64,000 bases of DNA from Candidatus Kaistella beijingensis (lineage in GTDB: Bacteria; Bacteroidota; Bacteroidia; Flavobacteriales; Weeksellaceae). How positions within the stretch are numbered: the first letter of the stretch is position 1; every line of letters starts with the position of its first letter. The stretch is from positions 1,488,001 to 1,552,000 of the forward strand of contig NZ_CP071953.1 in assembly GCF_020084865.1 (NCBI RefSeq), given 5' to 3'. Position numbers and translations under genes: made by a program. The notes below the pieces were generated by a model. The model had not been told where the DNA came from, did no database searches, and saw nothing but the letters and a program-made list of their open reading frames with translations. Of this stretch, positions 1 through 64,000 are shown one piece after another.

Positions 1-14
1 TTGGGAAAATAATT

Positions 15-218
15 TTAATTAAAGAGGTTGATAAAGAGTGTAAGGACGTTAGTAATAGCCTTACTAAAAGCTGAATCAACACCGAAAGTAAATAATGCCA
101 AAATAACGGTTGCCACCGTTACCACTATTGTAGATGACTGCAATTCTGACCATTTCGGCCACTCTACCTTATCTTTGAATTCGTGATACGAACCTTTTAT
201 AAAATCAACTAAGCTCAT
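15..218 (-). CDS. secE: Preprotein translocase subunit SecE
   Basis: Small membrane subunit of the SecYEG channel. The 67-residue product has an N-terminal amphipathic region containing the conserved EWPKWSEL segment, followed by one hydrophobic segment (about residues 29-52), as expected for the short single-span SecE of Bacteroidota. I chose the internal ATG at 216-218 because the eight upstream codons of the longer reading frame run into the tRNA-Trp gene. It follows tRNA-Trp by 13 nt and tuf lies further upstream; in this phylum nusG and the rplK genes normally come next, which would be beyond the left edge of the window. Confidence 0.93.
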   Translation of the reverse strand: MSLVDFIKGSYHEFKDKVEWPKWSELQSSTIVVTVATVILALFTFGVDSAFSKAITNVLTLFINLFN

Positions 219-231
219 TATCTTTTTTTTG

Positions 232-302
232 CACGGGCACAAGGATTCGAACCCTGATCAACGGTTTTGGAGACCGGTATCCTACCATTGGACGATGCCC
301 GT
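232..302 (-). tRNA. tRNA-Trp (CCA)
   Basis: The reverse complement folds as a cloverleaf: a 7-bp acceptor stem ACGGGCA/TGCCCGT, anticodon loop CTCCAAA with anticodon CCA, and a T-arm containing GGTTCGAATCC. It lies between tuf and secE, the usual place for tRNA-Trp in Bacteroidota. No CCA tail is encoded. Confidence 0.95.
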
Positions 303-309
303 AGTTATA

Positions 310-341
310 AAAAGTTCCGCAAGTTTCCTTACGGAACTTTT
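310..341 (-). terminator. Terminator-like hairpin between tuf and tRNA-Trp
   Basis: A perfect 10-bp stem (AAAAGTTCCG/CGGAACTTTT) with a 12-nt loop, followed on the minus strand by a T-run. It ends only 7 nt before the tRNA-Trp 5' end, so it may terminate tuf transcripts, be partly read through, or be a processing site. Confidence 0.7.
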
Positions 342-358
342 AATTATTTAATTAGAAA

Positions 359-1546
359 TTAATCTAAGATTTCAGTTACCTGACCTGCACCAACTGTTCT
401 ACCACCTTCTCTGATCGCAAATCTAAGACCTACGTTAAGAGCGATTGGTTGCAACAATTCTACAGTAATTGTTAAGTTATCACCCGGCATTACCATTTCT
501 ACACCTTCTGGCAAGAAGATTTCACCAGTTACGTCAGTAGTTCTTACGTAGAACTGTGGACGGTATTTGTTGTGGAATGGAGTGTGACGACCACCTTCTT
601 CTTTAGACAAGATATAAACCTCAGCTTTGAATTTTTTGTGTGGTTTCACAGATCCTTGCTTAGCGATTACCATACCTCTCTTGATGTCGGTTTTTTCAAT
701 ACCTCTCAACAATAGACCCACGTTATCACCAGCTTCACCTCTATCCAAGATTTTTCTAAACATCTCTACCCCAGTTACAGTTGATGTTAATTTTTCATCA
801 CCCATACCTACGATATCAACAGGATCACCAGAGTTGATTACACCAGCCTCGATTCTACCAGTTGCAACAGTTCCTCTACCTGTAATAGAGAATACGTCTT
901 CGATTGGCATCAAGAACGGCTTATCCTGATCTCTTTGTGGTTGCTCGATCCAAGTATCAACAGCAGCCATAAGTTCTTCAATTTTCTCAACCCATTTAGC
1001 ATCTCCGTTAAGACCACCTAGAGCAGAACCTTGAATTACTGGTGAGTTGTCACCGTCATATTCGTAAGAAGAAAGAAGATCTCTCACTTCAAGTTCAACT
1101 AGTTCTAACAATTCAGCATCATCTACCATGTCAACTTTGTTCATGAAAACAACAATTCTAGGTACGTTTACCTGACGACAAAGAAGGATGTGCTCTCTTG
1201 TTTGAGGCATAGGTCCGTCTGTTGCAGCAACCACAAGAATTGCTCCGTCCATTTGAGCAGCACCAGTTACCATGTTTTTTACATAGTCGGCGTGACCTGG
1301 ACAGTCAACGTGTGCGTAGTGTCTGTTTTCTGTTTCGTATTCTACGTGAGATGTGTTGATAGTAATCCCTCTTTCTTTTTCTTCTGGTGCAGAGTCAATT
1401 GAAGAGAAATCTCTCATTTGTGCTAAACCTTTTTCAGCCAATACTTTAGAGATAGCAGCTGTCAAAGTAGTTTTACCATGGTCTACGTGACCGATGGTAC
1501 CAATGTTCAAGTGTGGTTTGTTACGATTAAACGTTTCCTTTGCCAT
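359..1546 (-). CDS. tuf: Translation elongation factor Tu
   Basis: GTPase that brings aminoacyl-tRNA to the ribosome. The 395-residue product has the full EF-Tu set: P-loop GHVDHGKT (about residues 19-26), switch region RGITI, DCPGH, NKVD and the SAL motif, followed by the two beta-barrel domains with VGMGDEK and the C-terminal [11 protein letters not shown]. Length is normal. It lies upstream of tRNA-Trp and secE. A TAnnTTTG promoter lies about 45 nt upstream of the ATG. The usual directly preceding tRNA cluster is about 3 kb away, displaced by a two-component system and a vsr-like gene. Confidence 0.98.
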
Positions 1547-1590
1547 GATTTAAATTATTTATTTAATTAATTATTTAATTTTTCGGTTTG

Positions 1591-1618
1591 CAAATATAGT
1601 GATTTTTTGAAAATCAAA
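1591..1618 (-). promoter_or_regulatory. tuf promoter
   Basis: On the minus strand there is a TATATTTG box (matches the Bacteroidota -7 consensus TAnnTTTG, at 1591-1598) with a TTTG (1615-1618) upstream, in the AT-rich leader of tuf. The spacing of 16 nt is slightly short. Assignment is by consensus only. Confidence 0.6.
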
Positions 1619-1838
1619 AACCATTAGTTAAAAAAAGTTTTTAAGATTCAATTTCAGCAGATTGCAACATACGATATTGCGTGAAAACCGGACTGCAAAT
1701 TTATGGAAATTTATTTAAAACACAATCGCACAAATTATAATTTGTGAAAACTTTAAATGAACCAAAGCCTATTCTCACCTAATAACATATATTTAGTTAA
1801 AGAAAATTTAACTTTACCCTTCAGAAGCAATTATTATA

Positions 1839-2480
1839 GTGAACAAACTCTCTCCCGAACAACGCCGAAAAAATATGCAGGCAAATAAATCCAAGGGAAC
1901 CAAAATAGAAATCCTTTTGGGAAAAGCTTTGTTTGCGAAAGGAATCCGCTACAGAAAAAATAACAAGAAAATTTACGGAACCCCCGATTTTACTATAACC
2001 CGATACAAAATCGCCATTTTTGCCGATGGTGATTACTGGCACGGAAAAGACTGGGAAACGAGAAAGAAAAAGTTGGGAACAAATGCAGGCTTTTGGTTTG
2101 ATAAAATCGAGCGAAACATGGAGCGTGATTTCAAAGTCAACAAAAAACTGCGGCAAGAAGGTTGGACGGTCTTACGTTTTTGGGAAAGCGACATTAATAA
2201 GAAACTGCATCAAATAGCCGAATTCACCAGAGAAATTTTTGACTTTAAAAAACAAAGATTCGAAGAACAAAAGCTTTTGAAAAAACAAAAAATCAACGAA
2301 AAAAAGGAGGCTTTAATACAGAATTATTTAGAAAGAAAAAACAGCGAATTCCCTGAAAAATTAAAGCGATCTGCAGTGAAATTTACACAAGAAATTCTTC
2401 ACCATAAATATCCTGAAGAGGAATTTACGCCGAAAGTTGCCGAAGATCTATTGCAATATGGCGCACCAAAGAAGAACTAA
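1839..2480 (+). CDS. vsr: Vsr-like very short patch repair endonuclease
   Basis: The 213-residue product belongs to the Vsr family of T:G mismatch nicking endonucleases. It shows the N-terminal MQANKSKGTKIE region, the core GTPDF (aspartate of the active site), then DGDYWHGKDW and FWFDKIERNMERD, and LRFWESDI. Unlike classical Vsr (about 135-155 residues) it has a Lys/Glu-rich C-terminal extension from about residue 140 that looks helical. The start is GTG; an internal ATG at residue 13 would remove part of the conserved N-terminus. No cytosine methyltransferase gene is near, so the usual dcm pairing is absent. It converges on the histidine kinase with stop codons 1 nt apart. Confidence 0.82.
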   Translation: MNKLSPEQRRKNMQANKSKGTKIEILLGKALFAKGIRYRKNNKKIYGTPDFTITRYKIAIFADGDYWHGKDWETRKKKLGTNAGFWFDKIERNMERDFKVNKKLRQEGWTVLRFWESDINKKLHQIAEFTREIFDFKKQRFEEQKLLKKQKINEKKEALIQNYLERKNSEFPEKLKRSAVKFTQEILHHKYPEEEFTPKVAEDLLQYGAPKKN

Positions 2481-2481
2481 A

Positions 2482-3831
2482 CTATACCAAAGGAAATTTC
2501 ACAACAAAAACATTCAGCTCTGAACCTTCAGAACGGTATGAAATTTCTGCATGGTGAAAATCAAGAATCCTTTTGCAAATCCTTAAACCAAGTCCGGAAC
2601 CGCTCCTTTGTTGCGAATTTGCACCTCTTTTAAAGGCGTCGAAAATTTTTTGCGAATCATCTTCGGAAATCAAATCCCCTTTCGACTTTACGACGACAGT
2701 TAAGTTTAAATCGTCCTCCGAAATATCAACATTCACCTCTTTTTTAAATGAGTAAAGACAAGCATTCTTAAACAAATTGATGAAAACAATCTCTAAAAGT
2801 GGTTTAATTCCCTTCACCGTTAAATTCCCTGAATCGTTCTCTTCATGAATATCGAAGTTGATTTCAAAATTTTCAAAATTCCTCTTCACGTCCTCAAAAG
2901 CATCAAAAATCACCTCATCGATTCGAACCGAAGAACGGTCGTCCCGTAAATGCTCCTCCTCCAGTTTCGAAAGCAGCAATAAGGAATTTACTGTATCCGA
3001 AACCTGGTAAACCTCATCAGAAATTCCCTGGATATACTTTTTCGTTTGCGGATTCTCGTTTTCAAGTTTTGCAAGATTCTCAAGTTGAAAAGCCATTCTC
3101 GTCAACGGTGTTTTAATCTCATGTGAAGCACTTGCATTAAATTCTTTTTGTGAAGAATAGGATCGGTCAATTCTTCCGAGCATCGTGTTGAAGACTTTTG
3201 CCAGAAGATTAATCTCGTCCTTTTTGTCGGTTTCAGGGAGTCTTTCTGTTAAATTGTTTGCCGAAATTCTCGTGATTTTATCCTGAAAAATGTCCAATGG
3301 AGCCATCATTCGTTTGGCAAAGAGAAAACTTAAAATCCAAACGAGCGAACTTGCAACAATGAAAGAAATTAGCATGAGTGAACCCAGATATTTCAATTTC
3401 TCTTTTCCCATAAAGTCTTCAGAAGCAATCAAAAAATATCTTCCACCAATTTTTTCGCCATAAATTTCAGCCTTTGTATCCCGTCGATAAACAGAACCGG
3501 TATTCTTGAGGGCAAGAAGGTCGCCCTCATTCCAAATATTTTTTTTTCCTGTGATGTTGCTGAAAATGGGTTCAAACTTTTCGTTAAAAACCTCAATTTC
3601 TTCTTGATGTATCGAATAAGTTGGAGTGTCATTAATCATCTTCGATTCATCAACAATCGCTTCATCTTCATTAAAATAATTGGAAATCGTGGAAATCCGA
3701 TCCTTTAGAACATTCACAAACTCACTTTTCCTGAATTCTGCAAAAAACAGGTAGATGATAATAAGAATCGTCCCCAGAAATACGGAAAAAAGCAAACTGA
3801 GGTTCAGTGCGATTTTATTCTTGATGTTCAT
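2482..3831 (-). CDS. Sensor histidine kinase
   Basis: The 449-residue membrane kinase has a first transmembrane segment (about 10-30), a periplasmic sensor region (about 31-146), a second segment (about 148-171), a HAMP linker, a HisKA domain with the phosphoacceptor His237 in SHEIKTPLTRM, and a HATPase_c domain ending with the G-box GSGLGLRICKRI. The ATG overlaps the stop of the response regulator by 4 nt, so the two are translationally coupled partners. Signal sensed is unknown. The layout resembles CusS/ArlS-type OmpR-family partners, but the periplasmic domain gives no specific clue. Confidence 0.93.
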   Translation of the reverse strand: MNIKNKIALNLSLLFSVFLGTILIIIYLFFAEFRKSEFVNVLKDRISTISNYFNEDEAIVDESKMINDTPTYSIHQEEIEVFNEKFEPIFSNITGKKNIWNEGDLLALKNTGSVYRRDTKAEIYGEKIGGRYFLIASEDFMGKEKLKYLGSLMLISFIVASSLVWILSFLFAKRMMAPLDIFQDKITRISANNLTERLPETDKKDEINLLAKVFNTMLGRIDRSYSSQKEFNASASHEIKTPLTRMAFQLENLAKLENENPQTKKYIQGISDEVYQVSDTVNSLLLLSKLEEEHLRDDRSSVRIDEVIFDAFEDVKRNFENFEINFDIHEENDSGNLTVKGIKPLLEIVFINLFKNACLYSFKKEVNVDISEDDLNLTVVVKSKGDLISEDDSQKIFDAFKRGANSQQRSGSGLGLRICKRILDFHHAEISYRSEGSELNVFVVKFPLV

Positions 3832-4511
3832 TTTTGTGGATTTAGGAAATATCCAAAGCCAGAACGGGTGTGAATGAGCTTCACATCAAAACCCTTATCA
3901 ATCTTCTTCCTTAAAAAGTTAATGTAAACCTCAACAGTGTTGGTATTTGTATTAAAATTGTGCTGCCAAACCATTTCAGATATCTGCTGCTTGGAAAAAG
4001 TTTTGCCCGGATTTTCCGCCAAAAGCAATAACAGCTGGAACTCTTTCACCGTAAGAATAATTTCTTTGCCTTTTCTAAAGACTTTTTGTTCCGTTTTATT
4101 AATCTTTAAATCTTCAATGGTAATAACTTTCGCCGAAACATTTTTATCGGAAGACCTTCTTCTTATTAAGGAATTCATTCGCATCAAAAGCTCCTCGAAC
4201 TGAAAAGGTTTTACCAGGTAATCATCAGCAAGCCTGTTGAAGGCGTCCTTTTTATCAGAAAGGTCACCATACGCAGAAATCATGATAATGGGTGTATTTT
4301 TGTCTTCCTCACGGATTTTTTCGCATACTTCCAAACCATTGGTTTTTGGAACGTTGATGTCTAGAAGAAATAGTTCATAATTATTTTGCTTCACTTCGCT
4401 CAAGAACAAATTGCCGTCATAAACCCGCTTTACCTCAAAGTTATTGTCCTCCAAAAATTTGCTAAGTTCGGCCGAAAGGATTAAATCATCTTCCAATAAA
4501 AGTATCCTCAT
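3828..4511 (-). CDS. OmpR-family response regulator
   Basis: The 227-residue product has an N-terminal receiver domain with acidic pocket LLLEDD, phospho-acceptor aspartate in FLLDINVP, conserved Thr/Ser in IIMISAYG and Lys in YLVKPF, and a C-terminal winged-helix DNA-binding domain (about 130-225) with LTVKEFQLL and NTVEVYINFLRKKID. It precedes and overlaps the histidine kinase gene by 4 nt. Its targets cannot be told from the sequence. Confidence 0.95.
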   Translation of the reverse strand: MRILLLEDDLILSAELSKFLEDNNFEVKRVYDGNLFLSEVKQNNYELFLLDINVPKTNGLEVCEKIREEDKNTPIIMISAYGDLSDKKDAFNRLADDYLVKPFQFEELLMRMNSLIRRRSSDKNVSAKVITIEDLKINKTEQKVFRKGKEIILTVKEFQLLLLLAENPGKTFSKQQISEMVWQHNFNTNTNTVEVYINFLRKKIDKGFDVKLIHTRSGFGYFLNPQK

Positions 4512-4527
4512 AGAATGCTATTTTGAA

Positions 4528-4535
4528 CAAATTTA
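4528..4535 (-). promoter_or_regulatory. -7 box of the two-component operon
   Basis: TAAATTTG on the minus strand, 17 nt upstream of the response regulator ATG, matches TAnnTTTG. No well-spaced TTTG -33 element was found, so the assignment is tentative. Confidence 0.45.
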
Positions 4536-4551
4536 AGGATTTGTGAACAAA

Positions 4552-4583
4552 AAAAATCACAACCATTTCCGATTGTGATTTTT
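4552..4583 (-). terminator. Terminator after the tRNA cluster
   Basis: An 11-bp stem AAAAATCACAA/TTGTGATTTTT with a T-run on the minus strand, directly after tRNA-Thr(GGT). It shares its stem sequence with the hairpin at 4672-4701. Confidence 0.8.
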
Positions 4584-4585
4584 AG

Positions 4586-4657
4586 AGCCAACTATGAGAT
4601 TTGAACTCACGACCTCTTCCTTACCAAGGAAGCGCTCTACCCCTGAGCTAAGTCGGC
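4586..4657 (-). tRNA. tRNA-Thr (GGT)
   Basis: Cloverleaf on the minus strand: acceptor GCCGACT/AGTTGGC, anticodon loop TTGGTAA (anticodon GGT) on the stem CTTCC/GGAAG, T-arm with GTTCAAATC. Last tRNA of the cluster. Confidence 0.95.
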
Positions 4658-4671
4658 AAAATTTTAAAAAA

Positions 4672-4701
4672 AAATCACAAGCCGTTTTTTGGTTGTGATT
4701 T
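4672..4701 (-). terminator. Terminator-like hairpin between tRNA-Gly and tRNA-Thr
   Basis: A perfect 9-bp stem AAATCACAA/TTGTGATTT followed on the minus strand by a T-run of about nine, located inside the tRNA cluster. It is a near-copy of the hairpin at 4552-4583; the two bracket tRNA-Thr(GGT). Confidence 0.65.
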
Positions 4702-4707
4702 CTGTTG

Positions 4708-4780
4708 AGCGGAAGACGAGGGTCGAACTCGCGACATTCAGCTTGGAAGGCTGACGCTCTACCAACTGAGCTACTTCCGC
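4708..4780 (-). tRNA. tRNA-Gly (TCC)
   Basis: Cloverleaf on the minus strand: acceptor GCGGAAG/CTTCCGC, anticodon loop CTTCCAA (anticodon TCC) on the stem TCAGC/GCTGA, T-arm with GTTCGACCC. Confidence 0.96.
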
Positions 4781-4863
4781 AATTTTGTTTACAAAATTTG
4801 TTGGTAAACGGTCTGCAAATTTAAAACTAATTTTAAAACTTACAAAATATTTTTCATAAAATG

Positions 4864-4946
4864 TGGGGAGAGCAGGATTCGAACCTGCGAAGTCGTAAGA
4901 CAGCAGAGTTACAGTCTGATCCATTTGGCCACTCTGGAATCTCCCC
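4864..4946 (-). tRNA. tRNA-Tyr (GTA)
   Basis: Class II tRNA on the minus strand with acceptor GGGGAGA/TCTCCCC, anticodon GTA in CTGTAAC, a long variable arm (GCTGTCTTACGAC) and T-arm GGTTCGAATCC. Confidence 0.96.
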
Positions 4947-4961
4947 AATTTTACAAAAATG

Positions 4962-5035
4962 AGCCTCCTGAGGGATTCGAACCCACGACCCCGAGATTAC
5001 AAATCACGTGCTCTGGCCAACTGAGCTAAGGAGGC
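4962..5035 (-). tRNA. tRNA-Thr (TGT)
   Basis: Cloverleaf on the minus strand: acceptor GCCTCCT/AGGAGGC, anticodon loop TTTGTAA (anticodon TGT), T-arm GGTTCGAATCC. The anticodon stem has one T-T mismatch. First tRNA of the cluster. Confidence 0.92.
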
Positions 5036-5076
5036 AAATAGATTTCAAAAGAACTTCTTATCTCTTTTTGCGAGTG

Positions 5077-5084
5077 CAAATATA
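5077..5084 (-). promoter_or_regulatory. -7 box of the tRNA cluster
   Basis: TATATTTG on the minus strand, about 40 nt upstream of tRNA-Thr(TGT), matches TAnnTTTG. It implies that the four tRNAs have their own promoter in addition to any read-through from hpf. Confidence 0.6.
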
Positions 5085-5138
5085 AGGTTGTTTTTTTGAA
5101 ATCTACAAATAAATTTTAAAAATTTTTATGAATTTTCG

Positions 5139-5429
5139 TTATGCTAATTCTTTTTTCTTGATTAACAGCTTTTTAGCGGTTTCTGCACAAAGATCAATAC
5201 TTTCTTCAAAAGACGCCGAAGTCTTTTTCACCACAATATCATCACCTGGAACTTCCAGTTTAATCTCCGCTGTTTTGTTTTCTTTGTCTGAAGCATTTTC
5301 AACTTTAAGAAAAACTTGGCAACCGTGAATTTTATCGTAAAAAGTTTCGAGCTTGCTTAATTTTTTTTCTAAATACTCTTCAAGCGGCGCATGTGGCGTC
5401 AATCCCATTGACTGAACTTTAATTTTCAT
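5139..5429 (-). CDS. hpf: Ribosome hibernation-promoting factor, short form
   Basis: The 96-residue product is the single-domain HPF/YfiA type that binds the 30S decoding region and helps make inactive ribosomes in slow growth. It has the beta-alpha-beta-beta-beta-alpha pattern with LEEYLEKKLSKLETFY and the C-terminal helix SFEESIDLCAETAKKLL. The long-form C-terminal dimerisation domain is missing, which is normal for this family branch. The ATG overlaps the xerC stop by 4 nt; this xerC-hpf-tRNA-tuf order is common in Bacteroidota. Confidence 0.93.
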   Translation of the reverse strand: MKIKVQSMGLTPHAPLEEYLEKKLSKLETFYDKIHGCQVFLKVENASDKENKTAEIKLEVPGDDIVVKKTSASFEESIDLCAETAKKLLIKKKELA

Positions 5430-6313
5430 AATCTACTTTTTTTGGCTCGTGGATGAGCGCTGTTAAACACTTTTTTTAACTGTTCAATATTCGCATCCGT
5501 ATAAACCTGCGTGGAAGCAAGCGACGAATGCCCCATCAACTTCTTGACCTTAGAAATTTCAGCCCCATTTTCTAAAACGTGAGTCGCAAAACTGTGTCTT
5601 AAAATATGAGGGCTTTTCTTGGTCTTCGAAGTGACAAGACTAAGGTAGGAATTTACCGCAGAATAGACAAATTTATCGTACAATTTTTTACCTTTCTCAT
5701 TCACGAAAAAATAAATATCGTTGTCTTTCAGCGGCTTCCTTTCTTCAAGGTACATTTCAAATCTTTGCAGCAACGAGTCTGAAACGGGAATAATTCTCGT
5801 CTTATTTCCTTTACCTATGACTTTGATTTCTTTTTGGCTGAAATCTACGTTTTCAAAAAGGAGATTGCAGAGTTCGGCACGACGCATTCCTGTTTGATAA
5901 AGGGTTTCGACGATGAGTTCTTTTAATAGACTTCCGTTTTTTGGCTGAACATCCAAAACTTCGAGATGACCCATTTCCTCCTTTGAAAAAGGAATTTGTT
6001 TTTCTGCGTAAAATTTTAGGGACTGAATATTTTCTAAAGGTGTGGACTTTATTTCACCCACTTTTAATAGAAAAAGAAAGAAGCTGCGCAAAGAAGAAAG
6101 TTTGCGGTTGATGCTTCGTTTTGAAATTTGATGCTCGCTTAACTCGACCATGAAATTTCTGATGATTTTTTTGTCGACTTTCGAGAAATCTTGATGAGCT
6201 TCTGTCTCCAAAAGAAATTTTGAAAAATCTTTTAAATCCTTCTCATAACTAATCACCGTGTTTGGCGAATAGCGCCGTTCTACGGAGATGTATTCCAAAA
6301 ATCTCTCAATCAT
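5426..6313 (-). CDS. xerC: Tyrosine recombinase XerC/D-type
   Basis: The 295-residue site-specific recombinase has an N-terminal SAM-like core-binding domain (about 1-90) and the catalytic domain with the full set: Arg144 in TGMRRAEL, Lys168 in GKGNK, His236-x-x-Arg239 in HILRH, His262 in MGHSS and the nucleophile Tyr271 in VYTDAN. This is the size and layout of chromosome-dimer-resolving XerC/XerD. No integrase-type extra domain and no adjacent attachment site were seen, and it sits in the conserved housekeeping cluster, so a phage integrase is unlikely. Confidence 0.93.
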   Translation of the reverse strand: MIERFLEYISVERRYSPNTVISYEKDLKDFSKFLLETEAHQDFSKVDKKIIRNFMVELSEHQISKRSINRKLSSLRSFFLFLLKVGEIKSTPLENIQSLKFYAEKQIPFSKEEMGHLEVLDVQPKNGSLLKELIVETLYQTGMRRAELCNLLFENVDFSQKEIKVIGKGNKTRIIPVSDSLLQRFEMYLEERKPLKDNDIYFFVNEKGKKLYDKFVYSAVNSYLSLVTSKTKKSPHILRHSFATHVLENGAEISKVKKLMGHSSLASTQVYTDANIEQLKKVFNSAHPRAKKSRL

Positions 6314-6330
6314 TATGAATAGGGCACAAA

Positions 6331-6370
6331 AAAATCACTCTTCAAATATAACTATTCGAAAAGTGATTTT
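6331..6370 (-). terminator. Terminator after rpsU
   Basis: A 9-bp stem AAAATCACT/AGTGATTTT with an additional inner TTC/GAA pairing and T-rich flank, 25 nt after the rpsU stop codon. Confidence 0.75.
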
Positions 6371-6394
6371 AGTATTTTCTAAAGAAAACTTTAA

Positions 6395-6592
6395 TTAAGC
6401 CTGCTCTTCTCTACTAGCGATTCTCTGTTTGTGAGCCGCTTTCAAGTTAGCCTGTCTTTTTGTTACAGAAGGCTTGATGAATTGCTGTCTGCTTCTTAAA
6501 GCTCTTACAACTCCTGTTTTATCAAATTTTCTTTTGTATTTTTTTAGTGCTCTGTCGATAGCTTCGCCATCTTTTACTGGGATAATTAACAT
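6395..6592 (-). CDS. rpsU: 30S ribosomal protein S21
   Basis: The 65-residue product matches bS21: IPVKDGEAIDRALKKYKRKFDKTGVVRALRSRQQFIKPS, with a basic C-terminus. In Bacteroidota S21 is part of the platform complex that hides the anti-Shine-Dalgarno sequence. It has its own promoter box and terminator and precedes xerC. Confidence 0.97.
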   Translation of the reverse strand: MLIIPVKDGEAIDRALKKYKRKFDKTGVVRALRSRQQFIKPSVTKRQANLKAAHKQRIASREEQA

Positions 6593-6615
6593 AATTTACA
6601 TCTCATTTTGGACTG

Positions 6616-6623
6616 CAAAAGTA
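6616..6623 (-). promoter_or_regulatory. -7 box of rpsU
   Basis: TACTTTTG on the minus strand, 23 nt upstream of the rpsU ATG, matches TAnnTTTG. Confidence 0.55.
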
Positions 6624-6764
6624 AGATTTTTTTCTGAAATGACAAATTATTTTGTTATTTTTAAAAATTGATATTGGACACTATAATAGTGTTCACGCTG
6701 AAAGTTTGTTGAGTTAAAAAATTTACAAATAAGGATTTTTTCTTGTAACACTGACTTTACATAT

Positions 6765-6985
6765 AAGTTATAGCTTTAAATTGGGATTTCTCACCACCTT
6801 CGTTGGTTCTAAATGACGTATTTACCAATTATTGTGGGTCGGGATTCTTTGCGGCGGCTTCGCCGCCGCAAAGAATCCCGACCGTACCTCATAAAATAAA
6901 AGTCATTCCGAGCGAAGCGAGGAATCTCCAAAAAAAGTTGACAGAAAAATGAGTAAATGCAGAAGATTTATAAAGATATTTTTTT
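6765..6985. repeat. Palindromic repeat unit, copy A, with GIY-YIG remnant
   Basis: A 221-nt unit. It holds an upstream block (6765-6781), a left arm GGATTTCTC...AAATGAC (6784-6817), a central inverted repeat with 22-bp arms and a TTC loop (6837-6883), a right arm GTCATTCC...GGAATCT (6902-6927), then ATGAGTAAAT (6949-6958) and GCAGAAGATTTAT. Left and right arms are approximate inverted copies of each other and each can form its own hairpin (ATTTC/GAAAT or ATTCC/GGAAT outer stem). The tail matches the start of the GIY-YIG gene at 7171 and then jumps to a segment about 69 nt further inside it, as expected for a copy with an internal deletion. Confidence 0.8.
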
Positions 6986-7170
6986 AAGCTGTAGCTTTAA
7001 ATAGAGATTTCTCACCATCTACGATGGTTCGAAATGACAGTCCTCACTATTATTACGGAGGCGGGATTCTTGCGGCGGCGAAGCCGCCGCAAGAATCCCG
7101 CCAAAACCTCATAAAATAAAAGTCATTCCGAGCGAAGCGAGGAATCTTTTGAATTGAAAAAAAAAGTAAA
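6986..7170. repeat. Palindromic repeat unit, copy B
   Basis: The second copy of the unit, offset by 221-222 nt from copy A: upstream block (6986-7002), left arm AGATTTCTC...GAAATGAC (7005-7038) with an ACCATC/GATGGT hairpin, central inverted repeat with 20-bp arms and a GAA loop (7060-7102), right arm (7122-7147) identical to that of copy A, and an A-rich stretch leading directly into the GIY-YIG start codon at 7171. The paired inverted arms resemble REPIN-type elements (two inverted REPs). Confidence 0.82.
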
Positions 7171-7530
7171 ATGAGTAAATTAGGTTTTGTTTACATAATG
7201 ACCAATCAAAATCGCACGACACTTTACCTAGGTGTTACAAATGATTTATGCAGAAGAATTTATGAACACAAAAACCATCTAATCAAAAATTCTTTCACAG
7301 ACAAGTACAATCTAGAGTACTGCATTTATTTTGAGGAATACGCAAGAATGGATTTAGCCATAAAAAGGGAAAAGGAAATCAAAAAATGGAATCGACAGAA
7401 AAAGGAATCCTTAATAAATAAAGTAAATCCTAAATGGGAAATTGCAGCAACGGAAAAAGGGTTTAAAGTCGCTTCTTCATTTTCTGAAGAAATCAAAAAT
7501 ATCATGAATCAACTAAAAACCGAGGAATAG
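7171..7530 (+). CDS. Small GIY-YIG domain endonuclease
   Basis: The 119-residue product is a stand-alone GIY-YIG domain of the YhbQ/UPF0213 type: FVYIMTNQNRTTLYLGVTNDLCRRIYEHK has the VYI and YLG blocks (variant of GIY and YIG), the catalytic Arg in LCRRIYEH and the conserved Glu/Lys-rich helix DLAIKREKEIKKWNRQKK. The family is found widely in Bacteroidota; cellular role is not established. The ATG follows the palindromic unit by 23 nt after its right arm, and the stop is 3 nt before the helicase gene. The context suggests a repeat-associated nuclease, with a deleted copy of the same 5' end next to the first repeat. Confidence 0.88.
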   Translation: MSKLGFVYIMTNQNRTTLYLGVTNDLCRRIYEHKNHLIKNSFTDKYNLEYCIYFEEYARMDLAIKREKEIKKWNRQKKESLINKVNPKWEIAATEKGFKVASSFSEEIKNIMNQLKTEE

Positions 7531-7533
7531 AAT

Positions 7534-10500
7534 ATGAGCAACAATTACACCGTCATCAACGCTTCTGCCGGTTCGGGAAAGACTTATGCTTTGGTGCAGA
7601 ATCTTCTCGCAATCTGTTTGAAATATCCTTCCCAATCCGATAAAATCAGAAATATTTTGGCGCTGACTTTTACCAATAAAGCAGCAAACGAAATGAAGCA
7701 CCGAATTATCGAGTGGCTGAAAAATTTTAAAAAAGAAGATTTCGAGAGCAATCAGGATTTAATCAACATTCAGGAAAAGTTGAAGAAGGAAGGGGTAAAT
7801 GTTTCTTTGAAAGAACTTCACGAACGCTCGAAAAACATTCTCGATTATATTCTGCACCACTACTCGACTTTGAATATTGGAACGATCGACAAGTTCAATT
7901 CACGATTGGTTCGAAGTTTTTCGCACGAACTAGGTTTAGCACAGAATTTCAATTTGGAAATCAATGCAGAACCTTTTCTAATGGAAGCGGTGGATAAAAT
8001 GTTAGAGGAAATCGGCGCTGAAAACAACGTGTCCGATGCGTTTATGGATTATGTGAATTACAGTTTGGATAATAATGATCGAATCAATCTCAACAAAACT
8101 TTGTATGATTCTGCGAAGGAATATGTGCAAGACAAACATTATTTCCGACTGAATGAAAACAAGGATTTCGATTGGGAAGTTTACGAGCAATCGAAGAAAA
8201 ATTTGCGTGAAAGCATTAAAAATTTAAAGGAAGATTCCATTCAAATCGCGCAGGATTGTTTAAGTTTAATGAAAGAAAAAAATCTTCAACCCGATGATTT
8301 TTCCCGTGCAAGTGGCGGAACAATCGGCAAATTCTTTGAAAATGTTTTGAATCATTTTTTTAACAAAGACAAATTCCCGTTTCCTGCGGATGAAGAAGCG
8401 GTGCAGGAAAATTATAGGAAAGGCGCTTCCTCAAAGTCAAAAAACCGACAAGCAGAAATTCTTGAAATCCTCGATTATTTGATTGATAGCCGTCAAAAAA
8501 TCATCTCAAATTATATTCTTTCCAAGAAAAAGGAGAAAATTCTTCAAGCGATTCTGCCATTAAAAGTTAATAAAGAAATACAGGACAAATTAGCGGAAAT
8601 CGAGGAAGAAAACGATTTGGTTTTGCTCTCGAAATTCAATGTTTTGATTCATGAAAATCTTCGGGAAGAACCTTCCTCATTCATTTATGAAAAAGTGGGA
8701 ACTAAGTTTTCACATTATTTCTTCGATGAATTTCAGGACACGTCATTTATTCAGTGGCAAAATTTTCTGCCGTTGAGAGACCACGCTATTTCGCAAGAAA
8801 ACATGAGTTTCACATTGGTTGGAGACCCGAAACAAAGTATTTACCGTTTTCGTGGCGGTGATTCGCAATTGATGCTCGACATTATTAATAAGAAGGAAAA
8901 ATCACAATCATTTGCAGAATTAGAAAACCTCGAAAACAATTGGCGAAGTGCGAAAAACATTGTGGATTTCAACAATGAGCTTTACCAATTCATGTCGAAT
9001 TTTACGCAAGATGAACACAGGGATATTTTTGGAAACGGCTCTCATCAGATTTCAAAGTCAAAAATTAATGGTCGAGTTCTGGTGAATTTAATTGAAAACG
9101 CAACAAAATCAATTTATTACGAAGAAGTGGCCGCGAAAATGCAGGAAGATATTCAATCTTGTTTGGATAATGGTTTCAAGTTTTCCGACATCACCATTCT
9201 TTGTCGTGGAAATTTTGATATTTTCAGTTTCTCGCAACTCTTGGGGAATTTAAAAGTGAATTATCACGGGGAAGAAGTTTACATCAAAACCATCTCAGAA
9301 TCGGGCTTAACACTAAATTTATCGGCAACTCTCTTGGCTTTAACCGAATTTTTGCGTTGGGAACAAAATCCGAAAAATTTGCAGTTTCCGGTGAAAATGC
9401 TGTATTATTTGAAAGTTTTAGGAAGAATAAATGTGGAAGATTTCAGTGCGGAAATGTTGGAAATGCTGCAACTTGGCAACAAATCCGAAATGGAAAACTT
9501 CATTTTTGAGAAATACAGCATCGATTTGAAAAGCAAAGATTTGCTTCAATTGAATCTGTATAATTTCATCGAACATTTTCTGCAAGAATTTTCTGTAAAA
9601 GGAAAAGAAACCGATTTTCTCTTCAATTATCTGGAAATGCTTTTCGGTTATTCGCAAAACGCGGGTTCTACTTTGAAAGATTTTTTAAGATTTTGGGATG
9701 AAGAAGCCAATTCCACCACGATTCAAGCTTCGGAGAATGTCGATGCAGTACAGATTATGACGATTCACAAAGCAAAAGGATTGGAGTTTCCCGTGGTTTT
9801 TTTACCGATGGAAAACGAAAATAAGGACGGCAAATTTTCCAATTGGCTAAACGTGGATTTGGAAAACAGTTTGAGTTCTGTAAATATTAATGGGTTTGAA
9901 AAAGCGTTGGAAACTTACGATTCCGAAATGGCAGATTTTAATCAGAAAAACATTTATCAGAATTTAATTGACCGTTTTTGTTTGCAATATGTGGCGACAA
10001 CCCGGGCTGTAGAACAACTTTTTTTCTACATCCAAAAGCCGAACAAAACGAGCAACCACCTTGAAATCTACGAATTTTTTGAACCAAAAATCCCCACAAA
10101 TGAATTTGGAGAAGAATATTCATCTTTTGATTTGTATGAAGTTTCAGAGCCGGAATTGAAAAAGCAGATTCCTTCAAAAAGTTCGGAGTTTGCAACGATG
10201 CCGATTGATTTTAGTCCTGAAAAAGAAAAAAATCCCGAAGCAATTAAAATTGCAACTCCTTCAAAAAGCTACCAAAACCGTATTGAAAAAGTTAGAATCG
10301 GAATCTTCACCCATGAAATCCTAGCAAAGATCAATTCCGCAAGAGACGTGGAAAAAGTTTTGGAAGCCTACCTTTTAGAAGGAACAATAACTTCCGAGGA
10401 AAAAATTGAAATCACCGATCGGATTTTCAATATCATTAATAACGAAAAATACTCAAAATATTTTATTGAAAATCAATTGGTTATCAATGAAAAAGACATC

Positions 10501-10692
10501 ATGATTTCCGAAAACGGTGACTCCAAAATTTATCGTCCCGACCGAATGATTGAAACTGAAAACGGAACCATAATCATCGATTTCAAGACAGGAGAGGAAA
10601 AAGAAAAGCACCAACAGCAACTCAATGAGTACAAATCGGTGCTTGAAAAATTGGGTAAAACCGTGGTGGAAACGAAGATTGTATATGTATAA
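7534..10692 (+). CDS. UvrD-family helicase fused to RecB-type nuclease (AddA/RecB-like)
   Basis: The 1052-residue enzyme has an N-terminal superfamily 1 helicase core: Walker A ASAGSGKT (residues 10-17), TFTNKAANEMKHRI (motif Ia), DEFQDTS (Walker B), GDPKQSIYRFRGGD (motif III) and VQIMTIHKAKGLEFPVVFLP (motif V). The C-terminal 150 residues hold a PD-(D/E)XK nuclease: PDRMIETENGTIIIDFKTG then a QQ..EY helix. This is the AddA/RecB layout for processing double-strand breaks before recombination. The usual AddB partner is not adjacent. It starts 3 nt after the GIY-YIG gene on the same strand and may be co-transcribed with it. Confidence 0.9.
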   Translation: MSNNYTVINASAGSGKTYALVQNLLAICLKYPSQSDKIRNILALTFTNKAANEMKHRIIEWLKNFKKEDFESNQDLINIQEKLKKEGVNVSLKELHERSKNILDYILHHYSTLNIGTIDKFNSRLVRSFSHELGLAQNFNLEINAEPFLMEAVDKMLEEIGAENNVSDAFMDYVNYSLDNNDRINLNKTLYDSAKEYVQDKHYFRLNENKDFDWEVYEQSKKNLRESIKNLKEDSIQIAQDCLSLMKEKNLQPDDFSRASGGTIGKFFENVLNHFFNKDKFPFPADEEAVQENYRKGASSKSKNRQAEILEILDYLIDSRQKIISNYILSKKKEKILQAILPLKVNKEIQDKLAEIEEENDLVLLSKFNVLIHENLREEPSSFIYEKVGTKFSHYFFDEFQDTSFIQWQNFLPLRDHAISQENMSFTLVGDPKQSIYRFRGGDSQLMLDIINKKEKSQSFAELENLENNWRSAKNIVDFNNELYQFMSNFTQDEHRDIFGNGSHQISKSKINGRVLVNLIENATKSIYYEEVAAKMQEDIQSCLDNGFKFSDITILCRGNFDIFSFSQLLGNLKVNYHGEEVYIKTISESGLTLNLSATLLALTEFLRWEQNPKNLQFPVKMLYYLKVLGRINVEDFSAEMLEMLQLGNKSEMENFIFEKYSIDLKSKDLLQLNLYNFIEHFLQEFSVKGKETDFLFNYLEMLFGYSQNAGSTLKDFLRFWDEEANSTTIQASENVDAVQIMTIHKAKGLEFPVVFLPMENENKDGKFSNWLNVDLENSLSSVNINGFEKALETYDSEMADFNQKNIYQNLIDRFCLQYVATTRAVEQLFFYIQKPNKTSNHLEIYEFFEPKIPTNEFGEEYSSFDLYEVSEPELKKQIPSKSSEFATMPIDFSPEKEKNPEAIKIATPSKSYQNRIEKVRIGIFTHEILAKINSARDVEKVLEAYLLEGTITSEEKIEITDRIFNIINNEKYSKYFIENQLVINEKDIMISENGDSKIYRPDRMIETENGTIIIDFKTGEEKEKHQQQLNEYKSVLEKLGKTVVETKIVYV

Positions 10693-10693
10693 A

Positions 10694-10735
10694 CACGACA
10701 TGTGAAGTACGAAATGTGAATTACGAAACTTCAAC
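10694..10735. repeat. 7-nt period repeat array
   Basis: Six heptamers in a row (CACGACA, TGTGAAG, TACGAAA, TGTGAAT, TACGAAA, CTTCAAC) starting 1 nt after the helicase stop. One of six arrays with the same period in this window. Confidence 0.65.
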
Positions 10736-10742
10736 ACTTAAA

Positions 10743-12671
10743 CTATTTTTTAACCGCGGTTACAACTTGCGCTTCCTGTTTGGCAATGTTGTCGAAAATT
10801 TGGGTAAAAGCTGGGTAATATTCTTTCGGGAAAACCGAATCGTCCACGTTTACAATACTTTCGACCGTAAGTTTATTTCCCGCTTGAGTTACGAGATACG
10901 TATATTGCAGTGCACTGTCCTCGGTTCTGAATTTTTTAGATTTTGGCACGTTTTCAAATACGTAACCTTCTGGTAAAGTAATGGTTACTTTCTTAATTTT
11001 ATCATAAGCGGAGTAAAATTCCAGCGGAGCTTTGCGTGGTTCCTTTTGGTTGAAGTCGTGATTTTGGGAGTAAAGAAACAATAGCGGATTAAAAACCAAC
11101 TTATTACCAATCACGTCCACAAAAGTATCGGAGGTAAAGTCGAAACTGGTTTCAAAATCATTGTTTTCCTGCAAACCGTGCTTTAAATTGGTGAGAGAAA
11201 ATTTGTATTTGTCTTTGTATGTTTTTGTATAGTCCTCTTTATTTTCAAGATAATTTTCATTAACAACCATTGCGTAAAGTTTGGTGTCGCGATCCGAAAA
11301 ATGTCCTTCGAAAGTTCCATCCGGATTCATTTTAGCATCAACCGTTAGAAGCGTTTTACTTGTGTCTGGATAGAAGATATCGATTTGCTTCATTTCCTTT
11401 TTACCAACGGCCAAGCCATAATAATTCAACGCTTTGGGTGCAATCATATTGATTTCGCTTTGTTTTACCGTCCCATCCAAAAGATAAAATTTTCCTTCAT
11501 CTTCAAATGAAGCCAACACATAATTCAACTGCGCTATTGAGGGACTATAAGAAAGGAGCACACCTCTTTTTACTGTTGAAAGCACGACAGGATCTGCGTC
11601 GATATCTGCACTTCTCAAAAGCATGGTAAGCAAAAGATTGATTTCTGCCGTATTTCCGGTTTTGCTACTGATTAAATTCCTGATTCCTTTGTCGGTGAAG
11701 ACATCGTCCTCCTTATTCCATGTATAATTTTTTTGAACGAATTTAAGAATTGCGGCGGCTTTTTCCATTGTGGGAAGCGCTTTGATTTCTGTTGGCAGCA
11801 ATTCTTTTACCAGGCTTTGCTTTTTTAGTTGCTCACCGAAATCGTCATTTTCCATCAGTCTTTTTCGAACATCGTTCCAGGAAAGCGTGTACGATTTTAG
11901 CTGATTGTCAAAGACGGCAGAATTAAGTTCTGCTTTGATTCCGGTTTTATAATTTTCGTTGTTCTGAACATATTTCTCATCCTTGAAAGCGGGTACATTT
12001 TCATAACCAAAGCGGTACACCTCATATTCGCCGCCATAAATATTTTGAGGACCCGTCTCTCTGTGCGTTGGCGAAATACTTCCTTTGTAATTAATACTGT
12101 AACCAAGCGGTTTTGGTGTTTCGAAAACATATTCCACGTAACGGACAGGAATTTCCTCTTCGATCAAAACTCTTGGTGTAGAGCCTAAGAATGGGGTAAG
12201 AACTGAATAAGAGTATTCTACAACCGACCCATTTTTAACGTTCGGAAAAGCGAATTTCGTGATGTTGTAATTTTTATCTTCGGTTGATTTATACTTTTGA
12301 TCGCGTTCTACCTTAGTCACAACAATTTTGCCACCTTCATAATTAAAAGTATTGGCTTTTAGGTTGCTCAAAGTTTCTCTACTTCCCTTGTTGTTATCAT
12401 AGGTTTGTATTTCCTGATTCAAAAATTTGGAGGCGTTGTCTTTGTTGTAGATTTTCACACGATCAACCACATCTTTATATAAATAGCCGTTGTAATCAAT
12501 CCGCATGTGGATGGATCGGTACAAAACTTCCGCAGGTGCATCTTGTTGAGCTGTTGATTTTTCGCTCTTCAAATCTTCTTCCGAGAGTTTAGGTGTATTA
12601 AGAAATTTGTGCTGTCCAAAGAAAATTCCGGAAACAAAAACAGGAATAAAAAGTAAACTTCTCTTGATCAT
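10743..12671 (-). CDS. DUF3857 / transglutaminase-like protein lacking catalytic residues
   Basis: The 642-residue protein has a signal peptide (about 1-19), an N-terminal DUF3857 beta domain (about 55-235), a transglutaminase-like region (about 300-410) and a C-terminal DUF3858-like beta domain. At the places of the Cys-His-Asp triad it has Thr341 (in TGNTAEINLLL instead of GDCK), Tyr383 (in LNYVL instead of NHV) and Asp398 (LLDGT), so only the Asp is kept and enzyme activity is not expected. It overlaps by 4 nt the stop of its upstream paralogue, which keeps the Cys and His. Location: periplasm or outer membrane, inferred. Function unknown. Confidence 0.85.
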   Translation of the reverse strand: MIKRSLLFIPVFVSGIFFGQHKFLNTPKLSEEDLKSEKSTAQQDAPAEVLYRSIHMRIDYNGYLYKDVVDRVKIYNKDNASKFLNQEIQTYDNNKGSRETLSNLKANTFNYEGGKIVVTKVERDQKYKSTEDKNYNITKFAFPNVKNGSVVEYSYSVLTPFLGSTPRVLIEEEIPVRYVEYVFETPKPLGYSINYKGSISPTHRETGPQNIYGGEYEVYRFGYENVPAFKDEKYVQNNENYKTGIKAELNSAVFDNQLKSYTLSWNDVRKRLMENDDFGEQLKKQSLVKELLPTEIKALPTMEKAAAILKFVQKNYTWNKEDDVFTDKGIRNLISSKTGNTAEINLLLTMLLRSADIDADPVVLSTVKRGVLLSYSPSIAQLNYVLASFEDEGKFYLLDGTVKQSEINMIAPKALNYYGLAVGKKEMKQIDIFYPDTSKTLLTVDAKMNPDGTFEGHFSDRDTKLYAMVVNENYLENKEDYTKTYKDKYKFSLTNLKHGLQENNDFETSFDFTSDTFVDVIGNKLVFNPLLFLYSQNHDFNQKEPRKAPLEFYSAYDKIKKVTITLPEGYVFENVPKSKKFRTEDSALQYTYLVTQAGNKLTVESIVNVDDSVFPKEYYPAFTQIFDNIAKQEAQVVTAVKK

Positions 12672-14554
12672 AATTTGGTAATTAAAACTTTAGTGTAATC
12701 ACTTCCAGCAGTCTTTTTTCTGAAGGCGACGTATTCTTTATACTTTTCAACGGGATAAATTCCCTTTTTAATGGTAAGAACTCTGTGAACTAATAATTTA
12801 CCGTCTTTAAGGTTGTAATTAATGGTATAACTCCCGAACTCCGTGTTAATCTCGGAAGATTTGGGAATTTCCGAAAATTTGTATCCTTCCGGAATACTGT
12901 ATTCAATTTCGTAGTCGTCTTGAAACGGAAAAGCGGTTTCAAAGGGAAGTTTTCTTTCATCATTTCCCGAAAATGTAACTGCACTGTAGTAAGGCATCAC
13001 CGGAAAAAACAGGTCATTCCCGATTTTTTTTGAGAAACCATTCGCCTTAAAGTTTAAATCATAAACAATCTTAGCATCATCTCGATTATTCGTCAAATTC
13101 TGAATTTTGAGTTGATCGATTTTCAAGTGGTAATGTCTATTCTTTAACGCTTCCTGAATTTCGTCATTATTCATGGCGAAAAATTTTAGATTCATATCAT
13201 ATTGACCGCCAGTAAAAACAAAGTTTGCGTACGAATCAATACTTCCATCTTCGGCGAGTTTGATTTTTGCCATAATTTTTTCTTTGCTTTCTTCTGGTTT
13301 GTAAACTGGCGTATCGATGATTTCGATTCCGTTTTCCTTTACAGCAAGAACATTTCGGTTGTGTGAGGAATAAGAAAGATGATTAAAGGCAATCTTTTGT
13401 GAAGTATTTTCCAGCCATATCGTCTCTTTCTCGGTTGGAACCATCAAAATCACGTGGTTTCCAGAAAGTTTTGGGAAATCTTTGTCAAAACTGATTACAG
13501 ACTCGTCATCATAAATCACCGCATAATAAGATGGAATTCCAGCTGCGGTAAGTAAAGTTCGCATATAATTTGTCAAAGCTTTACAATCGCCATAACCTTT
13601 TTTGCTTACTTCCGATGCGGGCATCGGTTGCCATCCACCAATTCCCATTGCAATTAATACATATCGCGTCTTGTTCTGCATGTACTGATAAAGGGCTTTA
13701 ACCTTTTCAGAAGTTGTTCCCGATAAATTTAGAGCGGCAACTTCCGCCGAAATTTCTGGAGTAATACTTGAAACCGGATTAATAAGTTGGCTGTAATACC
13801 ATTTTCCGAAAGAATTCCAGTCCGTTAAATCTCCCTGCTTTCCTGCAAGTGAAAATTTTTCCGGTGAAAACTCGACTTTTGGAAGCAGGTAATCTATACT
13901 TGGGGAAAGTTCTTCCTCTTTTAAGGCAGGAATATTTTCATAGGAATACTTCGACACATTTCCTTCTTCAGATCTCGAAACTTTTGCCAATGGTTTATCG
14001 CTGATTTTGGTTCGGATCTTAATCCCCGAATTGTTGGTAATTGTAAGTTCACTTTTCTGCAGGGCAACATCAAATGAACGATAGGGGAGAAAGTTATTCA
14101 GATAAACTGTATTTGAGGTATTGGTTTCATAAGAATATTTAACGGTATAAGGATAATTTGTAGCCACCGGTTTGAAAACCAAAATCCGGTCATCAACATA
14201 AAGAGCGGCACTTCGGTTATTGGTATAATCTGAAAAATCGCTTTTTCCAAATTTTTTGATCAATTTTCCGGAGGAATCGAAAAGTTCTACTTTGATGTCG
14301 CTCACTTTTGTCGTAGGATTATAGGGAATCGCGACCAAGGCAAAATCTTCACCTGCTTTATTCAAAATCGTGATGACTTTTGTTTCCTTAACCGTCATAT
14401 CATTGACCGATTTCAACACATAATTTTCGGTGTTTTCACGAATGACCGCATTCGCATTGGCCAAAAGGTTTTCTGGAATTTCTGCCATACTGTAATTTTG
14501 GGTAAAACCGAATAGTGGCAGAATCGAAAATAACAATCTGTAGAGCTGCTTCAT
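12668..14554 (-). CDS. DUF3857 / transglutaminase-like protein with intact Cys-His
   Basis: The 628-residue exported protein has a signal peptide (about 1-18), DUF3857 (about 45-215), a transglutaminase core and a C-terminal DUF3858-like domain. The catalytic cysteine is Cys324 in GYGDCKALTNYM, the histidine His367 in GNHVILMV and the acid is Glu382 in WLENT (Asp in most relatives). It is the first gene of a two-gene operon with the inactive paralogue. Known relatives in Bacteroidota are annotated only by domain; a peptidase or crosslinking role in the envelope is inferred. Confidence 0.87.
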   Translation of the reverse strand: MKQLYRLLFSILPLFGFTQNYSMAEIPENLLANANAVIRENTENYVLKSVNDMTVKETKVITILNKAGEDFALVAIPYNPTTKVSDIKVELFDSSGKLIKKFGKSDFSDYTNNRSAALYVDDRILVFKPVATNYPYTVKYSYETNTSNTVYLNNFLPYRSFDVALQKSELTITNNSGIKIRTKISDKPLAKVSRSEEGNVSKYSYENIPALKEEELSPSIDYLLPKVEFSPEKFSLAGKQGDLTDWNSFGKWYYSQLINPVSSITPEISAEVAALNLSGTTSEKVKALYQYMQNKTRYVLIAMGIGGWQPMPASEVSKKGYGDCKALTNYMRTLLTAAGIPSYYAVIYDDESVISFDKDFPKLSGNHVILMVPTEKETIWLENTSQKIAFNHLSYSSHNRNVLAVKENGIEIIDTPVYKPEESKEKIMAKIKLAEDGSIDSYANFVFTGGQYDMNLKFFAMNNDEIQEALKNRHYHLKIDQLKIQNLTNNRDDAKIVYDLNFKANGFSKKIGNDLFFPVMPYYSAVTFSGNDERKLPFETAFPFQDDYEIEYSIPEGYKFSEIPKSSEINTEFGSYTINYNLKDGKLLVHRVLTIKKGIYPVEKYKEYVAFRKKTAGSDYTKVLITKL

Positions 14555-14575
14555 GTAATTTTAGACAGATGATGA

Positions 14576-15082
14576 TTAAACAGCGTTCGGATCAAAAACC
14601 CTTTGAGACAATTCCTGGTCAAAAAGATACATCGCGGAAGGATTATCACAAACCATTTTTATTTTGGTAACGAGTTGTGATGCACTTGCTTCCTCCTCCA
14701 CTTGTTCGTTTACAAACCATTGCAGAAATGAAACCGTTGCGAAATCACCTTCTTCATTCGCATTTTTCAAAATATTGAAAATACTTTGGGTGACGATTTT
14801 TTCATGTTCCAAAGCTTTTTCGAAAACGTCTTTTGCGTCTGCAAACACATGCGGCGGCTGATCGATTTGTCCTATGATGATTTCTGAACCCACATCATTC
14901 AGGTAATCAAACATTTTGTCGGCATGCATCAATTCCTCTTTGCTTTGAACACGGAAATAATTGGCAATCCCATCCAAATCCCTGGCGGAAAACCAGGCAG
15001 ACATTGACAAATAATATTGTGCGGCGTATTGTTCTTTGGTAATTTGTTCGTTGATTAACGTGGCGATTTTTTCACTGATCAT
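14576..15082 (-). CDS. ftnA: Ferritin (non-haem iron storage)
   Basis: The 168-residue four-helix protein has bacterial ferritin ferroxidase ligands: Glu in NEQITKEQYAAQYY, Glu and His in KEELMHADKM, Glu in LEHEKIVTQS and Gln-x-x-Glu region FLQWFVNEQVEEEASA. The C-terminal short helix is present. It oxidises and stores iron in the cytosol. A well-formed promoter (TTTG, 20 nt, TATATTTG) lies 19 nt or more upstream of the ATG. The gene is 21 nt upstream of the DUF3857 operon and could be read through into it. Confidence 0.95.
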   Translation of the reverse strand: MISEKIATLINEQITKEQYAAQYYLSMSAWFSARDLDGIANYFRVQSKEELMHADKMFDYLNDVGSEIIIGQIDQPPHVFADAKDVFEKALEHEKIVTQSIFNILKNANEEGDFATVSFLQWFVNEQVEEEASASQLVTKIKMVCDNPSAMYLFDQELSQRVFDPNAV

Positions 15083-15100
15083 AATTTATCTCTTTTTTAC

Positions 15101-15132
15101 CAAATATAAAGAATTTCCTTTGACAGCACAAA
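15101..15132 (-). promoter_or_regulatory. Ferritin promoter
   Basis: On the minus strand TTTG (15129-15132), 20 nt, then TATATTTG (15101-15108), matching the Bacteroidota -33/-7 consensus. It overlaps the T-run of the preceding terminator. Confidence 0.65.
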
Positions 15133-15158
15133 AAAAGCAGAGAAATAAAATTCTCTGC
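15131..15158 (-). terminator. Terminator after the Spy-like gene
   Basis: An 8-bp stem GCAGAGAA/TTCTCTGC (15137-15158) with a 6-nt loop, followed by a T-run on the minus strand, 30 nt after the stop codon at 15189. Confidence 0.85.
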
Positions 15159-15188
15159 TCCCACTTAAAAATAAAAATTATGAACTTG

Positions 15189-15599
15189 TTATTTTGCCGG
15201 CATTTTTCTCATTTGCATATCATGCATTTTTTTGCCTCTTCTATCCATTTGCTCCTGTTTTTGTGCTTCCCACTTTTTGTATTGTTCAGGAGTTAAGATT
15301 TGTTTCATTTCAGCCATGTGCTGTTCTTTTTTAGCTTTCCACTGTTCCATTTTTGCTTTTCTTTCAGCTTGGATTTGTGGCGCTTGAGCTTTTCTTTCAG
15401 CCATTCTTTTGTCCTGCAATGCTTTTACTTGAGCAACCTGCGCATCAGAAAGCCCTAAATCAGCCTGCATTTTTTTCAAATGTTCTGCTCTCTTTTGTTC
15501 CATTTGAGCGGGATCTTTCTGCATCATTTTTCCATCTTGCTGTGCCATTGCGAATGTTCCGAAAACTGCGAACGCTGCGCTTAAAACAATTTTTTTCAT
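15189..15599 (-). CDS. Spy/CpxP-like periplasmic protein
   Basis: The 136-residue exported protein has a signal peptide (MKKIVLSAAFAVFGTFAMAQ) and a long Lys/Gln/Met-rich helical body with two LSDAQVAQV/LTPEQYKKW elements that resemble the LTxxQ motifs of Spy/CpxP envelope chaperones. Similar small proteins are common in Flavobacteriia and are annotated only as DUF4890-like or hypothetical. A role in envelope stress or metal binding (13 Met residues) is inferred, not shown. It is transcribed alone, with a clear terminator. Confidence 0.7.
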   Translation of the reverse strand: MKKIVLSAAFAVFGTFAMAQQDGKMMQKDPAQMEQKRAEHLKKMQADLGLSDAQVAQVKALQDKRMAERKAQAPQIQAERKAKMEQWKAKKEQHMAEMKQILTPEQYKKWEAQKQEQMDRRGKKMHDMQMRKMPAK

Positions 15600-15906
15600 T
15601 TTGTAAATATTTCGTTAGTATTGTTATTTGTCTTTTTGATGTACAAATTCAATAATAGTTAAATATTTGACTCATAAAGTTTTGTTAAAGCGGATAAGAG
15701 TTGCGAGATGCGGGGTTCGAGTTGAGATATTAAAACAATTCTAATTGAAATTTTTAAGAAAGTTAATAACTTTTTTAAATCAACTTATTTCATGCAAAAA
15801 TTGATATCGCTAAGCCAAACAAGGCGTATTTTGTGAATGCAATTTTTAAAATAAACAAAGGCGTTTCAATTATTTTTGAAAAACAAAGGAATGGTTGTGA
15901 AAAAGT
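15600..15906. other. Gene-free interval with a 7-nt repeat array
   Basis: AT-rich interval upstream of the Spy-like gene. The only structure seen is a 7-nt-period array at 15698-15725 (GAGTTGC, GAGATGC, GGGGTTC, GAGTTGA). No coding or RNA gene was recognised. Confidence 0.6.
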
Positions 15907-16887
15907 TCAACTATATTTTGCAATAGTTTTCCTCACAATTTCTGCTGTTTCATCTGGAAAATTTACTTCAATCAGTTGATCAGATTCTACCCAATTTTTG
16001 AGTTTTTCGTCGAATTCGCTTTCTTTCCAAATGATGGGAACTCCTAATCTTTCCATACTCAAAGCGTTGCACTGTTGCTCATATTGATGATGCATCGGAA
16101 CTGCGAGAACTTTTTTACCGAGAAACAAAGCTTCAGCGGGACCTTCAAAACCGCCACCTGTTAATAAACCGGTACAATTTGCCAAAGAATTTTGAAACTT
16201 TTCATTATTAACAGGAAAAACTTCTGCATTGAATTTTTGATAGTGTATCTTAGAATGTTTCGAAAAAATCTCCCATTTAGAATTGGGAATATTTTTAACC
16301 TTATCTAAAATAAATTCGTCGGAATAGGCGGGAAGATAAACCGTGTAATGTCCAAGATTTTGGGTCTTCAAGTTGCGGATTTCACCTCTGATAACGGGAG
16401 TATGTATAAAATCATCATATCTTTCAAAATGAAAAGCAACGTGATTTTTTGCAGGAGCATAATTATTCATAATGAATTTTCCCCAATGAAAACCTTGCAA
16501 TTGAGGTGTTTTCGGCGAAAGATAAGCTGATTGATGACTCATTGCGACCGATTTCTTTCCTTTCAATTTACAAGACCACGCTGTAACCGGCTCGAAATCA
16601 TTGATAATCAAATCATAATCTTTTACCGGAAGATTTTTTACGTCTTTAATAAATTGCGTCGAGTGAAACCTGTTCCAGGTTTCTTTGAAATCTACACCGC
16701 CTTTATTCCCGAAAACAAAACTAAAACCATTGAATTGATACTTCACCTCGTCCTCCAAACCAACTTCGGCTTGAGTTCCGCTGATTAACAAATCAAGTTC
16801 GCCATGTTTTTTTAGGTGCGGAATAATTTCCCGGGCCCGACTAACATGACCGTTTCCCGTTCCTTGGATGGCGTATAAAATCTTCAT
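15907..16887 (-). CDS. Glycosyltransferase, MurG/GT28-like
   Basis: The 326-residue protein belongs to the MJ1255-type glycosyltransferase family: N-terminal MKILYAIQGTGNGHVSRAREI (GxGHxxR acceptor-side loop), DLIINDFEP, and a C-terminal nucleotide-sugar site with TGLLTGGGFEGPAEALFLGKKVLAVPMHHQYEQQCNA. These are the GT-B features shared with MurG and UGT families. No signal peptide, so a cytosolic enzyme using a lipid or metabolite acceptor is expected; the sugar and acceptor cannot be named. No linked cell-wall or lipid genes. Confidence 0.82.
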   Translation of the reverse strand: MKILYAIQGTGNGHVSRAREIIPHLKKHGELDLLISGTQAEVGLEDEVKYQFNGFSFVFGNKGGVDFKETWNRFHSTQFIKDVKNLPVKDYDLIINDFEPVTAWSCKLKGKKSVAMSHQSAYLSPKTPQLQGFHWGKFIMNNYAPAKNHVAFHFERYDDFIHTPVIRGEIRNLKTQNLGHYTVYLPAYSDEFILDKVKNIPNSKWEIFSKHSKIHYQKFNAEVFPVNNEKFQNSLANCTGLLTGGGFEGPAEALFLGKKVLAVPMHHQYEQQCNALSMERLGVPIIWKESEFDEKLKNWVESDQLIEVNFPDETAEIVRKTIAKYS

Positions 16888-16961
16888 CTTACAAAACTAA
16901 TTTTAAAATGCTGTTTCACAAATCTTTAAATAAGAATTAATGATTAATTAAAACTGAAACA

Positions 16962-16991
16962 AAAAAGAAGAACAAATTTGCTCTTCTTTTT
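16962..16991. terminator. Bidirectional terminator
   Basis: A 14-15-bp near-perfect palindrome (AAAAAGAAGAACAAATTTG... with one mismatch, a G-T wobble on the minus strand), A/T-rich on both flanks, 15 nt after the stop codon at 17007. Confidence 0.65.
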
Positions 16992-17006
16992 CGAAATTAT
17001 TTAGCT

Positions 17007-17516
17007 CTATTTTTTTCCTTTCGCCTTTCCGTTGTTTCCTTTGATATAAAGGTGACTTCCGTCGTTCAATTTTTTTCTTCTTTCATACTCCTTCATCGAT
17101 TTTGAATTTACACCGTTTGCTTGAGCTTTTTTGATGTTTTTGTACTTTTGGTTCTGATATTTCTTGTAGTTGTTTTTGTTTCTGTTGTAAACTGCTACAG
17201 GATTTTGACCTTTGTAATATTTATTTTTAAACTTTACATATTTTTCACTTCCCATGATTTGCGCCATGGAATTATAACGGTCGGTTCTCCATCGATCGGG
17301 ATTGTTGCCATAAACTCTGTTCCATGAATTGTAATCAGGATATTGATTGTTGAGCGCCATCAACTGATTTTGCTGCGAAGGCGACAATAAAAGCGATGCC
17401 ACAACATCCGTCCAATTGATTGAATTGATACTGTTTTGATAATCGTTATAATAATCTGATTGCGAATATCCGAAGGTGAAAAAACCTAAGCTTAAGAATG
17501 TGATTAACTTTTTCAT
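17007..17516 (-). CDS. Secreted Tyr/Asn-rich hypothetical protein
   Basis: A 169-residue exported protein. I start it at the ATG at 17514-17516, giving the signal peptide MKKLITFLSLGFFTFGYSQ; the longer frame adds 17 codons with no known role. Its core (SDYYNDYQNSINSINW, LLLSPSQQNQLMALN, NNPDRWRTDRYNSM, YKGQNPVAVYNRN) is clearly paralogous to the core of the next gene upstream. The C-terminus is Lys/Asn-rich and looks disordered. No known function; an envelope or surface role is inferred from the signal peptide. Confidence 0.75.
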   Translation of the reverse strand: MKKLITFLSLGFFTFGYSQSDYYNDYQNSINSINWTDVVASLLLSPSQQNQLMALNNQYPDYNSWNRVYGNNPDRWRTDRYNSMAQIMGSEKYVKFKNKYYKGQNPVAVYNRNKNNYKKYQNQKYKNIKKAQANGVNSKSMKEYERRKKLNDGSHLYIKGNNGKAKGKK

Positions 17517-17588
17517 TTTGATAATTTTTTTAATTTGGTAATAAGGTGGTTTCCATTTTTGTGCCAAATTGGGTTTTTACCTGAATTG

Positions 17589-17619
17589 AAAAAGAGCAGT
17601 TCCATCACTGAAACTGCTC
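17589..17619 (-). terminator. Terminator after the GGFR-repeat gene
   Basis: Stem GAGCAGTT/AACTGCTC (17594-17619) with a 10-nt loop and a following T-run on the minus strand, 31 nt after the stop codon at 17651. Confidence 0.8.
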
Positions 17620-17650
17620 TCCATCATTATTAACATTAAAAAAACTAAAA

Positions 17651-18640
17651 TTATTGCGAAGTCAATCGCATTCCAGGAGTTCTTGTAGAGTTTTCCTGTG
17701 TTCTGAATCCGGGACTTAAATTTCTTTGTCCGTCGGAATTGTTTTCTATTTTTCTTTGAGGAGCTGAATTTCTGATGGAATTTTCTCTCGTTCCTGAATC
17801 ATTGTTTCTAAAACCACCATTGCTTTGAGGTACAGTTGATTCTCCTCTGAAACCGCCGCTTCTTTTACCGCCATTATTAATTCTTGGTGAAGAATCGCTT
17901 CCTGTACTATTTTGGTTGGAACCATCTCTGAAACCGCCACTTCTTGTACCGCCTTGATTTAGATTTCCATTATCTCGAAAACCTCCTGTTCTTGGTGTAT
18001 TGCTGTTATTATAGGTTCCATTTCCACCATTACTTATATTGTCTCTGAATCCAAAATTCTGTCTAGGATTGTTTTCATGATATTCCTTTCTGTCAATTCT
18101 ATAACGGTTTACATTAATGTTTCTGTATCTCGGAACGATGTAAATATTGGTCGCATAATGCTGTCTTCTGTAATTTTGATAATACACCACCGGATTGTAG
18201 CCTCGGTAATAATTATTTTGGAAAACGATGAAGATTCTCGGTCCTAAAATTCTCTCCAATGCATAGAATCTGTCGTAATACCAACGGTCCGGATTGTATC
18301 GGTAATAATTATCCCACGCTGCAAATGTTGGAAACATATCATTCAACATCATGATTTGATCGATTTGCCACGGTGAAAGTCGATATGTCCTAAAGAATCT
18401 GTTCCAATTGATATCGTAGATACTTCGCTGATAATCATTGTAGTAACTTTGATAATAGTCGTTGGTATAATAATCAGACGGATATTGGTAATAATAATCG
18501 TCAGGAAAATAATATTCATCATCATAATCACTATAATAACCACCGTTATTATTGTTGCTGTTCGGATAATAATCCGGATAATTCTGTGCGGAAATCAATG
18601 TCGCAAAAAACACCGAAAGTCCCAAAAGTATTTTTTTCAT
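17651..18640 (-). CDS. Secreted protein with Tyr-rich N-terminus and GGFR repeats
   Basis: A 329-residue exported protein with signal peptide MKKILLGLSVFFATLISAQ, a strikingly Tyr/Asp/Asn-rich stretch (about 20-70), a structured core (about 70-175) paralogous to the neighbouring 169-residue protein (SIYDINWNRFFRTYRLSP, NPDRWYYDRF, YYRGYNPVVYYQN), and a disordered Asn/Gly/Arg/Ser tail (about 185-329) with six GFR units, mostly of the form SGGFR or TGGFR. No family name is known to me. Tyr- and Gly-Phe-Arg-rich regions of this kind can be adhesive or phase-separating; that is inference. Confidence 0.75.
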   Translation of the reverse strand: MKKILLGLSVFFATLISAQNYPDYYPNSNNNNGGYYSDYDDEYYFPDDYYYQYPSDYYTNDYYQSYYNDYQRSIYDINWNRFFRTYRLSPWQIDQIMMLNDMFPTFAAWDNYYRYNPDRWYYDRFYALERILGPRIFIVFQNNYYRGYNPVVYYQNYRRQHYATNIYIVPRYRNINVNRYRIDRKEYHENNPRQNFGFRDNISNGGNGTYNNSNTPRTGGFRDNGNLNQGGTRSGGFRDGSNQNSTGSDSSPRINNGGKRSGGFRGESTVPQSNGGFRNNDSGTRENSIRNSAPQRKIENNSDGQRNLSPGFRTQENSTRTPGMRLTSQ

Positions 18641-18858
18641 AATTAGTTGCCTGTATTTTTATTTGCATGATGCAATCGCCATTTAATGTGTTTGATTTAA
18701 CAAAACTTTTGACAGCGATTTCATTTTATTTAAATCTTTTTAAAAGTTCAGTTTAAATGATTAGAAAAGCGTGCCAAATTTTATTTAAAAATTCCTCGAA
18801 TCGCCTTTCAATAACGGATTTACATTAAAACTCTATTTCTTTGATTCAAATAAAAAAA

Positions 18859-18886
18859 GGAAGTTAAAACTAAAGCTCTAACTTCC
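18859..18886 (-). terminator. Terminator hairpin downstream of malQ
   Basis: Stem GGAAGTTA/TAACTTCC with 12-nt loop and a run of seven T on the minus strand. The gene end lies 229 nt upstream, beyond the inverted-repeat element. Confidence 0.7.
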
Positions 18887-18998
18887 TTGAAAATTTATTT
18901 AATAGATTGATAATCAGATATCAAAAAAAGAAAAAAAATCAACCAAATAATTTGAATTTTTTTAAAATATTTTAAAATTTAATCTGCTATTTTTATTT

Positions 18999-19107
18999 GC
19001 CACATAGGCACATAGAATACAGCATTTGTGCAAGAAGCTTCAATTTAAAATAGAAAAACGCTGTATACTATCTTAATTTAAACATAAAATCTATGTGACT
19101 ATGTGGC
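18999..19107. repeat. Inverted-repeat (MITE/REP-like) element
   Basis: 109 nt bounded by 18-nt inverted termini, GCCACATAGGCACATAGA at the left and its near-perfect complement at 19090-19107 (17 of 18). A second inner pair ATACAGC/GCTGTAT allows a long stem with bulges. No coding content. It lies 7 nt past the malQ stop codon. Confidence 0.65.
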
Positions 19108-19114
19108 TAAAAAA

Positions 19115-21772
19115 TTAAACTCTATTCGAATCCGAAATCCAGGAAGCAATTTTGTTGTTGAAATCTTCTTTCGTTGCCAAATCTTCCAACTTCAAATGCA
19201 TTCTGTATCTCCAATAATGCGGGAAAACTGCAGGTTGGTTGATTCTTTCGTCATCCATATTTGGATTCGTCAACTCATAATCCGTTGCCAAAAATTCCTG
19301 AAGCGGGAAAATCGCGAGCATCGATTCGTTGTAAAGATGCTGTTTCATGATGATTTCAGCCAATTCGGGTTCCAAATTCCACGGTGCAGTTCCGTATTGA
19401 CCGAGTTGCTCATTGAAGAATTTCTGCGTGAAATTTCGATCTTCATGCCACCATTGACGAAGCGTTGAACTGTCGTGCGAACTTGCGGTAACCACATTCA
19501 GATAACCCGCATGTTTCGGGTTGTACCATAAAATGTTTTCCGACGGCATTCTCTGAACTTTCAAGGCAGTAATCGCCAATCTGTCCATGACTTGCGGAAC
19601 GCAATCCGGAACGAGCCCTAAATCTTCGCCGCAAATCAACATATCGGTAGAATTCAAAATTACAGGAAGTTTCTCCATGGCTTTTTGATACCATAATCCG
19701 TCCTGTCTTTTGAAGAAATAATCGATGTACAAATCGTAAACCGCCTGTTTTTCCCAATCTGCAAGATATTTGTAAGAATCGGTTTTGTTGATGTTGAATC
19801 TCGGATGATACACATAATCGCCGTTTCCTGCGTCTTCCTGCAAGAAAAGCACGTTTGCACAAAGCGAAATCAATTTATCTTCCGCCCATGGATGTGGATA
19901 TTCGTCAAAATAGTTTCGAAGTTTTCTTTGCGTATCAAATTCCTCTTTGAAACTGTAAGTTCCATTAAAATGGTTATTCATGAAGAAGTTGTGAATCGCA
20001 TCTCTTTCGTCCCCAAAATAATCCCAAAGAATTTGGTCGTTGATATAAGGTTTGCAATATCTATCGTAATTAAACGGAATATTTCTCGCTGCAAATTCTT
20101 CCATTCTCACCGGAACTGCAGGGTAAAAATAGCCCAAAATTCCCTGTGTTGCACTCATCGGCATTCTCCAAATTCGGAAGAAACCGAGAATATGGTCAAT
20201 CCGCATCGCATCAAAATATTGCTCCAAAGCTTTGAAACGATTTTTCCACCAACGATAACCGTCCTCTTTCATCGCCTCCCAATTGTAGGTCGGGAATTCC
20301 CAATTTTGCCCTAAATCCGTGAATTGATCAGGCGGTGCTCCTGCTTGAAAATCCATCCCGAAAAGTTCAGGTTCCGTCCACGCTTCCACGGAATATCGGT
20401 AAATCCCAATTGGCAAATCTCCTTTCACGGAAATTCCTAAACTGTGCATATAATCCACCGCGTCTTTCAACTGCAAATGCAATTGATATTGAACCCAGGA
20501 ATGAAGCATCGTGGTTTCGTAATCTTTACTTTTTGTCGTAAAGAATGGAGCGATTTTTCCTGCGATGTATTTTTTATGGGTTTTCCAATCGTTGAAGTTG
20601 GGCGTTTTATATTTGTCGCGTTGAACACAAAAAGCTGCGTAAGGAATCAACCATTCTTCATTGTCTTTGATGAATTTTTTGAAGTTTCTGTCCTTTAAAA
20701 TTTTGTCCTTATTCGCATCGAAAACAGCTTTCACATATTTCCATTTTCCTGAAATGATTTGTTCGTAATCGATGAGATTCAATGAATTCAGTTCTTCTTT
20801 ATTAGCCTTAAATTCTTTAACTAAATCTTTCGGTAAAGCATAATCAAGGTTTTTGATGGATAGATATTGTGGATGAAGCGCGTAAACCGAAATCGCCGCA
20901 TAAGGATAAGAATCCGTCCAAGTGTAATTTGCAGTCGTGTCATTAATTGGCAAAATCTGTAAAATGGAAAGGTTGGTTTTTTTTGCCCAATCCGCTAAAT
21001 TTTTAAGGTCCGAAAATTCACCAACACCAAAACCGTTTTCCGTTCTCAAAGCGAAAACAGGAACCGCAACTCCTGCTGCATGATACAGTTCGTAAGACTT
21101 AAATTTGAAAAAATGGTCTGCTTTAATCTGCAACGTATTTTTTTCCACGTTCGGTAAAGCCCAACGATTGTCGCCGTATTCAATATCGAAAACTTCTCCC
21201 GAATCGGTATTCATCAAACCGTATTTGTACTGAATCATTTGATTGGTCGGCAATTCCAACGCGGCTTCCCAAATACCAAAATCGGTCTGAGCCATTTCAA
21301 CCGCTTTCAACCATTCCCAATTTCCGAGTGCGTCGCTGTTTCCAAACATTACGACTTTCCAATTTGGATGATAAATTGGTGCTTCCAAACGGAAAAGGTG
21401 CGTATGTTTTTTCAGTACAGAAATTTTATCCGCTTTGAAACCGCTTAATTTATTTTTTAGAATTTTGTTGTTCAGATAATTTTCAGGGAAATTCTTTTTG
21501 TTCCACACGTCATAAATCACAAACTCGTTGTAATTGTGCGGAAGGTTTAAATGATGCGAAGAAAATTCCTCGTCTAAAATAGTTCCGCTTTCATCGGTCA
21601 ATTGATATTTGTAGGAAATGGATTTGGAGAAATAATCAACTTCGCCATTCCAATTTCCGTTATCGGTGTAATTTAAAAAGTATAGTTTGTCTTCACTCCC
21701 TTCTTCCATCACCAAAATTTGGAGTTTCTCGCCCATTTTAGTGTGGAAATTAATGTTAAAATAAAGTTTCAT
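19115..21772 (-). CDS. malQ: 4-alpha-glucanotransferase, DPE2-like (GH77 with N-terminal starch-binding domains)
   Basis: The 885-residue enzyme transfers alpha-1,4-glucan segments in maltodextrin and glycogen metabolism. Two CBM20-like domains fill about residues 1-110 and 120-235 (WNGEVDYF; VVMFGNSDALGNWEW), followed by the GH77 barrel: LPINDTTANYTWTDSYPY, nucleophile Asp in MRIDHILGFFRIW, acid/base Glu in CGEDLGLVPDCVP and the transition-state Asp in SSHDSSTLRQWW. This two-CBM layout matches plant DPE2 and its Bacteroidota relatives, longer than E. coli MalQ (about 690). It stands alone, with no glycogen genes near. Confidence 0.95.
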   Translation of the reverse strand: MKLYFNINFHTKMGEKLQILVMEEGSEDKLYFLNYTDNGNWNGEVDYFSKSISYKYQLTDESGTILDEEFSSHHLNLPHNYNEFVIYDVWNKKNFPENYLNNKILKNKLSGFKADKISVLKKHTHLFRLEAPIYHPNWKVVMFGNSDALGNWEWLKAVEMAQTDFGIWEAALELPTNQMIQYKYGLMNTDSGEVFDIEYGDNRWALPNVEKNTLQIKADHFFKFKSYELYHAAGVAVPVFALRTENGFGVGEFSDLKNLADWAKKTNLSILQILPINDTTANYTWTDSYPYAAISVYALHPQYLSIKNLDYALPKDLVKEFKANKEELNSLNLIDYEQIISGKWKYVKAVFDANKDKILKDRNFKKFIKDNEEWLIPYAAFCVQRDKYKTPNFNDWKTHKKYIAGKIAPFFTTKSKDYETTMLHSWVQYQLHLQLKDAVDYMHSLGISVKGDLPIGIYRYSVEAWTEPELFGMDFQAGAPPDQFTDLGQNWEFPTYNWEAMKEDGYRWWKNRFKALEQYFDAMRIDHILGFFRIWRMPMSATQGILGYFYPAVPVRMEEFAARNIPFNYDRYCKPYINDQILWDYFGDERDAIHNFFMNNHFNGTYSFKEEFDTQRKLRNYFDEYPHPWAEDKLISLCANVLFLQEDAGNGDYVYHPRFNINKTDSYKYLADWEKQAVYDLYIDYFFKRQDGLWYQKAMEKLPVILNSTDMLICGEDLGLVPDCVPQVMDRLAITALKVQRMPSENILWYNPKHAGYLNVVTASSHDSSTLRQWWHEDRNFTQKFFNEQLGQYGTAPWNLEPELAEIIMKQHLYNESMLAIFPLQEFLATDYELTNPNMDDERINQPAVFPHYWRYRMHLKLEDLATKEDFNNKIASWISDSNRV

Positions 21773-21931
21773 TGATGTAATTCTTTAATGCGAATTTCGT
21801 GGCTGCAATTTATGAAAAATATGATGAATGTTTGGATATTTTAAGTAAAATTTCTAATTGAAATCAATAGTTTATATATTGATTTTCAAAATATTACAAA
21901 CTTACTTTGAAAAGATGCGAAAAATCATAAA

Positions 21932-21965
21932 AAAACCTTCCCGAAAATAAATTCGAAAAGGTTTT
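21932..21965 (-). terminator. Terminator after the T9SS cargo gene
   Basis: Stem AAAACCTT/AAGGTTTT with inner CGAA/TTCG pairing and a T-run on the minus strand, 22 nt after the stop codon at 21987. Confidence 0.8.
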
Positions 21966-21986
21966 AAACTCAGATGTAAACGAATT

Positions 21987-23150
21987 TTATTTATTCACAT
22001 AAATCTTTTTATTAAGAATGACTTTTTTTGCGCCATTCAAAACTGAGACCACATAAACTCCTGAATTCAAACTGTTTAAGTCTATTTTCTGCGTTTTGTT
22101 CTTTTCAATGGAAGTTAAATTTTTCTGCATTACTTTAACACCTGCGAAATCGTAGATTTCAACAGAAATGTTTCCTGTAATTTTTGCATCTTCCAACTTG
22201 ATATTGATGTAGTTTTCATCCACTTTTGTCGGATAAACATCCACTCCTGAATTGGCAAACGAACTTAATTTTTCGCCCACAACGTAAGGACTCGCCAAAT
22301 CGTAGATCGGAATTTTTAATTCTCCTGCGATCGGTTTTGCCTGTAAATCATTCAACGTAACTTCATACATGTTTTCGCCGCGTGCACTTGCTACAACGAC
22401 ATTTCCCGCGGAATTTACCGCGGCTCCGTTTAAAGAATAATTTTGTGGAAGTCCCAAAATTTTTCCTAAAAATTTAGCATTCATGTATTTCGGAGAAACT
22501 TGAAATACATTTCCCGAAGCTGAAAAAACATAGAAATTATGGTCAGCAGCTGCAACCATATCTCCACCGAAACCTTTCGTCATTACTTTTAAAGAGTTTT
22601 CTCCGTTGGAAAAATCATCTTTAATTGCGCCTAAATCTGTTGAAATGTATTTCCCATCTTTTTTAGAAATCTTGATGAGTTGCGAACCGGAATTGCTCAT
22701 CGCATAAATATTTCCGTCGTAACCTGTCGTCATTCTCGTAATGTGCGAACCATTGTCGCACTGCGAAGTTTTGATGGCCTGACTTTCCAGCAAAGTTATG
22801 TCTTTTGATTTTTGGTCTAGGACATAAATATTGGATGTAAACATCGGAATGTAAACTAGCTTTCCATTCAATTCGTCATACGCTAAAGCAGCCATCGAAA
22901 TCGCTTGAGAATGATTCACCGTGTTTTTGTCTTCCGTAACATTTTTATTGAAAACCTGCGAAAAAACCTTTGGTGTAGATTCTGCTCCGAAAATAATATT
23001 TCCCGAAACCCCGTGTTGAACGTCCAAAGTACGGAAATCACTAAACACAATATTCTGCGAATTTTTTCCAGTAAGTGCGTAGATATCCTGTTGTGCAGAA
23101 GCGCAAATCGCAATGGACAACATTGCTAAAGAGAGTAGTTTTCTTTTCAT
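21987..23150 (-). CDS. Secreted protein with T9SS type A sorting domain
   Basis: The 387-residue protein has a signal peptide (MKRKLLSLAMLSIAICASAQ), a body with repeated short beta elements (for example VVVASARGENMYEV, GNIYAMSNSGSQLIKI) that suggests a beta-propeller, and a C-terminal T9SS type A tail (about 310-387: VDVYPTKVDENYINIKL, VEIYDFAGVKVMQKNL, LNSGVYVVSVLNGAKKVILNKKI). It is exported by the type IX system, whose SprA subunit is encoded in this window. The ligand or substrate is unknown. Confidence 0.85.
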   Translation of the reverse strand: MKRKLLSLAMLSIAICASAQQDIYALTGKNSQNIVFSDFRTLDVQHGVSGNIIFGAESTPKVFSQVFNKNVTEDKNTVNHSQAISMAALAYDELNGKLVYIPMFTSNIYVLDQKSKDITLLESQAIKTSQCDNGSHITRMTTGYDGNIYAMSNSGSQLIKISKKDGKYISTDLGAIKDDFSNGENSLKVMTKGFGGDMVAAADHNFYVFSASGNVFQVSPKYMNAKFLGKILGLPQNYSLNGAAVNSAGNVVVASARGENMYEVTLNDLQAKPIAGELKIPIYDLASPYVVGEKLSSFANSGVDVYPTKVDENYINIKLEDAKITGNISVEIYDFAGVKVMQKNLTSIEKNKTQKIDLNSLNSGVYVVSVLNGAKKVILNKKIYVNK

Positions 23151-23276
23151 AATTTAAATTTTTAAGGTGGTGATTTTGAGTAAACTAAATTAGGAAATAT
23201 TTTAATCGGTTGTGGAAAATTTAATTTAAAATATATTGAAAAGAAAACCTGCCACGAATTCACGAATGAAATAAAA

Positions 23277-23311
23277 AAAACCTTTCAGCATTTGAAAAAC
23301 TGAAAGGTTTT
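23277..23311. terminator. Bidirectional terminator
   Basis: 12-bp stem AAAACCTTTCAG/CTGAAAGGTTTT with an 11-nt loop and a T-run on the minus strand, about 100 nt after the cysS stop codon. Confidence 0.75.
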
Positions 23312-23350
23312 GTAAAATTATTTTGGATTTTATCCATAAATAATACGCTT

Positions 23351-23369
23351 TCCTTCGGCAAGCTCAGGA
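23351..23369. repeat. Dispersed short repeat, copy 1
   Basis: CCTTCGGCAAGCTCAGGAT; a related 19-mer (16 of 19 the same) is at 55532-55550. Both lie in gene-free intervals. Confidence 0.5.
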
Positions 23370-23413
23370 TAAACTTCACCTCAACGTGACAATCGCTTCG
23401 ATTGAAGAACAAA

Positions 23414-24886
23414 TTAATTAATACTGTAAGTGGTTCCGTCTCTTCCGTCTTTCAACTCAATTCCTTCTGCAAGTAAACGGTCACGAATTTGGTCGGAAAG
23501 TTCGAAATTTTTTGATTTTCTTGCCTGATTTCTCAACTCGATTAAAACCTGCAAAGTTTGGTCAAGTTTTTCGTTGTTGTTTTCTTCAATCGGTTTTAAA
23601 CCTAGAACTTCAAAAACGAAATCGTGCATCAGTTTTTTCAGTTCTTCTAAATCTTCTGAAGTAATGGTTTCTTTGCCGTCTTTTAATTTGAAGATGAAAT
23701 TCACCGCCTCGAAAAGATGTGAAATCAAAATCGGGGAATTGAAATCATCACACAATGCTTCCAAACATTTACTTTTCCAACTTGCTAAATCAAAACTTGA
23801 CGAACCTGAAGCTTGAAACTTGAAACTTGAAACCAAATTAAGCGCTTCCATCAATCTTTGAAATCCTTTTTCGCTCGCCACCATCGCCTCATTGGAAATA
23901 TCGAGAACACTTCTGTAATGCGCCTGTAAAAAGTTGAATCGCACAATCGAAGGATGAAACGGTTTCTCGAAAAAATCATTATTTCCTGAAACCAATTCCA
24001 TCGGAAGAATATAATTTCCTGTGGATTTGCTCATTCGCTGTCCGTTCATGGTCAACATGTTTGCGTGCATCCAATAATTTACGGGTTCGGTTCCGTTGCA
24101 GGCTTTTCCTTGGGCGACTTCACATTCGTGATGCGGGAATTTCAAATCCATTCCACCGCCGTGAATGTCGAATTTTTCACCTAAATATTTAGTTGACATC
24201 GCGGTACATTCCAAATGCCATCCGGGAAAACCTTCTCCCCACGGAGAATTCCAACGCATGATGTGTGCAGGTGAAGCGGCTTTCCAAAGTGCAAAATCTT
24301 GCGGGTTTTTCTTTTCGTGTTGCCCATCCAAATCTCTTGTGTTGGCAAAAAGTTCTTCGATGTTTCTTCGGGAAAGTTCGCCGTAATTCAAACCTCTTTT
24401 GTTGTATTCCAATACGTCGAAATAAACGGAGCCGTTGCTTTCGTAAGCGAAACCGCTGTTAATTAATTTCTGTGTTAATTCAATCTGCTCCAAAATATGT
24501 CCGGTTGCAGTAGGTTCAATTGTTGGCGGAAGAAGATTAAAAGTATCCAAAACCTTGTGAAAATCCACGGTATATTTCTGTACGATTTCCATCGGCTCCA
24601 GCTTTTCGAGGCGGGATTGTTTTACAAATCGGTCGTTGTCCACATCGCCGTCATCAGTTAAGTGACCTGCATCGGTAATATTTCTAACGTATCTCACTTT
24701 ATATCCAAGAAATAAGAGCGTTCTGTAAATAAAATCAAACGACATGAAAGTACGCACATTTCCAAGGTGAACATTGCTGTAAACAGTGGGTCCGCAAACG
24801 TACATTCCGACATTGTTTTCGTGAATGGGTTTGAAGTTTTCTTTTTCGCCGGAAAGGGAGTTGTATATTTTTAAATTCATTTTCAT
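23414..24886 (-). CDS. cysS: Cysteinyl-tRNA synthetase
   Basis: The 490-residue class I synthetase charges tRNA-Cys. It shows the zinc-binding Cys31 in YVCGPTVY, the HIGH-type signature HLGN (residues 40-43), WHLECTAMS and HHECEVAQG zinc/cysteine-site segments, and the KMSKS-type loop RMSKSTGN. The C-terminal anticodon-binding domain is complete. Between the catalytic core and that domain the coding sequence contains four tandem heptamers (23806-23833) translated in frame as VSSFKFQAS, a small low-complexity insertion. The start could also be the second Met (residue 3). Confidence 0.97.
23806..23833. repeat. 7-nt period repeat array inside cysS
   Basis: On the minus strand GTTTCAA three times and then GCTTCAG, read in frame by cysS. 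The same heptamer occurs in arrays at 36882-36916 and 38225-38245 upstream of other genes. Confidence 0.7.
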
Positions 24887-24953
24887 TAAATTGGATATGA
24901 TTTGATTTTGTTTGATTTCACAACTTTATCAAACAATATAAAACAAAGTAGAA

Positions 24954-25619
24954 CTAATCAAACTTTGCATGACTTCCCACATAATGCAGGAATTCTTGTC
25001 TTGTAATGGGGTTGGTTCGGAAGATTCCGCTCAATTCTGCAGTGATGGTGGAACTTGCGGTGTCTTTAATTCCGCGACAATTCACGCACAAATGTTTTGC
25101 ATCGATGATACAGGCGACGTCTTTTGTTCCGAGCGCTTCTTTCAGCGCATCCACAATCTGCATGGTTAATCTTTCCTGAACTTGCGGACGTTTCGCATAA
25201 TAATCCACCAATCTGTTGATTTTTGAAAGTCCAATCACTTCACCGTTGGAAATGTAGGCAACATGCGCTTTTCCGATGATTGGCAAGAAGTGATGTTCGC
25301 AGAAAGAATATACGGTAATGTCTTTTTCCACCAACATTTGGCGGTATTTGTATTTGTTCGAAAAAGTGGAAATTCCAGGTTTGTTTTCGGGTAACAAGCC
25401 GCCGAAGATTTCGTTGACATACATTTTTGCGACACGTTTCGGGGAGTCTTTCAATGAATCATCGGTCATATCCATTCCCAAAGTTTCCATGATTGCGTGG
25501 AAATGTTCTTGAATAATCTCCATTTTTTCCTGTGGTGATTTCTCGAAAGCATCTTTCCGCAAAGGAGTGTGGTCCTTTCCGGTAAAGAGGTCGTCGTCGT
25601 TTTCGATTTCGTAATTCAT
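24954..25619 (-). CDS. folE: GTP cyclohydrolase I
   Basis: The 221-residue enzyme converts GTP to dihydroneopterin triphosphate, the first step of folate and tetrahydrobiopterin-type pterin synthesis. Zinc ligands are Cys107 and His110 in FCEHHFLPIIGKAHVAY and Cys178 in HLCVNCRGIKD. The decamer-forming C-terminal half is complete. It lies 67 nt upstream of cysS on the same strand and may share a transcript with it. Confidence 0.97.
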   Translation of the reverse strand: MNYEIENDDDLFTGKDHTPLRKDAFEKSPQEKMEIIQEHFHAIMETLGMDMTDDSLKDSPKRVAKMYVNEIFGGLLPENKPGISTFSNKYKYRQMLVEKDITVYSFCEHHFLPIIGKAHVAYISNGEVIGLSKINRLVDYYAKRPQVQERLTMQIVDALKEALGTKDVACIIDAKHLCVNCRGIKDTASSTITAELSGIFRTNPITRQEFLHYVGSHAKFD

Positions 25620-25673
25620 GTTTTTATTAATGAAAGGACAAAATTAGGGATTTAATTTTTGAATGCCGACAAA

Positions 25674-26672
25674 TTAATTACTTGCAGAAGTCAATTTTGA
25701 ACCTATCTTGATAAATGGCTTTTCGATATACTTTTCGAGTAAAACCGAAATAAAATAACTTAAAGCAAAAGTCAGCACCAAGAAAGGAAGGAACCATACT
25801 ATACTTTGGTTTTCCGGGAGCAGAAAAAATGCAAAAATAAAATGCACAACGTAAACGGAATAGGAAACTTTTCCAATTTTTTGAAAAAAGGGGTGATCCA
25901 ATGAAGTTTTCTCTAAAATTTTAAGCAGCCCACAAAAAGAAATTCCAGAAGATAGCGGTACAAATTCAAACCAACGGAACTGCCAAAAAAATAATGTGAC
26001 CAAAGTAAATAAGGCGAACAGCGCAAATCCAATCCTCAATGAAATTTGACCAACATATTTGTAATAAACCATTCCAACAACAAATACAGGCAATTGTGTG
26101 ATGATGTTGTAATACCAAAAAGTATTGTTATCAACTTTAATCTGTAACAAATAAAGTCCCAGAAAACACGCACAAACAATTAATGAAGCCCTAAAAATTA
26201 TTTTTCCAGAAAATAAAAACCAACGCAACACAGGAAATATGAAGTAGAAAAGCATCTCTGTTGCGATAGACCACCCACCCGGAACAATCTTATTATTTGC
26301 CGACGGAATAAAGCCATGAATAAATAAAACATTGGCAAAAACATTCTTGAAAGTATAAGCTCCTGCGTCTTGATAAAATAAGTTCATCAAATAATACACG
26401 ATAATTCCCAAATAATAAACCGGAAAAATCCTGAAATATCTGCGGATGTAGAAATTTCTCAAGGCGTGCGATTCAGATTTTCGATGGTCTGCAGAAAGAC
26501 ACAAGGTATAGGCGGAAGCAATGAAGAAAAACTGTACGCCAAGCTGCCCATAATTGCAGAAGAATTTTAATAACTTCCAGTATCCCTCCATAGTAATTAG
26601 TTGGGAAACATGGAGGGTTACCACCATTAAAATGGCAATTCCTCTTGCTGAATTAATAAAGCTAAACTTCAT
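25674..26672 (-). CDS. Membrane acyltransferase (acyltransferase 3 family)
   Basis: The 332-residue integral membrane protein has about ten hydrophobic segments and the family hallmarks: the N-terminal ARGIAILMVVTLHVSQ with the catalytic-type His, the FFIASAYTLCLSADHR loop with an Arg, and GGWSIATEMLFYFIFPVL. These enzymes (OafA/NolL type) put acetyl groups on surface sugars. No polysaccharide synthesis genes are close, so the acceptor is unknown. Confidence 0.88.
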   Translation of the reverse strand: MKFSFINSARGIAILMVVTLHVSQLITMEGYWKLLKFFCNYGQLGVQFFFIASAYTLCLSADHRKSESHALRNFYIRRYFRIFPVYYLGIIVYYLMNLFYQDAGAYTFKNVFANVLFIHGFIPSANNKIVPGGWSIATEMLFYFIFPVLRWFLFSGKIIFRASLIVCACFLGLYLLQIKVDNNTFWYYNIITQLPVFVVGMVYYKYVGQISLRIGFALFALFTLVTLFFWQFRWFEFVPLSSGISFCGLLKILEKTSLDHPFFQKIGKVSYSVYVVHFIFAFFLLPENQSIVWFLPFLVLTFALSYFISVLLEKYIEKPFIKIGSKLTSASN

Positions 26673-26686
26673 GTCATTAATAAACG

Positions 26687-26712
26687 AAACTCAGAACCGA
26701 AATTCTGAGTTT
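26687..26712 (-). terminator. Terminator after sprA
   Basis: 10-bp stem AAACTCAGAA/TTCTGAGTTT with a 6-nt loop, 13 nt after the sprA stop codon; only a weak T-run on the minus strand. Confidence 0.6.
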
Positions 26713-26724
26713 TTATCAATCTAT

Positions 26725-29700
26725 TTAAAATCCACCACTTCCGCTAAAGGTAAACGTAGCTGTTAATCCCGCCCGAATGGTTGATAGTGGGAACGCCGTG
26801 GAAATTTTGTAACGGGTCAACAACTGGTCATAAAACAATCTCAGATTGAAGTTTTGCGACATATTGTAATCTGCAGAAAGTTTAATACTCATCATTCTTT
26901 GTCCACCAGTGACCTGCGAATCGTTCTGAAGAATATTGGTAATTCTTGTTTGGCTGTCTCGGAGAGAAAAGTCGCCACGAATATTTAAGTCACTTTTAAG
27001 GGTTCGTTCTTTACCTCTGAAGTTCATTTTCAATTTTAAGTCTTTAAGGATATAACCAAAACCAAGAATGTATTCTTTACCGATATCTTCTGTTAAAGTA
27101 TGATTTACCAAACCGAGCATGAACATTCTGTCGCGGTTGTAGGAAGCACGAAACTGCATATTGTTACGCATCGTCATATCTGCTCCGATAAGTGGCGCAA
27201 AAGCTTCTACATAGCCTACTTGCGAGAATGTGTACGGATTGTAGAAATCTCCAAACGCATCTTTATTAGGAACTGTATTATTCTGCACATTATAATAATC
27301 AATACTCGACTGAATTCCCGTGGCGGTGTAAGTTGATGCATAACCATGGAGAATATCAAATTTGGAGAACTGACTGTTTACAAGCGGAATATTTTTCAGA
27401 CCAGAATAAGTTACCCTCCAATTAGGAAGCGGGAATCCAGATTTTTTCGGTTCAGAAATTGGACCGTTTGGCGTTTTTCCCTCTACTGCGGCTTGAAATG
27501 CTGGAACCAAAACATAGGCATTTGCCAAGGAATGACCTTCGGTAAATCCATCTGCAGCAAGAGGTCCGCCCATTTGTTGTGAAATTTGTCTTGCGTTGGC
27601 AATCATATTGTCATAAATGGTTGCTCCGTCTGTGAATGCTGTTTTGAAAGTCCACGCTGTTCGTGAAAAAGTAATTAATTCATTCCCAAAGGAAAACTGG
27701 AAACCATTTGCCGGGTCTGAGTCCGCGTCAACGTTCCAACCGCCCTGCATGAAATTTCTGGTATAATTTTTCAATACATTCACGTCAATCCTAAAATCAT
27801 TTACCGGCATAATCTGTACATTCGCCAGGAAATTTTGATTCTTCATCTGCGTAAAAGGATCCGTCATGTAATTTGAGTTGGAAATCCAACCGTTTTCAAT
27901 CACCGTTCTTCTTAAATCTGCTTGCGAACCTAAAAGGAATCCATAAGTTGGTCCGCCTAAAGTTTGTCCGTAACCATACCAATTCGGTGCAGAAAGTAAT
28001 CCAGGAAGAACTGTACCATTATTCTCATTATATGAAACATCAAATTGTTTAATTGAAGTTAGAGCATAAGCAATACTTTGCAATGGATTTAGCTTATTCT
28101 TAAACTTATAGCTTTTGAAAGTTTTCTTTGAATTTTTCTTCTGCCACAACAAAGTATATGCGTTATTCAGTGAATCGATCTCCTGCTTGCGTTTCTGCAT
28201 CTTGGTGTTGATCTTCTGGAAATATTTGAATTTACTGAAGAATTTCGGAACATCCACCGTTGCTGTTCCCACAATATTGTTGGTGTTTTGGCCGATGCTT
28301 CCTAAACTTTCTTCACGATGGGTCTCTGGATTTACAAACCTTGTCATCACGGTACTTCTTGCATTCCAATTGTACGTAAATCCGTATCCAAGTTCTGCAT
28401 TGATAAAATCGAGATAAGGCAAATGTTCAAATGGGAAACGGTAATTCAACTGAACTCTGTGATTGTAAAGAACAGGTCTTCCTGCCCGGAACGGATCTGC
28501 GAAAATCGATTTCGTGTTCATATCTGCGACGTTCAGGTTGTCGTTCAGGGTTCGCATCGCGGAATTAATTTCTAATTTCAAAGATTTGGTAAAATTAAAT
28601 CCTAAACCATATTGCCATCCAAAGAAGAAGTTTCTGTTTCTGATGACATCAAAATTCTGACCTGCATTCCCACTCAAAATGGCTTCGATATTTCTAAATT
28701 CGAGCTCGTTATAATTTCGGTCGAGTTCAGTTCTGAAAGATAATCTCGTTGGAACTGGATTGAAGTTGAACTCTTTAACCCACTTCAAATATTTATAAGA
28801 TTTTGCCGTGTCGCTTACTAATTTATTGAACGGCCTCAAAACCCACGGTTTGAAGGAATAATTGTAATCGATATAACCACGCAAATACTGTCGGTAGTTC
28901 TTTTTGGTGTAAACATCTCTGTAATAATCATCATTATACATTGCTGTTACCGAAAGATTTTCCACATCATAGAATTTTGGTTTTTTATTAGGATTCATAC
29001 GTTCTTTACGCATGTTTACCACACCAATACTTCTCTGTTGGGTATAAGTTCGTGCCACTTTTTTCAGTTCTTCCTTATTCGGAGCGTCTTCAAAAGTTAC
29101 ATCATTATCGATAGGGTTGTATTTTGGGTCTTCAATAGTTTGCGTGTACGAGTAATTCACCGGAATTTTCATTCCCGCTTTTTCAGGCAAAAACTTATCA
29201 GCGTTTACCGTTGTGTTGATGCTGTATGCAGAACGAGTAGCTTGTGAACGTTCCGAAGGTTTGTCGGTAATTGCTCCAAATCCAACCGACATGTAAGATG
29301 CGTTCGCGTTCACAATGGCAAAATCACCTAAGTTGAAATTCAAACTTGCATTTCCTGCATAACCGCCTTTGTTTTCGATTTCAGAAAGTCGGATTTCATT
29401 CACCCAAAGTACCAAATCTTTAGACGTGGTTGCACTTTTATTTCGAACACCCAACATGATGGTAGTGACGTTTCCTAAACTTGGGCGACCTTTGATGAAA
29501 ATCTTTTTATTTGGATCCAGTGCGCTGTACTCTAAATCTTCAGTTCTTAAATCGATTCCTGTTGGTGAATTTTTGTCTCTTCTCAACTTCGCATCCACAA
29601 AATTTTGAATTTCAAGATTTACGTTGTTTTCTGTTGGCCAAATTTCTAGCGGTGATCTTGCAGTTTTCGAGGTATATTTCAACGATGCTTCGTATTCGTA

Positions 29701-32700
29701 ATAGTTATCCGTCGCATCACTACCAAAACGGATAAAGAATTTGGCATCTTTATCATAAGCAGTTGATGCTGCATTCTTCAAATCTTCAGCATGTACAAAA
29801 AGTTCCAATTTTTTATAACGACGCATATCCAACTGTACGTTTTTGAAGACCCCTCTTGAAGTTTTGCCCATCAAAGGAGCTGTTTTCATATAAAGTGAGG
29901 ATTCGTTTTGTCTTTGTGCACCTGCATTTCCGCTCAAAACCTGTCGGTCGATTCCTGGAGGAAGAACATAAGGTGGTTCGTTCAATCCGTTTTCTTCGAG
30001 GTTCACACTTCCAACATCAAGATTTTGATCAGTTACTAAAATTGTACCCTCGTTATCGGTATCAGTTGTTGCAATATTTTTAGTGTATTTTCTCCAGTCG
30101 CTTCTTACCAAATCCAAAGTCCCGAAACGGATGGTTGCTGTTTGATCGAAACCTGTTAAAAGCATTCTTGCGAAACGCACATTATTTAAAATAGAATTAT
30201 CTGCCTCTCCACCAATTGCTTTATCATCAAACTGCGAAACAGGAACACGGAATAGATACCATTTGTTGGTACTGGTTTGCCCATTCTGGAATTTTGCTTC
30301 CACGGTTTTTACATCCACGATGTTGTTTTTTCCTAGAACCATATTTGCTGGATCCAAACTAATCGTGTACTGATTATAATTTTCGTTTTGATCCAAATTA
30401 TAGTCCCGGTTAATATCTTCAGCATCTGGAGTTTGGGTGGCAACTTCCAACGTGTTGGATTTGGAGTTTCCTTCCGGACCGCGGAAATATTTATAGCGTT
30501 CGGTTACAGATGCAGCCTGTGTTCCCTGGAATTTATCGGAAAGATAGAATAAAAAATCATCTGAAGCCGGATCGGGAAGATTGGTTACCGGATTTACAAA
30601 ATTGGTATTGAATTTAGAGGCTTCACCTGCCGCATCCAAACCGTCGTAACCTAAATCCTGCACTGTTCTTTCTTCTCCTTCCGTAGAAAATGCATAGAGA
30701 ATGGGTTGCTGGTTGGGCTGTGTTCCCCAATTGGTTGTGGTGGTGTTGGATGGTACATTTGGTGTAGGCATTCCGTTTTCATACTGAAGTTTTCCGTCCT
30801 TCAGAACATCTTCCGAAACATTTCCTAACTGCAATAAAAGTTTTGGCGCGGCTCCGAACTGGTTTCCGTCTGCATAAGGATCCATCATCCAAAATTCTAC
30901 ATACTCAATATTGGAGTTCACGAAATTGGAAACAGAAATCGGACGCATTAATCCGCCCCATCGCTGCAACGGAGTTTCGTTCAATGGATTCACGTTGTAA
31001 GGTCCTCTTTCCTTTGGAAAATAGGTAATATCTAAAGTATTGGTATAAAGCTGTTCGCCCGCCACAAAATCTCTGCTGTTGTAGAGTTCTTTGGTCTGTA
31101 CTCTTCGTGAAGCATGATTAGAGACAGCTTGTGCGTTAATTCCGTTTGGAGCTTTTCCTCCAACGCCATAAAATCGCGGATCGATATTGTACCAAGACAA
31201 CAAGCCTCGTCCGTTTCCATAAGAAAGGTCATCACTTAAACCCGATGTAGAAAAAACAGGTTCCGGATTTTTTTCAGGTTTGGAAGCCAATCCCCACATT
31301 GCAGGTTCCTTCAATGAAATTTTGGAAGTACTCTGTTCAAAATCGTCGATATAGGATTGGTCATTAATACCTTTACTCTGGCCAGGAATTAAATAAGCTC
31401 CTTCAGCCATGAAATTAAGGTTCGACGGGGCTTCGGTATTGATTAATGGGATTTTATCGGTTAATCTGGTCAGGAAAGGCAATTCGTTGTTGTACAATAA
31501 GTTGAAACCAGCCATGGTATTATTCACCGCTTCCTGACCGAAATTAACTTTTTGAGTCAAAGGTGTTTCGGCATAATTTACCACCGTTCCACCCACAGTA
31601 AGGTGTTCGTTGAATCTTCTTTCCAAATTTAGACCTAAAAACCGCTTTCTTTGGGTATTGAAGGTCAATTGGTTTTCCATGGAAATATTGATCGCCTGTC
31701 CGGATTGCTTTACAGCCTCGTTGATGATATTTACTGTTCCAAGCATATAATCAACCGTGTAATCCACCCCTTCCTGAAGCTGTACTCCGTTTGCTGTAAC
31801 TTTCACCGAACCTTGTGGAACATTGATTGCTCCGAGAGAAATGCCGCTTCCTTGTGAGCCTTTGTAGCGACCTTCCATGGTATATCGCAAAGCAAGGTTA
31901 CTTTGTGACGCCACCTGTTTTTGCTGATCATACAAATCGTTGAAAACAAATTTTGGATCATTACTTCCAAGAACATTTTGTAAGTAAGCACCGAAAGGTT
32001 TTGCTTTAGTAAAAATTACCTTACCATTTTCTGGATCAATGGTGATATTTGGCACAAAATCGAAAATTCCATCACCGGTTACGCCTCCATTTTCCTGTAA
32101 ATCGTTATTCATATTTAAACGATCCCAATTGAAAAGTTTCAAAAGGTTGGGATTGGTGACTGGATTATTGTTTACGGTAATATTTACTGGTAAATAATTT
32201 ACTTTTCCGCTTTGCGAATCCCGATAATATACATTAAGCAAGAATCCGTCACTATTAATCTGATTGGTGTTGAGCGAATAAATATTTTTCATCATCAACT
32301 GCCACATTGGTGAAGTGGTTTTAACCGTGGTATTAGGTTTTAAGAGCTTGGTAATCAAAACTGGACTTTCCTCGGAAAATTCCCCGACTTTGTAAACTTT
32401 GTTATCACCATTTAAGGTGTAGGAATAAGAAACCGCCAATAATTGATTATCATTAAGTCTTTGATTCAATGATAAGTAGCCCAATTGTGGATGATAAGTA
32501 AATTCGTTCTGACCTAATTTTCTGGCTTTTCTGTTGAAGATAAATTGTTCTCCGTCTGTATACGTTTCAGGAGTTCCATTTGCGCTCGGAAAACTTTGAC
32601 CATTAACTGCATTGTAGGCCGTATTTACATCCCGAACTGGCGCTCCCAAAGCGGTGATGCTTTGATACAGATTATTTTGTGAATTGTCCGGAAATCCAGA

Positions 32701-33807
32701 AACGCCATCTCCCAAATCACGAATCCCCAAAATACCTTTCTGATCCTGGAGATTTCCGGAACCTTGATCCAAAACCCAAGCTTCAATTCTGGTGATATTA
32801 ATTCTGGAGTTAATTTGCGGATAGCTCAATAAGGCATTATCATAATTATTCAGGAAATAATGTCCCAAATAATAGTGCTGATTATCCTCATAATCAATTG
32901 CGTTCAGTTTAAAGGTGTTCATCACACCGCCTCCCTGTGCAATAATATTTCTGGCTTCACCCTGTTGCTGCGAGAAAACCAAAGTTCCAGTAGTCTTACC
33001 CAACTGAAACTCCGTCTTTAAACCAAAAAGAGATTCTGAGCCACGAATTAAACTGGTCGAAAGCGGCATATTCACGTTACCGAATTCTACCCTTTTAATA
33101 ATTTTATCTTCGCCGCCTGTTGTTTTGTCGTGTAAACCTTTGCTTTGTAAATCTTTCCAGGTTCCCTTTGCCTGCCAAACAAGGTTCATTTTATTTTCAA
33201 ACGCAAATCCGCTCTGCGTATCGTAGTTAGCTTTAAGTTGCAAATTTTCGCCCACTTTTCCCAACAATCCCAACTGAATTCTTTGCTGAATGTCGATGGC
33301 GAAACTGGTTCTGTTTTGTGGTAAAATTAAGGGATTATCAATTTTTTGGTAAAGCGCACCTAAATCGAAAGAGGCAAAACCTTGAGGAATAATTTCGATT
33401 TTATTTCCTCCAAAAATCGTTTCAAACAGTTTATTCTTGATATTTAAACTCGGAAGAAGTCCTTTTTTTACGGCATCCGTTTGATCTTTTCTATAACCAA
33501 GTGCACTTGTAGAAGATTTTTCTCTGTAATAAGCTGCAAGTTGATTATTCAGCATATATTGATGATATTCTGCGGAAGTCATCGAAACCGGATTTCCAAC
33601 CACCATATTCCCAATTTTCGGATAGAGAATGTACATCCCGCTTTGTACATCGTAGAAAGCTTCATAACGAATCGGATTCGGCAAAGAAAAATCCTGACGA
33701 ACAGAGGAACTGTCGGAAGGTTTCACCTGTGCAAAAGTTGTTGCAAAGGAAAAACACAGAAATAAAAATGCTAAAAATTTATGCTGAATGGTAATTTTCT
33801 TGTCCAA
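26725..33807 (-). CDS. sprA: T9SS outer-membrane translocon protein SprA
   Basis: The 2360-residue outer-membrane protein is the giant barrel that forms the type IX secretion pore, needed to export the T9SS cargo encoded elsewhere in this window. It has a signal peptide (ends near ATTFAQ), the N-terminal SprA region (LPNPIRYEAFYDVQSGMYILYPKIG), long alternating beta stretches typical of barrels, and a C-terminal strand ending in TFTFSGSGGF with an aromatic last residue. Length fits the family (about 2,300-2,450). It follows ruvA by 3 nt in the maeB-ruvA-sprA order common in Flavobacteriia. Confidence 0.96.
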   Translation of the reverse strand: MDKKITIQHKFLAFLFLCFSFATTFAQVKPSDSSSVRQDFSLPNPIRYEAFYDVQSGMYILYPKIGNMVVGNPVSMTSAEYHQYMLNNQLAAYYREKSSTSALGYRKDQTDAVKKGLLPSLNIKNKLFETIFGGNKIEIIPQGFASFDLGALYQKIDNPLILPQNRTSFAIDIQQRIQLGLLGKVGENLQLKANYDTQSGFAFENKMNLVWQAKGTWKDLQSKGLHDKTTGGEDKIIKRVEFGNVNMPLSTSLIRGSESLFGLKTEFQLGKTTGTLVFSQQQGEARNIIAQGGGVMNTFKLNAIDYEDNQHYYLGHYFLNNYDNALLSYPQINSRINITRIEAWVLDQGSGNLQDQKGILGIRDLGDGVSGFPDNSQNNLYQSITALGAPVRDVNTAYNAVNGQSFPSANGTPETYTDGEQFIFNRKARKLGQNEFTYHPQLGYLSLNQRLNDNQLLAVSYSYTLNGDNKVYKVGEFSEESPVLITKLLKPNTTVKTTSPMWQLMMKNIYSLNTNQINSDGFLLNVYYRDSQSGKVNYLPVNITVNNNPVTNPNLLKLFNWDRLNMNNDLQENGGVTGDGIFDFVPNITIDPENGKVIFTKAKPFGAYLQNVLGSNDPKFVFNDLYDQQKQVASQSNLALRYTMEGRYKGSQGSGISLGAINVPQGSVKVTANGVQLQEGVDYTVDYMLGTVNIINEAVKQSGQAINISMENQLTFNTQRKRFLGLNLERRFNEHLTVGGTVVNYAETPLTQKVNFGQEAVNNTMAGFNLLYNNELPFLTRLTDKIPLINTEAPSNLNFMAEGAYLIPGQSKGINDQSYIDDFEQSTSKISLKEPAMWGLASKPEKNPEPVFSTSGLSDDLSYGNGRGLLSWYNIDPRFYGVGGKAPNGINAQAVSNHASRRVQTKELYNSRDFVAGEQLYTNTLDITYFPKERGPYNVNPLNETPLQRWGGLMRPISVSNFVNSNIEYVEFWMMDPYADGNQFGAAPKLLLQLGNVSEDVLKDGKLQYENGMPTPNVPSNTTTTNWGTQPNQQPILYAFSTEGEERTVQDLGYDGLDAAGEASKFNTNFVNPVTNLPDPASDDFLFYLSDKFQGTQAASVTERYKYFRGPEGNSKSNTLEVATQTPDAEDINRDYNLDQNENYNQYTISLDPANMVLGKNNIVDVKTVEAKFQNGQTSTNKWYLFRVPVSQFDDKAIGGEADNSILNNVRFARMLLTGFDQTATIRFGTLDLVRSDWRKYTKNIATTDTDNEGTILVTDQNLDVGSVNLEENGLNEPPYVLPPGIDRQVLSGNAGAQRQNESSLYMKTAPLMGKTSRGVFKNVQLDMRRYKKLELFVHAEDLKNAASTAYDKDAKFFIRFGSDATDNYYEYEASLKYTSKTARSPLEIWPTENNVNLEIQNFVDAKLRRDKNSPTGIDLRTEDLEYSALDPNKKIFIKGRPSLGNVTTIMLGVRNKSATTSKDLVLWVNEIRLSEIENKGGYAGNASLNFNLGDFAIVNANASYMSVGFGAITDKPSERSQATRSAYSINTTVNADKFLPEKAGMKIPVNYSYTQTIEDPKYNPIDNDVTFEDAPNKEELKKVARTYTQQRSIGVVNMRKERMNPNKKPKFYDVENLSVTAMYNDDYYRDVYTKKNYRQYLRGYIDYNYSFKPWVLRPFNKLVSDTAKSYKYLKWVKEFNFNPVPTRLSFRTELDRNYNELEFRNIEAILSGNAGQNFDVIRNRNFFFGWQYGLGFNFTKSLKLEINSAMRTLNDNLNVADMNTKSIFADPFRAGRPVLYNHRVQLNYRFPFEHLPYLDFINAELGYGFTYNWNARSTVMTRFVNPETHREESLGSIGQNTNNIVGTATVDVPKFFSKFKYFQKINTKMQKRKQEIDSLNNAYTLLWQKKNSKKTFKSYKFKNKLNPLQSIAYALTSIKQFDVSYNENNGTVLPGLLSAPNWYGYGQTLGGPTYGFLLGSQADLRRTVIENGWISNSNYMTDPFTQMKNQNFLANVQIMPVNDFRIDVNVLKNYTRNFMQGGWNVDADSDPANGFQFSFGNELITFSRTAWTFKTAFTDGATIYDNMIANARQISQQMGGPLAADGFTEGHSLANAYVLVPAFQAAVEGKTPNGPISEPKKSGFPLPNWRVTYSGLKNIPLVNSQFSKFDILHGYASTYTATGIQSSIDYYNVQNNTVPNKDAFGDFYNPYTFSQVGYVEAFAPLIGADMTMRNNMQFRASYNRDRMFMLGLVNHTLTEDIGKEYILGFGYILKDLKLKMNFRGKERTLKSDLNIRGDFSLRDSQTRITNILQNDSQVTGGQRMMSIKLSADYNMSQNFNLRLFYDQLLTRYKISTAFPLSTIRAGLTATFTFSGSGGF

Positions 33808-33810
33808 ATG

Positions 33811-34395
33811 TTAAATATTTTTTAAAATTTGTTTCACCAAATCTTCCACGGTAAGATCGGGATTTTGTTTCAGAATTCGGTCTGCAATCTTCTCGCTCGT
33901 CTTCTTGGGAATCCCTAAAACTTCTAAAGCAGATAACGATTCTTCTTTAATTTTATTATTCGCAAAGTTAGAAATATTTTCCTCGGAAATCTTGAATTTT
34001 TGGACTTTATCGCGCAAATCCACGATGATTCTTTCAGCGGTTTTGGTACCGATTCCCTTTACCTTTTGAAGGAGCAAACTGTTGTTGGAAAGTATTGCGG
34101 AAGAGATTTCTTCAAGTGATAAAGACGACAGCATGATGATGGCGGAAACCGGACCAACTCCGTTAACACTTATTAACAGATTGAACATTTCTTTTTCTAA
34201 AATGGTGTTAAACCCGAAAAGCAAATGGGCGTCTTCACGGATGATTTGCTGAATGTTCAGAAAAGTTTCCTTTCCTAAAACCAACTTCTCGGAAGTCTGC
34301 AAACTGATGCCTACGAAATAACCAACTCCGTTTACATCGATGATGACTGAAGTTGGATTAAGTTCTTGAACGATACCTTTTAGGGAATAAATCAT
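33811..34395 (-). CDS. ruvA: Holliday junction DNA helicase subunit RuvA
   Basis: The 194-residue protein binds four-way DNA junctions and loads RuvB. It has the N-terminal OB fold (MIYSLKGIVQELNPTSVIIDVNGVGYFVGI), two helix-hairpin-helix motifs (LISVNGVGPVSAIIML and LQKVKGIGTKTAERII) and the C-terminal RuvB-contact domain (about 145-194). It is the first gene before sprA (3 nt gap). A 7-nt-period repeat array ends 7 nt upstream of its ATG. Confidence 0.96.
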   Translation of the reverse strand: MIYSLKGIVQELNPTSVIIDVNGVGYFVGISLQTSEKLVLGKETFLNIQQIIREDAHLLFGFNTILEKEMFNLLISVNGVGPVSAIIMLSSLSLEEISSAILSNNSLLLQKVKGIGTKTAERIIVDLRDKVQKFKISEENISNFANNKIKEESLSALEVLGIPKKTSEKIADRILKQNPDLTVEDLVKQILKNI

Positions 34396-34402
34396 TTTAT
34401 AA

Positions 34403-34437
34403 GAGTTACGGGATTCGAGATACGAGTTGCGAGATTC
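34403..34437. repeat. 7-nt period repeat array upstream of ruvA
   Basis: Five heptamers in a row: GAGTTAC, GGGATTC, GAGATAC, GAGTTGC, GAGATTC, starting 7 nt before the ruvA ATG. The same unit type is at 15698-15725. Confidence 0.7.
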
Positions 34438-34591
34438 TGGTTGTGCGTTTTAAAACTGGGTTAAATATAATATTTTATGATGAATAAAGGCGATAACCAA
34501 AATTCATCAGCAATTTTAAATTTTTTGAAAAACTTCGTTTTTCGGACAATTGACTTCGTCGAACCACTTGGTTAGGTTTCACGATTTGTCC

Positions 34592-36874
34592 CTACAATTC
34601 CCGTCTTTGCGCATCCAAAACTGCAATGGTAGCCAAATTCACGATTTCATCAACACTTGCGCGCATCTGCAAAACGTGGACAGGTTTTTTCAGGCCCATT
34701 AAAATTGGACCCACAACTTGCGCCACCTTCATTCCACGGATGATTTTGTAAGAGAGATTCGCACTTTCCAAATTCGGGAAAACGAAAACGTTTGCAGGAG
34801 TCGTTCCCAATTTCGAAAACGGATAGTCGGAAAGATGATCGGAATTCATCGCAAAATCTGGCTGAATTTCACCATCCACAATCATTTTAGGGAATTTTTC
34901 ATGAAGAATGGAAACCGCTTTCGCTACTTTCTTGGAAGTATCGGAAATCGCTGCAAAATTTTCAAAAGAAAGCATCGCGATTCTCGGCTCGATAGCGAAA
35001 GTTTTCACGGTCATTTCCGACATTTTGGCAATATTCACCAAATCTTCCGCAGTTGGATTTTGATTGATGGACGTATCTGCAAAGAAAATCGGCTTCTTCT
35101 CCGTTAAAATCATCATCATGGAAGCAATTTTATCCACGCCTTTCTCGCGTTCGATGACTTCCAAAACAGGTTTTAAAATAGATTGGTAATTTTTAGAAAA
35201 ACCGACAACCAAAGCGTCTGTATCACCGTGCTGCAACATTAATGGACCAAAATAATCTCTTTGACGAACGTATCTTTTTGCTTTGTATTCGTTCATTCCT
35301 TTTCTTTGGCGCATTTTCCATAAAGTTTCGCGGTATTTCACGCGGTTTTCTTCTTGGTCATCGTCCATTGGATCAACGATTGGAACATTTAATTCGATAC
35401 CGAATTTCTTCATTTGTTCCCGAATGTATTTCTTCTCGCCCAATAAAATCGGTTGAGCAATCCCTTCCTCGTAAAGAATTTGAGCCGCCTTCAAAACATT
35501 GTATTCTTCAGCATTTCCAAGTGTCACTCTTTTCGGATTGGAACGGGCGCGGTTTTGCATCATTCGGATGAGTTTTTCATCACGACCCATTCTGTCGAGA
35601 AGATGCGTCTCGTAATCCTCAAAATTTTCGATTGGTTTTCCGGCAATTCCACTTTCCATTGCGGCTTTTGCAACTGCGATGGAAACCTTGGTAATCAGCC
35701 GGTTATCGAATGGTTTCGGAATAAAATATTCTCTACCAAAATTCAATCCTTTTAAATTATAGGCCAAAATTACCGCTTCAGGAACGGGTTCTTTCGCCAA
35801 ATCTGCAATCGCATAAACTGCAGCCAATTTCATCGCCTCATTAATCGCAGAAGCCTGAACATCGAGTGCGCCACGGAAAATATAAGGGAAACCAAGAACG
35901 TTGTTCACCTGATTAGGATAATCGCTTCTTCCTGTCGCCATAATCGTGTCTTTGCGGGTTTCCATCGCCAATTCATACTCAATTTCAGGATTTGGATTTG
36001 CCAAACCGAACACGACAGGATTTTCAGCCATCGATTTCAACATTTCAGGCGTCATCACATTTCCTTTGGAAAGTCCGATGAAAACATCAGCACCTTTCAC
36101 CGCGTCTTCCAACGTTTCCAAATCAGTTTTGGCAATGAAGTCCAATTTCTCAGGAGTGAGATTTTCTCGTTTATGATTGATGACTCCTTTGGAATCACAC
36201 ATCAATATATTTTCCTTTTTCAGACCAAGTTCGATGTACAGTTTTGTACAGGCAATTGCAGCCGCTCCTGCTCCATTCACGACCATTTTTACCTCACCGA
36301 TTTTTTTACCTGCAATTTCCAAAGCGTTGATTAAAGCCGCCGCAGAAATAATCGCCGTTCCATGTTGGTCATCGTGCATCAAAGGGATATCGAGCTCTTC
36401 TTTCAAACGCTGTTCGATGTAAAAAGCTTCGGGAGCTTTAATGTCTTCAAGGTTGATTCCGCCAAAAGTTGGAGCAATTCCTTTTACAATTTCGATGAAT
36501 TTATCGGGATCTTTTTCGTTAATTTCAATATCGAAAACATTGATGTCCGCAAAAATCTTGAACAAAAGACCCTTTCCTTCCATCACCGGTTTTGAAGCTT
36601 CTGCACCAATATCTCCCAATCCAAGAACCGCAGTTCCATTGGAAATAACCGCAACTAAATTTCCTTTTCCTGTATAATCGTAAACCGTTTTCGGGTCTTT
36701 TTCAATCTCCAAACATGGAATTGCAACTCCGGGAGAATACGCCAAAGATAAATCCCGCTGCGAAGAATGCGGCTTTGATGGAATCACCTCAATTTTTCCT
36801 TTTGGTTCTGATTTATGGTAATCGAGTGCGGCTTGGTTAAAATGTTTTTCGTCTCTTTTATTTTTGTTGGACAT
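34592..36874 (-). CDS. maeB: NADP-dependent malic enzyme with phosphotransacetylase-like domain
   Basis: The 760-residue MaeB-type enzyme oxidatively decarboxylates malate to pyruvate. The malic enzyme half (about 1-430) has LSLAYSPGVAIPCLEI, LLFKIFADINVFDIEI, MHDDQHGTAIISAAALINAL and the nucleotide site VVNGAGAAAIA. The C-terminal 330 residues are a phosphate-acetyltransferase-like domain (TEKKPIFFADTSINQNPTAEDLVNIA), usually regulatory and not catalytic in this class. A 7-nt-period array lies 7 nt upstream of the ATG. Confidence 0.96.
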   Translation of the reverse strand: MSNKNKRDEKHFNQAALDYHKSEPKGKIEVIPSKPHSSQRDLSLAYSPGVAIPCLEIEKDPKTVYDYTGKGNLVAVISNGTAVLGLGDIGAEASKPVMEGKGLLFKIFADINVFDIEINEKDPDKFIEIVKGIAPTFGGINLEDIKAPEAFYIEQRLKEELDIPLMHDDQHGTAIISAAALINALEIAGKKIGEVKMVVNGAGAAAIACTKLYIELGLKKENILMCDSKGVINHKRENLTPEKLDFIAKTDLETLEDAVKGADVFIGLSKGNVMTPEMLKSMAENPVVFGLANPNPEIEYELAMETRKDTIMATGRSDYPNQVNNVLGFPYIFRGALDVQASAINEAMKLAAVYAIADLAKEPVPEAVILAYNLKGLNFGREYFIPKPFDNRLITKVSIAVAKAAMESGIAGKPIENFEDYETHLLDRMGRDEKLIRMMQNRARSNPKRVTLGNAEEYNVLKAAQILYEEGIAQPILLGEKKYIREQMKKFGIELNVPIVDPMDDDQEENRVKYRETLWKMRQRKGMNEYKAKRYVRQRDYFGPLMLQHGDTDALVVGFSKNYQSILKPVLEVIEREKGVDKIASMMMILTEKKPIFFADTSINQNPTAEDLVNIAKMSEMTVKTFAIEPRIAMLSFENFAAISDTSKKVAKAVSILHEKFPKMIVDGEIQPDFAMNSDHLSDYPFSKLGTTPANVFVFPNLESANLSYKIIRGMKVAQVVGPILMGLKKPVHVLQMRASVDEIVNLATIAVLDAQRREL

Positions 36875-36881
36875 AAGTTTT

Positions 36882-36916
36882 GTTTCGGGTTTAAGGTTTC
36901 ACGTTTAAGGTTTCAA
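36882..36916. repeat. 7-nt period repeat array upstream of maeB
   Basis: Five heptamers: GTTTCGG, GTTTAAG, GTTTCAC, GTTTAAG, GTTTCAA, starting 7 nt upstream of the maeB start codon. Confidence 0.7.
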
Positions 36917-36968
36917 TTTTCTACTTGATGTTTCCTTAAGGCTTTATAATAATGCTTTTTCTGAACTA

Positions 36969-37829
36969 TTAATTCAAATTCAGAATATATTTTTTGTGAT
37001 AATCTACCAAACTTTCAATGGGTTTTTGCACGATGCAACCCACATTCAAATTGAGTTCTGCCGCTGCGGCGCGAAGAATATCTTCATAATAAAACGCAAT
37101 TGAACCAATGAAATTGATTTCTGCGTCTTTCGCTTCTTCATACGGCAAAACCTGATAATCGAGAAAGTTTTTCATCTCATCAAAAACCATATTTTGGAAG
37201 TAAGGATGACTTTTTCTTTCCACCACAAATTTGTTGAAATCAGCAAGGTACGCATTTGCACGTGGATTGTGGTACATGTTTTTTATCGCGTCTTCAATCG
37301 TAAGATTATATTTTTCGATAAAATCGTTCTGTAAATCGGAAGGAAGTTTCTTCATGAAAAATCTTCGCAAAAGATTTTTTCCGATGGCACTTCCGCTTCC
37401 TTCATCACCAATTAAAAATCCAAGAGAAGGCAATTCTCTTTTTATTTTTTCACCATCAAAATAGCAGGAATTTGAACCTGTTCCGAGAATGCAGACAATT
37501 GCAGGTTTTCCGTTATAGGCGGCATAAGCAGCGGCGGTTAAATCTTCTTTCACCGTGACTTCCGCATTTTTGAAAACTTTTTGAAATTCATTTTCAACCA
37601 ACGCCACATTTTCAGGAACTCCACAACCGGAACCGTAGAAAAAGACTTTCTGCAAAGAATCTTTGATGGTGAGAAGATTGTTGTTTTTCTCAATTTCGGG
37701 AACTATCATTTCCGAATCGATGATATTGGGATTGAAACCAATGGTTTCGGTCTTCAAAAAAACCTTCCCGAACTTGTCGAGAATCACCCAATCACATTTC
37801 GTGGAACCGCCGTCAACAATGGCAATCAT
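36969..37829 (-). CDS. N-acetylglucosamine kinase-like protein (BadF/BadG ATPase family)
   Basis: The 286-residue protein has the ASKHA-fold sugar-kinase layout: phosphate-1 loop IVDGGSTKCDWVILD at the N-terminus, phosphate-2 type segment VCILGTGSNSCYFDG and GFLIGDEGSGSAIGKNLLRRFF. This matches the mammalian-NAGK-like members of Bacteroidota that phosphorylate GlcNAc or related amino sugars. A remnant of a GH20 hexosaminidase gene about 1.7 kb away agrees with amino-sugar metabolism in this area. Substrate is inferred only. Confidence 0.83.
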   Translation of the reverse strand: MIAIVDGGSTKCDWVILDKFGKVFLKTETIGFNPNIIDSEMIVPEIEKNNNLLTIKDSLQKVFFYGSGCGVPENVALVENEFQKVFKNAEVTVKEDLTAAAYAAYNGKPAIVCILGTGSNSCYFDGEKIKRELPSLGFLIGDEGSGSAIGKNLLRRFFMKKLPSDLQNDFIEKYNLTIEDAIKNMYHNPRANAYLADFNKFVVERKSHPYFQNMVFDEMKNFLDYQVLPYEEAKDAEINFIGSIAFYYEDILRAAAAELNLNVGCIVQKPIESLVDYHKKYILNLN

Positions 37830-37921
37830 ATGGTAAAAAGTTTAGTCTGCTAAAATATTAATTTAATTTAAAAGAATTTAGATTTAAAGCTATTATTTTA
37901 TGAATAATATCTAATAAAAAA

Positions 37922-37940
37922 GCGAACAAAAAATGTCCGC
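37922..37940 (-). terminator. Terminator after the NifU-domain gene
   Basis: 7-bp stem (minus strand GCGGACA/TGTTCGC, one G-T wobble) with a 5-nt loop and a T-run, 24 nt after the stop codon at 37965. Confidence 0.7.
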
Positions 37941-37964
37941 TCAGTTTTTTATAAACAATAAAAT

Positions 37965-38213
37965 TTATTCCACACTCACCACTTCCAAAATTTCGGGAGC
38001 ATGTTGTTTGATAGTATTTTCAACGCCTAATTTCATGGTAGAAAAACTCATCGGACAACCGTTGCAGTTTCCAATAAGTTTTACGAAAACCGTTTCGGCT
38101 TTTACATCAACCAATTCAATATCACCACCGTCTTTATTCAAAAACGGGCGGATTGTTTCAAGTGCTTCCAACACTTTGATTACGGTTTCTTCGTGTTTTA
38201 TTTCTGTGTTCAT
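37965..38213 (-). CDS. NifU C-terminal domain protein (iron-sulfur carrier)
   Basis: The 82-residue protein is a stand-alone NifU C-terminal domain. It has the paired-cysteine motif GNCNGCPMS used to hold a labile [4Fe-4S] cluster between subunits, and the conserved FLNKDGGDIELVDV. It acts as a scaffold or carrier in cluster assembly. It lies downstream of an Mrp/ApbC-type ATPase gene, a cluster-transfer protein, which supports the role. Confidence 0.93.
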   Translation of the reverse strand: MNTEIKHEETVIKVLEALETIRPFLNKDGGDIELVDVKAETVFVKLIGNCNGCPMSFSTMKLGVENTIKQHAPEILEVVSVE

Positions 38214-38224
38214 CTTCTAATTTT

Positions 38225-38245
38225 GTTTCAAGTTTCAGGTTTCAG
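38225..38245. repeat. 7-nt period repeat array upstream of the NifU-domain gene
   Basis: Three heptamers, GTTTCAA, GTTTCAG, GTTTCAG, 11 nt upstream of the start codon. Confidence 0.6.
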
Positions 38246-38333
38246 GTAAACTATGTCTTTTGGACAAACCGTGATTTGTCCTTACAAACCACTACATCCA
38301 CAAGAGGGAATTCTCTCCCACACTCAAACCTTC

Positions 38334-39437
38334 CTACTTTTTCGGCGAACATCCCGCCATTGTAGTAATTTTTACCGCTTCTGTTGGAGGTAAATTTTTG
38401 TTTCTTTCCACCAAACTTTCAATCATATTTTGGGTGGTTGTGGTGTAGATTTCCGCAATCTTCGAACCTTCCTGTAATGCAGCCGGTCTTCCAACATCAC
38501 CCGCTTCGCGAATACTTTGGATTAATGGAATTTCGCCCAAAACAGGAATTCCTAAATCTTCCGCCAAAAACTGTGCTCCCTGATTTCCAAAAATATAATA
38601 TTTATTTTCAGGCAATTCTGCAGGGGTAAAATACGACATATTTTCAATTAAACCCAGAACCGGAACATTGATGCTTTCCATGGTAAACATTGCGATTCCC
38701 TTTCTCACATCAGCTAAAGCGATATGTTGTGGCGTTGAAACAATTACGGCTCCCGTTACCGGAACTTCCTGAATAATTGACAAATGAATATCGCCTGTTC
38801 CCGGAGGAAGGTCGATTAAAAGAAAATCCAGTTCTCCCCACGCTGCGTCGCGAATCATTTGGTTTAGAGCTTTTGAAGCCATTGGTCCACGCCAAACTAC
38901 GGCTTGATTTGCTCCCGAAAAATATCCGATGGAAAGCATTTTTACCCCATAATTTTCGATGGGTTTCATCAAGTTTCTTCCGTCAACTTCTACAGAAATT
39001 GGTTTTGCCCCCACTGTATCAAACATGGTTGGAACTGAAGGTCCATAAATATCGGCATCTAAAATCCCGACTTTGAAACCCATTTTTGCTAAAGTTACCG
39101 CAAGATTTGCTGCAACGGTAGATTTTCCGACACCGCCTTTTCCTGAAGCGATGGCGATGATATTTTGAATTCCTGGAATTTGTTTTCCTTTGATTTGACT
39201 TTGCCGAATTTCAGAAGGTTCCGGAGAAGCGATTTTCAACTTTAAAACCACATCATCCCCAAACTGCGATGCAAATGCCTGTTTCATTGCCGCTTCCAAC
39301 TTTTTCTTTTCGTGCATTGCAGGTGAATGTGCCGTCATATCGATATACACATCATTTCCCATCACCTGAAAATTGTGCACCAAATCATCCACTTCGATCT
39401 CTTTCAGGAAGTCCTGAACTTTTGCTTTCGTCAACAT
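38334..39437 (-). CDS. apbC: Mrp/NBP35-family iron-sulfur cluster carrier ATPase
   Basis: The 367-residue P-loop protein has an N-terminal MIP18/DUF59 domain (about 1-85) and the Mrp ATPase with deviant Walker A GKGGVGKST, DADIYGPSVPTMF, LLIDLPPGTGDIHLS and ENMSYF. The usual CxxC cluster-binding pair seen in many Mrp proteins is not present after the ENMSYF segment, as in other Flavobacteriia; the C-terminal MAGCSPKK holds a single Cys. It likely loads Fe-S clusters on target proteins, together with the NifU-domain protein next to it. Confidence 0.92.
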   Translation of the reverse strand: MLTKAKVQDFLKEIEVDDLVHNFQVMGNDVYIDMTAHSPAMHEKKKLEAAMKQAFASQFGDDVVLKLKIASPEPSEIRQSQIKGKQIPGIQNIIAIASGKGGVGKSTVAANLAVTLAKMGFKVGILDADIYGPSVPTMFDTVGAKPISVEVDGRNLMKPIENYGVKMLSIGYFSGANQAVVWRGPMASKALNQMIRDAAWGELDFLLIDLPPGTGDIHLSIIQEVPVTGAVIVSTPQHIALADVRKGIAMFTMESINVPVLGLIENMSYFTPAELPENKYYIFGNQGAQFLAEDLGIPVLGEIPLIQSIREAGDVGRPAALQEGSKIAEIYTTTTQNMIESLVERNKNLPPTEAVKITTMAGCSPKK

Positions 39438-39504
39438 AATTATCTTCTAAAAATTGATTGACAAATTTAGGCAATTTTTTCTTATTTAGAATGAATAAAA
39501 TCTA

Positions 39505-39738
39505 TTGATAAACTTCAGGTCTAACAATAACAAAGATTTTGTAAAAGTAGCGACGGTAGAAAATACTGTAGACCCAAAAAATACGGAACCCACGATTCGC
39601 GATTTCAGTGCAGAAATTCTTCCGACTGAAGCGAGATTTGTAAAAGTGGTTGCCAAAAATTTCGGCAAACTTCCGGAATGGCATCAAGGTTTTGGCGGGG
39701 ATGCATTTATTTTCGTGGATGAGATTATGGTGAAATAA
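39505..39738 (+). pseudogene. C-terminal remnant of a GH20-type beta-hexosaminidase
   Basis: A 77-codon open frame without a normal start (only TTG) and with no upstream coding part. Its end, RFVKVVAKNFGKLPEWHQGFGGDAFIFVDEI, recalls in parts the last strands of the discoidin-like C-terminal domain of Bacteroidota family 20 hexosaminidases (ARYVKV..KNFG.LPEWH.G.GG.A.IFVDEI). The catalytic barrel is absent, so this is a leftover of a deleted gene. The residue stretch is conserved enough for the deletion to be recent. Assignment is from memory of the family. Confidence 0.55.
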
Positions 39739-39746
39739 CGCTGTTC

Positions 39747-40496
39747 TTATTTTAAGTATTTCTCTAAAGGATGTTTCTGGTTTTTCAATTCATTCACAAA
39801 AATCTTTGAAATTTCCGTTGCTCCCAAAACTGAAAGATGGGTGTCGTCTACTTTTCCTTCAGGGAAAAATGCATTTTCCCCCGGTTTGAAATGAAGATGA
39901 AGTTTTTTGGATTCTTCTACTCCATAACTGTTTTCCAAATTTTCAGTGAGATACTGCATATCGAAAAATGGAACTTTCATTTCCTGCGCAACCAATCGTG
40001 CAATGAGTGTGTAATTTCCGTGTGAATCGAGCAAAACGCCTTCCTTGTTGAATTTTCTGCGGGCAATTGATGAAAATAAAATAGGAATCGCTCCTTTTGC
40101 TCTTGCTTCTTCGATGTAACGAATTAAATTGTATCGATAAGAAGTTTGTGGATTGGTGTAACGAGTCGGATCGGTATCTTTCGCATCGTTGTGACCGAAC
40201 TGAATGAAAAGATAATCGCCTTTTTTTAAAGATTCTAAAACCGGTTTCCAATGACCGAGCTCGCGGAAGCTTTTGGTACTTCTTCCGTTGACGGCGTGAT
40301 TGAAAATTTGGACGTTATCATTAAAAAACGATGGTAGAACCTGAACCCACCCTCTTTCAGGGTTTTTGTCGGGATCTGGTTTTATCGCCATTGTGGAATC
40401 GCCGATGGTGTGAATGGTAATTTTTTTGGAGTGATTTGTTGTGGCGCAACTCATCAATAATAATGTAGAGAGCAAAATTAACTTATAGATTTTCAT
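39747..40496 (-). CDS. Rhamnogalacturonan acetylesterase (CE12, SGNH hydrolase)
   Basis: The esterase removes acetyl groups from rhamnogalacturonan I. I start it at the ATG at 40494-40496, which gives the lipoprotein signal MKIYKLILLSTLLLMSC; the longer frame adds 7 codons. The 249-residue product has the SGNH blocks: GDSTMA (catalytic Ser), NGRSTKSF, FGHNDAKD and the C-terminal DDTHLS with the catalytic Asp and His. It overlaps the PL10-CE8 gene end by 14 nt and is the last gene of the five-gene operon. Location: periplasm or outer membrane as a lipoprotein. Confidence 0.92.
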   Translation of the reverse strand: MKIYKLILLSTLLLMSCATTNHSKKITIHTIGDSTMAIKPDPDKNPERGWVQVLPSFFNDNVQIFNHAVNGRSTKSFRELGHWKPVLESLKKGDYLFIQFGHNDAKDTDPTRYTNPQTSYRYNLIRYIEEARAKGAIPILFSSIARRKFNKEGVLLDSHGNYTLIARLVAQEMKVPFFDMQYLTENLENSYGVEESKKLHLHFKPGENAFFPEGKVDDTHLSVLGATEISKIFVNELKNQKHPLEKYLK

Positions 40497-42447
40497 ACCA
40501 ATTTCGTTTAAAATCATCTTTTAAAACATTTTCTTTCGTGTAATTTCTAGCCTGCCTTTTTGAAAGCTGTTTCGACCAACTTACGCGATTTTTGACCTCC
40601 GAACTTTTTCCCGAGTTATTATACTCTGCAAAAAAAGCCGTACTTTCTGCTTCGGTTTTATTCCAGTTGTCCCAACGTTTCTCGGTGATATGATTTCCAA
40701 AATTGCTGTTCATAAAAACAGATTTCGCATAAATTCGCCAAGGTCTTCCAAGAAAAACTTGCGAAATATTTTCATCCGCTGTTAATTTACATTGATTAAA
40801 AACAAAACCGAATTCAGCGTTTTGAGGTGTCGAAGGTGCGGTGATGAATGAATTCTTCTTGCTGTGAATTTCGCAGTTTTCAAAATAAGCCGTCGCACTT
40901 CCGAAAATAAAATCGGTTGTTCCTTCGATGTAGGAATTTTTGATGTAAATCTTTCCTTCATTGTCAAGATAAAGGGTGTCCTGATTTCCCAAAATTTGGC
41001 AACTCATCACCGCAACTCGGTTTGAAACAATGCTCAAAGCAATCGCCTGTCCAACTTCGCCTGCCGAATTTTCAATCGTGAGATTTTCAAGAACGGTGTC
41101 ATTTGCTTCCACTAAAAAAGTTGGCGTAAAAAAAGTGCTGTTTCTTGCTCGGTCGATTTTTGCAAAATAATCATTGAATCGAATCACGGTTTTCTCGCGG
41201 TCTTCGCCAAGAATTTTAATGTTGGTATTCCATTGATGCAGTACTACTTTTTCATTGTAAATTCCGTTTTTAACGAAAATTGTAATTCTTTCATACGGAA
41301 AAGATCTGCATTGATCAATCGCGTCTTGAATATTGCTAAAATCGCCGCTTCCATCTTTTGAAACGGTGTAGAAATTTTTGTCTTCCACCGTTTTTACATT
41401 TTTTTTCTTCCAAGATTCGTATTTTTTCAAAACTTCTTCAGGTTCGTCGGTGAACCAAGCGTAGCCGTTTCTTCTTTCTGCACCAATTTCTTCGTACGTT
41501 TTTTTACGAATTCCATCTCTGTCACTAAAAAAAGGCTCGTTGGTTTCCAAATCGCTGAATCTTGCCCAAATTGGTTCTGCATTTTTATCTGCAATTAAAT
41601 GCTTGTCGTTTTCGATTCGTACTTCCTTAAAACCCGTAATTTTTGTTTCCTGAAACCAATGAACCGCGTGTTCTACAGCGTTGATAATTTCTTTTGAAGG
41701 ATTTTTCAACGACATTAATAATAAGGTAAGTTTTGCCGATTCTTTTCCGCTTAATGAAGGTAATTCATACGCTCTTGCTTTCGCAGGAAAAAGCGAAAAT
41801 TCATCGTGTTGAGCGCACCAAACGGTGAGTTTTCCGTTCTGTTTGTATTGGGTTTTTAGAATAACATCAATTCCTTTATCAAAAGAATTCTTTATTTTTC
41901 CTAAAGTTTCTGATGGAATTTTGATTGGATATTTTTCGCCTTCATTAATCATCTCCTGAAAAAGAAATAAAACATTCGCCATCGCATTATCGTTGAAAGT
42001 AATGTGCGAACTGTAATTTTTTTGCAAAGGAAAAAACTGTGGCCAACCTCCATTTTCGTACTGTGCAGTGAAAAGATATTCAATTCCTTTAAGAAAAGCT
42101 GCCCGATATTTTTCATCGGGTTGAAACCGGTAAACATTTGCAAGAAATTTCATTTCCTGACTTGTCGCATTATTGTCTATCGTGGTACCCGAAAAATCAT
42201 TTTTAGAATCGAGAAGTTTCTTTTTTTCTGTTGATGAAAGTTCCCTATTAATAGACTTGTTTTTTTCCCAACCACCATTATTTTTTTGGTAAAGAATTAC
42301 ATTTTCTGCGATTCTTTTTGCTTCCGCAGATTTCAGAAAGTTTTCATCTTTAGATAAAGCAATTCTGTTCCAATTTTTGTCAATAAGTTGACCGCTTGCA
42401 AATTGAAATGCAAAAATTAGAAAGAGAAAAATTAGGCGGATTTTCAT
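40483..42447 (-). CDS. Fused pectate lyase (PL10) - pectin methylesterase (CE8)
   Basis: The 654-residue exported enzyme has a signal peptide (about 1-19), a PL10 pectate lyase half (about 20-340: NGGWEKNKSI, TIDNNATSQEMKFLANVY, NGGWPQFFPL, DNAMANVLF, WCAQHDEF, RRNGYAWF) and a CE8 methylesterase half (about 350-654) with GSGDFSNIQDAID, the catalytic Asp pair in QDTLY and TTDFIFGSA and the Arg in LGRPWR. De-esterification and cleavage of homogalacturonan are thus joined in one chain. It lies 6 nt after the GH105 gene. No T9SS tail, so it is expected in the periplasm or outer-membrane region. Confidence 0.92.
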   Translation of the reverse strand: MKIRLIFLFLIFAFQFASGQLIDKNWNRIALSKDENFLKSAEAKRIAENVILYQKNNGGWEKNKSINRELSSTEKKKLLDSKNDFSGTTIDNNATSQEMKFLANVYRFQPDEKYRAAFLKGIEYLFTAQYENGGWPQFFPLQKNYSSHITFNDNAMANVLFLFQEMINEGEKYPIKIPSETLGKIKNSFDKGIDVILKTQYKQNGKLTVWCAQHDEFSLFPAKARAYELPSLSGKESAKLTLLLMSLKNPSKEIINAVEHAVHWFQETKITGFKEVRIENDKHLIADKNAEPIWARFSDLETNEPFFSDRDGIRKKTYEEIGAERRNGYAWFTDEPEEVLKKYESWKKKNVKTVEDKNFYTVSKDGSGDFSNIQDAIDQCRSFPYERITIFVKNGIYNEKVVLHQWNTNIKILGEDREKTVIRFNDYFAKIDRARNSTFFTPTFLVEANDTVLENLTIENSAGEVGQAIALSIVSNRVAVMSCQILGNQDTLYLDNEGKIYIKNSYIEGTTDFIFGSATAYFENCEIHSKKNSFITAPSTPQNAEFGFVFNQCKLTADENISQVFLGRPWRIYAKSVFMNSNFGNHITEKRWDNWNKTEAESTAFFAEYNNSGKSSEVKNRVSWSKQLSKRQARNYTKENVLKDDFKRNWYENL

Positions 42448-42453
42448 AAAATT

Positions 42454-43659
42454 TTATCGGTCAAGTTGAAGCGCGGCAAGAATAAAAGGTCCCGTCGCTT
42501 TTGGGTCGTTGTCTTTCTTTTTTTCGTTTACATAATACTCGAAAGAACCGTCTCTGAAGGGTTTTCCGCCCAATCCTGCAACCGCGCAAACGTTGGTTAA
42601 AGTGACGTAACCTTCAGGAGAAACCTTCACCAAATCATTCAGCAAACCGTCAAAAGCTTTATTGGCAATATTCTTAAATTCTTTTGGAAGATATCCTTTG
42701 TTCGCTCCTTTTGCAAAAGCGTACGCAAACATCGCGGAACCTGATGCTTCTAAATAATTTCCGTCGCGGTTTCCTTGATCCGTCACTTGATACCAAAGTC
42801 CTGATTTGTCCTGATATTTTGCGATGGCAGAACTTGTGGAATTCAAATATTGAATCAGTTCGGCTCTTTTAGGATGATTTTTCGGGAAATAATCGAGGAC
42901 ATCCACCAAAGCCATCACATACCAACCGAGCGAACGTGACCAAAAGTTCGGGGAAACTCCCGTTTCTTTGTTTGCCCAACCCATTTCACGACTTTCGTCC
43001 CAACCGTGATAAAGCAATCCTGTTTTTTTGTCGAGCAAATGTTTCTGAATCAGTTCAAATTGCAGAGCCACATCGTCTAACTTATTTCCGTTTTCAAAAG
43101 TCGTGTTGTAACGTGCATAGAACGGCGAACCCATATAAAGTCCATCCAACCACATTTGGTTTGGATAGATTTTTTTGTGCCAAAAACCACCTTCAGAAGT
43201 TCGTGGCTGCTTTTCGAGTTGCAGACGAAGCGTTTTCAGTGCAGTCAAATATTTTTCATCCTTGGTTTTTTCGTACAAATCAAAAAGATGATGACCTGCG
43301 ATAATCATATCGATGTTGTAGTTTTCGAATTTGTAAGAAGGAATTTTTCCGTCTTTATCGATGGTTGCATCGGCGTAACCTTTTACGTAATCAATATATT
43401 TTTGATTTCCTGTTTTAGCGTACAGTTCCTCAAAAGCGATCATATTCAGACCATGAACATAATCCCATTTCGGAGCTGTTTTGTCATCGAGCATATACGC
43501 TTCGGGATATTTTTTCAGTAAAGTTAAAGCCATTCTTTCCGACCATTTTTTGGTGGCAGGAATTTCGGAATAGCTTTCAGATTTTGTAACCGTTTTACAA
43601 CTAGTCACCAAGAAAATCGCCAAAATTAAAAGAATGAACTGATGAATTGTTTTCAACAT
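42454..43659 (-). CDS. Unsaturated rhamnogalacturonyl hydrolase (GH105)
   Basis: The 401-residue lipoprotein (MLKTIHQFILLILAIFLVTSC) is a YteR/YesR-type alpha6/alpha6 barrel enzyme that releases the 4,5-unsaturated galacturonate left at oligomer ends by lyases. Features: WDYVHGLNMIAFEELY, WLDGLYMGSPFYARY, WSRSLGWYVMALVDVLD, YLEASGSAMFAYAFAKG and the C-terminal GAGLGG-type loop. Central member of the operon between the DUF4861 gene (5 nt) and the PL10-CE8 gene (6 nt). Confidence 0.93.
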   Translation of the reverse strand: MLKTIHQFILLILAIFLVTSCKTVTKSESYSEIPATKKWSERMALTLLKKYPEAYMLDDKTAPKWDYVHGLNMIAFEELYAKTGNQKYIDYVKGYADATIDKDGKIPSYKFENYNIDMIIAGHHLFDLYEKTKDEKYLTALKTLRLQLEKQPRTSEGGFWHKKIYPNQMWLDGLYMGSPFYARYNTTFENGNKLDDVALQFELIQKHLLDKKTGLLYHGWDESREMGWANKETGVSPNFWSRSLGWYVMALVDVLDYFPKNHPKRAELIQYLNSTSSAIAKYQDKSGLWYQVTDQGNRDGNYLEASGSAMFAYAFAKGANKGYLPKEFKNIANKAFDGLLNDLVKVSPEGYVTLTNVCAVAGLGGKPFRDGSFEYYVNEKKKDNDPKATGPFILAALQLDR

Positions 43660-43664
43660 ACTAT

Positions 43665-44642
43665 TTATTTTAACTGATTGGTTTTGTTTAAGATAGAAAG
43701 ATTGTCATCCAAATATTTCAGGAATTCTTTTTCGGATTTAATTCCGTTCGGTTCTTTTTCCCAAGCTCCTAAAAAGTAGAACGTAACTTTATCCGTTGTT
43801 GGTTTAAACTGAATCAAATAATCGTCTTTTCCTTTAAATATTTTTTCAGAATCTGAAATTCTGTAAAAAACTGCCATTCCCAAATTATCGTCAAAAAGCG
43901 TCTGTTTACCATAAGTTGCGATGTAACCCCAATTTTGATTTGGAACCGTTCTTTGGATTAAAGGCAATTTGTAAAGGTTTACAATTCCTGTAACAATTCC
44001 GTTGAGCGCAACGCTGCTTTTGATGGTGTGTCGCGTGTATCTTTGGTCGGGAAAAATGGTTAGTTCCGAAGACAAATCCGTGGTTTGACCGTTGGTTTTC
44101 CAACCTTCATAATTTACAAAAACTTTGGAATCTGATTTGGAATTTTCTACCGTTGCAGTGGTGTTTTTAACTTCATTAAAATGCAAAACTTCATCATTTA
44201 CAACTCTTCCGATCGAGCCAATTCCCAAACCTTTCCCCACTTTTAGGATATCTCCGCCCCAATCGCTCATTTCGTGGTAGGAATCAAAACCGTCTAAACC
44301 AACGTTTGGAAGCACGATGTTTTCCGTTTTCTTTCCAAAAATATCGATGGCGTTTCTCCAATCCAAATAAAGTCGGTAACCGATTTTGCTGCTTTCCCAA
44401 CCCGGACCTTCGTAACGGATGTCGAAAGAATGATCGGTGTGAAGTGGATTCAACGTGTGAGATTGAAAATTTTTCCAAGTTCCGCCTGAATGTTTTCTGC
44501 CATTCCAAGTTCCGCCTTCTTTTACAGAAATTTCTGCATAGGTTTTTCCGTTTTTACTTGAGAGTGATGGCGTTTTTGTTGCACCACAACTTAACAAAAG
44601 TGAAATTGTTGCAGCTGCGAAAAGTGATTTTGCTATTTTCAT
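43665..44642 (-). CDS. DUF4861 lipoprotein of the pectin operon
   Basis: The 325-residue lipoprotein (signal MKIAKSLFAAATISLLLSC) belongs to DUF4861, a family found almost only in pectin and alginate-type polysaccharide loci of Bacteroidota. The sequence is beta-rich, with YEGPGWESSKIGYRLYLDWRNAIDIFG, VGLDGFDSYHEMSDWGGDILKVGKGLGIGS and TYGKQTLFDDNLGMAV as conserved blocks. Its activity is, to my knowledge, not established; the setting between GH105 and an alpha/beta hydrolase suggests an enzyme or binding protein for rhamnogalacturonan or unsaturated uronides. Confidence 0.88.
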   Translation of the reverse strand: MKIAKSLFAAATISLLLSCGATKTPSLSSKNGKTYAEISVKEGGTWNGRKHSGGTWKNFQSHTLNPLHTDHSFDIRYEGPGWESSKIGYRLYLDWRNAIDIFGKKTENIVLPNVGLDGFDSYHEMSDWGGDILKVGKGLGIGSIGRVVNDEVLHFNEVKNTTATVENSKSDSKVFVNYEGWKTNGQTTDLSSELTIFPDQRYTRHTIKSSVALNGIVTGIVNLYKLPLIQRTVPNQNWGYIATYGKQTLFDDNLGMAVFYRISDSEKIFKGKDDYLIQFKPTTDKVTFYFLGAWEKEPNGIKSEKEFLKYLDDNLSILNKTNQLK

Positions 44643-44665
44643 TAGGTATACTTTTGACTTGAAAT

Positions 44666-45556
44666 TTACTTAAACTGTTGATTTAGAAAATCCACAACAT
44701 ATTTCACGGTTGGCTCGAACCAAGGTTCAAACATCCAAAAAGTATGCGGTGAATTTTCTATTGTTTCTATTTTTGAATAGATATTATACTGATCTAAAAT
44801 TTTGATCATATCGTCTATTCCCGCGTGAAACCTATCAAACTGACTGTTGATGAACAAAATGGGGTTTGAATTTTTATTGACGTGCGTTAAAGGTGAAGCG
44901 TCTTCCCAAATTTTTGGCTTCTCATCAAAAGTTCCACCCAACCATTTCGCAGCAACTTCACCTTCTTTCGATTGCGGATGATGAAAAGCGAGAACTCCGT
45001 CAATATTGATAACTGCATCTACCAAATTTGGATATTTTGCACCAATCAAAGCTGCCATTTGTCCGCCTGAAGAAGTTCCCAAAATCGCGATTTTATTTTT
45101 ACCGAAATTAAATTTCTCTGCATTTTTCTTTAAAAATTTAATTGCTTTTTTTACATCGTTGATTGCTGCAGGATATTTTGCTTCATCTGATAATCTGTAC
45201 TCTATCGCGAAACATTGATACCCATTTTCAGCAATTTTCTGTGCCAAAGTTTTCATCATTCTTTTGTCGCCCGATTTCCAACCGCCACCGTGAATGAGGA
45301 TTACTGCAGGTTTCTTTTCTTCAGATTTATAGAGATAAGCATCTAAAAGTAAGGTACGATTCCCAATTTTGTGATATACAATATTGTATTCTTCTTTTAC
45401 GGAATTTGAAATTTCAGGTTTTACTACTTTTATAAATGGAAATTTCTTTACGACTTTCTGAAATTCAGAATGGTCGGTAAACGTTGTATCCTTCTGAATC
45501 TGAGCGAAATTCAGCTGAAAAAAAATCAAAAAAGAAGACAACATTACAAATCTCAT
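44666..45556 (-). CDS. Exported alpha/beta hydrolase of the pectin operon
   Basis: The 296-residue esterase-like protein has a signal peptide starting at the ATG at 45554-45556 (MRFVMLSSFLIFFQLNFAQ); the longer frame has only a TTG. It shows the oxyanion motif HGGGW, the nucleophile elbow GTSSGG, the acid INSQFDRFH and the His in NSPHTFW, as in hormone-sensitive-lipase-type esterases and acetyl-esterases. It leads the five-gene pectin operon, with a LacI-type operator directly on its promoter, so a pectin acetyl or feruloyl esterase is the likely role (inferred). Confidence 0.88.
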   Translation of the reverse strand: MRFVMLSSFLIFFQLNFAQIQKDTTFTDHSEFQKVVKKFPFIKVVKPEISNSVKEEYNIVYHKIGNRTLLLDAYLYKSEEKKPAVILIHGGGWKSGDKRMMKTLAQKIAENGYQCFAIEYRLSDEAKYPAAINDVKKAIKFLKKNAEKFNFGKNKIAILGTSSGGQMAALIGAKYPNLVDAVINIDGVLAFHHPQSKEGEVAAKWLGGTFDEKPKIWEDASPLTHVNKNSNPILFINSQFDRFHAGIDDMIKILDQYNIYSKIETIENSPHTFWMFEPWFEPTVKYVVDFLNQQFK

Positions 45557-45595
45557 TTCACTTCTAATCGGTAACAATAATTAGGTAAAAATTTT

Positions 45596-45617
45596 AGCAA
45601 TCGATTACACAAATCTA
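45596..45617 (-). promoter_or_regulatory. LacI-type operator plus -7 box, hydrolase operon
   Basis: Minus-strand -7 box TAGATTTG (45610-45617) directly followed by the operator (45596-45609), 12 of 14 matches to TGTAATCGATTACA with the central AATCGATT intact. The expected transcription start falls inside the operator. Confidence 0.75.
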
Positions 45618-45818
45618 CAACTTTTTAATAAATGATCATTATATTTTTACCTGTAAGTCATAATTTTAACATTAAATTATTGTTTGATTCTTGTGAATTT
45701 CAGTTAAAATTCTACTAAAATCATTAAAAAATAATCTTTGTAATTCAATGTTTAAAAGACATTCAAACAGATTTTGAAAATAAAATAAGATTTTTCTTGC
45801 TCACATTAATTTTTAATA

Positions 45819-45840
45819 TAAATTTGTGTAATCCATTACA
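45819..45840 (+). promoter_or_regulatory. LacI-type operator plus -7 box, PL1 gene
   Basis: TAAATTTG (45819-45826) directly followed by TGTAATCCATTACA (45827-45840), 13 of 14 matches, ending 32 nt upstream of the PL1 start codon. Divergent from the operator of the hydrolase operon about 230 nt away. Confidence 0.78.
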
Positions 45841-45872
45841 TAAACTTTAATATTCGTAAAATCATTTACCTA

Positions 45873-48371
45873 ATGAACAAACTTCTATTATTTACAACAT
45901 GGATGTTTGCAACGGTTTTGCTTCACGCACAGTCGCCAAACATCACACAGCAATCAGGCTCCTTGGAAAGCGCCTATGTAAAATGGGATCCTGTAAGCGG
46001 AGCCGAAAGTTACAATGTCTATTATTCCGGAGGAGGAATTACGGACAAAAAAATTGACACCCAATTAATCCGCAGCTACGGAAATTATTTCCGTGCAGAT
46101 GTTTTGGGACTTGCAGCAGGAACTTATACCATGAAGGTCGTTCCTGTAGTCGGTGGAGTTGAAGGAACTGCTTCAACTTCAAGCGCAGTTACCGTTTTGG
46201 CGCATGACAGAACAGGTTTTGCTCATCAAGGCGGAAGAATTCCCGGTGCTTATAATATGGACGGAACTTTGAAAGCAAATGCGGTGGTTCTTTACATTAC
46301 CCAAAATACAAAAAACACGGTTTCATTGAACGTTACAGGCGCAACTACAAATCCATGCGTTGGCTTGCAAACTATTCTTGACGGATTCAAAAAAGGAAAA
46401 GACAGCCGACCTTTAGCGGTGAGATTTATTGGAAACATTACCGATTTAAGTTACATGTTGAACGGCGACATTGTGATCGAAAACAATAATTTGGCGACAA
46501 GTTCAATCACATTCGAAGGAATTGGGGACGACGCTTATGCGAACGGATGGGGAATTAGAATTAAAAATGCATCAAACGTGGAAGTTAGAAACCTTGGTTT
46601 TATGCTGACTGATGCTGCAGAAGGCGACAATATTGGTTTACAACAAGGAAATGACCATATTTGGGTTCACAATAACGACATGTTTTACGGTGCTGCAGGT
46701 GGAGATGCAGATCAGGTAAAAGGTGACGGTGCACTCGACGTAAAAAAATCCACATACGTGACGCTTTCTTACAACCATTTTTGGGACAGTGGAAAAGCAA
46801 ATCTTTTAGGTTTAAGCGAAGGAACTGCAGCGGGACTTTATGTGACTTATCACCATAATTGGTACGACCATTCAGATTCTAGACATCCCAGAGTAAGATA
46901 TTATTCTGCACACGTTTACAATAATTATTTTGACGGAAATTCAAAATATGGTTCAGGTTCTACGTTGGGTTCATCCTTATTCTTAGAAGGCAATTATTTC
47001 AGAAACTGCAAATATCCGATGTTGATTTCCATGCAGGGAACTGATGTTTTTGGAGGAGCACAGGGAACTTTTTCCGGTGAAGCAGGTGGAATGATCAAGG
47101 CATTTAATAATTCCATGAGCGGACAGCAAAGGTTTGTTGCTTATGACGCCTTAAATTATCCAGTAGAATTTGATGCCTACGTTGCTTCTTCTCGCGATGA
47201 GGTTGTAAGTAGCGCAATTAAATCAAAATTGGGCGGAAATGTTTATAATAATTTTGATAATGATCCTGCTCTTTATGTGAGTAATCTTGTGGTAGATGAT
47301 CCTGAAACCGCCAAAACAAAAGTAATGCAATTTGCAGGACGAGTTGATGGCGGAGATTTGAAATGGACTTTCAACAATGCAACTGATGATACTTCTTATG
47401 ATGTGAATGCAGGTCTGAAAGCTCTTTTAACAGGATATTCAAGTTCAATGGTTTATGTTCAAGGAGAAACTCCGGTTGTAGTGAGCACTCAAACTTTAGC
47501 AATCCCATCCAATAACGACCAAACGGTAACTTCAGGAAGTGCAATTGCAAACATGGTATTTACTTGGGGTGGAACTGCAACTGATGCAACAGTAACAGGT
47601 TTACCTGCAAATGGAATTACTTTCACCAAAGATGTTGCAGCAAAAACCATCACCGTTTCAGGAACACCATCTGCAGATCTTTCGTTTACGATTACAACGA
47701 GCGGAACTTCGGGAACGCCGGTTTCAGGTTCAGGAAATATTACTGTTGGTGCGGTTTCCAACGAGAGCATTTTCATCCACAACTTTACTACCGACGGAAA
47801 ATTAAGTACTTTCTACTCTATCACCGGAAATATGAATTCAACCGACGGTTCTAACACTTATGACGGTTTAACTTTAACAAAAAGACTGAAAATTGAAAGT
47901 ACAACCAACATCAGTTATACTACTTCAAAAACTTCTACTTTAACTTTGGTATTTGACCCAACATTCGCAGGGAAAGTAAAAGTGAACGGAACTTCTTACA
48001 CGGTTCCTGCAGGTGCAAACGGAGTAATTTCTATTCCTAATATTCCGGTTGGTGCAAATGCAATTACAAAAGATGCGGTTGCAAATCTTTATTACATCAA
48101 GACGGTTTACGACAATGCTGTTTTAGCGACAGCGGATCCGAAAAAAGCAATAGAATTGGCGGTATATCCGAATCCTGTATCGAACGTTTTAAACATCAAA
48201 ACTACTGAAGATGTGAAGCAAATTTCAATCTTCAACATGAACGGAGGTTTGGTAAAATCAGTTAACCAAAAAGTCAAATCAATTAATCTGACTCATTTGA
48301 GCAGCGGAATTTATATGGTGAAAATTACCACAACAAATGGAAACACTACCAAGAAAATCATCAAGAAATAG
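45873..48371 (+). CDS. Secreted pectate lyase (PL1) with accessory domains and T9SS tail
   Basis: The 832-residue exported enzyme has a signal peptide (about 1-20), a fibronectin type III-like domain (about 25-110), a PL1 right-handed beta-helix (about 115-470) with [21 protein letters not shown] (calcium-binding Asp) and the catalytic Arg motif SRHPRVR, an Ig-like repeat (about 535-615), a putative sugar-binding domain like the WDF modules (about 625-745) and a T9SS type A tail (about 755-832: [23 protein letters not shown]). It cuts polygalacturonate by beta-elimination at the cell surface. The only plus-strand degradative gene, with its own LacI-type operator. Confidence 0.93.
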
Positions 48372-48396
48372 GTTATTCTGATCCTGTTTTAAGATG

Positions 48397-48424
48397 AAAC
48401 CTTCCTCGATATTGGGGAAGGTTT
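48397..48424 (+). terminator. Terminator after the PL1 gene
   Basis: 9-bp stem AAACCTTCC/GGAAGGTTT with a T-rich tail, 25 nt after the stop codon. Confidence 0.8.
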
Positions 48425-48800
48425 TTCTTTTGTGTTTGAGCATAAAACTTATATGTCCGTATTTGAAAGCAAATTTTTAAGTTAAAAAATTTTTGATACG
48501 TCATTAGAAAAATTAATAATTGCCTTGAATAAAACTTCTCTGCACATCAACTACGTGCCGATCCTACAGAGCTCGAAGTCACCTTAACTGCTATTCTAAA
48601 AACTTTCGGCTTCTACGAAGCCGTTCCCCCGAATAAAATTTTAGTTAAATCTATAACTAAATTTTAAGTGGCATAATTTAAAAGCACACATTATCCCAAT
48701 TTTAAGTATCTTATGGTAATAATTTTCACAGATAATAATATACTTCCTACTTAAATACGCGTTTTCTCAAATGAAAACCTGTTAAAAACTCAAATAAAAA

Positions 48801-48826
48801 AAGCAACATTCCGAAAAATGTTGCTT
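48801..48826 (-). terminator. Terminator after WDF protein gene 1
   Basis: 10-bp stem AAGCAACATT/AATGTTGCTT, 6-nt loop, T-run on the minus strand, 28 nt after the stop codon at 48855. Confidence 0.85.
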
Positions 48827-48854
48827 TCATTAACAAAAAAAAGTAATCCAAAAA

Positions 48855-49673
48855 TTATTTTATTAAAACTTTCTGTGACTTTACTCCTTTATCGGTTTGG
48901 ACGTTTACGATATAGAGTCCAGTTTTTAGCCCGAAATTAACGTCAGATTTGGTTTCTAAAGTTTTCACCAACGCTCCGTTTGCAGTGTACACATTTACTT
49001 TGGTATTTCCTGAAAGGTTTGCGATATGCAAGTCGCTTCCGTTTGTAAAAATATTTGCCGACACCTTTACAGATGAGTCAATAGCTGAAAGTTGGTTAGA
49101 ATTTAACGTAGTAACTACATTCGCACCTGAAACTTCCATTTTGTAGAAATTAATTGCTGCATCGGTATAAACGTAAAATGTTCCCGCAGTTGGAATAGTT
49201 GCCGTAAGAATTGCTGTATCTGCTGGAGAAGCAGCTGGACTTGTAGCGGCAGATCCGTAAAGAGTCGCATATCCGTTGCTTACAAAGGTAGTTCTTACAG
49301 CACCTGTACTTCCCGCCTTATACCATGCTTTAAAAGTTACCGGTCCCGAAACTTCGATGAAAAAATATCTTTGAGTTGGGTGATAAGTTCCAGTAGAAAC
49401 AGCTCCTCCTCCATTAGTTTGCAATCTGTTTCCGGTCGCTACATAACCATCAGAAAATGAAACCTGCGACGAATTTGTAATCGCTGCAAAATTTGTATTG
49501 GTTGAGATTGGGAAAAGACCAAGTCCGTCCTTTACCATTGGTGTATTACCAATTCCTGCGTTTATTGGCCAATTGGCTGTATCATTACTAAAATCCCAAG
49601 TCTTACTTTGGGCGTTTAACGAAAATGCGCTGAACAAAAAAGATGCTGCAGCAAAAAGTATTGATTTTTTCAT
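48855..49673 (-). CDS. Stand-alone secreted WDF-domain protein 1, T9SS cargo
   Basis: The 272-residue protein has a signal peptide (MKKSILFAAASFLFSAFSLNAQ), a single beta-sandwich-like domain (about 22-180) that opens with SKTWDFSNDTANWPIN and closes with INFYKMEVSG, and a T9SS type A tail (about 200-272: SAIDSSVKVSANIF, GLYIVNVQTDKGVKSQKVLIK). It has no enzyme motif. The same kind of domain stands at the N-terminus of the CE8 enzyme (52262-55480), so a pectin-binding surface protein is the best guess. It has its own LacI-type operator and is a paralogue of the next gene. Confidence 0.85.
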   Translation of the reverse strand: MKKSILFAAASFLFSAFSLNAQSKTWDFSNDTANWPINAGIGNTPMVKDGLGLFPISTNTNFAAITNSSQVSFSDGYVATGNRLQTNGGGAVSTGTYHPTQRYFFIEVSGPVTFKAWYKAGSTGAVRTTFVSNGYATLYGSAATSPAASPADTAILTATIPTAGTFYVYTDAAINFYKMEVSGANVVTTLNSNQLSAIDSSVKVSANIFTNGSDLHIANLSGNTKVNVYTANGALVKTLETKSDVNFGLKTGLYIVNVQTDKGVKSQKVLIK

Positions 49674-49719
49674 AATAACTGATTTTTTAAGTTTCTGATT
49701 TTTTGTTTGTTAAATTAAT

Positions 49720-49766
49720 TACAATCGATTACACAAATTTACATTTTTTTTTGAATTCAACACAAA
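49720..49766 (-). promoter_or_regulatory. LacI-type operator plus promoter, WDF gene 1
   Basis: Minus strand: TTTG (49763-49766), 21 nt, TAAATTTG (49734-49741), then the operator (49720-49733), 12 of 14 matches to TGTAATCGATTACA. Confidence 0.78.
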
Positions 49767-49807
49767 TTTTAACATTTTTAAATCAATAAGTGTGGTTTAT
49801 AAAAATA

Positions 49808-49833
49808 AAAAGCGGTCTTTTCCGACCGCTTTT
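49808..49833 (-). terminator. Terminator after WDF protein gene 2
   Basis: 10-bp stem AAAGCGGTC/GACCGCTTT with a 6-nt loop, 42 nt after the stop codon at 49876. Confidence 0.8.
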
Positions 49834-49875
49834 AACCAAATAAAATACAAATAATTTTTTTTATAATAAAACAAA

Positions 49876-50664
49876 TTATTTTACAATAACTTTTTGTGAA
49901 ACAGTTCCTTTAGCTGATTTTACATTCACGATATACATTCCTGGATTCAAGTCGAAGGCAAAATCCGATTTAGAGGAAACCGATTTTACGAGTGCCCCAT
50001 TCATGGTATAAACAGAAGCAGACGCATCAGATTTCACATTGTTAATGTGGACCAAATTTCCGGATGCAAAAACTTTCATTGAATTTTGATTTGCTGTGTT
50101 CACTCCCAAGCTTGATCCCGTGACAGTCATTTTATATAGATTACATGCTGCATCTCCGTAAACATAAAGTCTTTGTGTTCCTGTAGAAGTTTTGCTTCCT
50201 GTAAAAATTACTCCGGTTCCAGCGGTATCAGTAGTTGCCTGTCCCAAAATGTTGGTCCCATCCGTAATAAAAACGGTACGGGCCGAACTGTTACTTCCAG
50301 ATCTAAACCAAATCTTTACATCAGCTGGACCGGCAACATCAAAGTACAGATATCTTTGAGTTGGTGTAGTAGAAAACGACCCTGAAGAGTAACCGGCTCC
50401 ATTTAGTTGTAATCTATTAGGACCACTATAACCATCAGAAAAAGTATATGCTGTTGCAGTAATTGCACCAAAATTTACAATTGATCCATCTGCTTTACTG
50501 AAAAGCCCTAGCTGATCTATAGTCTTGTCTGCAACTCCTGTCCCCGAATTTAGTGGCCAATTTGTTGTATCATTTGCAAAATCCCAAGTTTTTGGTAAAG
50601 TAATCTGCGCAGTTAGTGCGGCACTCATTAAACCTGCAGCTAAAAGCAGTAATGTTTTTTTCAT
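49876..50664 (-). CDS. Stand-alone secreted WDF-domain protein 2, T9SS cargo
   Basis: The 262-residue protein starts at the ATG at 50662-50664 (signal MKKTLLLLAAGLMSAALTAQ); the longer frame runs through the operator and is not likely used. It is a full-length paralogue of WDF protein 1: KTWDFANDTTNWPLN, FSDGYSGPNRLQLNG, TPTQRYLYFDVAGP, NLYKMTVTG, then a T9SS type A tail ending with GTVSQKVIVK. No enzyme motif. Separate promoter, operator and terminator from its paralogue, so the two are co-regulated but not one transcript. Confidence 0.85.
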   Translation of the reverse strand: MKKTLLLLAAGLMSAALTAQITLPKTWDFANDTTNWPLNSGTGVADKTIDQLGLFSKADGSIVNFGAITATAYTFSDGYSGPNRLQLNGAGYSSGSFSTTPTQRYLYFDVAGPADVKIWFRSGSNSSARTVFITDGTNILGQATTDTAGTGVIFTGSKTSTGTQRLYVYGDAACNLYKMTVTGSSLGVNTANQNSMKVFASGNLVHINNVKSDASASVYTMNGALVKSVSSKSDFAFDLNPGMYIVNVKSAKGTVSQKVIVK

Positions 50665-50707
50665 AATAAATGATTTTAAGTTGTTAATTTTAAATACAAT
50701 TTTTAAT

Positions 50708-50729
50708 TGCAATCGATTACACAAATTTA
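50708..50729 (-). promoter_or_regulatory. LacI-type operator plus -7 box, WDF gene 2
   Basis: Minus-strand TAAATTTG (50722-50729) directly followed by the operator (50708-50721), TGCAATCGATTACA on the plus strand, 13 of 14 matches. Confidence 0.8.
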
Positions 50730-50812
50730 GTAATTATTTTAAAACAAACAATTTTTATATATTTTTTATGTTTATTTTTTATAAAATAAAATTACTTCAA
50801 ACAAAAATTAAA

Positions 50813-50844
50813 AAATCCGACAAAATCAATTCTTTGCCGGATTT
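50813..50844 (-). terminator. Terminator after the second PL1 gene
   Basis: Stem AAATCCG/CGGATTT with inner CAAA/TTTG pairing and a T-run on the minus strand, 28 nt after the stop codon at 50872. Confidence 0.75.
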
Positions 50845-50871
50845 AATTATAAAGAGATTCTTTACTTCAGT

Positions 50872-52206
50872 TTAATTCTTGATAAATCTCACTGGATAAG
50901 AATTTTCAGCAGTTTTTAATGTCCCAAAATAAACTCCTTTTGGAAGATGTTGAACATTGATGGTTGCTGCTTTTCCATTATTATTGAGGGAAGTAGAGAT
51001 CGCTTTTCTTCCCGTTGCTGAAAATATATCCACCTGTAAACTTCGACCTCTGCTTTGTGGAATTTCAATATTCAAAACCTCTTTCACTGGAACCGGATAA
51101 ATTTTGACATAAGATTTTTCGGTATTTTCAACCGCCATAAAACTACAAACTCCCGGTGTAATTGTTCCATCCGCAGCAACTAGTAAAGTAGCTCCTGCTC
51201 CACATCCTGGATCAGGAACGTATTGCGCAACCTGTTCAACCGGCATCACAGTATAAGAATAATTCGGTTTTGAGACAGTTCCTACATCATAAGTTGTTGA
51301 CACAGGATTTCCTTTGAAGAGACTGTTCACGTAATTGATTGCAATGGTTCCGCCATCAGTAGATACATAATTTCTGAAAATCGAAGTCACGTTAGCAAAA
51401 TTGGTATTCTCTACATAAACATTAGAATTTTTTGAACCACCACCAAGTCCGATTGCGAGTGAACTTGGCACAGAAGTGTTGTAATAGGAATTCAGAATGT
51501 GAAGTTGTGCATTTCTTGCACGTGGCATTCTTTCTTTGCAACCTTCTGCCCAATAATTACTCTGAAAAGTGATGCTATAATTTCCATCAGCTGGAGCGTC
51601 GGTTGCGCTTGAACCTACCAAATTAGAGAAACGGTGATCATTACTACCTCCAGAACCGCCAGGAATTGGAGCTTTTAAATAAGTGAACTTGTTCCAAGAG
51701 ATGGTGATATTATCCGACAAACCTGAATTATCAAAATTTCCATCTTGTCCATCCTGAAATTCACAGTGATCTACCCAAATATTGGTTCCACCTTGGTTGG
51801 TCAAGTTATCGGGACCGTTGATGTCATACGCACCGGGACCAACGAAAATTAGATTTCTGATGATGACATTGTTGGATCCACTTCGCAAGTTGAGTATTCC
51901 AGCGCCGGTTTGGTTTTCGTTCACCAGCTTTGCACCGGGAAGTCCTATTAAAGATTTATTAGAAATTACTGCGCTAATTTGTCCGTTTTGCGGAATGGTA
52001 ATCGTTCCCGAAACCAGAATCACTTTGGATCCAACTGTAGTGAGCTGCGTCTTCAGCGTTGCATAATCGCTTACTGTAACGGGAGTAGTATTTCCGCCAC
52101 CTGTTGTTGCAGCGCCATAACCTTCAGGGTTTGCCTGAAAATAGACTTGCGCATTCAGATTTATTGTTCCAAAAGCTAAACTTGCTATTACAATTAATTT
52201 TTTCAT
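50872..52206 (-). CDS. Secreted pectate lyase (PL1) with T9SS tail
   Basis: The 444-residue exported enzyme has a signal peptide (MKKLIVIASLAFGTINLNAQ), a PL1 beta-helix (about 22-330) with EGYGAATTGG, GAGILNLRSGSNNVIIRNLIF, the calcium-site segment IWVDHCEFQDGQDGNFD and the catalytic Arg motif ERMPRAR, and a T9SS type A tail (about 370-444: VKIYPVPVKEVLNIEI, LPKGVYFGTLKT). It is a single-domain surface polygalacturonate lyase, complementing the multidomain PL1 enzyme. It lies 55 nt downstream of the CE8 gene and is probably co-transcribed with it; no own operator was seen. Confidence 0.93.
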   Translation of the reverse strand: MKKLIVIASLAFGTINLNAQVYFQANPEGYGAATTGGGNTTPVTVSDYATLKTQLTTVGSKVILVSGTITIPQNGQISAVISNKSLIGLPGAKLVNENQTGAGILNLRSGSNNVIIRNLIFVGPGAYDINGPDNLTNQGGTNIWVDHCEFQDGQDGNFDNSGLSDNITISWNKFTYLKAPIPGGSGGSNDHRFSNLVGSSATDAPADGNYSITFQSNYWAEGCKERMPRARNAQLHILNSYYNTSVPSSLAIGLGGGSKNSNVYVENTNFANVTSIFRNYVSTDGGTIAINYVNSLFKGNPVSTTYDVGTVSKPNYSYTVMPVEQVAQYVPDPGCGAGATLLVAADGTITPGVCSFMAVENTEKSYVKIYPVPVKEVLNIEIPQSRGRSLQVDIFSATGRKAISTSLNNNGKAATINVQHLPKGVYFGTLKTAENSYPVRFIKN

Positions 52207-52261
52207 AATCTTTTCTTTAATGATGATTCAGAATTATCATGGATAATGAATCGAAATATTT

Positions 52262-55200
52262 TTAGTTTGTTCTGATTTTCAATGACTTTACTCCTTTCGA
52301 ATTTTGAAGATTAACCAACCAAATTCCTGTTGGTAAAGAAAAGCTTTGATCTGATTTTATGTCAAAAGATTTAAACAAAGTTCCACTCATTCCATAAACT
52401 TTTATTGAAGTTTTCTCTTTCACATCCTTAATGAAAACTTCGTTTTTGAGGGAGAAAACTTTAACTCCAATGTCAGATTTTATGTTAGCTGCTGATAAAA
52501 CGATAGTGTTAAATGGATCCCAACCATCATTACCTTTAGTGAAATTTAAAGTGGTAATGGGTGTTCCATCGTTCAAAACGGGTTGTGTTAAATAAGTTGC
52601 CCAAGTCGCACGGTTTGCAGCATTATTTACCCCTGAAACCTCTGTAGTTGCATATTCATACATTCCCGGTGAAGTTCCACCCAAAGAATTGAGCCATCCT
52701 AAAGGTTGAATTAAAGAAACTCCAACTGAGCCTGGAAAATTTGAAGTTTCAATTGTGGTATTGTAGAAAACCGCTTCACTGGTATTTGCCGACCATGGTC
52801 TTCCGAAATATCCAGGTTTTGAGCGGTAACTTGAAGCTGTTTCAACCAATGGATTTGTAGAAGTGATTGTGGTTTTGTACATGAGGAAACCTCTTCCTGA
52901 AGACTGTTGCGGCGCAACGATATAAGATAAATCACTGGACGCATCACTTGTGTTCATCACCATTTTCGTTTCATAGAAAACAGCCGTCATTCCCCCGAAG
53001 ATAAAATCAACAGCTCCCAAAACATCTCCCTTGTAAAGTGCAACTCTCGCTCCTTGCGCTCCGTAGAACGTATCTTGTCTACCAATAATTTTACAATTTT
53101 TTAGAAAAGCTCGGTCTCCACTTGCGGTGAAGGCAATTGCAGCGGCTCTTTCGACCAAAGATTTGCTCTGAACTGTTACATTTTGCGCATCAGTCGGTCT
53201 TGCTCCCGGACTTCCCGAAGTCCACGGAACTACCACATCCTGCGATTCTTTTGTTGAAATATATTGATTGAATGAATTCTCAAAGATAATTCCTTCCGCT
53301 TCGAAACCTGCGGCACTTACCACAACGGTCGCATTCCAGTAAGAACCGTTTGTAGTTCCGGCTCCGGTGTTGGTGTACGAATAATTTCCGTTCTCTTTAT
53401 TTACATTTAAAATATCTTGATTCCATTTCTGGTTATTTCCCATTGAATAATAATTGTAACCATGTCCGTAATAAGAAGTTACGCGCACTGCATTCGGAGA
53501 AATATCAATTCCTTTGTTTGTGATGGAAGTATCTGGAGCAGTTGAAGCGTTTTTCAAAGTGACATTCGGTTGAGAAATCACCAACATTTCCTCATAATTT
53601 CCGGGATCAACCATGATGGTCACTCTATCTGTTGCGCTTCTCACCATATTTGAAACAGCTGTTAAAGCCGCATTAATGGTTTGATATTGCTTATCAGTTC
53701 CTACCGTGATTGTTGCTGAATATGGAACATTTTGAGTCACTCGAATTTCAGTAAAATAAGAAGTTGAACCAACAGCTCCACCAACTGTGATGGTTGCATT
53801 TCCTGCGGAAGTTCCAGGATAGATATATTCCATCGATTCAATCAAAGATGTAGAGTTGGAAGCCGTAGAATATGTTGGACCACCATCAACCGAAAAATTT
53901 GCAGAATAATAGTAAGAAACAATCACTTTCTGTCCCGGATTTACAGGAACTAAAAGAGTTGCGCCCTGTTTTGCAACCAAATGTCCTTGTGGAAGCTGAT
54001 TGGAAACCTGACCATTCAGCTGCATTCCTTTGTAATAAGCGGTTGTAGATGTATTAATGGTTTGATCATCAAACGACCACACTGTTACTGGCTTAAAAAT
54101 CAAAGATTTTGAAACCGCTGCTCCATTTACTTTCAAATTGGAGGTTAATGAAAGCTCAACTGGATATTGATTTAAACCTGAAGCAGAAATTTTATAGGTT
54201 CCGTCTCTTAAAGTAATGTTGGAAAGATCGGTGAAACTGTAGGAATAACCCTCTTCATTAATATTGGCGAAAGTTACGTTTAAAGCGGCAAGTTGTGTTG
54301 CATTTAAACCTGAAATATTTAAGGTAACCAAATATTTTGGTTTTAAAGCAAAATCAATATTGGAAGTCGTATTTCCTGTAACCGTAATCGTATTATCCGT
54401 AATTTGATAATCATTCACTCCGGTTGCAGAAATGGTGTACTGAACATTTGGAGCCAACTGAACTGTGTAAGTTGAGTTCGTAGTGTTAATGGTAGGATTC
54501 GGAACATAAATACTTCCACTTGCCGGATCAGCGGTGAAAGCTAAACCAAGGTTTGAGATATTGGTTCCCAAACCTGTAATATTTCCGGTAATCGTATATA
54601 AACTTACCGCAGCAACAGAAAGATTGTGGGTAGTGGTGGAAGTTGAGCCAACTGTGCTTAAATTTTCTCCTGAAGTGATAATGAATCCACTTGCATTGGC
54701 CAAACTTACGGTATAAGAATAACCAACCGGAAGATTTACAGAATAAGAGTTTGAATTAACCGGAACGCTCCAGGTTTTTCCGGCTGCATTCGTAAAAATC
54801 AGTGAATAACCTGACGGAATTCCACTTGCCTGTGAAACGTCGATTGTCCCTGAAACAGTGGTATAAACTGCGGCTTTTCTATAAATTCGGTAATAACTTG
54901 CTTTTGCAGCCGCATCGTAAATGTAATAATTTCCTGTTGATTTTGCCATAAAAGTCGCTTCAGAAACTGCACCGGAAGTTGCGGTAGTTGCGTAAGAATC
55001 TGTTTGTGAGGAAGGATTTGATACATAACTGAATTTCAAATTTCCTGCGGTGTCACCACGTGTAATCACTTTCACCTCATCATCTTCGTTCAGACTGATG
55101 GTTAAATATCTTGAATTGGGTTGTCCGTTTGTGACTGTAGGTACAGCGTTGCAATAAAGTCTTCCTGTGTAATCTACAACGCTTGCAATATTTTGGTCGT

Positions 55201-55480
55201 ATCTTGTTAAAGCCGTGTTGGTAGTTCTTAAACGGTCGTTGGTTCCTCCTGTCCAAGAAAGTTCACCTGCTGTAAAACTTGACGGAAAAACATTTGTTGT
55301 ACTTGAACTTCCGGGAGTTATTGTTCCCGGATACCATGCATTGATAATGGAAACATTCAGTTTGTTGTTGTATTGGGAAGCATCTAATTGTTGCGCTCCA
55401 AAATCCCAAACATCCGTCAACTGTCCGAAAACAGTGTAAACCGGAAGAAGGAAATAGATAAGTAAGGATAATTTTTTCAT
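52262..55480 (-). CDS. Multidomain secreted pectin methylesterase (CE8) with T9SS tail
   Basis: The 1072-residue exported enzyme has a signal peptide (about 1-19), an N-terminal WDF module (about 20-200, LTDVWDFGAQQLDASQYNNK), two or more carboxypeptidase-regulatory-like or fibronectin-like repeats (about 205-455), another WDF-like beta module (about 460-580, TVWSFDDQTINTSTT), a CE8 beta-helix (about 585-970) with KQYQTINAALTAV, GRQDTFYG, VDFIFGG and FGRPW, and a T9SS type A tail (about 1000-1072). It removes methyl esters from homogalacturonan at the cell surface so that the PL1 lyases can cut. Transcription probably runs on into the PL1 gene. Confidence 0.9.
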   Translation of the reverse strand: MKKLSLLIYFLLPVYTVFGQLTDVWDFGAQQLDASQYNNKLNVSIINAWYPGTITPGSSSTTNVFPSSFTAGELSWTGGTNDRLRTTNTALTRYDQNIASVVDYTGRLYCNAVPTVTNGQPNSRYLTISLNEDDEVKVITRGDTAGNLKFSYVSNPSSQTDSYATTATSGAVSEATFMAKSTGNYYIYDAAAKASYYRIYRKAAVYTTVSGTIDVSQASGIPSGYSLIFTNAAGKTWSVPVNSNSYSVNLPVGYSYTVSLANASGFIITSGENLSTVGSTSTTTHNLSVAAVSLYTITGNITGLGTNISNLGLAFTADPASGSIYVPNPTINTTNSTYTVQLAPNVQYTISATGVNDYQITDNTITVTGNTTSNIDFALKPKYLVTLNISGLNATQLAALNVTFANINEEGYSYSFTDLSNITLRDGTYKISASGLNQYPVELSLTSNLKVNGAAVSKSLIFKPVTVWSFDDQTINTSTTAYYKGMQLNGQVSNQLPQGHLVAKQGATLLVPVNPGQKVIVSYYYSANFSVDGGPTYSTASNSTSLIESMEYIYPGTSAGNATITVGGAVGSTSYFTEIRVTQNVPYSATITVGTDKQYQTINAALTAVSNMVRSATDRVTIMVDPGNYEEMLVISQPNVTLKNASTAPDTSITNKGIDISPNAVRVTSYYGHGYNYYSMGNNQKWNQDILNVNKENGNYSYTNTGAGTTNGSYWNATVVVSAAGFEAEGIIFENSFNQYISTKESQDVVVPWTSGSPGARPTDAQNVTVQSKSLVERAAAIAFTASGDRAFLKNCKIIGRQDTFYGAQGARVALYKGDVLGAVDFIFGGMTAVFYETKMVMNTSDASSDLSYIVAPQQSSGRGFLMYKTTITSTNPLVETASSYRSKPGYFGRPWSANTSEAVFYNTTIETSNFPGSVGVSLIQPLGWLNSLGGTSPGMYEYATTEVSGVNNAANRATWATYLTQPVLNDGTPITTLNFTKGNDGWDPFNTIVLSAANIKSDIGVKVFSLKNEVFIKDVKEKTSIKVYGMSGTLFKSFDIKSDQSFSLPTGIWLVNLQNSKGVKSLKIRTN

Positions 55481-55498
55481 AATATTGTTTGTTTGGAA

Positions 55499-55518
55499 AA
55501 ATCAATTAAAATTGATTT
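55499..55518. promoter_or_regulatory. AT-rich palindrome upstream of the CE8 gene
   Basis: Perfect 9-bp arms AAATCAATT/AATTGATTT with a 2-nt centre, 18 nt upstream of the CE8 start codon. It lacks the central CG of the LacI-type operators, so the binding protein, if any, is unknown. Confidence 0.35.
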
Positions 55519-55531
55519 CGGTTATAATAAT

Positions 55532-55550
55532 CCTTCGAGAACCTCAGGAT
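55532..55550. repeat. Dispersed short repeat, copy 2
   Basis: CCTTCGAGAACCTCAGGAT, 16 of 19 positions identical to the copy at 23351-23369. Confidence 0.5.
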
Positions 55551-55587
55551 GAAAAAAAATGTTGCTTTGTCTGTAAGATTTTATCAA

Positions 55588-55633
55588 AAAAACCCACCAT
55601 TTGATTTTAATAAAAATCAGACAGCAGGTTTTT
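55588..55633 (-). terminator. Terminator after susD
   Basis: Outer stem AAAAACC/GGTTTTT with an inner GATTTT/AAAATC hairpin and a T-run on the minus strand, 28 nt after the susD stop codon; it separates susD from the CE8-PL1 pair. Confidence 0.65.
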
Positions 55634-55661
55634 ATAGAGAAACTAAACTATACTTTTAAAA

Positions 55662-57455
55662 CTAGTAACCGTAATCGTTCTTCAGCGTTCCGTTGCTGGA
55701 ATCAAGAAAAACTTGCCAAATTGGCCAGAATTGTCTGGTATTCGGATCTTTTCTGTAAAGGGCAGCAATTTTAGAATCTGAAAGCGAAGTCCAGTCCACT
55801 GAAGTCCAACCTGCACCTGGATTTGTAGTTTCACCACGGTTCAGACCATAAAACTGCAAAGTTTCGTTGTCTGCTGCATACTTGTAATACACCACAGTTG
55901 GAACGTCTGTGTAACGACCGGTACGGTTTTTCAACTCGGTAAGCCTGTCTTTAGCATCTGCTAATTTTGTACCTAATAAATTCCAACGGATCAACGCTAA
56001 TTTTCTTTCCATTTCACCGGTGAATTCATATTTGTGTTCATCAACGATGGCGTTAAACATTGCCTCTTTTGAAGTTAGTGCATTCACATAATTTTCAACC
56101 TTTACAGGTCGGTCCGCTGCTGCAAACGCTCTGTTTCTTATCTGCTTTAAATAAGGAGCCGCTGAAGAAGGCCCTTCCAATTCGTTTGCTGCTTCTGCTG
56201 CCATCAACAAAATTTCAGCATAACGCATATAGATTTTATTTACACCATCATCGTTTGTTGAAGTAACGATTCTGTTCATCCATTCGAAACGGTACTTACC
56301 TAAATACCATCTGTTGAAAGAAGCTGTTGTAATTTCCTGCTTTGCTTTTCCAGCTACAGCATTTCCCCATTTGTAAGGAACACAGGTCACACTTCTTCTG
56401 GTATCTTTCTCATCGAAATCATACCAAATATTTGGAAGAGGACCAGCTTGACCGCCTCTGTTGCTTCCCATTTGTTGGTATTGGTCGTTGGTTGAGTGAT
56501 TCACTGCAAAAGTGAAAAGCACTCTACCTCTACCTGCCGCAAAAGGAATTTCCCAAAGCGATTCATTTCCAGCCGCAAGATTTTCCTGGTTGTATTTTTT
56601 CCAGAATCCCTCGAACGTAGGCTCAAGCTTTGCCGATCCGCTATTGATGATGTCACGAGTTTCCTGTAATGCAACAGGATACAATTTTGCTACAGAAAGT
56701 TCAGGATCTGTACTTCTTCTAATTCCATCCGGATACTGCGAATAACCAGAAGCAGCCAAAGCGATTCTCGCTCTCAAACCTTTTACAAAAGCCTTGTTGA
56801 TTCTTTCTACTGAAGCAGTTGCAGCACTTGAATTTGGCCATGGAACCAGCGTAGAAGCTTCTGCCAAATCTGCAAGCAATTGTTTGTAGATTACGTCTCT
56901 GCTTGATTTTGGAAGATAAATTGTTTCAGTGGTAATGGGTTCAAATCTTGCAGGAACATCGCCCCACCCTTTAACCAAATCAGCGTAGTAAACTGCTCTT
57001 AAAGCGAGTGCCTCACCTAAAAGATAACCTAATTCTGAACCTGGTGTTGGATTACCATATTTTCTGATACCGCGGATACAGATATTCGCTCTTTCAATCC
57101 CCTGAAACATCATCGCCCATGCATTGTTCGCCGTGTTCATTTGCGAATTACTCGGCTTTGAATCATACACACATAAATCTGCGTTGTCATTTGAAGTAGA
57201 TTCTGAAGAATTATACCATTCCGTATCGGTGTTCATTCCGTACCATGGCGTCCATCTTCCTCTGTAGGAATTGGTTTCTCCCATTGGGATTTTAATTCCG
57301 TCAACAGCTCCTTTCGCTAAATCTGGGTTTGAGAAAATCACCGATTCATCAAGCGAAGACTGCGATTCTACCGTAAGAAGCTCGTCGCTCAACTGATTAC
57401 ATGAGGCTAAAGCTAGCGCACACATTAATCCGAATATTTTGATTGATATTTTCAT
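55662..57455 (-). CDS. susD: SusD/RagB-family glycan-binding lipoprotein
   Basis: The 597-residue outer-membrane lipoprotein (signal MKISIKIFGLMCALALASC) has the SusD tetratricopeptide-like core: WAMMFQGIERANICIRGI, GEALALRAVYYADLVKGWGDVP, and the RagB C-terminal half with YMRYAEILLMAAEAANEL and EFTGEMERKLALIRWNLLGTKLADAKDRL. It captures pectin oligosaccharides at the surface and hands them to the SusC partner encoded directly upstream (69 nt). Substrate is inferred from the locus. Confidence 0.95.
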   Translation of the reverse strand: MKISIKIFGLMCALALASCNQLSDELLTVESQSSLDESVIFSNPDLAKGAVDGIKIPMGETNSYRGRWTPWYGMNTDTEWYNSSESTSNDNADLCVYDSKPSNSQMNTANNAWAMMFQGIERANICIRGIRKYGNPTPGSELGYLLGEALALRAVYYADLVKGWGDVPARFEPITTETIYLPKSSRDVIYKQLLADLAEASTLVPWPNSSAATASVERINKAFVKGLRARIALAASGYSQYPDGIRRSTDPELSVAKLYPVALQETRDIINSGSAKLEPTFEGFWKKYNQENLAAGNESLWEIPFAAGRGRVLFTFAVNHSTNDQYQQMGSNRGGQAGPLPNIWYDFDEKDTRRSVTCVPYKWGNAVAGKAKQEITTASFNRWYLGKYRFEWMNRIVTSTNDDGVNKIYMRYAEILLMAAEAANELEGPSSAAPYLKQIRNRAFAAADRPVKVENYVNALTSKEAMFNAIVDEHKYEFTGEMERKLALIRWNLLGTKLADAKDRLTELKNRTGRYTDVPTVVYYKYAADNETLQFYGLNRGETTNPGAGWTSVDWTSLSDSKIAALYRKDPNTRQFWPIWQVFLDSSNGTLKNDYGY

Positions 57456-57524
57456 TTTCTGAATATTTTGGTTTTAAACAAACCGAATTTTCGGTTCTGA
57501 ATATTATTTTAAAAGTTTGTCAGT

Positions 57525-60524
57525 TTAGAAGTTAAAGTTTAAACCGAAAACAACCTGTCTGCTTTTTGGATACGGTGAATAATCTACACCTGGAGTTGTA
57601 GGACGTGCTCGTCTTGTCGAAACTTCAGGATCTAACCCGGAGTATTTCGTCCAAACAAAGACATTGTAAGCACTTGCATATAGTCTAATTTTAGAAAGGT
57701 TAATGCTTCTTACAAACGATTCCGGCAAAGTGTAGCCTAAAGTCACGGTGTTCAGTCTTAAGAATGAGCCGTCTTCCACTGCCCAATCACTGAAAACATA
57801 TCTTGCCTGGTATGGAGACCACATGGTTGTATTGGCGTTTAATGCTGCAAGTGCCGTTGGATCAGTTACCAGATTACCCGAAGCATCAATATTGGTCCAT
57901 CTAACTCCATCTGCCATTACCGTTGATAAATTTCTGTATTGTCCCGCAGGTGAAGATTGTGGAGAAGTTGAGAATTCAATCTTATTAGCGTTGTAAACAT
58001 CATTTCCGTAGCTCCAGTTGAATGCTGCTCCCAGATCAAAATTTTTGAAAGTTGCATTGATGTTAAATCCTCCTGTATGTTTTGGATTTGGGTTACCAAT
58101 GATGGTACGGTCTTCAATATCTACTTTACCATCACCATTGATATCCTGAAGTTTCATAGATCCTGGAACAATTGCTCCCACAACGGATGAAGCACTTGGG
58201 ACTCCAGCTTTAAGGGTATAAGTTCCTGTTGTACTGTTGTAATCGAAATCAGAAACTTCATATCTTCCTGCACTCTTGAAACCATACATCAAACCTACTG
58301 GCTGACCTACTTCCACGATAAAGTCGGTTCCCACAGAAGCTGAAGAAGTCCAGTTGGTAAAATCTCTAAAGTTGGTCATTCCGTCTCCCAAAGAATTAAT
58401 TTTATTCTGATTCATAGAGATATTGAAGGCAAAATTTAAGGAGTAATCATCTTTTTTCAACGCATCCACACTTAATGAAGCTTCAATTCCCTTGTTCTGA
58501 ACTTCACCCATATTTCTGAACTGTGCATCATAGCCAGTTCCTGTGGTTGGGAAAAGAATTAATAAGTCTTTATTCAGGTTTTTATAAACTTCAAAAGTTC
58601 CGGAAACTCTTCGGTCGAATAATTCATAATCCAAACCAACATTTTGCGCAACTGTTGTTTCCCATTTCAAATCCGGGTTCGCCATGAGTTTTGATGGAGA
58701 CCAATAATTAAACACATTATTAATCCAAGAATTGGCAGTAGACTGGAACAATTGTTTAGTTTGGTCTGAAAGGATATTATTATTTCCTGCCTCACCATAA
58801 CTGGCCCTCAATTTTAATAAATTCAACCAGGAAACATCATTAAGGAAGTTTTCTGCATTCACCTTCCAACCCAATGCTACAGACGGAAAATATCCCCACT
58901 TATTATCACCAAGGAACTTACTGGAAGCATCTCCTCTAATCGTTGCGGTTAAAAGATATTTGTTGGCAAATTCATAATTCAAACGGCTGAAAAATGAAAG
59001 CAAACGGTCATCGGCAAAGTAGAAATTATCAACAGATTGTGGTTTTCCCTGGGAACTTAAATTCATTGCATCATCGAAAGAAAACAACTTCGGATAACCA
59101 TGAACGGTATTTGTTAAAATATTTTGTTGGGTATTGATGAATTCCTGACCCACCATTACCTTTAAGGAATGTTTATCGCCTACAAACTGTTTGAAATCAT
59201 AGTTTAAAGTATTGGCAATTCTGAAACTCTGGTCTTCACGATTGCTAAAAATCAATGCAGGTTTTCCCTGATTTTCTACCGAAGGAATGTTTTGTACATA
59301 ATAAGTTGATCTTCCGTAGAAACGGTAATCTTTGTAACGATTAAAATCAGTCCCGATATTGGTTTGGAACCTCAAATTTTTAATCGGAGTCCAACCTAAA
59401 CCAGCCTGAATGCTGTATAATTTTCGATCTTGCTTTCTGTTATTATCTTCCACCGCCAAATAAGGATTTACCAAATATCCTGCAACAGCATCATCGGTAT
59501 CATCAGTGGTTAATGCAGGAATATCAATTGGCGAATAACCTACACTGTGTCGCAAACGCGCATCGGCAGATGAGAATTCTTTTTGATCGTTCGCTCCACT
59601 ACCTTCAATTTTAGAGCCTGAATAACGTAAAGTCAATGAAAGGTCTAGATTGCTTTTAGGCTTGTTTTTAACGTTGAACGAAATATTGTCTCTTCTGAAT
59701 TTAGAGCCAATCATGATTCCTTCTTCCAAAATATTAGCAAGATTTAAGCTGAAACTTGTACTTTCAGAACCTCCTCGTAAACTGAAGTCGTTGCTGTTGG
59801 TTGTTCCTGTTCTTCCATAAATTCTCTCCTGCCAATCGATGGGTGTATAAGATTTATATTCCCCGATTCTGTTGAAAGGCAAGAAATAGGGATTGTAACC
59901 AGTCGAGACATTATTTAAAAGCAAAGCATTTTCATACTGCCATTTTGCATAGTCATAAGGAGAAAGAACATCAATCTTGTTAGCCAAAGATCGGAAACCC
60001 ATGTACGAATTGAACTGTCCCGTTACTTTGCCCGTTCTACCACTTTTCGTAGTAATTAAAATTACCCCGTTTGATCCTCTGGAACCGTAAATTGCGGTAG
60101 AAGATGCATCTTTAAGGATTGACACATTTTCAATATCCGAAGGCGAAACATCGCTCATGCTGTTCACAGGAAATCCGTCCACAATAATTAATGGCGAACT
60201 GTCCTGTGTCACAGAACCGCCACCACGAACACGAAGACTAATTTCAGCATCTGGTGAACCTTCGGTTGTAGTTACGGTAAGTCCTGCAACTTTTCCAGTG
60301 AGTGCCTCTGCTACGTTGGATACCGGAACCGCTTTTAAAGAAGCTGCATTTACAGTTGCAACCGATCCCGTTAAATCACTTTTTTTAGCGGTACCATAAC
60401 CGATCATCACCACTTCCTCGATTTTTTTCTCTCGGGTTAAAGTGTCATTTTTTTGCGCACTTACTCCAATTCCCAGAAAAAATAGAGCTGCAATGCAGGT
60501 CACTTTAATTGTATTGCTTTTCAT
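57525..60524 (-). CDS. susC: SusC/RagA-family TonB-linked outer-membrane transporter
   Basis: The 999-residue outer-membrane transporter has a signal peptide (ends at GVSAQ), a TonB-box region EEVVMIGYGTAKKSDLTGSV, the plug (about 50-180: EALTGKVAGLTVTT, DGFPVNSMSDVSPSDIENVSILKDASSTAIYGSRGSNGVILITTKSG) and a barrel ending in an aromatic residue (VVFGLNFNF). The N-terminal carboxypeptidase-regulatory-like domain present in most SusC proteins is missing. It imports oligomers with SusD. The ATG is 10 nt after the GH28 stop codon, so GH28-susC-susD form an operon under the GH28 operator. Confidence 0.96.
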   Translation of the reverse strand: MKSNTIKVTCIAALFFLGIGVSAQKNDTLTREKKIEEVVMIGYGTAKKSDLTGSVATVNAASLKAVPVSNVAEALTGKVAGLTVTTTEGSPDAEISLRVRGGGSVTQDSSPLIIVDGFPVNSMSDVSPSDIENVSILKDASSTAIYGSRGSNGVILITTKSGRTGKVTGQFNSYMGFRSLANKIDVLSPYDYAKWQYENALLLNNVSTGYNPYFLPFNRIGEYKSYTPIDWQERIYGRTGTTNSNDFSLRGGSESTSFSLNLANILEEGIMIGSKFRRDNISFNVKNKPKSNLDLSLTLRYSGSKIEGSGANDQKEFSSADARLRHSVGYSPIDIPALTTDDTDDAVAGYLVNPYLAVEDNNRKQDRKLYSIQAGLGWTPIKNLRFQTNIGTDFNRYKDYRFYGRSTYYVQNIPSVENQGKPALIFSNREDQSFRIANTLNYDFKQFVGDKHSLKVMVGQEFINTQQNILTNTVHGYPKLFSFDDAMNLSSQGKPQSVDNFYFADDRLLSFFSRLNYEFANKYLLTATIRGDASSKFLGDNKWGYFPSVALGWKVNAENFLNDVSWLNLLKLRASYGEAGNNNILSDQTKQLFQSTANSWINNVFNYWSPSKLMANPDLKWETTVAQNVGLDYELFDRRVSGTFEVYKNLNKDLLILFPTTGTGYDAQFRNMGEVQNKGIEASLSVDALKKDDYSLNFAFNISMNQNKINSLGDGMTNFRDFTNWTSSASVGTDFIVEVGQPVGLMYGFKSAGRYEVSDFDYNSTTGTYTLKAGVPSASSVVGAIVPGSMKLQDINGDGKVDIEDRTIIGNPNPKHTGGFNINATFKNFDLGAAFNWSYGNDVYNANKIEFSTSPQSSPAGQYRNLSTVMADGVRWTNIDASGNLVTDPTALAALNANTTMWSPYQARYVFSDWAVEDGSFLRLNTVTLGYTLPESFVRSINLSKIRLYASAYNVFVWTKYSGLDPEVSTRRARPTTPGVDYSPYPKSRQVVFGLNFNF

Positions 60525-60534
60525 AAGTATATAT

Positions 60535-62016
60535 TTAATTTTTATGATTCTGATTGTATTCGGTTTTCAGACCGTTGATTGTTGTATTGATCAACTTTAA
60601 GTTTTCAACGAACTTCACGTTAAAATTGCTTTTCACTTTGTCAATCGTTACATTTTTGAAAGTAATGTTCTTGATATGGGATTCTTCCAAACCTTCTGCA
60701 AAAACTGCGAACTTGCCTCCGTTTTTCACTTTAATATCTTCCATCAAAATATTTCTGATTTGCGGAATGGCGATTCCAACCCTGTTTGAATAATCTTTAT
60801 AATTCATCGTGATGTGAAGAACCGCTTCTTTAACTTCTCCTACTGTGATATTCTTTACGTAAAGTCCATCCACAACTCCACCTCTTACTTTGTTGGTCTT
60901 TAAACGAATTGCTCTGTCTAGTTCAGGAGAGTCCATGTGATTGTTATATACGAATACATTTTTTACACCTGCAGACATTTCACTTCCGATGACAACTCCA
61001 CCGTGTCCGTCGATCATTTTACAGTCGCGAACGATGACATTTTCTGTCATAATTCCTACCCTTCTACCTTCTTCATCACGACCGGCTTTTATAGCGATAC
61101 AGTCATCACCTGTATTAAAAATCGAATTTTTAATTAAAACGTTTTGCGAATATTCCGGATCACAACCATCATTGTTTGGACCATGACTGTTGATATTGAC
61201 ACCATCCACAATTACATTTTTGCTTTTAATGGGATGAAGAATCCAAAACGGTGCATTGATGATGTTAACTCCCTGAATTAAAACATTTTCGCATTCAAAA
61301 GGCTCAATGAAGTTAGGTCTCAAATATTTTCCGTCCCCGAAAACTCTCTTAGCAATTGGAACATTTTTATCAGCCATTTCCATTAATAAAGGAAGATTCT
61401 GCGGATCGAGCTGACTTGGCATTCCTTTTACGAAACCGTATTCTGTGCTTCCTTTCCAAGTCCACCAGTTATCAACACTTGCTTGTCCATTCAAAGTTCC
61501 TTTTCCGGTAACAGCGATATTCTTTTTGCCTTTAGCATAAATAAGCGGAGAATAATTCATCAATTCCATTCCTTCAAAAGAAGTGTGAACTAAAGGATAA
61601 AAATCTTTTGGATTGGTGCTGAATAAAACCTCTGCTCCATCTTCCAAATGTAGATTTACATTATTTTCTAAGTGAATCGGTCCTGTCAAAAACTTTCCTG
61701 CAGGAACGACCACTTTTCCGCCACCTTCTTGTGAACATTTTTGGATCGCTTTTTTAATAAATTCCGTGTTCATTGTTTTTCCATCTGCAACCGCTCCAAA
61801 ATCCCGAATATTGTAAGTTGCATTACGAAATTTGGGTTCTTTGATGGATTTTTCCAATTTCAGCATACGTTCCATTGGGAAACTTTCCGTAAAAGATTGC
61901 TCGGAAACTGATGCTTTTTGCGCATTACAAGCATTAAAAAATCCCCATGCAGAAACAAGTGCAAAAAGAAACAGTCTTGATTTACCAAACATAAAACGAG
62001 TGAAACAATTCTTCAT
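60535..62016 (-). CDS. Polygalacturonase-type glycoside hydrolase (GH28)
   Basis: The 493-residue exported enzyme has a signal peptide/lipobox-like N-terminus (LFALVSAWGFFNAC), FGAVADGKTMNTEFIKKAI, a GH28 beta-helix and its catalytic blocks: NTGDDCIAIKAGRD (two Asp), GHGGVVIGSE (His, Asp replaced region) and RAIRLKTN (Arg, Lys). It splits galacturonosyl bonds of homogalacturonan or rhamnogalacturonan oligomers, probably in the periplasm. It is the first gene of the GH28-susC-susD operon and has the only perfect LacI-type operator, 10 nt upstream of its ATG. Confidence 0.93.
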   Translation of the reverse strand: MKNCFTRFMFGKSRLFLFALVSAWGFFNACNAQKASVSEQSFTESFPMERMLKLEKSIKEPKFRNATYNIRDFGAVADGKTMNTEFIKKAIQKCSQEGGGKVVVPAGKFLTGPIHLENNVNLHLEDGAEVLFSTNPKDFYPLVHTSFEGMELMNYSPLIYAKGKKNIAVTGKGTLNGQASVDNWWTWKGSTEYGFVKGMPSQLDPQNLPLLMEMADKNVPIAKRVFGDGKYLRPNFIEPFECENVLIQGVNIINAPFWILHPIKSKNVIVDGVNINSHGPNNDGCDPEYSQNVLIKNSIFNTGDDCIAIKAGRDEEGRRVGIMTENVIVRDCKMIDGHGGVVIGSEMSAGVKNVFVYNNHMDSPELDRAIRLKTNKVRGGVVDGLYVKNITVGEVKEAVLHITMNYKDYSNRVGIAIPQIRNILMEDIKVKNGGKFAVFAEGLEESHIKNITFKNVTIDKVKSNFNVKFVENLKLINTTINGLKTEYNQNHKN

Positions 62017-62026
62017 AATTATTTAA

Positions 62027-62046
62027 TGTAATCGATTACAAATATA
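62027..62046 (-). promoter_or_regulatory. Perfect LacI-type operator on the GH28-susCD promoter
   Basis: TGTAATCGATTACA (62027-62040), a 14-bp perfect palindrome that also fits the general LacI-family pattern TGnAAnCGnTTnCA. The minus-strand -7 box TATATTTG (62039-62046) overlaps it by 2 nt. It lies between GH28 and the divergent LacI-type gene. Confidence 0.85.
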
Positions 62047-62195
62047 AATAAAAAATTGTTACTTTGTACAAATAAAAAATCTTTTTTATTTTTTTTTCAA
62101 CTGATTTTCAGCATATCTTTGCGAATCGCTTATTTAGTCGAAGATTTGTAATGAAAATTTTTTGATATTTTTTTGGCAATTACAAAAACAAAACT

Positions 62196-63212
62196 ATGAA
62201 CAACAAGGTCACCATCTACGACATTGCAGAAAAACTGAACATTACCGCTGCAACTGTTTCCAGAGCACTCAACGGAAATCCAAACATCAGCGAAAAAACT
62301 CGCGAAACCGTTCTCGCTGCTGCAAAGGAGATGAATTACAAGCAGAACAAATTAGCATTGGCTTTAAAAAGTGGAAAAAGCAACCATATCGGTGTAATCG
62401 TTCCCAGGATCAACACCAACTTTTTTGGTTCTGTAATTCGCGGCATCGAAGAAGAGCTTAATGCAAAAGGTTACAATATCATTATTTGCCAAAGCCACAA
62501 CGACGAAGAAATGGAAGCGAAAAACATTGAAACCCTTATTGATTCTCACGTTGACGCTATTTTCATTTCATCTTCAAGTAAAAGTTCGGCGTCTTTGCAA
62601 AAAGTTTTAGACGAGAAAATTCCGCTCATATTTTTTGACCGTAGAAAAATCATGAACAATGTAAGTTCAGTAACCATCGATGATTTTGCAGGTGGTTACA
62701 TGGCGACAAAACATTTAATTGATTCAGGTTGCAGAAAAATTGCACATATTATTTCAGGTCCAATCGAATTAGAAATCTTCAAAGAGCGTCACAGAGGTTA
62801 TCAACAGGCTCTCGAAGATCATAATATCGATTACAGAAAAGATTATGTTTTAAGAACAAACAGTAGCATTGAAGAAGGAAAAAGAGCTGTAGAAATATTA
62901 TTTAGTTTGAATGAAAAACCGGACGCTATATTTTCAGCATCAGATTTTGTTGCATTAGGCGCAATTCAGGAATTACAGAAAAGAGGAATTAAAGTTCCCG
63001 ACGAAGTTTCTGTCATTGGTTTCGCAAACGAACCTTTCACCGATTTTCTTGAACTTTCGATCAGTACCATCGACCAGTTTCCTTTGGAAATGGGACGTAC
63101 CGTGGCGAGAGTTTACCTGAATCAAGAAACGGGTGATGAAGCTGGCGGAAATGTTCAGAAAAAAGTGGTGCTTCAACCGAAATTGATTGCAAGAAAATCC
63201 ACGAGAAATTAA
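62196..63212 (+). CDS. LacI-family transcriptional regulator of the pectin locus
   Basis: The 338-residue regulator has an N-terminal LacI helix-turn-helix (VTIYDIAEKLNITAATVSRALNGNPNIS, about 4-32), the hinge helix KLALALKSGKSNHIGVIVP and a periplasmic-binding-protein-like sensor domain (about 60-330: NTNFFGSVIRGIEEEL, VTIDDFAGGYMATKHLI, AIFSASDFVALGAIQEL, DEVSVIGFANEPFTDFLELSISTIDQ). Divergent from GH28, with the perfect operator between them. It most likely represses or activates the pectin genes in response to a pectin breakdown product; the effector cannot be told from sequence. No operator was found for its own promoter except the shared intergenic one. Confidence 0.94.
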   Translation: MNNKVTIYDIAEKLNITAATVSRALNGNPNISEKTRETVLAAAKEMNYKQNKLALALKSGKSNHIGVIVPRINTNFFGSVIRGIEEELNAKGYNIIICQSHNDEEMEAKNIETLIDSHVDAIFISSSSKSSASLQKVLDEKIPLIFFDRRKIMNNVSSVTIDDFAGGYMATKHLIDSGCRKIAHIISGPIELEIFKERHRGYQQALEDHNIDYRKDYVLRTNSSIEEGKRAVEILFSLNEKPDAIFSASDFVALGAIQELQKRGIKVPDEVSVIGFANEPFTDFLELSISTIDQFPLEMGRTVARVYLNQETGDEAGGNVQKKVVLQPKLIARKSTRN

Positions 63213-63231
63213 AATTGTAAATATAATAAAG

Positions 63232-63260
63232 AATCCGTTCAACATAATGCTGAACGGATT
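63232..63260. terminator. Terminator between lacI-type gene and higA
   Basis: 10-bp stem AATCCGTTCA/TGAACGGATT with a T-run on the plus strand, 19 nt after the regulator's stop codon and 22 nt past the higA stop codon. Confidence 0.85.
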
Positions 63261-63281
63261 TTTTGGATTGTTTTAGAATGT

Positions 63282-63590
63282 TTAAACCACTACAAACTTT
63301 TCGAGTTGTATGTTTTCATCTTCAAACTCTTGTTCAGCCTTTCTTAAATCATAGGCAGTTTGTAAACTGACCCAAACGTTCGGAGTTCCACCAAAAACTT
63401 TCGAAATTCTAATCGCCATTTTAGGACTGATTGCACTTTTTCCATTAACAATATTTGAAAGATTTGGACGTGAAACACCTCGAAGTTGCGATGCTTTTTC
63501 CACAGTTAACTGATGATGCTTCAAAACTAATTCGGAAAGAATTTCTCCGGGATGCGTATTATGTTTTATTCCTAGTTCTATATTTTTCAT
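63282..63590 (-). CDS. higA: HigA-family antitoxin
   Basis: The 102-residue protein is a HigA/VapI-type antitoxin: HPGEILSELVLKHHQLT, helix-turn-helix core ASQLRGVSRPNLSNIVNGKSAISPKMAIRISKVFG and the C-terminal WVSLQTAYDLRKAE. It binds its own promoter and neutralises HigB. Its start is 24 nt downstream of the end of the higB gene on the minus strand (toxin first, antitoxin second, as usual for hig). The toxin gene is broken, so this copy may be an orphan antitoxin. Confidence 0.92.
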   Translation of the reverse strand: MKNIELGIKHNTHPGEILSELVLKHHQLTVEKASQLRGVSRPNLSNIVNGKSAISPKMAIRISKVFGGTPNVWVSLQTAYDLRKAEQEFEDENIQLEKFVVV

Positions 63591-63614
63591 TGCTTCTTAT
63601 CTTTTTTCAAAAAT

Positions 63615-63898
63615 TTAATGGGTATCAACTAAATCGATATCAAAGGCATTTTATCTTCAAACTTAAAAATAATTCGATAGTTTCCTTTAACATCCACAGA
63701 CCAAAATCCATTTAAGTCGCCTTTCAAAGGATGTATTCTCAAACTTTTAAACAGTTCAAAGTCTTGCGGAACTACTTCCACGCTGTCCAGTAAATCTGAG
63801 ATTAATCTAATCTTATTAACCATTTCATCCGGAATTTTTACTTGAATCTCCTTTTATCCAAAATAATTTCAACCCTTTATGATTGAATTTTCAATCAT
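63615..63898 (-). pseudogene. higB: Frameshifted HigB/RelE-type toxin
   Basis: The segment encodes, in changing frames, a complete HigB-like toxin. Reading order: MIEN; frameshift at a short T-run; FNHKGLKLFWIKGDSSK; frameshift at a run of five A (63836-63840 area); IPDEMVNKIRLISDLLD...HPLKGDLNGFWSVDVKGNYRIIFKFEDK; frameshift at a run of four A; then AFDIDLVDTH and stop. This matches the usual HigB layout (KGL..LW..GDSSK, HPLKG, GFWS, GN.RIIF.F, D.DL.DTH). The only intact frame (63629-63823) is a 64-residue fragment without the proper ends. Either a true pseudogene or three sequencing indels. Confidence 0.75.
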
Positions 63899-63977
63899 TT
63901 CAAATTCCGAAAGTATAAAGTTACTTTACAATTTTAATAAACAAATTTTAACCCTTTATTTTCTCGAATAAAAAAAT

Positions 63978-64000
63978 CCGCTCAACATATTGTTAAGCGG
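63978..64000 (-). terminator. Terminator of a minus-strand gene beyond the window
   Basis: Stem CCGCT...AGCGG (9 of 10 pairs) with a run of T on the minus strand. The gene it serves lies past the right edge. Confidence 0.6.

Follow-up and report, generated by a model that had tools for sequence, protein, structure and literature searches.

A small GIY-YIG nuclease gene and the GTC-tagged inverted repeats beside it appear to form a selfish system of the REP kind, most likely one driven by the nuclease in place of a RAYT. The RAYTs, or REP-associated tyrosine transposases, are kin to IS200/IS605 and their genes are flanked by their own repeats (PMC3733652). The window analyzed here is a stretch of 64,000 nucleotides (C1:1488001–1552000) of the single 2,816,191-base contig of Candidatus Kaistella beijingensis (genome G000), and it probably holds a tandem, partly decayed copy of this two-part selfish system, a GIY-YIG gene with its own repeat family. 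Gene and repeat are paired through co-location, the matching of repeat type to nuclease, a high copy number where the gene is intact, empty sites, selection on the protein and one clear gene-deleted unit. The original prediction, that the repeat travels with the nuclease gene as REPs and REPINs do with RAYTs, draws support from proximity, the clade-tied repeat type, expansion, empty sites and the tag-free loci of Y1 transposases, and the nuclease would be what moves the repeat.

The repeat units and the GIY-YIG gene of the window lie between the genes for ribosomal protein S21 and a UvrD-type helicase (Table 1). In both tandem units a perfect GC-rich palindrome stands between a left and a right arm. 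Matching blocks lie at the constant offset that had been predicted (220–222 nt as measured), and the GIY-YIG gene expected after the second copy is intact. Each unit had also been predicted to carry two inverted, hairpin-forming arms. The two inverted pairs of short palindromes, a feature of RAYT-REPIN systems, are present, but for three of the four arms the fold is not stronger than that of shuffled DNA (z of +0.2 for left arm A and −0.2 for each right arm), and only left arm B folds moderately (z −2.5), against about −10 for the central palindromes. Evidence that the arms are hairpins comes from the wider family and not from the four copies in the window. The window right arm folds into 5 bp starting ATT, an internal loop, 2 bp and a 3-nt loop. 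The GTC tags of the four arms are preceded by C, A, T and A, giving CGTC and TGTC in the left arms and AGTC in the right arms. No arm stands 3' of the gene in the window, so the complete form of the unit is absent there.

Table 1. Features of the repeat and nuclease locus, in positions of the window.
Feature	Position	Strand	Remarks
Ribosomal protein S21 gene (rpsU)	6395–6592	minus	
Direct repeat	6764–6871 / 6985–7092		73% identity, offset 221
Left arm, unit A	6785–6817	−	'<' orientation; minus-strand reading starts GTCATTT, C before it gives a CGTC tag; fold no better than shuffles
Central GC-rich palindrome, unit A	6837–6883	.	Perfect; 22-nt arms, 3-nt loop; DNA fold −31.7 kcal/mol, z −10
Direct repeat	6871–6927 / 7091–7147		93% identity, offset 220
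Right arm, unit A	6902–6927	+	'>' orientation; is the GTC-tagged repeat of the genome; alone, fold no better than shuffles
Direct repeat	6943–6958 / 7165–7180		Offset 222
Probable GIY-YIG gene remnant	6949–6971	+	ATGAGTAAAT plus match to gene nt 70–83; sits between '>' and '<' arms
Left arm, unit B	7006–7038	−	'<' orientation; TGTC tag on minus strand; fold z −2.5
Central GC-rich palindrome, unit B	7060–7102	.	Perfect; 20-nt arms, 3-nt loop; folds strongly (z about −10)
Right arm, unit B	7122–7147	+	'>' orientation; ends 23 nt before the gene start codon
GIY-YIG nuclease gene	7171–7530	+	119 aa; PF01541, 52.6 bits
UvrD-type helicase gene	7534–10692	plus	

The first unit had been read as followed by a gene copy that has lost most of its length. 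ATGAGTAAAT, on which this reading builds, is found just twice when both strands of the 64 kb are searched, at distances of 21 and 23 nt from the right arms that precede it. The further match, in which the continuation of copy A (ATGCAGAAG-ATTTAT) aligns with gene positions 67–83 with one gap, is borderline: P is about 0.005–0.008 when two bases common to both sides of the presumed deletion are counted and about 0.05–0.065 without them, and in a blastn scan the match stays short of the E 1e-3 threshold. From this borderline match a gene deletion in copy A appears likely, if not proven. Gene-deleted units do exist in the family, as on pSymB of Sinorhizobium meliloti Ak57, where the last 81 nt of the gene remain between '>' and '<' arms (93.8%, E 4e-32) with an intact unit alongside, and the first unit of the window is probably one. 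A 'gene fragment' at another locus (L213) was dropped because it overlaps the repeat unit itself.

The possibility that the window pair is unique was rejected, as the right arm occurs 18 times in the 2.8-Mb genome (three or fewer mismatches) and the reversed control not at all. Eleven of the 13 repeat sites examined in this genome lie outside ORFs of at least 100 aa. Many of the copies are gene-less pairs around the GC-rich palindrome with their tags inward, unlike most other loci. Palindromes like TTTTTTGCGGCGGC-TTC-GCCGCCGCAAAAAA also occur alone, without arms and in a recurring context (C1:1012357, 1452914, 2337711, 2402131, 2566061 and 387176; loci L013–L017 and L025), as a second family sharing the palindrome. 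A second GIY-YIG gene of the same genome (C1:2390722) has a GTC-tagged repeat of another kind on both sides.

Across 36 genomes of the genus, the window repeat type (REP-B) was counted 18 times in G000, once in G032 and 19 times in total across 14 of the other 34 genomes (0–3 copies per genome), a count that favors G000 because the pattern was taken from it. G000 is the sole genome with an intact nuclease of the window's clade, and in G032 the single repeat lies beside a broken copy of this gene. Genus-wide, repeat expansion is limited to the genome with an intact cognate gene, which is also the source of the pattern. For repeat type A, carriers of a clade-A gene exceed non-carriers (median 10 vs 2 copies, P 0.0017), and the type is frequent in some genomes that have no clade-A gene (16 copies in G015, 14 in G012, 9 in G003 and 8 in G019). 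The ORF lists of 15 repeat clusters with no GIY-YIG match, inspected by eye for a second nuclease gene, held no recurrent gene. One pair of GTCATTGCGAG repeats (L253, G023:C1:324238–324347) lies inside a 586-aa ORF, nucleotide-sugar dehydrogenase-like by eye; intragenic repeats are known for the Rickettsia RPEs (PMC3733652).

Relatives of the nuclease were found in 30 of the 36 genomes (70 matches, 0–6 per genome). The analysis used 67 of these; the row of the window itself was omitted, as were two G030 fragments belonging to genes that had been counted before. In all, 56 regions were taken, mostly of about 16 kb. The tag GTCAYNSYGAG occurs 37 times within 300 bp of a gene or gene group vs 10 times across the whole of the 2–8 kb flanks, and the reversed pattern gave four matches, none within 600 bp. 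The strict tag lies within 300 bp of 15 of the 46 genes outside a tRNA-linked clade and of 0 of the 21 inside it, with corresponding counts of 30 and 4 for the looser tag GTCAYNSYG. A test for inverted repeats in the flanks, with three loci skipped, placed 22 of 53 loci above 99% of the null and so gave a less distinct result than the tag. The tRNA-linked clade is separate, with GIY-YIG genes of about 80–100 aa directly downstream of tRNA genes (L122–L136). In the flanks as read, an apparent partial copy of the tRNA 3' half and its terminator follows 3' of each gene, often in tandem, as if every arrival duplicated the tRNA end (e.g., G013:C1:1821365–1822072, G016:C1:2911722–2912286, G010:C4:66850–67462 and G028:C22:294923–296307).

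The hairpin repeats read in the gene flanks differ by clade and start with GTCA in most clades. Eleven repeat types, named by eye from the flanks and including tRNA 3' ends (one type) and one type without the tag, need ten changes on the nuclease protein tree, which is the minimum, against a shuffled mean of 37. The tree holds 66 rows, 61 of them labeled and five without a repeat label; L099 and L112 (<50 aa) were left out. Because the types had been named by eye, a blind test was run in which 300 bp of flanking DNA on each side were compared by blastn, with positional orthologs removed (61 of 2128 pairs). Between different genomes, a flank repeat is shared by 34 of 43 pairs at protein identity of at least 70%, by 41 of 82 at 55–70%, by 11 of 390 at 40–55% and by 13 of 1502 below 40%, while within one genome none of the 49 pairs under 55% identity shares one. 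Together with the tree, these results indicate that the repeat follows the nuclease and not the genome, and the tie of repeat type to gene lineage that characterizes RAYT-REPIN systems is thus found here as well. At one locus (L106, G029:C1:1619751–1622004), four tandem gene-and-repeat units with genes 94–97% identical and the repeat ACTTCTCGATACGC...CGAAGTGACG form a live-looking array. The repeats around a further GIY-YIG clade (L116–L119 and L121, also L104, L105, L109 and L115; the flanks of L119–L121 were read in part) lack the usual GTCA tag, examples being GGTGCCTTCGACAGGCTCAGGCACC and GGTGGTTGAGCCTGTCGAAACCACC, and the pairing may for this reason exceed the GTC tag.

The association of gene and repeat is general and specific, and it extends beyond the genus. 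A contig scan with a 12-sequence alignment returned at least 567 relatives, of which the best 80 were analyzed; these come from 20 named phyla, with the phylum unresolved for two records. In these loci GTCAYNSYGAG reaches 2.48 copies per kb in the 250 bp ahead of the gene and 2.14 in the 250 bp behind it, vs 0.04 per kb at 4–8 kb, and the reversed control has two matches in total, none within 1 kb. Restricted to intergenic DNA, the tag excess is 9- to 19-fold, depending on pattern and mask. The original prediction that repeats would adjoin GIY-YIG genes above chance agrees with these controls and with a comparison to other ORFs of the same loci (79 of the 80, one locus having no other ORF). 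The strict tag lies within 300 bp in 38 of 79 loci vs a mean of 4.5 and a maximum of 11 in 5000 draws, and the looser tag in 54 of 79 vs 10.6 expected and a maximum of 20. Over all 80 loci the looser tag is found within 300 bp in 55 and absent in 25; it is present in 16 of the 20 named phyla and in none of the loci from Fibrobacterota (0/2), Spirochaetota, Planctomycetota and Balneolota (0/1 each). These tag counts are an undercount, as the pattern misses the CGTCG and CCTC variants. Of the looser tags, 180 in number, 142 have an exact 5-nt stem complement, vs a mean of 6.6 and a maximum of 16 after shuffling. The nearest arms are oriented >gene< in 23 loci, <gene> in 3, in the same direction on both sides in 8 and on one side only in 21, with no arm in 25. 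The commonest complete form is a gene between two inverted repeats with GTC tags outward, about 345–420 nt long (nine loci in which both arms are close).

Named species extend this association. A tblastn search of plasmid records with a clade-A protein returned 33 records, and the flanks were read for ten of them and for one Neisseria record. The interval from sufB to sufC in Azospirillum lipoferum 4B holds the gene, flanked on either side by a pair of CGTCATCCCCGCGAAGGCGGGGATCC-type repeats, and the sufB-sufC gaps of A. ramasamyi (91 nt), A. oryzae (87 nt) and Azospirillum sp. B510 (129 nt) are short and hold neither the gene nor such repeats. Inverted CGTCGCCCCGTG repeats, a variant uncounted by the tag pattern, stand on both sides of the gene in Novosphingobium aromaticivorans, and CCTC-tagged repeats occur in Rhizobium L51/94 (downstream only) and Sinorhizobium K101. 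In Neisseria gonorrhoeae (two records, of which a 2.17-Mb one deposited as a plasmid was read), the gene is flanked on either side by CGTCATTCCCG repeats in inverted orientation. These repeats are presumably dRS3, given that CGTC-1 of the Neisseriae is equated with dRS3 in PMC3733652. Exact CGTC tags stand beside GIY-YIG genes in Azospirillum, Neisseria and others.

Empty sites, whose presence in sister strains had been proposed as a test, were found at several loci. At the window site, between rpsU and the helicase gene, the distance between start codons is 941 nt in G000 and 738 nt in G032, and the gap is 87–92 nt in the 28 others of the 30 genomes examined (of 36). Two further sites exist in three states. 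Behind an oxidoreductase gene (24 of 36 loci examined), a repeat-gene-repeat unit is present in G001, G006 and G009, single or decayed repeats remain in G029, G035, G019 and G033, and the other 17 have no repeat, one two-mismatch match in G032 being no repeat by eye. Behind an EF-G-like gene (17 of 32 loci examined), G020 and G014 hold a repeat pair alone, G023 and G029 hold pairs with the gene, and the other 13 hold nothing. Many empty sites hold no repeat at all, and whole units therefore seem to arrive at virgin sites. The loci of the G004 clade-A and clade-D genes were too rearranged for a clean empty site to be found, none was found in Spirosoma, and no strain pair showed a single recent insertion with clean ends.

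The nuclease is kept functional, since dN/dS between nuclease genes is 0.05–0.19 in nine of ten pairs (the tenth was not computable). The window protein has PF01541 as its sole Pfam domain, well above the cut-off of 22.6 bits, and Y8, Y19, R29 and E67, which we take to be the catalytic GIY-YIG positions, are among the invariant columns in an alignment of 12 sequences, a feature shared with homing endonucleases. The nearest solved relatives by sequence are the UPF0213 proteins of PDB entries 1zg2 (E 4.5e-8) and 1ywl (E 3.4e-5), which are likewise small GIY-YIG proteins but differ in being named hypothetical. YhbQ is presumably also a protein of the UPF0213 kind, and a literature search for YhbQ with GIY-YIG found no paper. 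No NCBIfam or PADLOC family was found for the nuclease, and phages gave no relative of the clade-A query protein at E 1e-5.

From these observations we infer that the nuclease recognizes and cleaves the repeats and so brings about their copying or movement. It would recognize the repeat of its own clade and cut or nick the repeat hairpin in single-stranded or cruciform DNA, after which host repair would copy the repeat-gene-repeat unit, or the repeats only, to new places. GIY-YIG enzymes hydrolyze DNA and, to our knowledge, do not rejoin ends, so host repair would have to complete the process. Such a system would work much as RAYT and REP do, but through hydrolytic cleavage and host recombination, and in this it would resemble, in part, a homing endonuclease whose sites are dispersed. 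Where the gene is lost by internal deletion, gene-less, REPIN-like repeat pairs would be left behind and persist as dispersed copies.

Several other explanations can be weighed against this one. The repeats might be spread by something else, with a free-standing GIY-YIG homing endonuclease inserting into them because they are abundant, an account that we consider unlikely but the strongest of the alternatives. Among Sphingobium plasmids, seven are filled by megablast (three were read), two carry a single symmetric repeat and two carry neither gene nor repeat. The single repeat at the gene-less site (TomTYG74, TomTYG64) corresponds to the outer halves of the two arms in the filled plasmids, as expected if the gene had entered it. 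In a tree of the flanking DNA the three filled plasmids used form one nested clade (98/100), with weak branches placing the others (48/74, 64/97), and in Sinorhizobium K101 the place of the gene-deleted unit of S. meliloti Ak57 is taken by a similar single repeat. These are two cases compatible with a gene that interrupts its own target site. However, on sequence grounds the Sphingobium alleles would fit precise loss of the gene via an 8-nt direct repeat inside the arms equally well, and many empty sites have no such repeat. Homing into foreign repeats also does not demand that expansion accompany an intact cognate gene or that repeat type follow the nuclease. The single-repeat alleles fit a homing-like step, and the virgin empty sites fit movement of the whole unit. 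A domesticated role in repair, in which the nuclease cuts repeat hairpins during replication and the adjoining repeats regulate the gene, with neither moving now, is improbable. Strong purifying selection and the conserved catalytic columns would suit it, as would the action of UvrC- and Slx1-kind GIY-YIG enzymes in DNA repair or on DNA junctions (PMC1564403), but the patchy presence of the gene, its differing sites in related genomes, the tandem arrays and the decayed copies point to a selfish element more than to a housekeeping gene.

It is very unlikely that a Y1 (RAYT-like) transposase of the same genomes moves the repeats, with the GIY-YIG gene as cargo. Y1 genes are indeed widespread, at 96 places in 30 of the 36 genomes, including three in G000, one of which (C1:2606767) lies about 4 kb from a repeat pair (C1:2602645). 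Yet GTC tags are absent from all 20 Y1 loci examined, whether the distance from the domain match is set at 300 bp or at 1 kb, and on this count the cargo explanation was rejected; G015 and G031, in which no Y1 gene was detected, still have nuclease-repeat pairs, and the repeat type would have no reason to track a cargo gene. The three Y1 genes of G000 (L399, L413 and L414) have, by eye, their own flanking palindromes, such as GGTGCGAAGCACC and GGGCTTTAGCCCG, and two REP-like systems may therefore coexist in this genome, where help from Y1 enzymes in trans is possible. Coincidence, by which small genes and repeats would simply gather in permissive intergenic DNA, has next to no chance of being the explanation: the repeats are mostly intergenic, as noted for G000, but the intergenic-only and other-ORF controls reject chance co-location and the matching of types argues further against it.

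A REP-like system driven by the GIY-YIG nuclease remains the preferred reading, and it shares with REP/REPIN-RAYT systems the short palindromes arranged as inverted pairs, a gene that has its own type of repeat on the flanks, and dispersed gene-less derivatives (PMC3733652). It differs in its protein, which is of the GIY-YIG and not the HUH/Y1 transposase kind, in its tag, which is GTC where that of the RAYT-associated REPs is GTAG, and in the tag-free Y1 loci of the same genus. Another likeness is to the CGTC-tagged REPs of five phyla described by Di Nocera et al. (2013, PMC3733652), which include dRS3 of Neisseria and RPE-4 and RPE-6 of Rickettsia. These are defined by a CGTC (or TGTC, CCTC) tag and a stem of 8–9 bp that starts with A-T pairs and closes on a loop of 4–5 nt; they are reported as not associated with transposase genes, and the main text of that paper does not mention GIY-YIG (PMC3733652). 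Common to both are the GTC tag, followed mostly by a stem starting A-T, and the occurrence of dimers, and tags were found here beside GIY-YIG genes in Azospirillum lipoferum, Novosphingobium aromaticivorans, Sinorhizobium meliloti and Neisseria, all named in that paper. The stems of the window arms are shorter and interrupted, and the CGTC REPs were published without a dedicated mobility gene, whereas here they are associated with GIY-YIG genes that would mobilize them.

A further comparison is with free-standing GIY-YIG homing endonucleases of the I-TevI kind. The nuclease described here has the same catalytic domain and a selfish-looking gene in common with them, and two cases are compatible with gain or loss at a short site. 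It differs in that whole units also occur at repeat-free sites and repeats are dispersed without the gene, and in that the window protein has the GIY-YIG domain only (Pfam) and the window has no intron (tRNAs are the only Rfam matches). The original prediction knew of no described REP-type system of the GIY-YIG kind, and among the papers listed in a search of titles and abstract beginnings in the open-licence literature, without preprints, no published description of a GIY-YIG and REP pairing was found. What would be new here is a REP system with an unrelated enzyme; the CGTC repeats themselves were already known.

The recurrence of the pairing across many phyla points to a system that spreads repeats and for which the enzyme had been lacking. 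Di Nocera et al. (2013) left the mobilizer of the CGTC REPs open, including that of Neisseria dRS3 and the Rickettsia RPEs (PMC3733652), and the small GIY-YIG protein is a candidate for this enzyme. There is perhaps an even chance that bacterial GTC-tagged REPs as a whole are miniature elements run by dedicated GIY-YIG nucleases, in some sixteen or more phyla. The candidate is conserved at its catalytic positions and has matched repeats in many phyla, which makes the question testable with one protein of 100 residues. If true, this would be a second, enzymatically unrelated invention of the REP lifestyle, with a hydrolytic nuclease and host repair in the place of the transposase. A role would then be found for many genes whose sole annotation is 'GIY-YIG nuclease family protein', and the transposase-free spread of repeats would be a new route of genome change.
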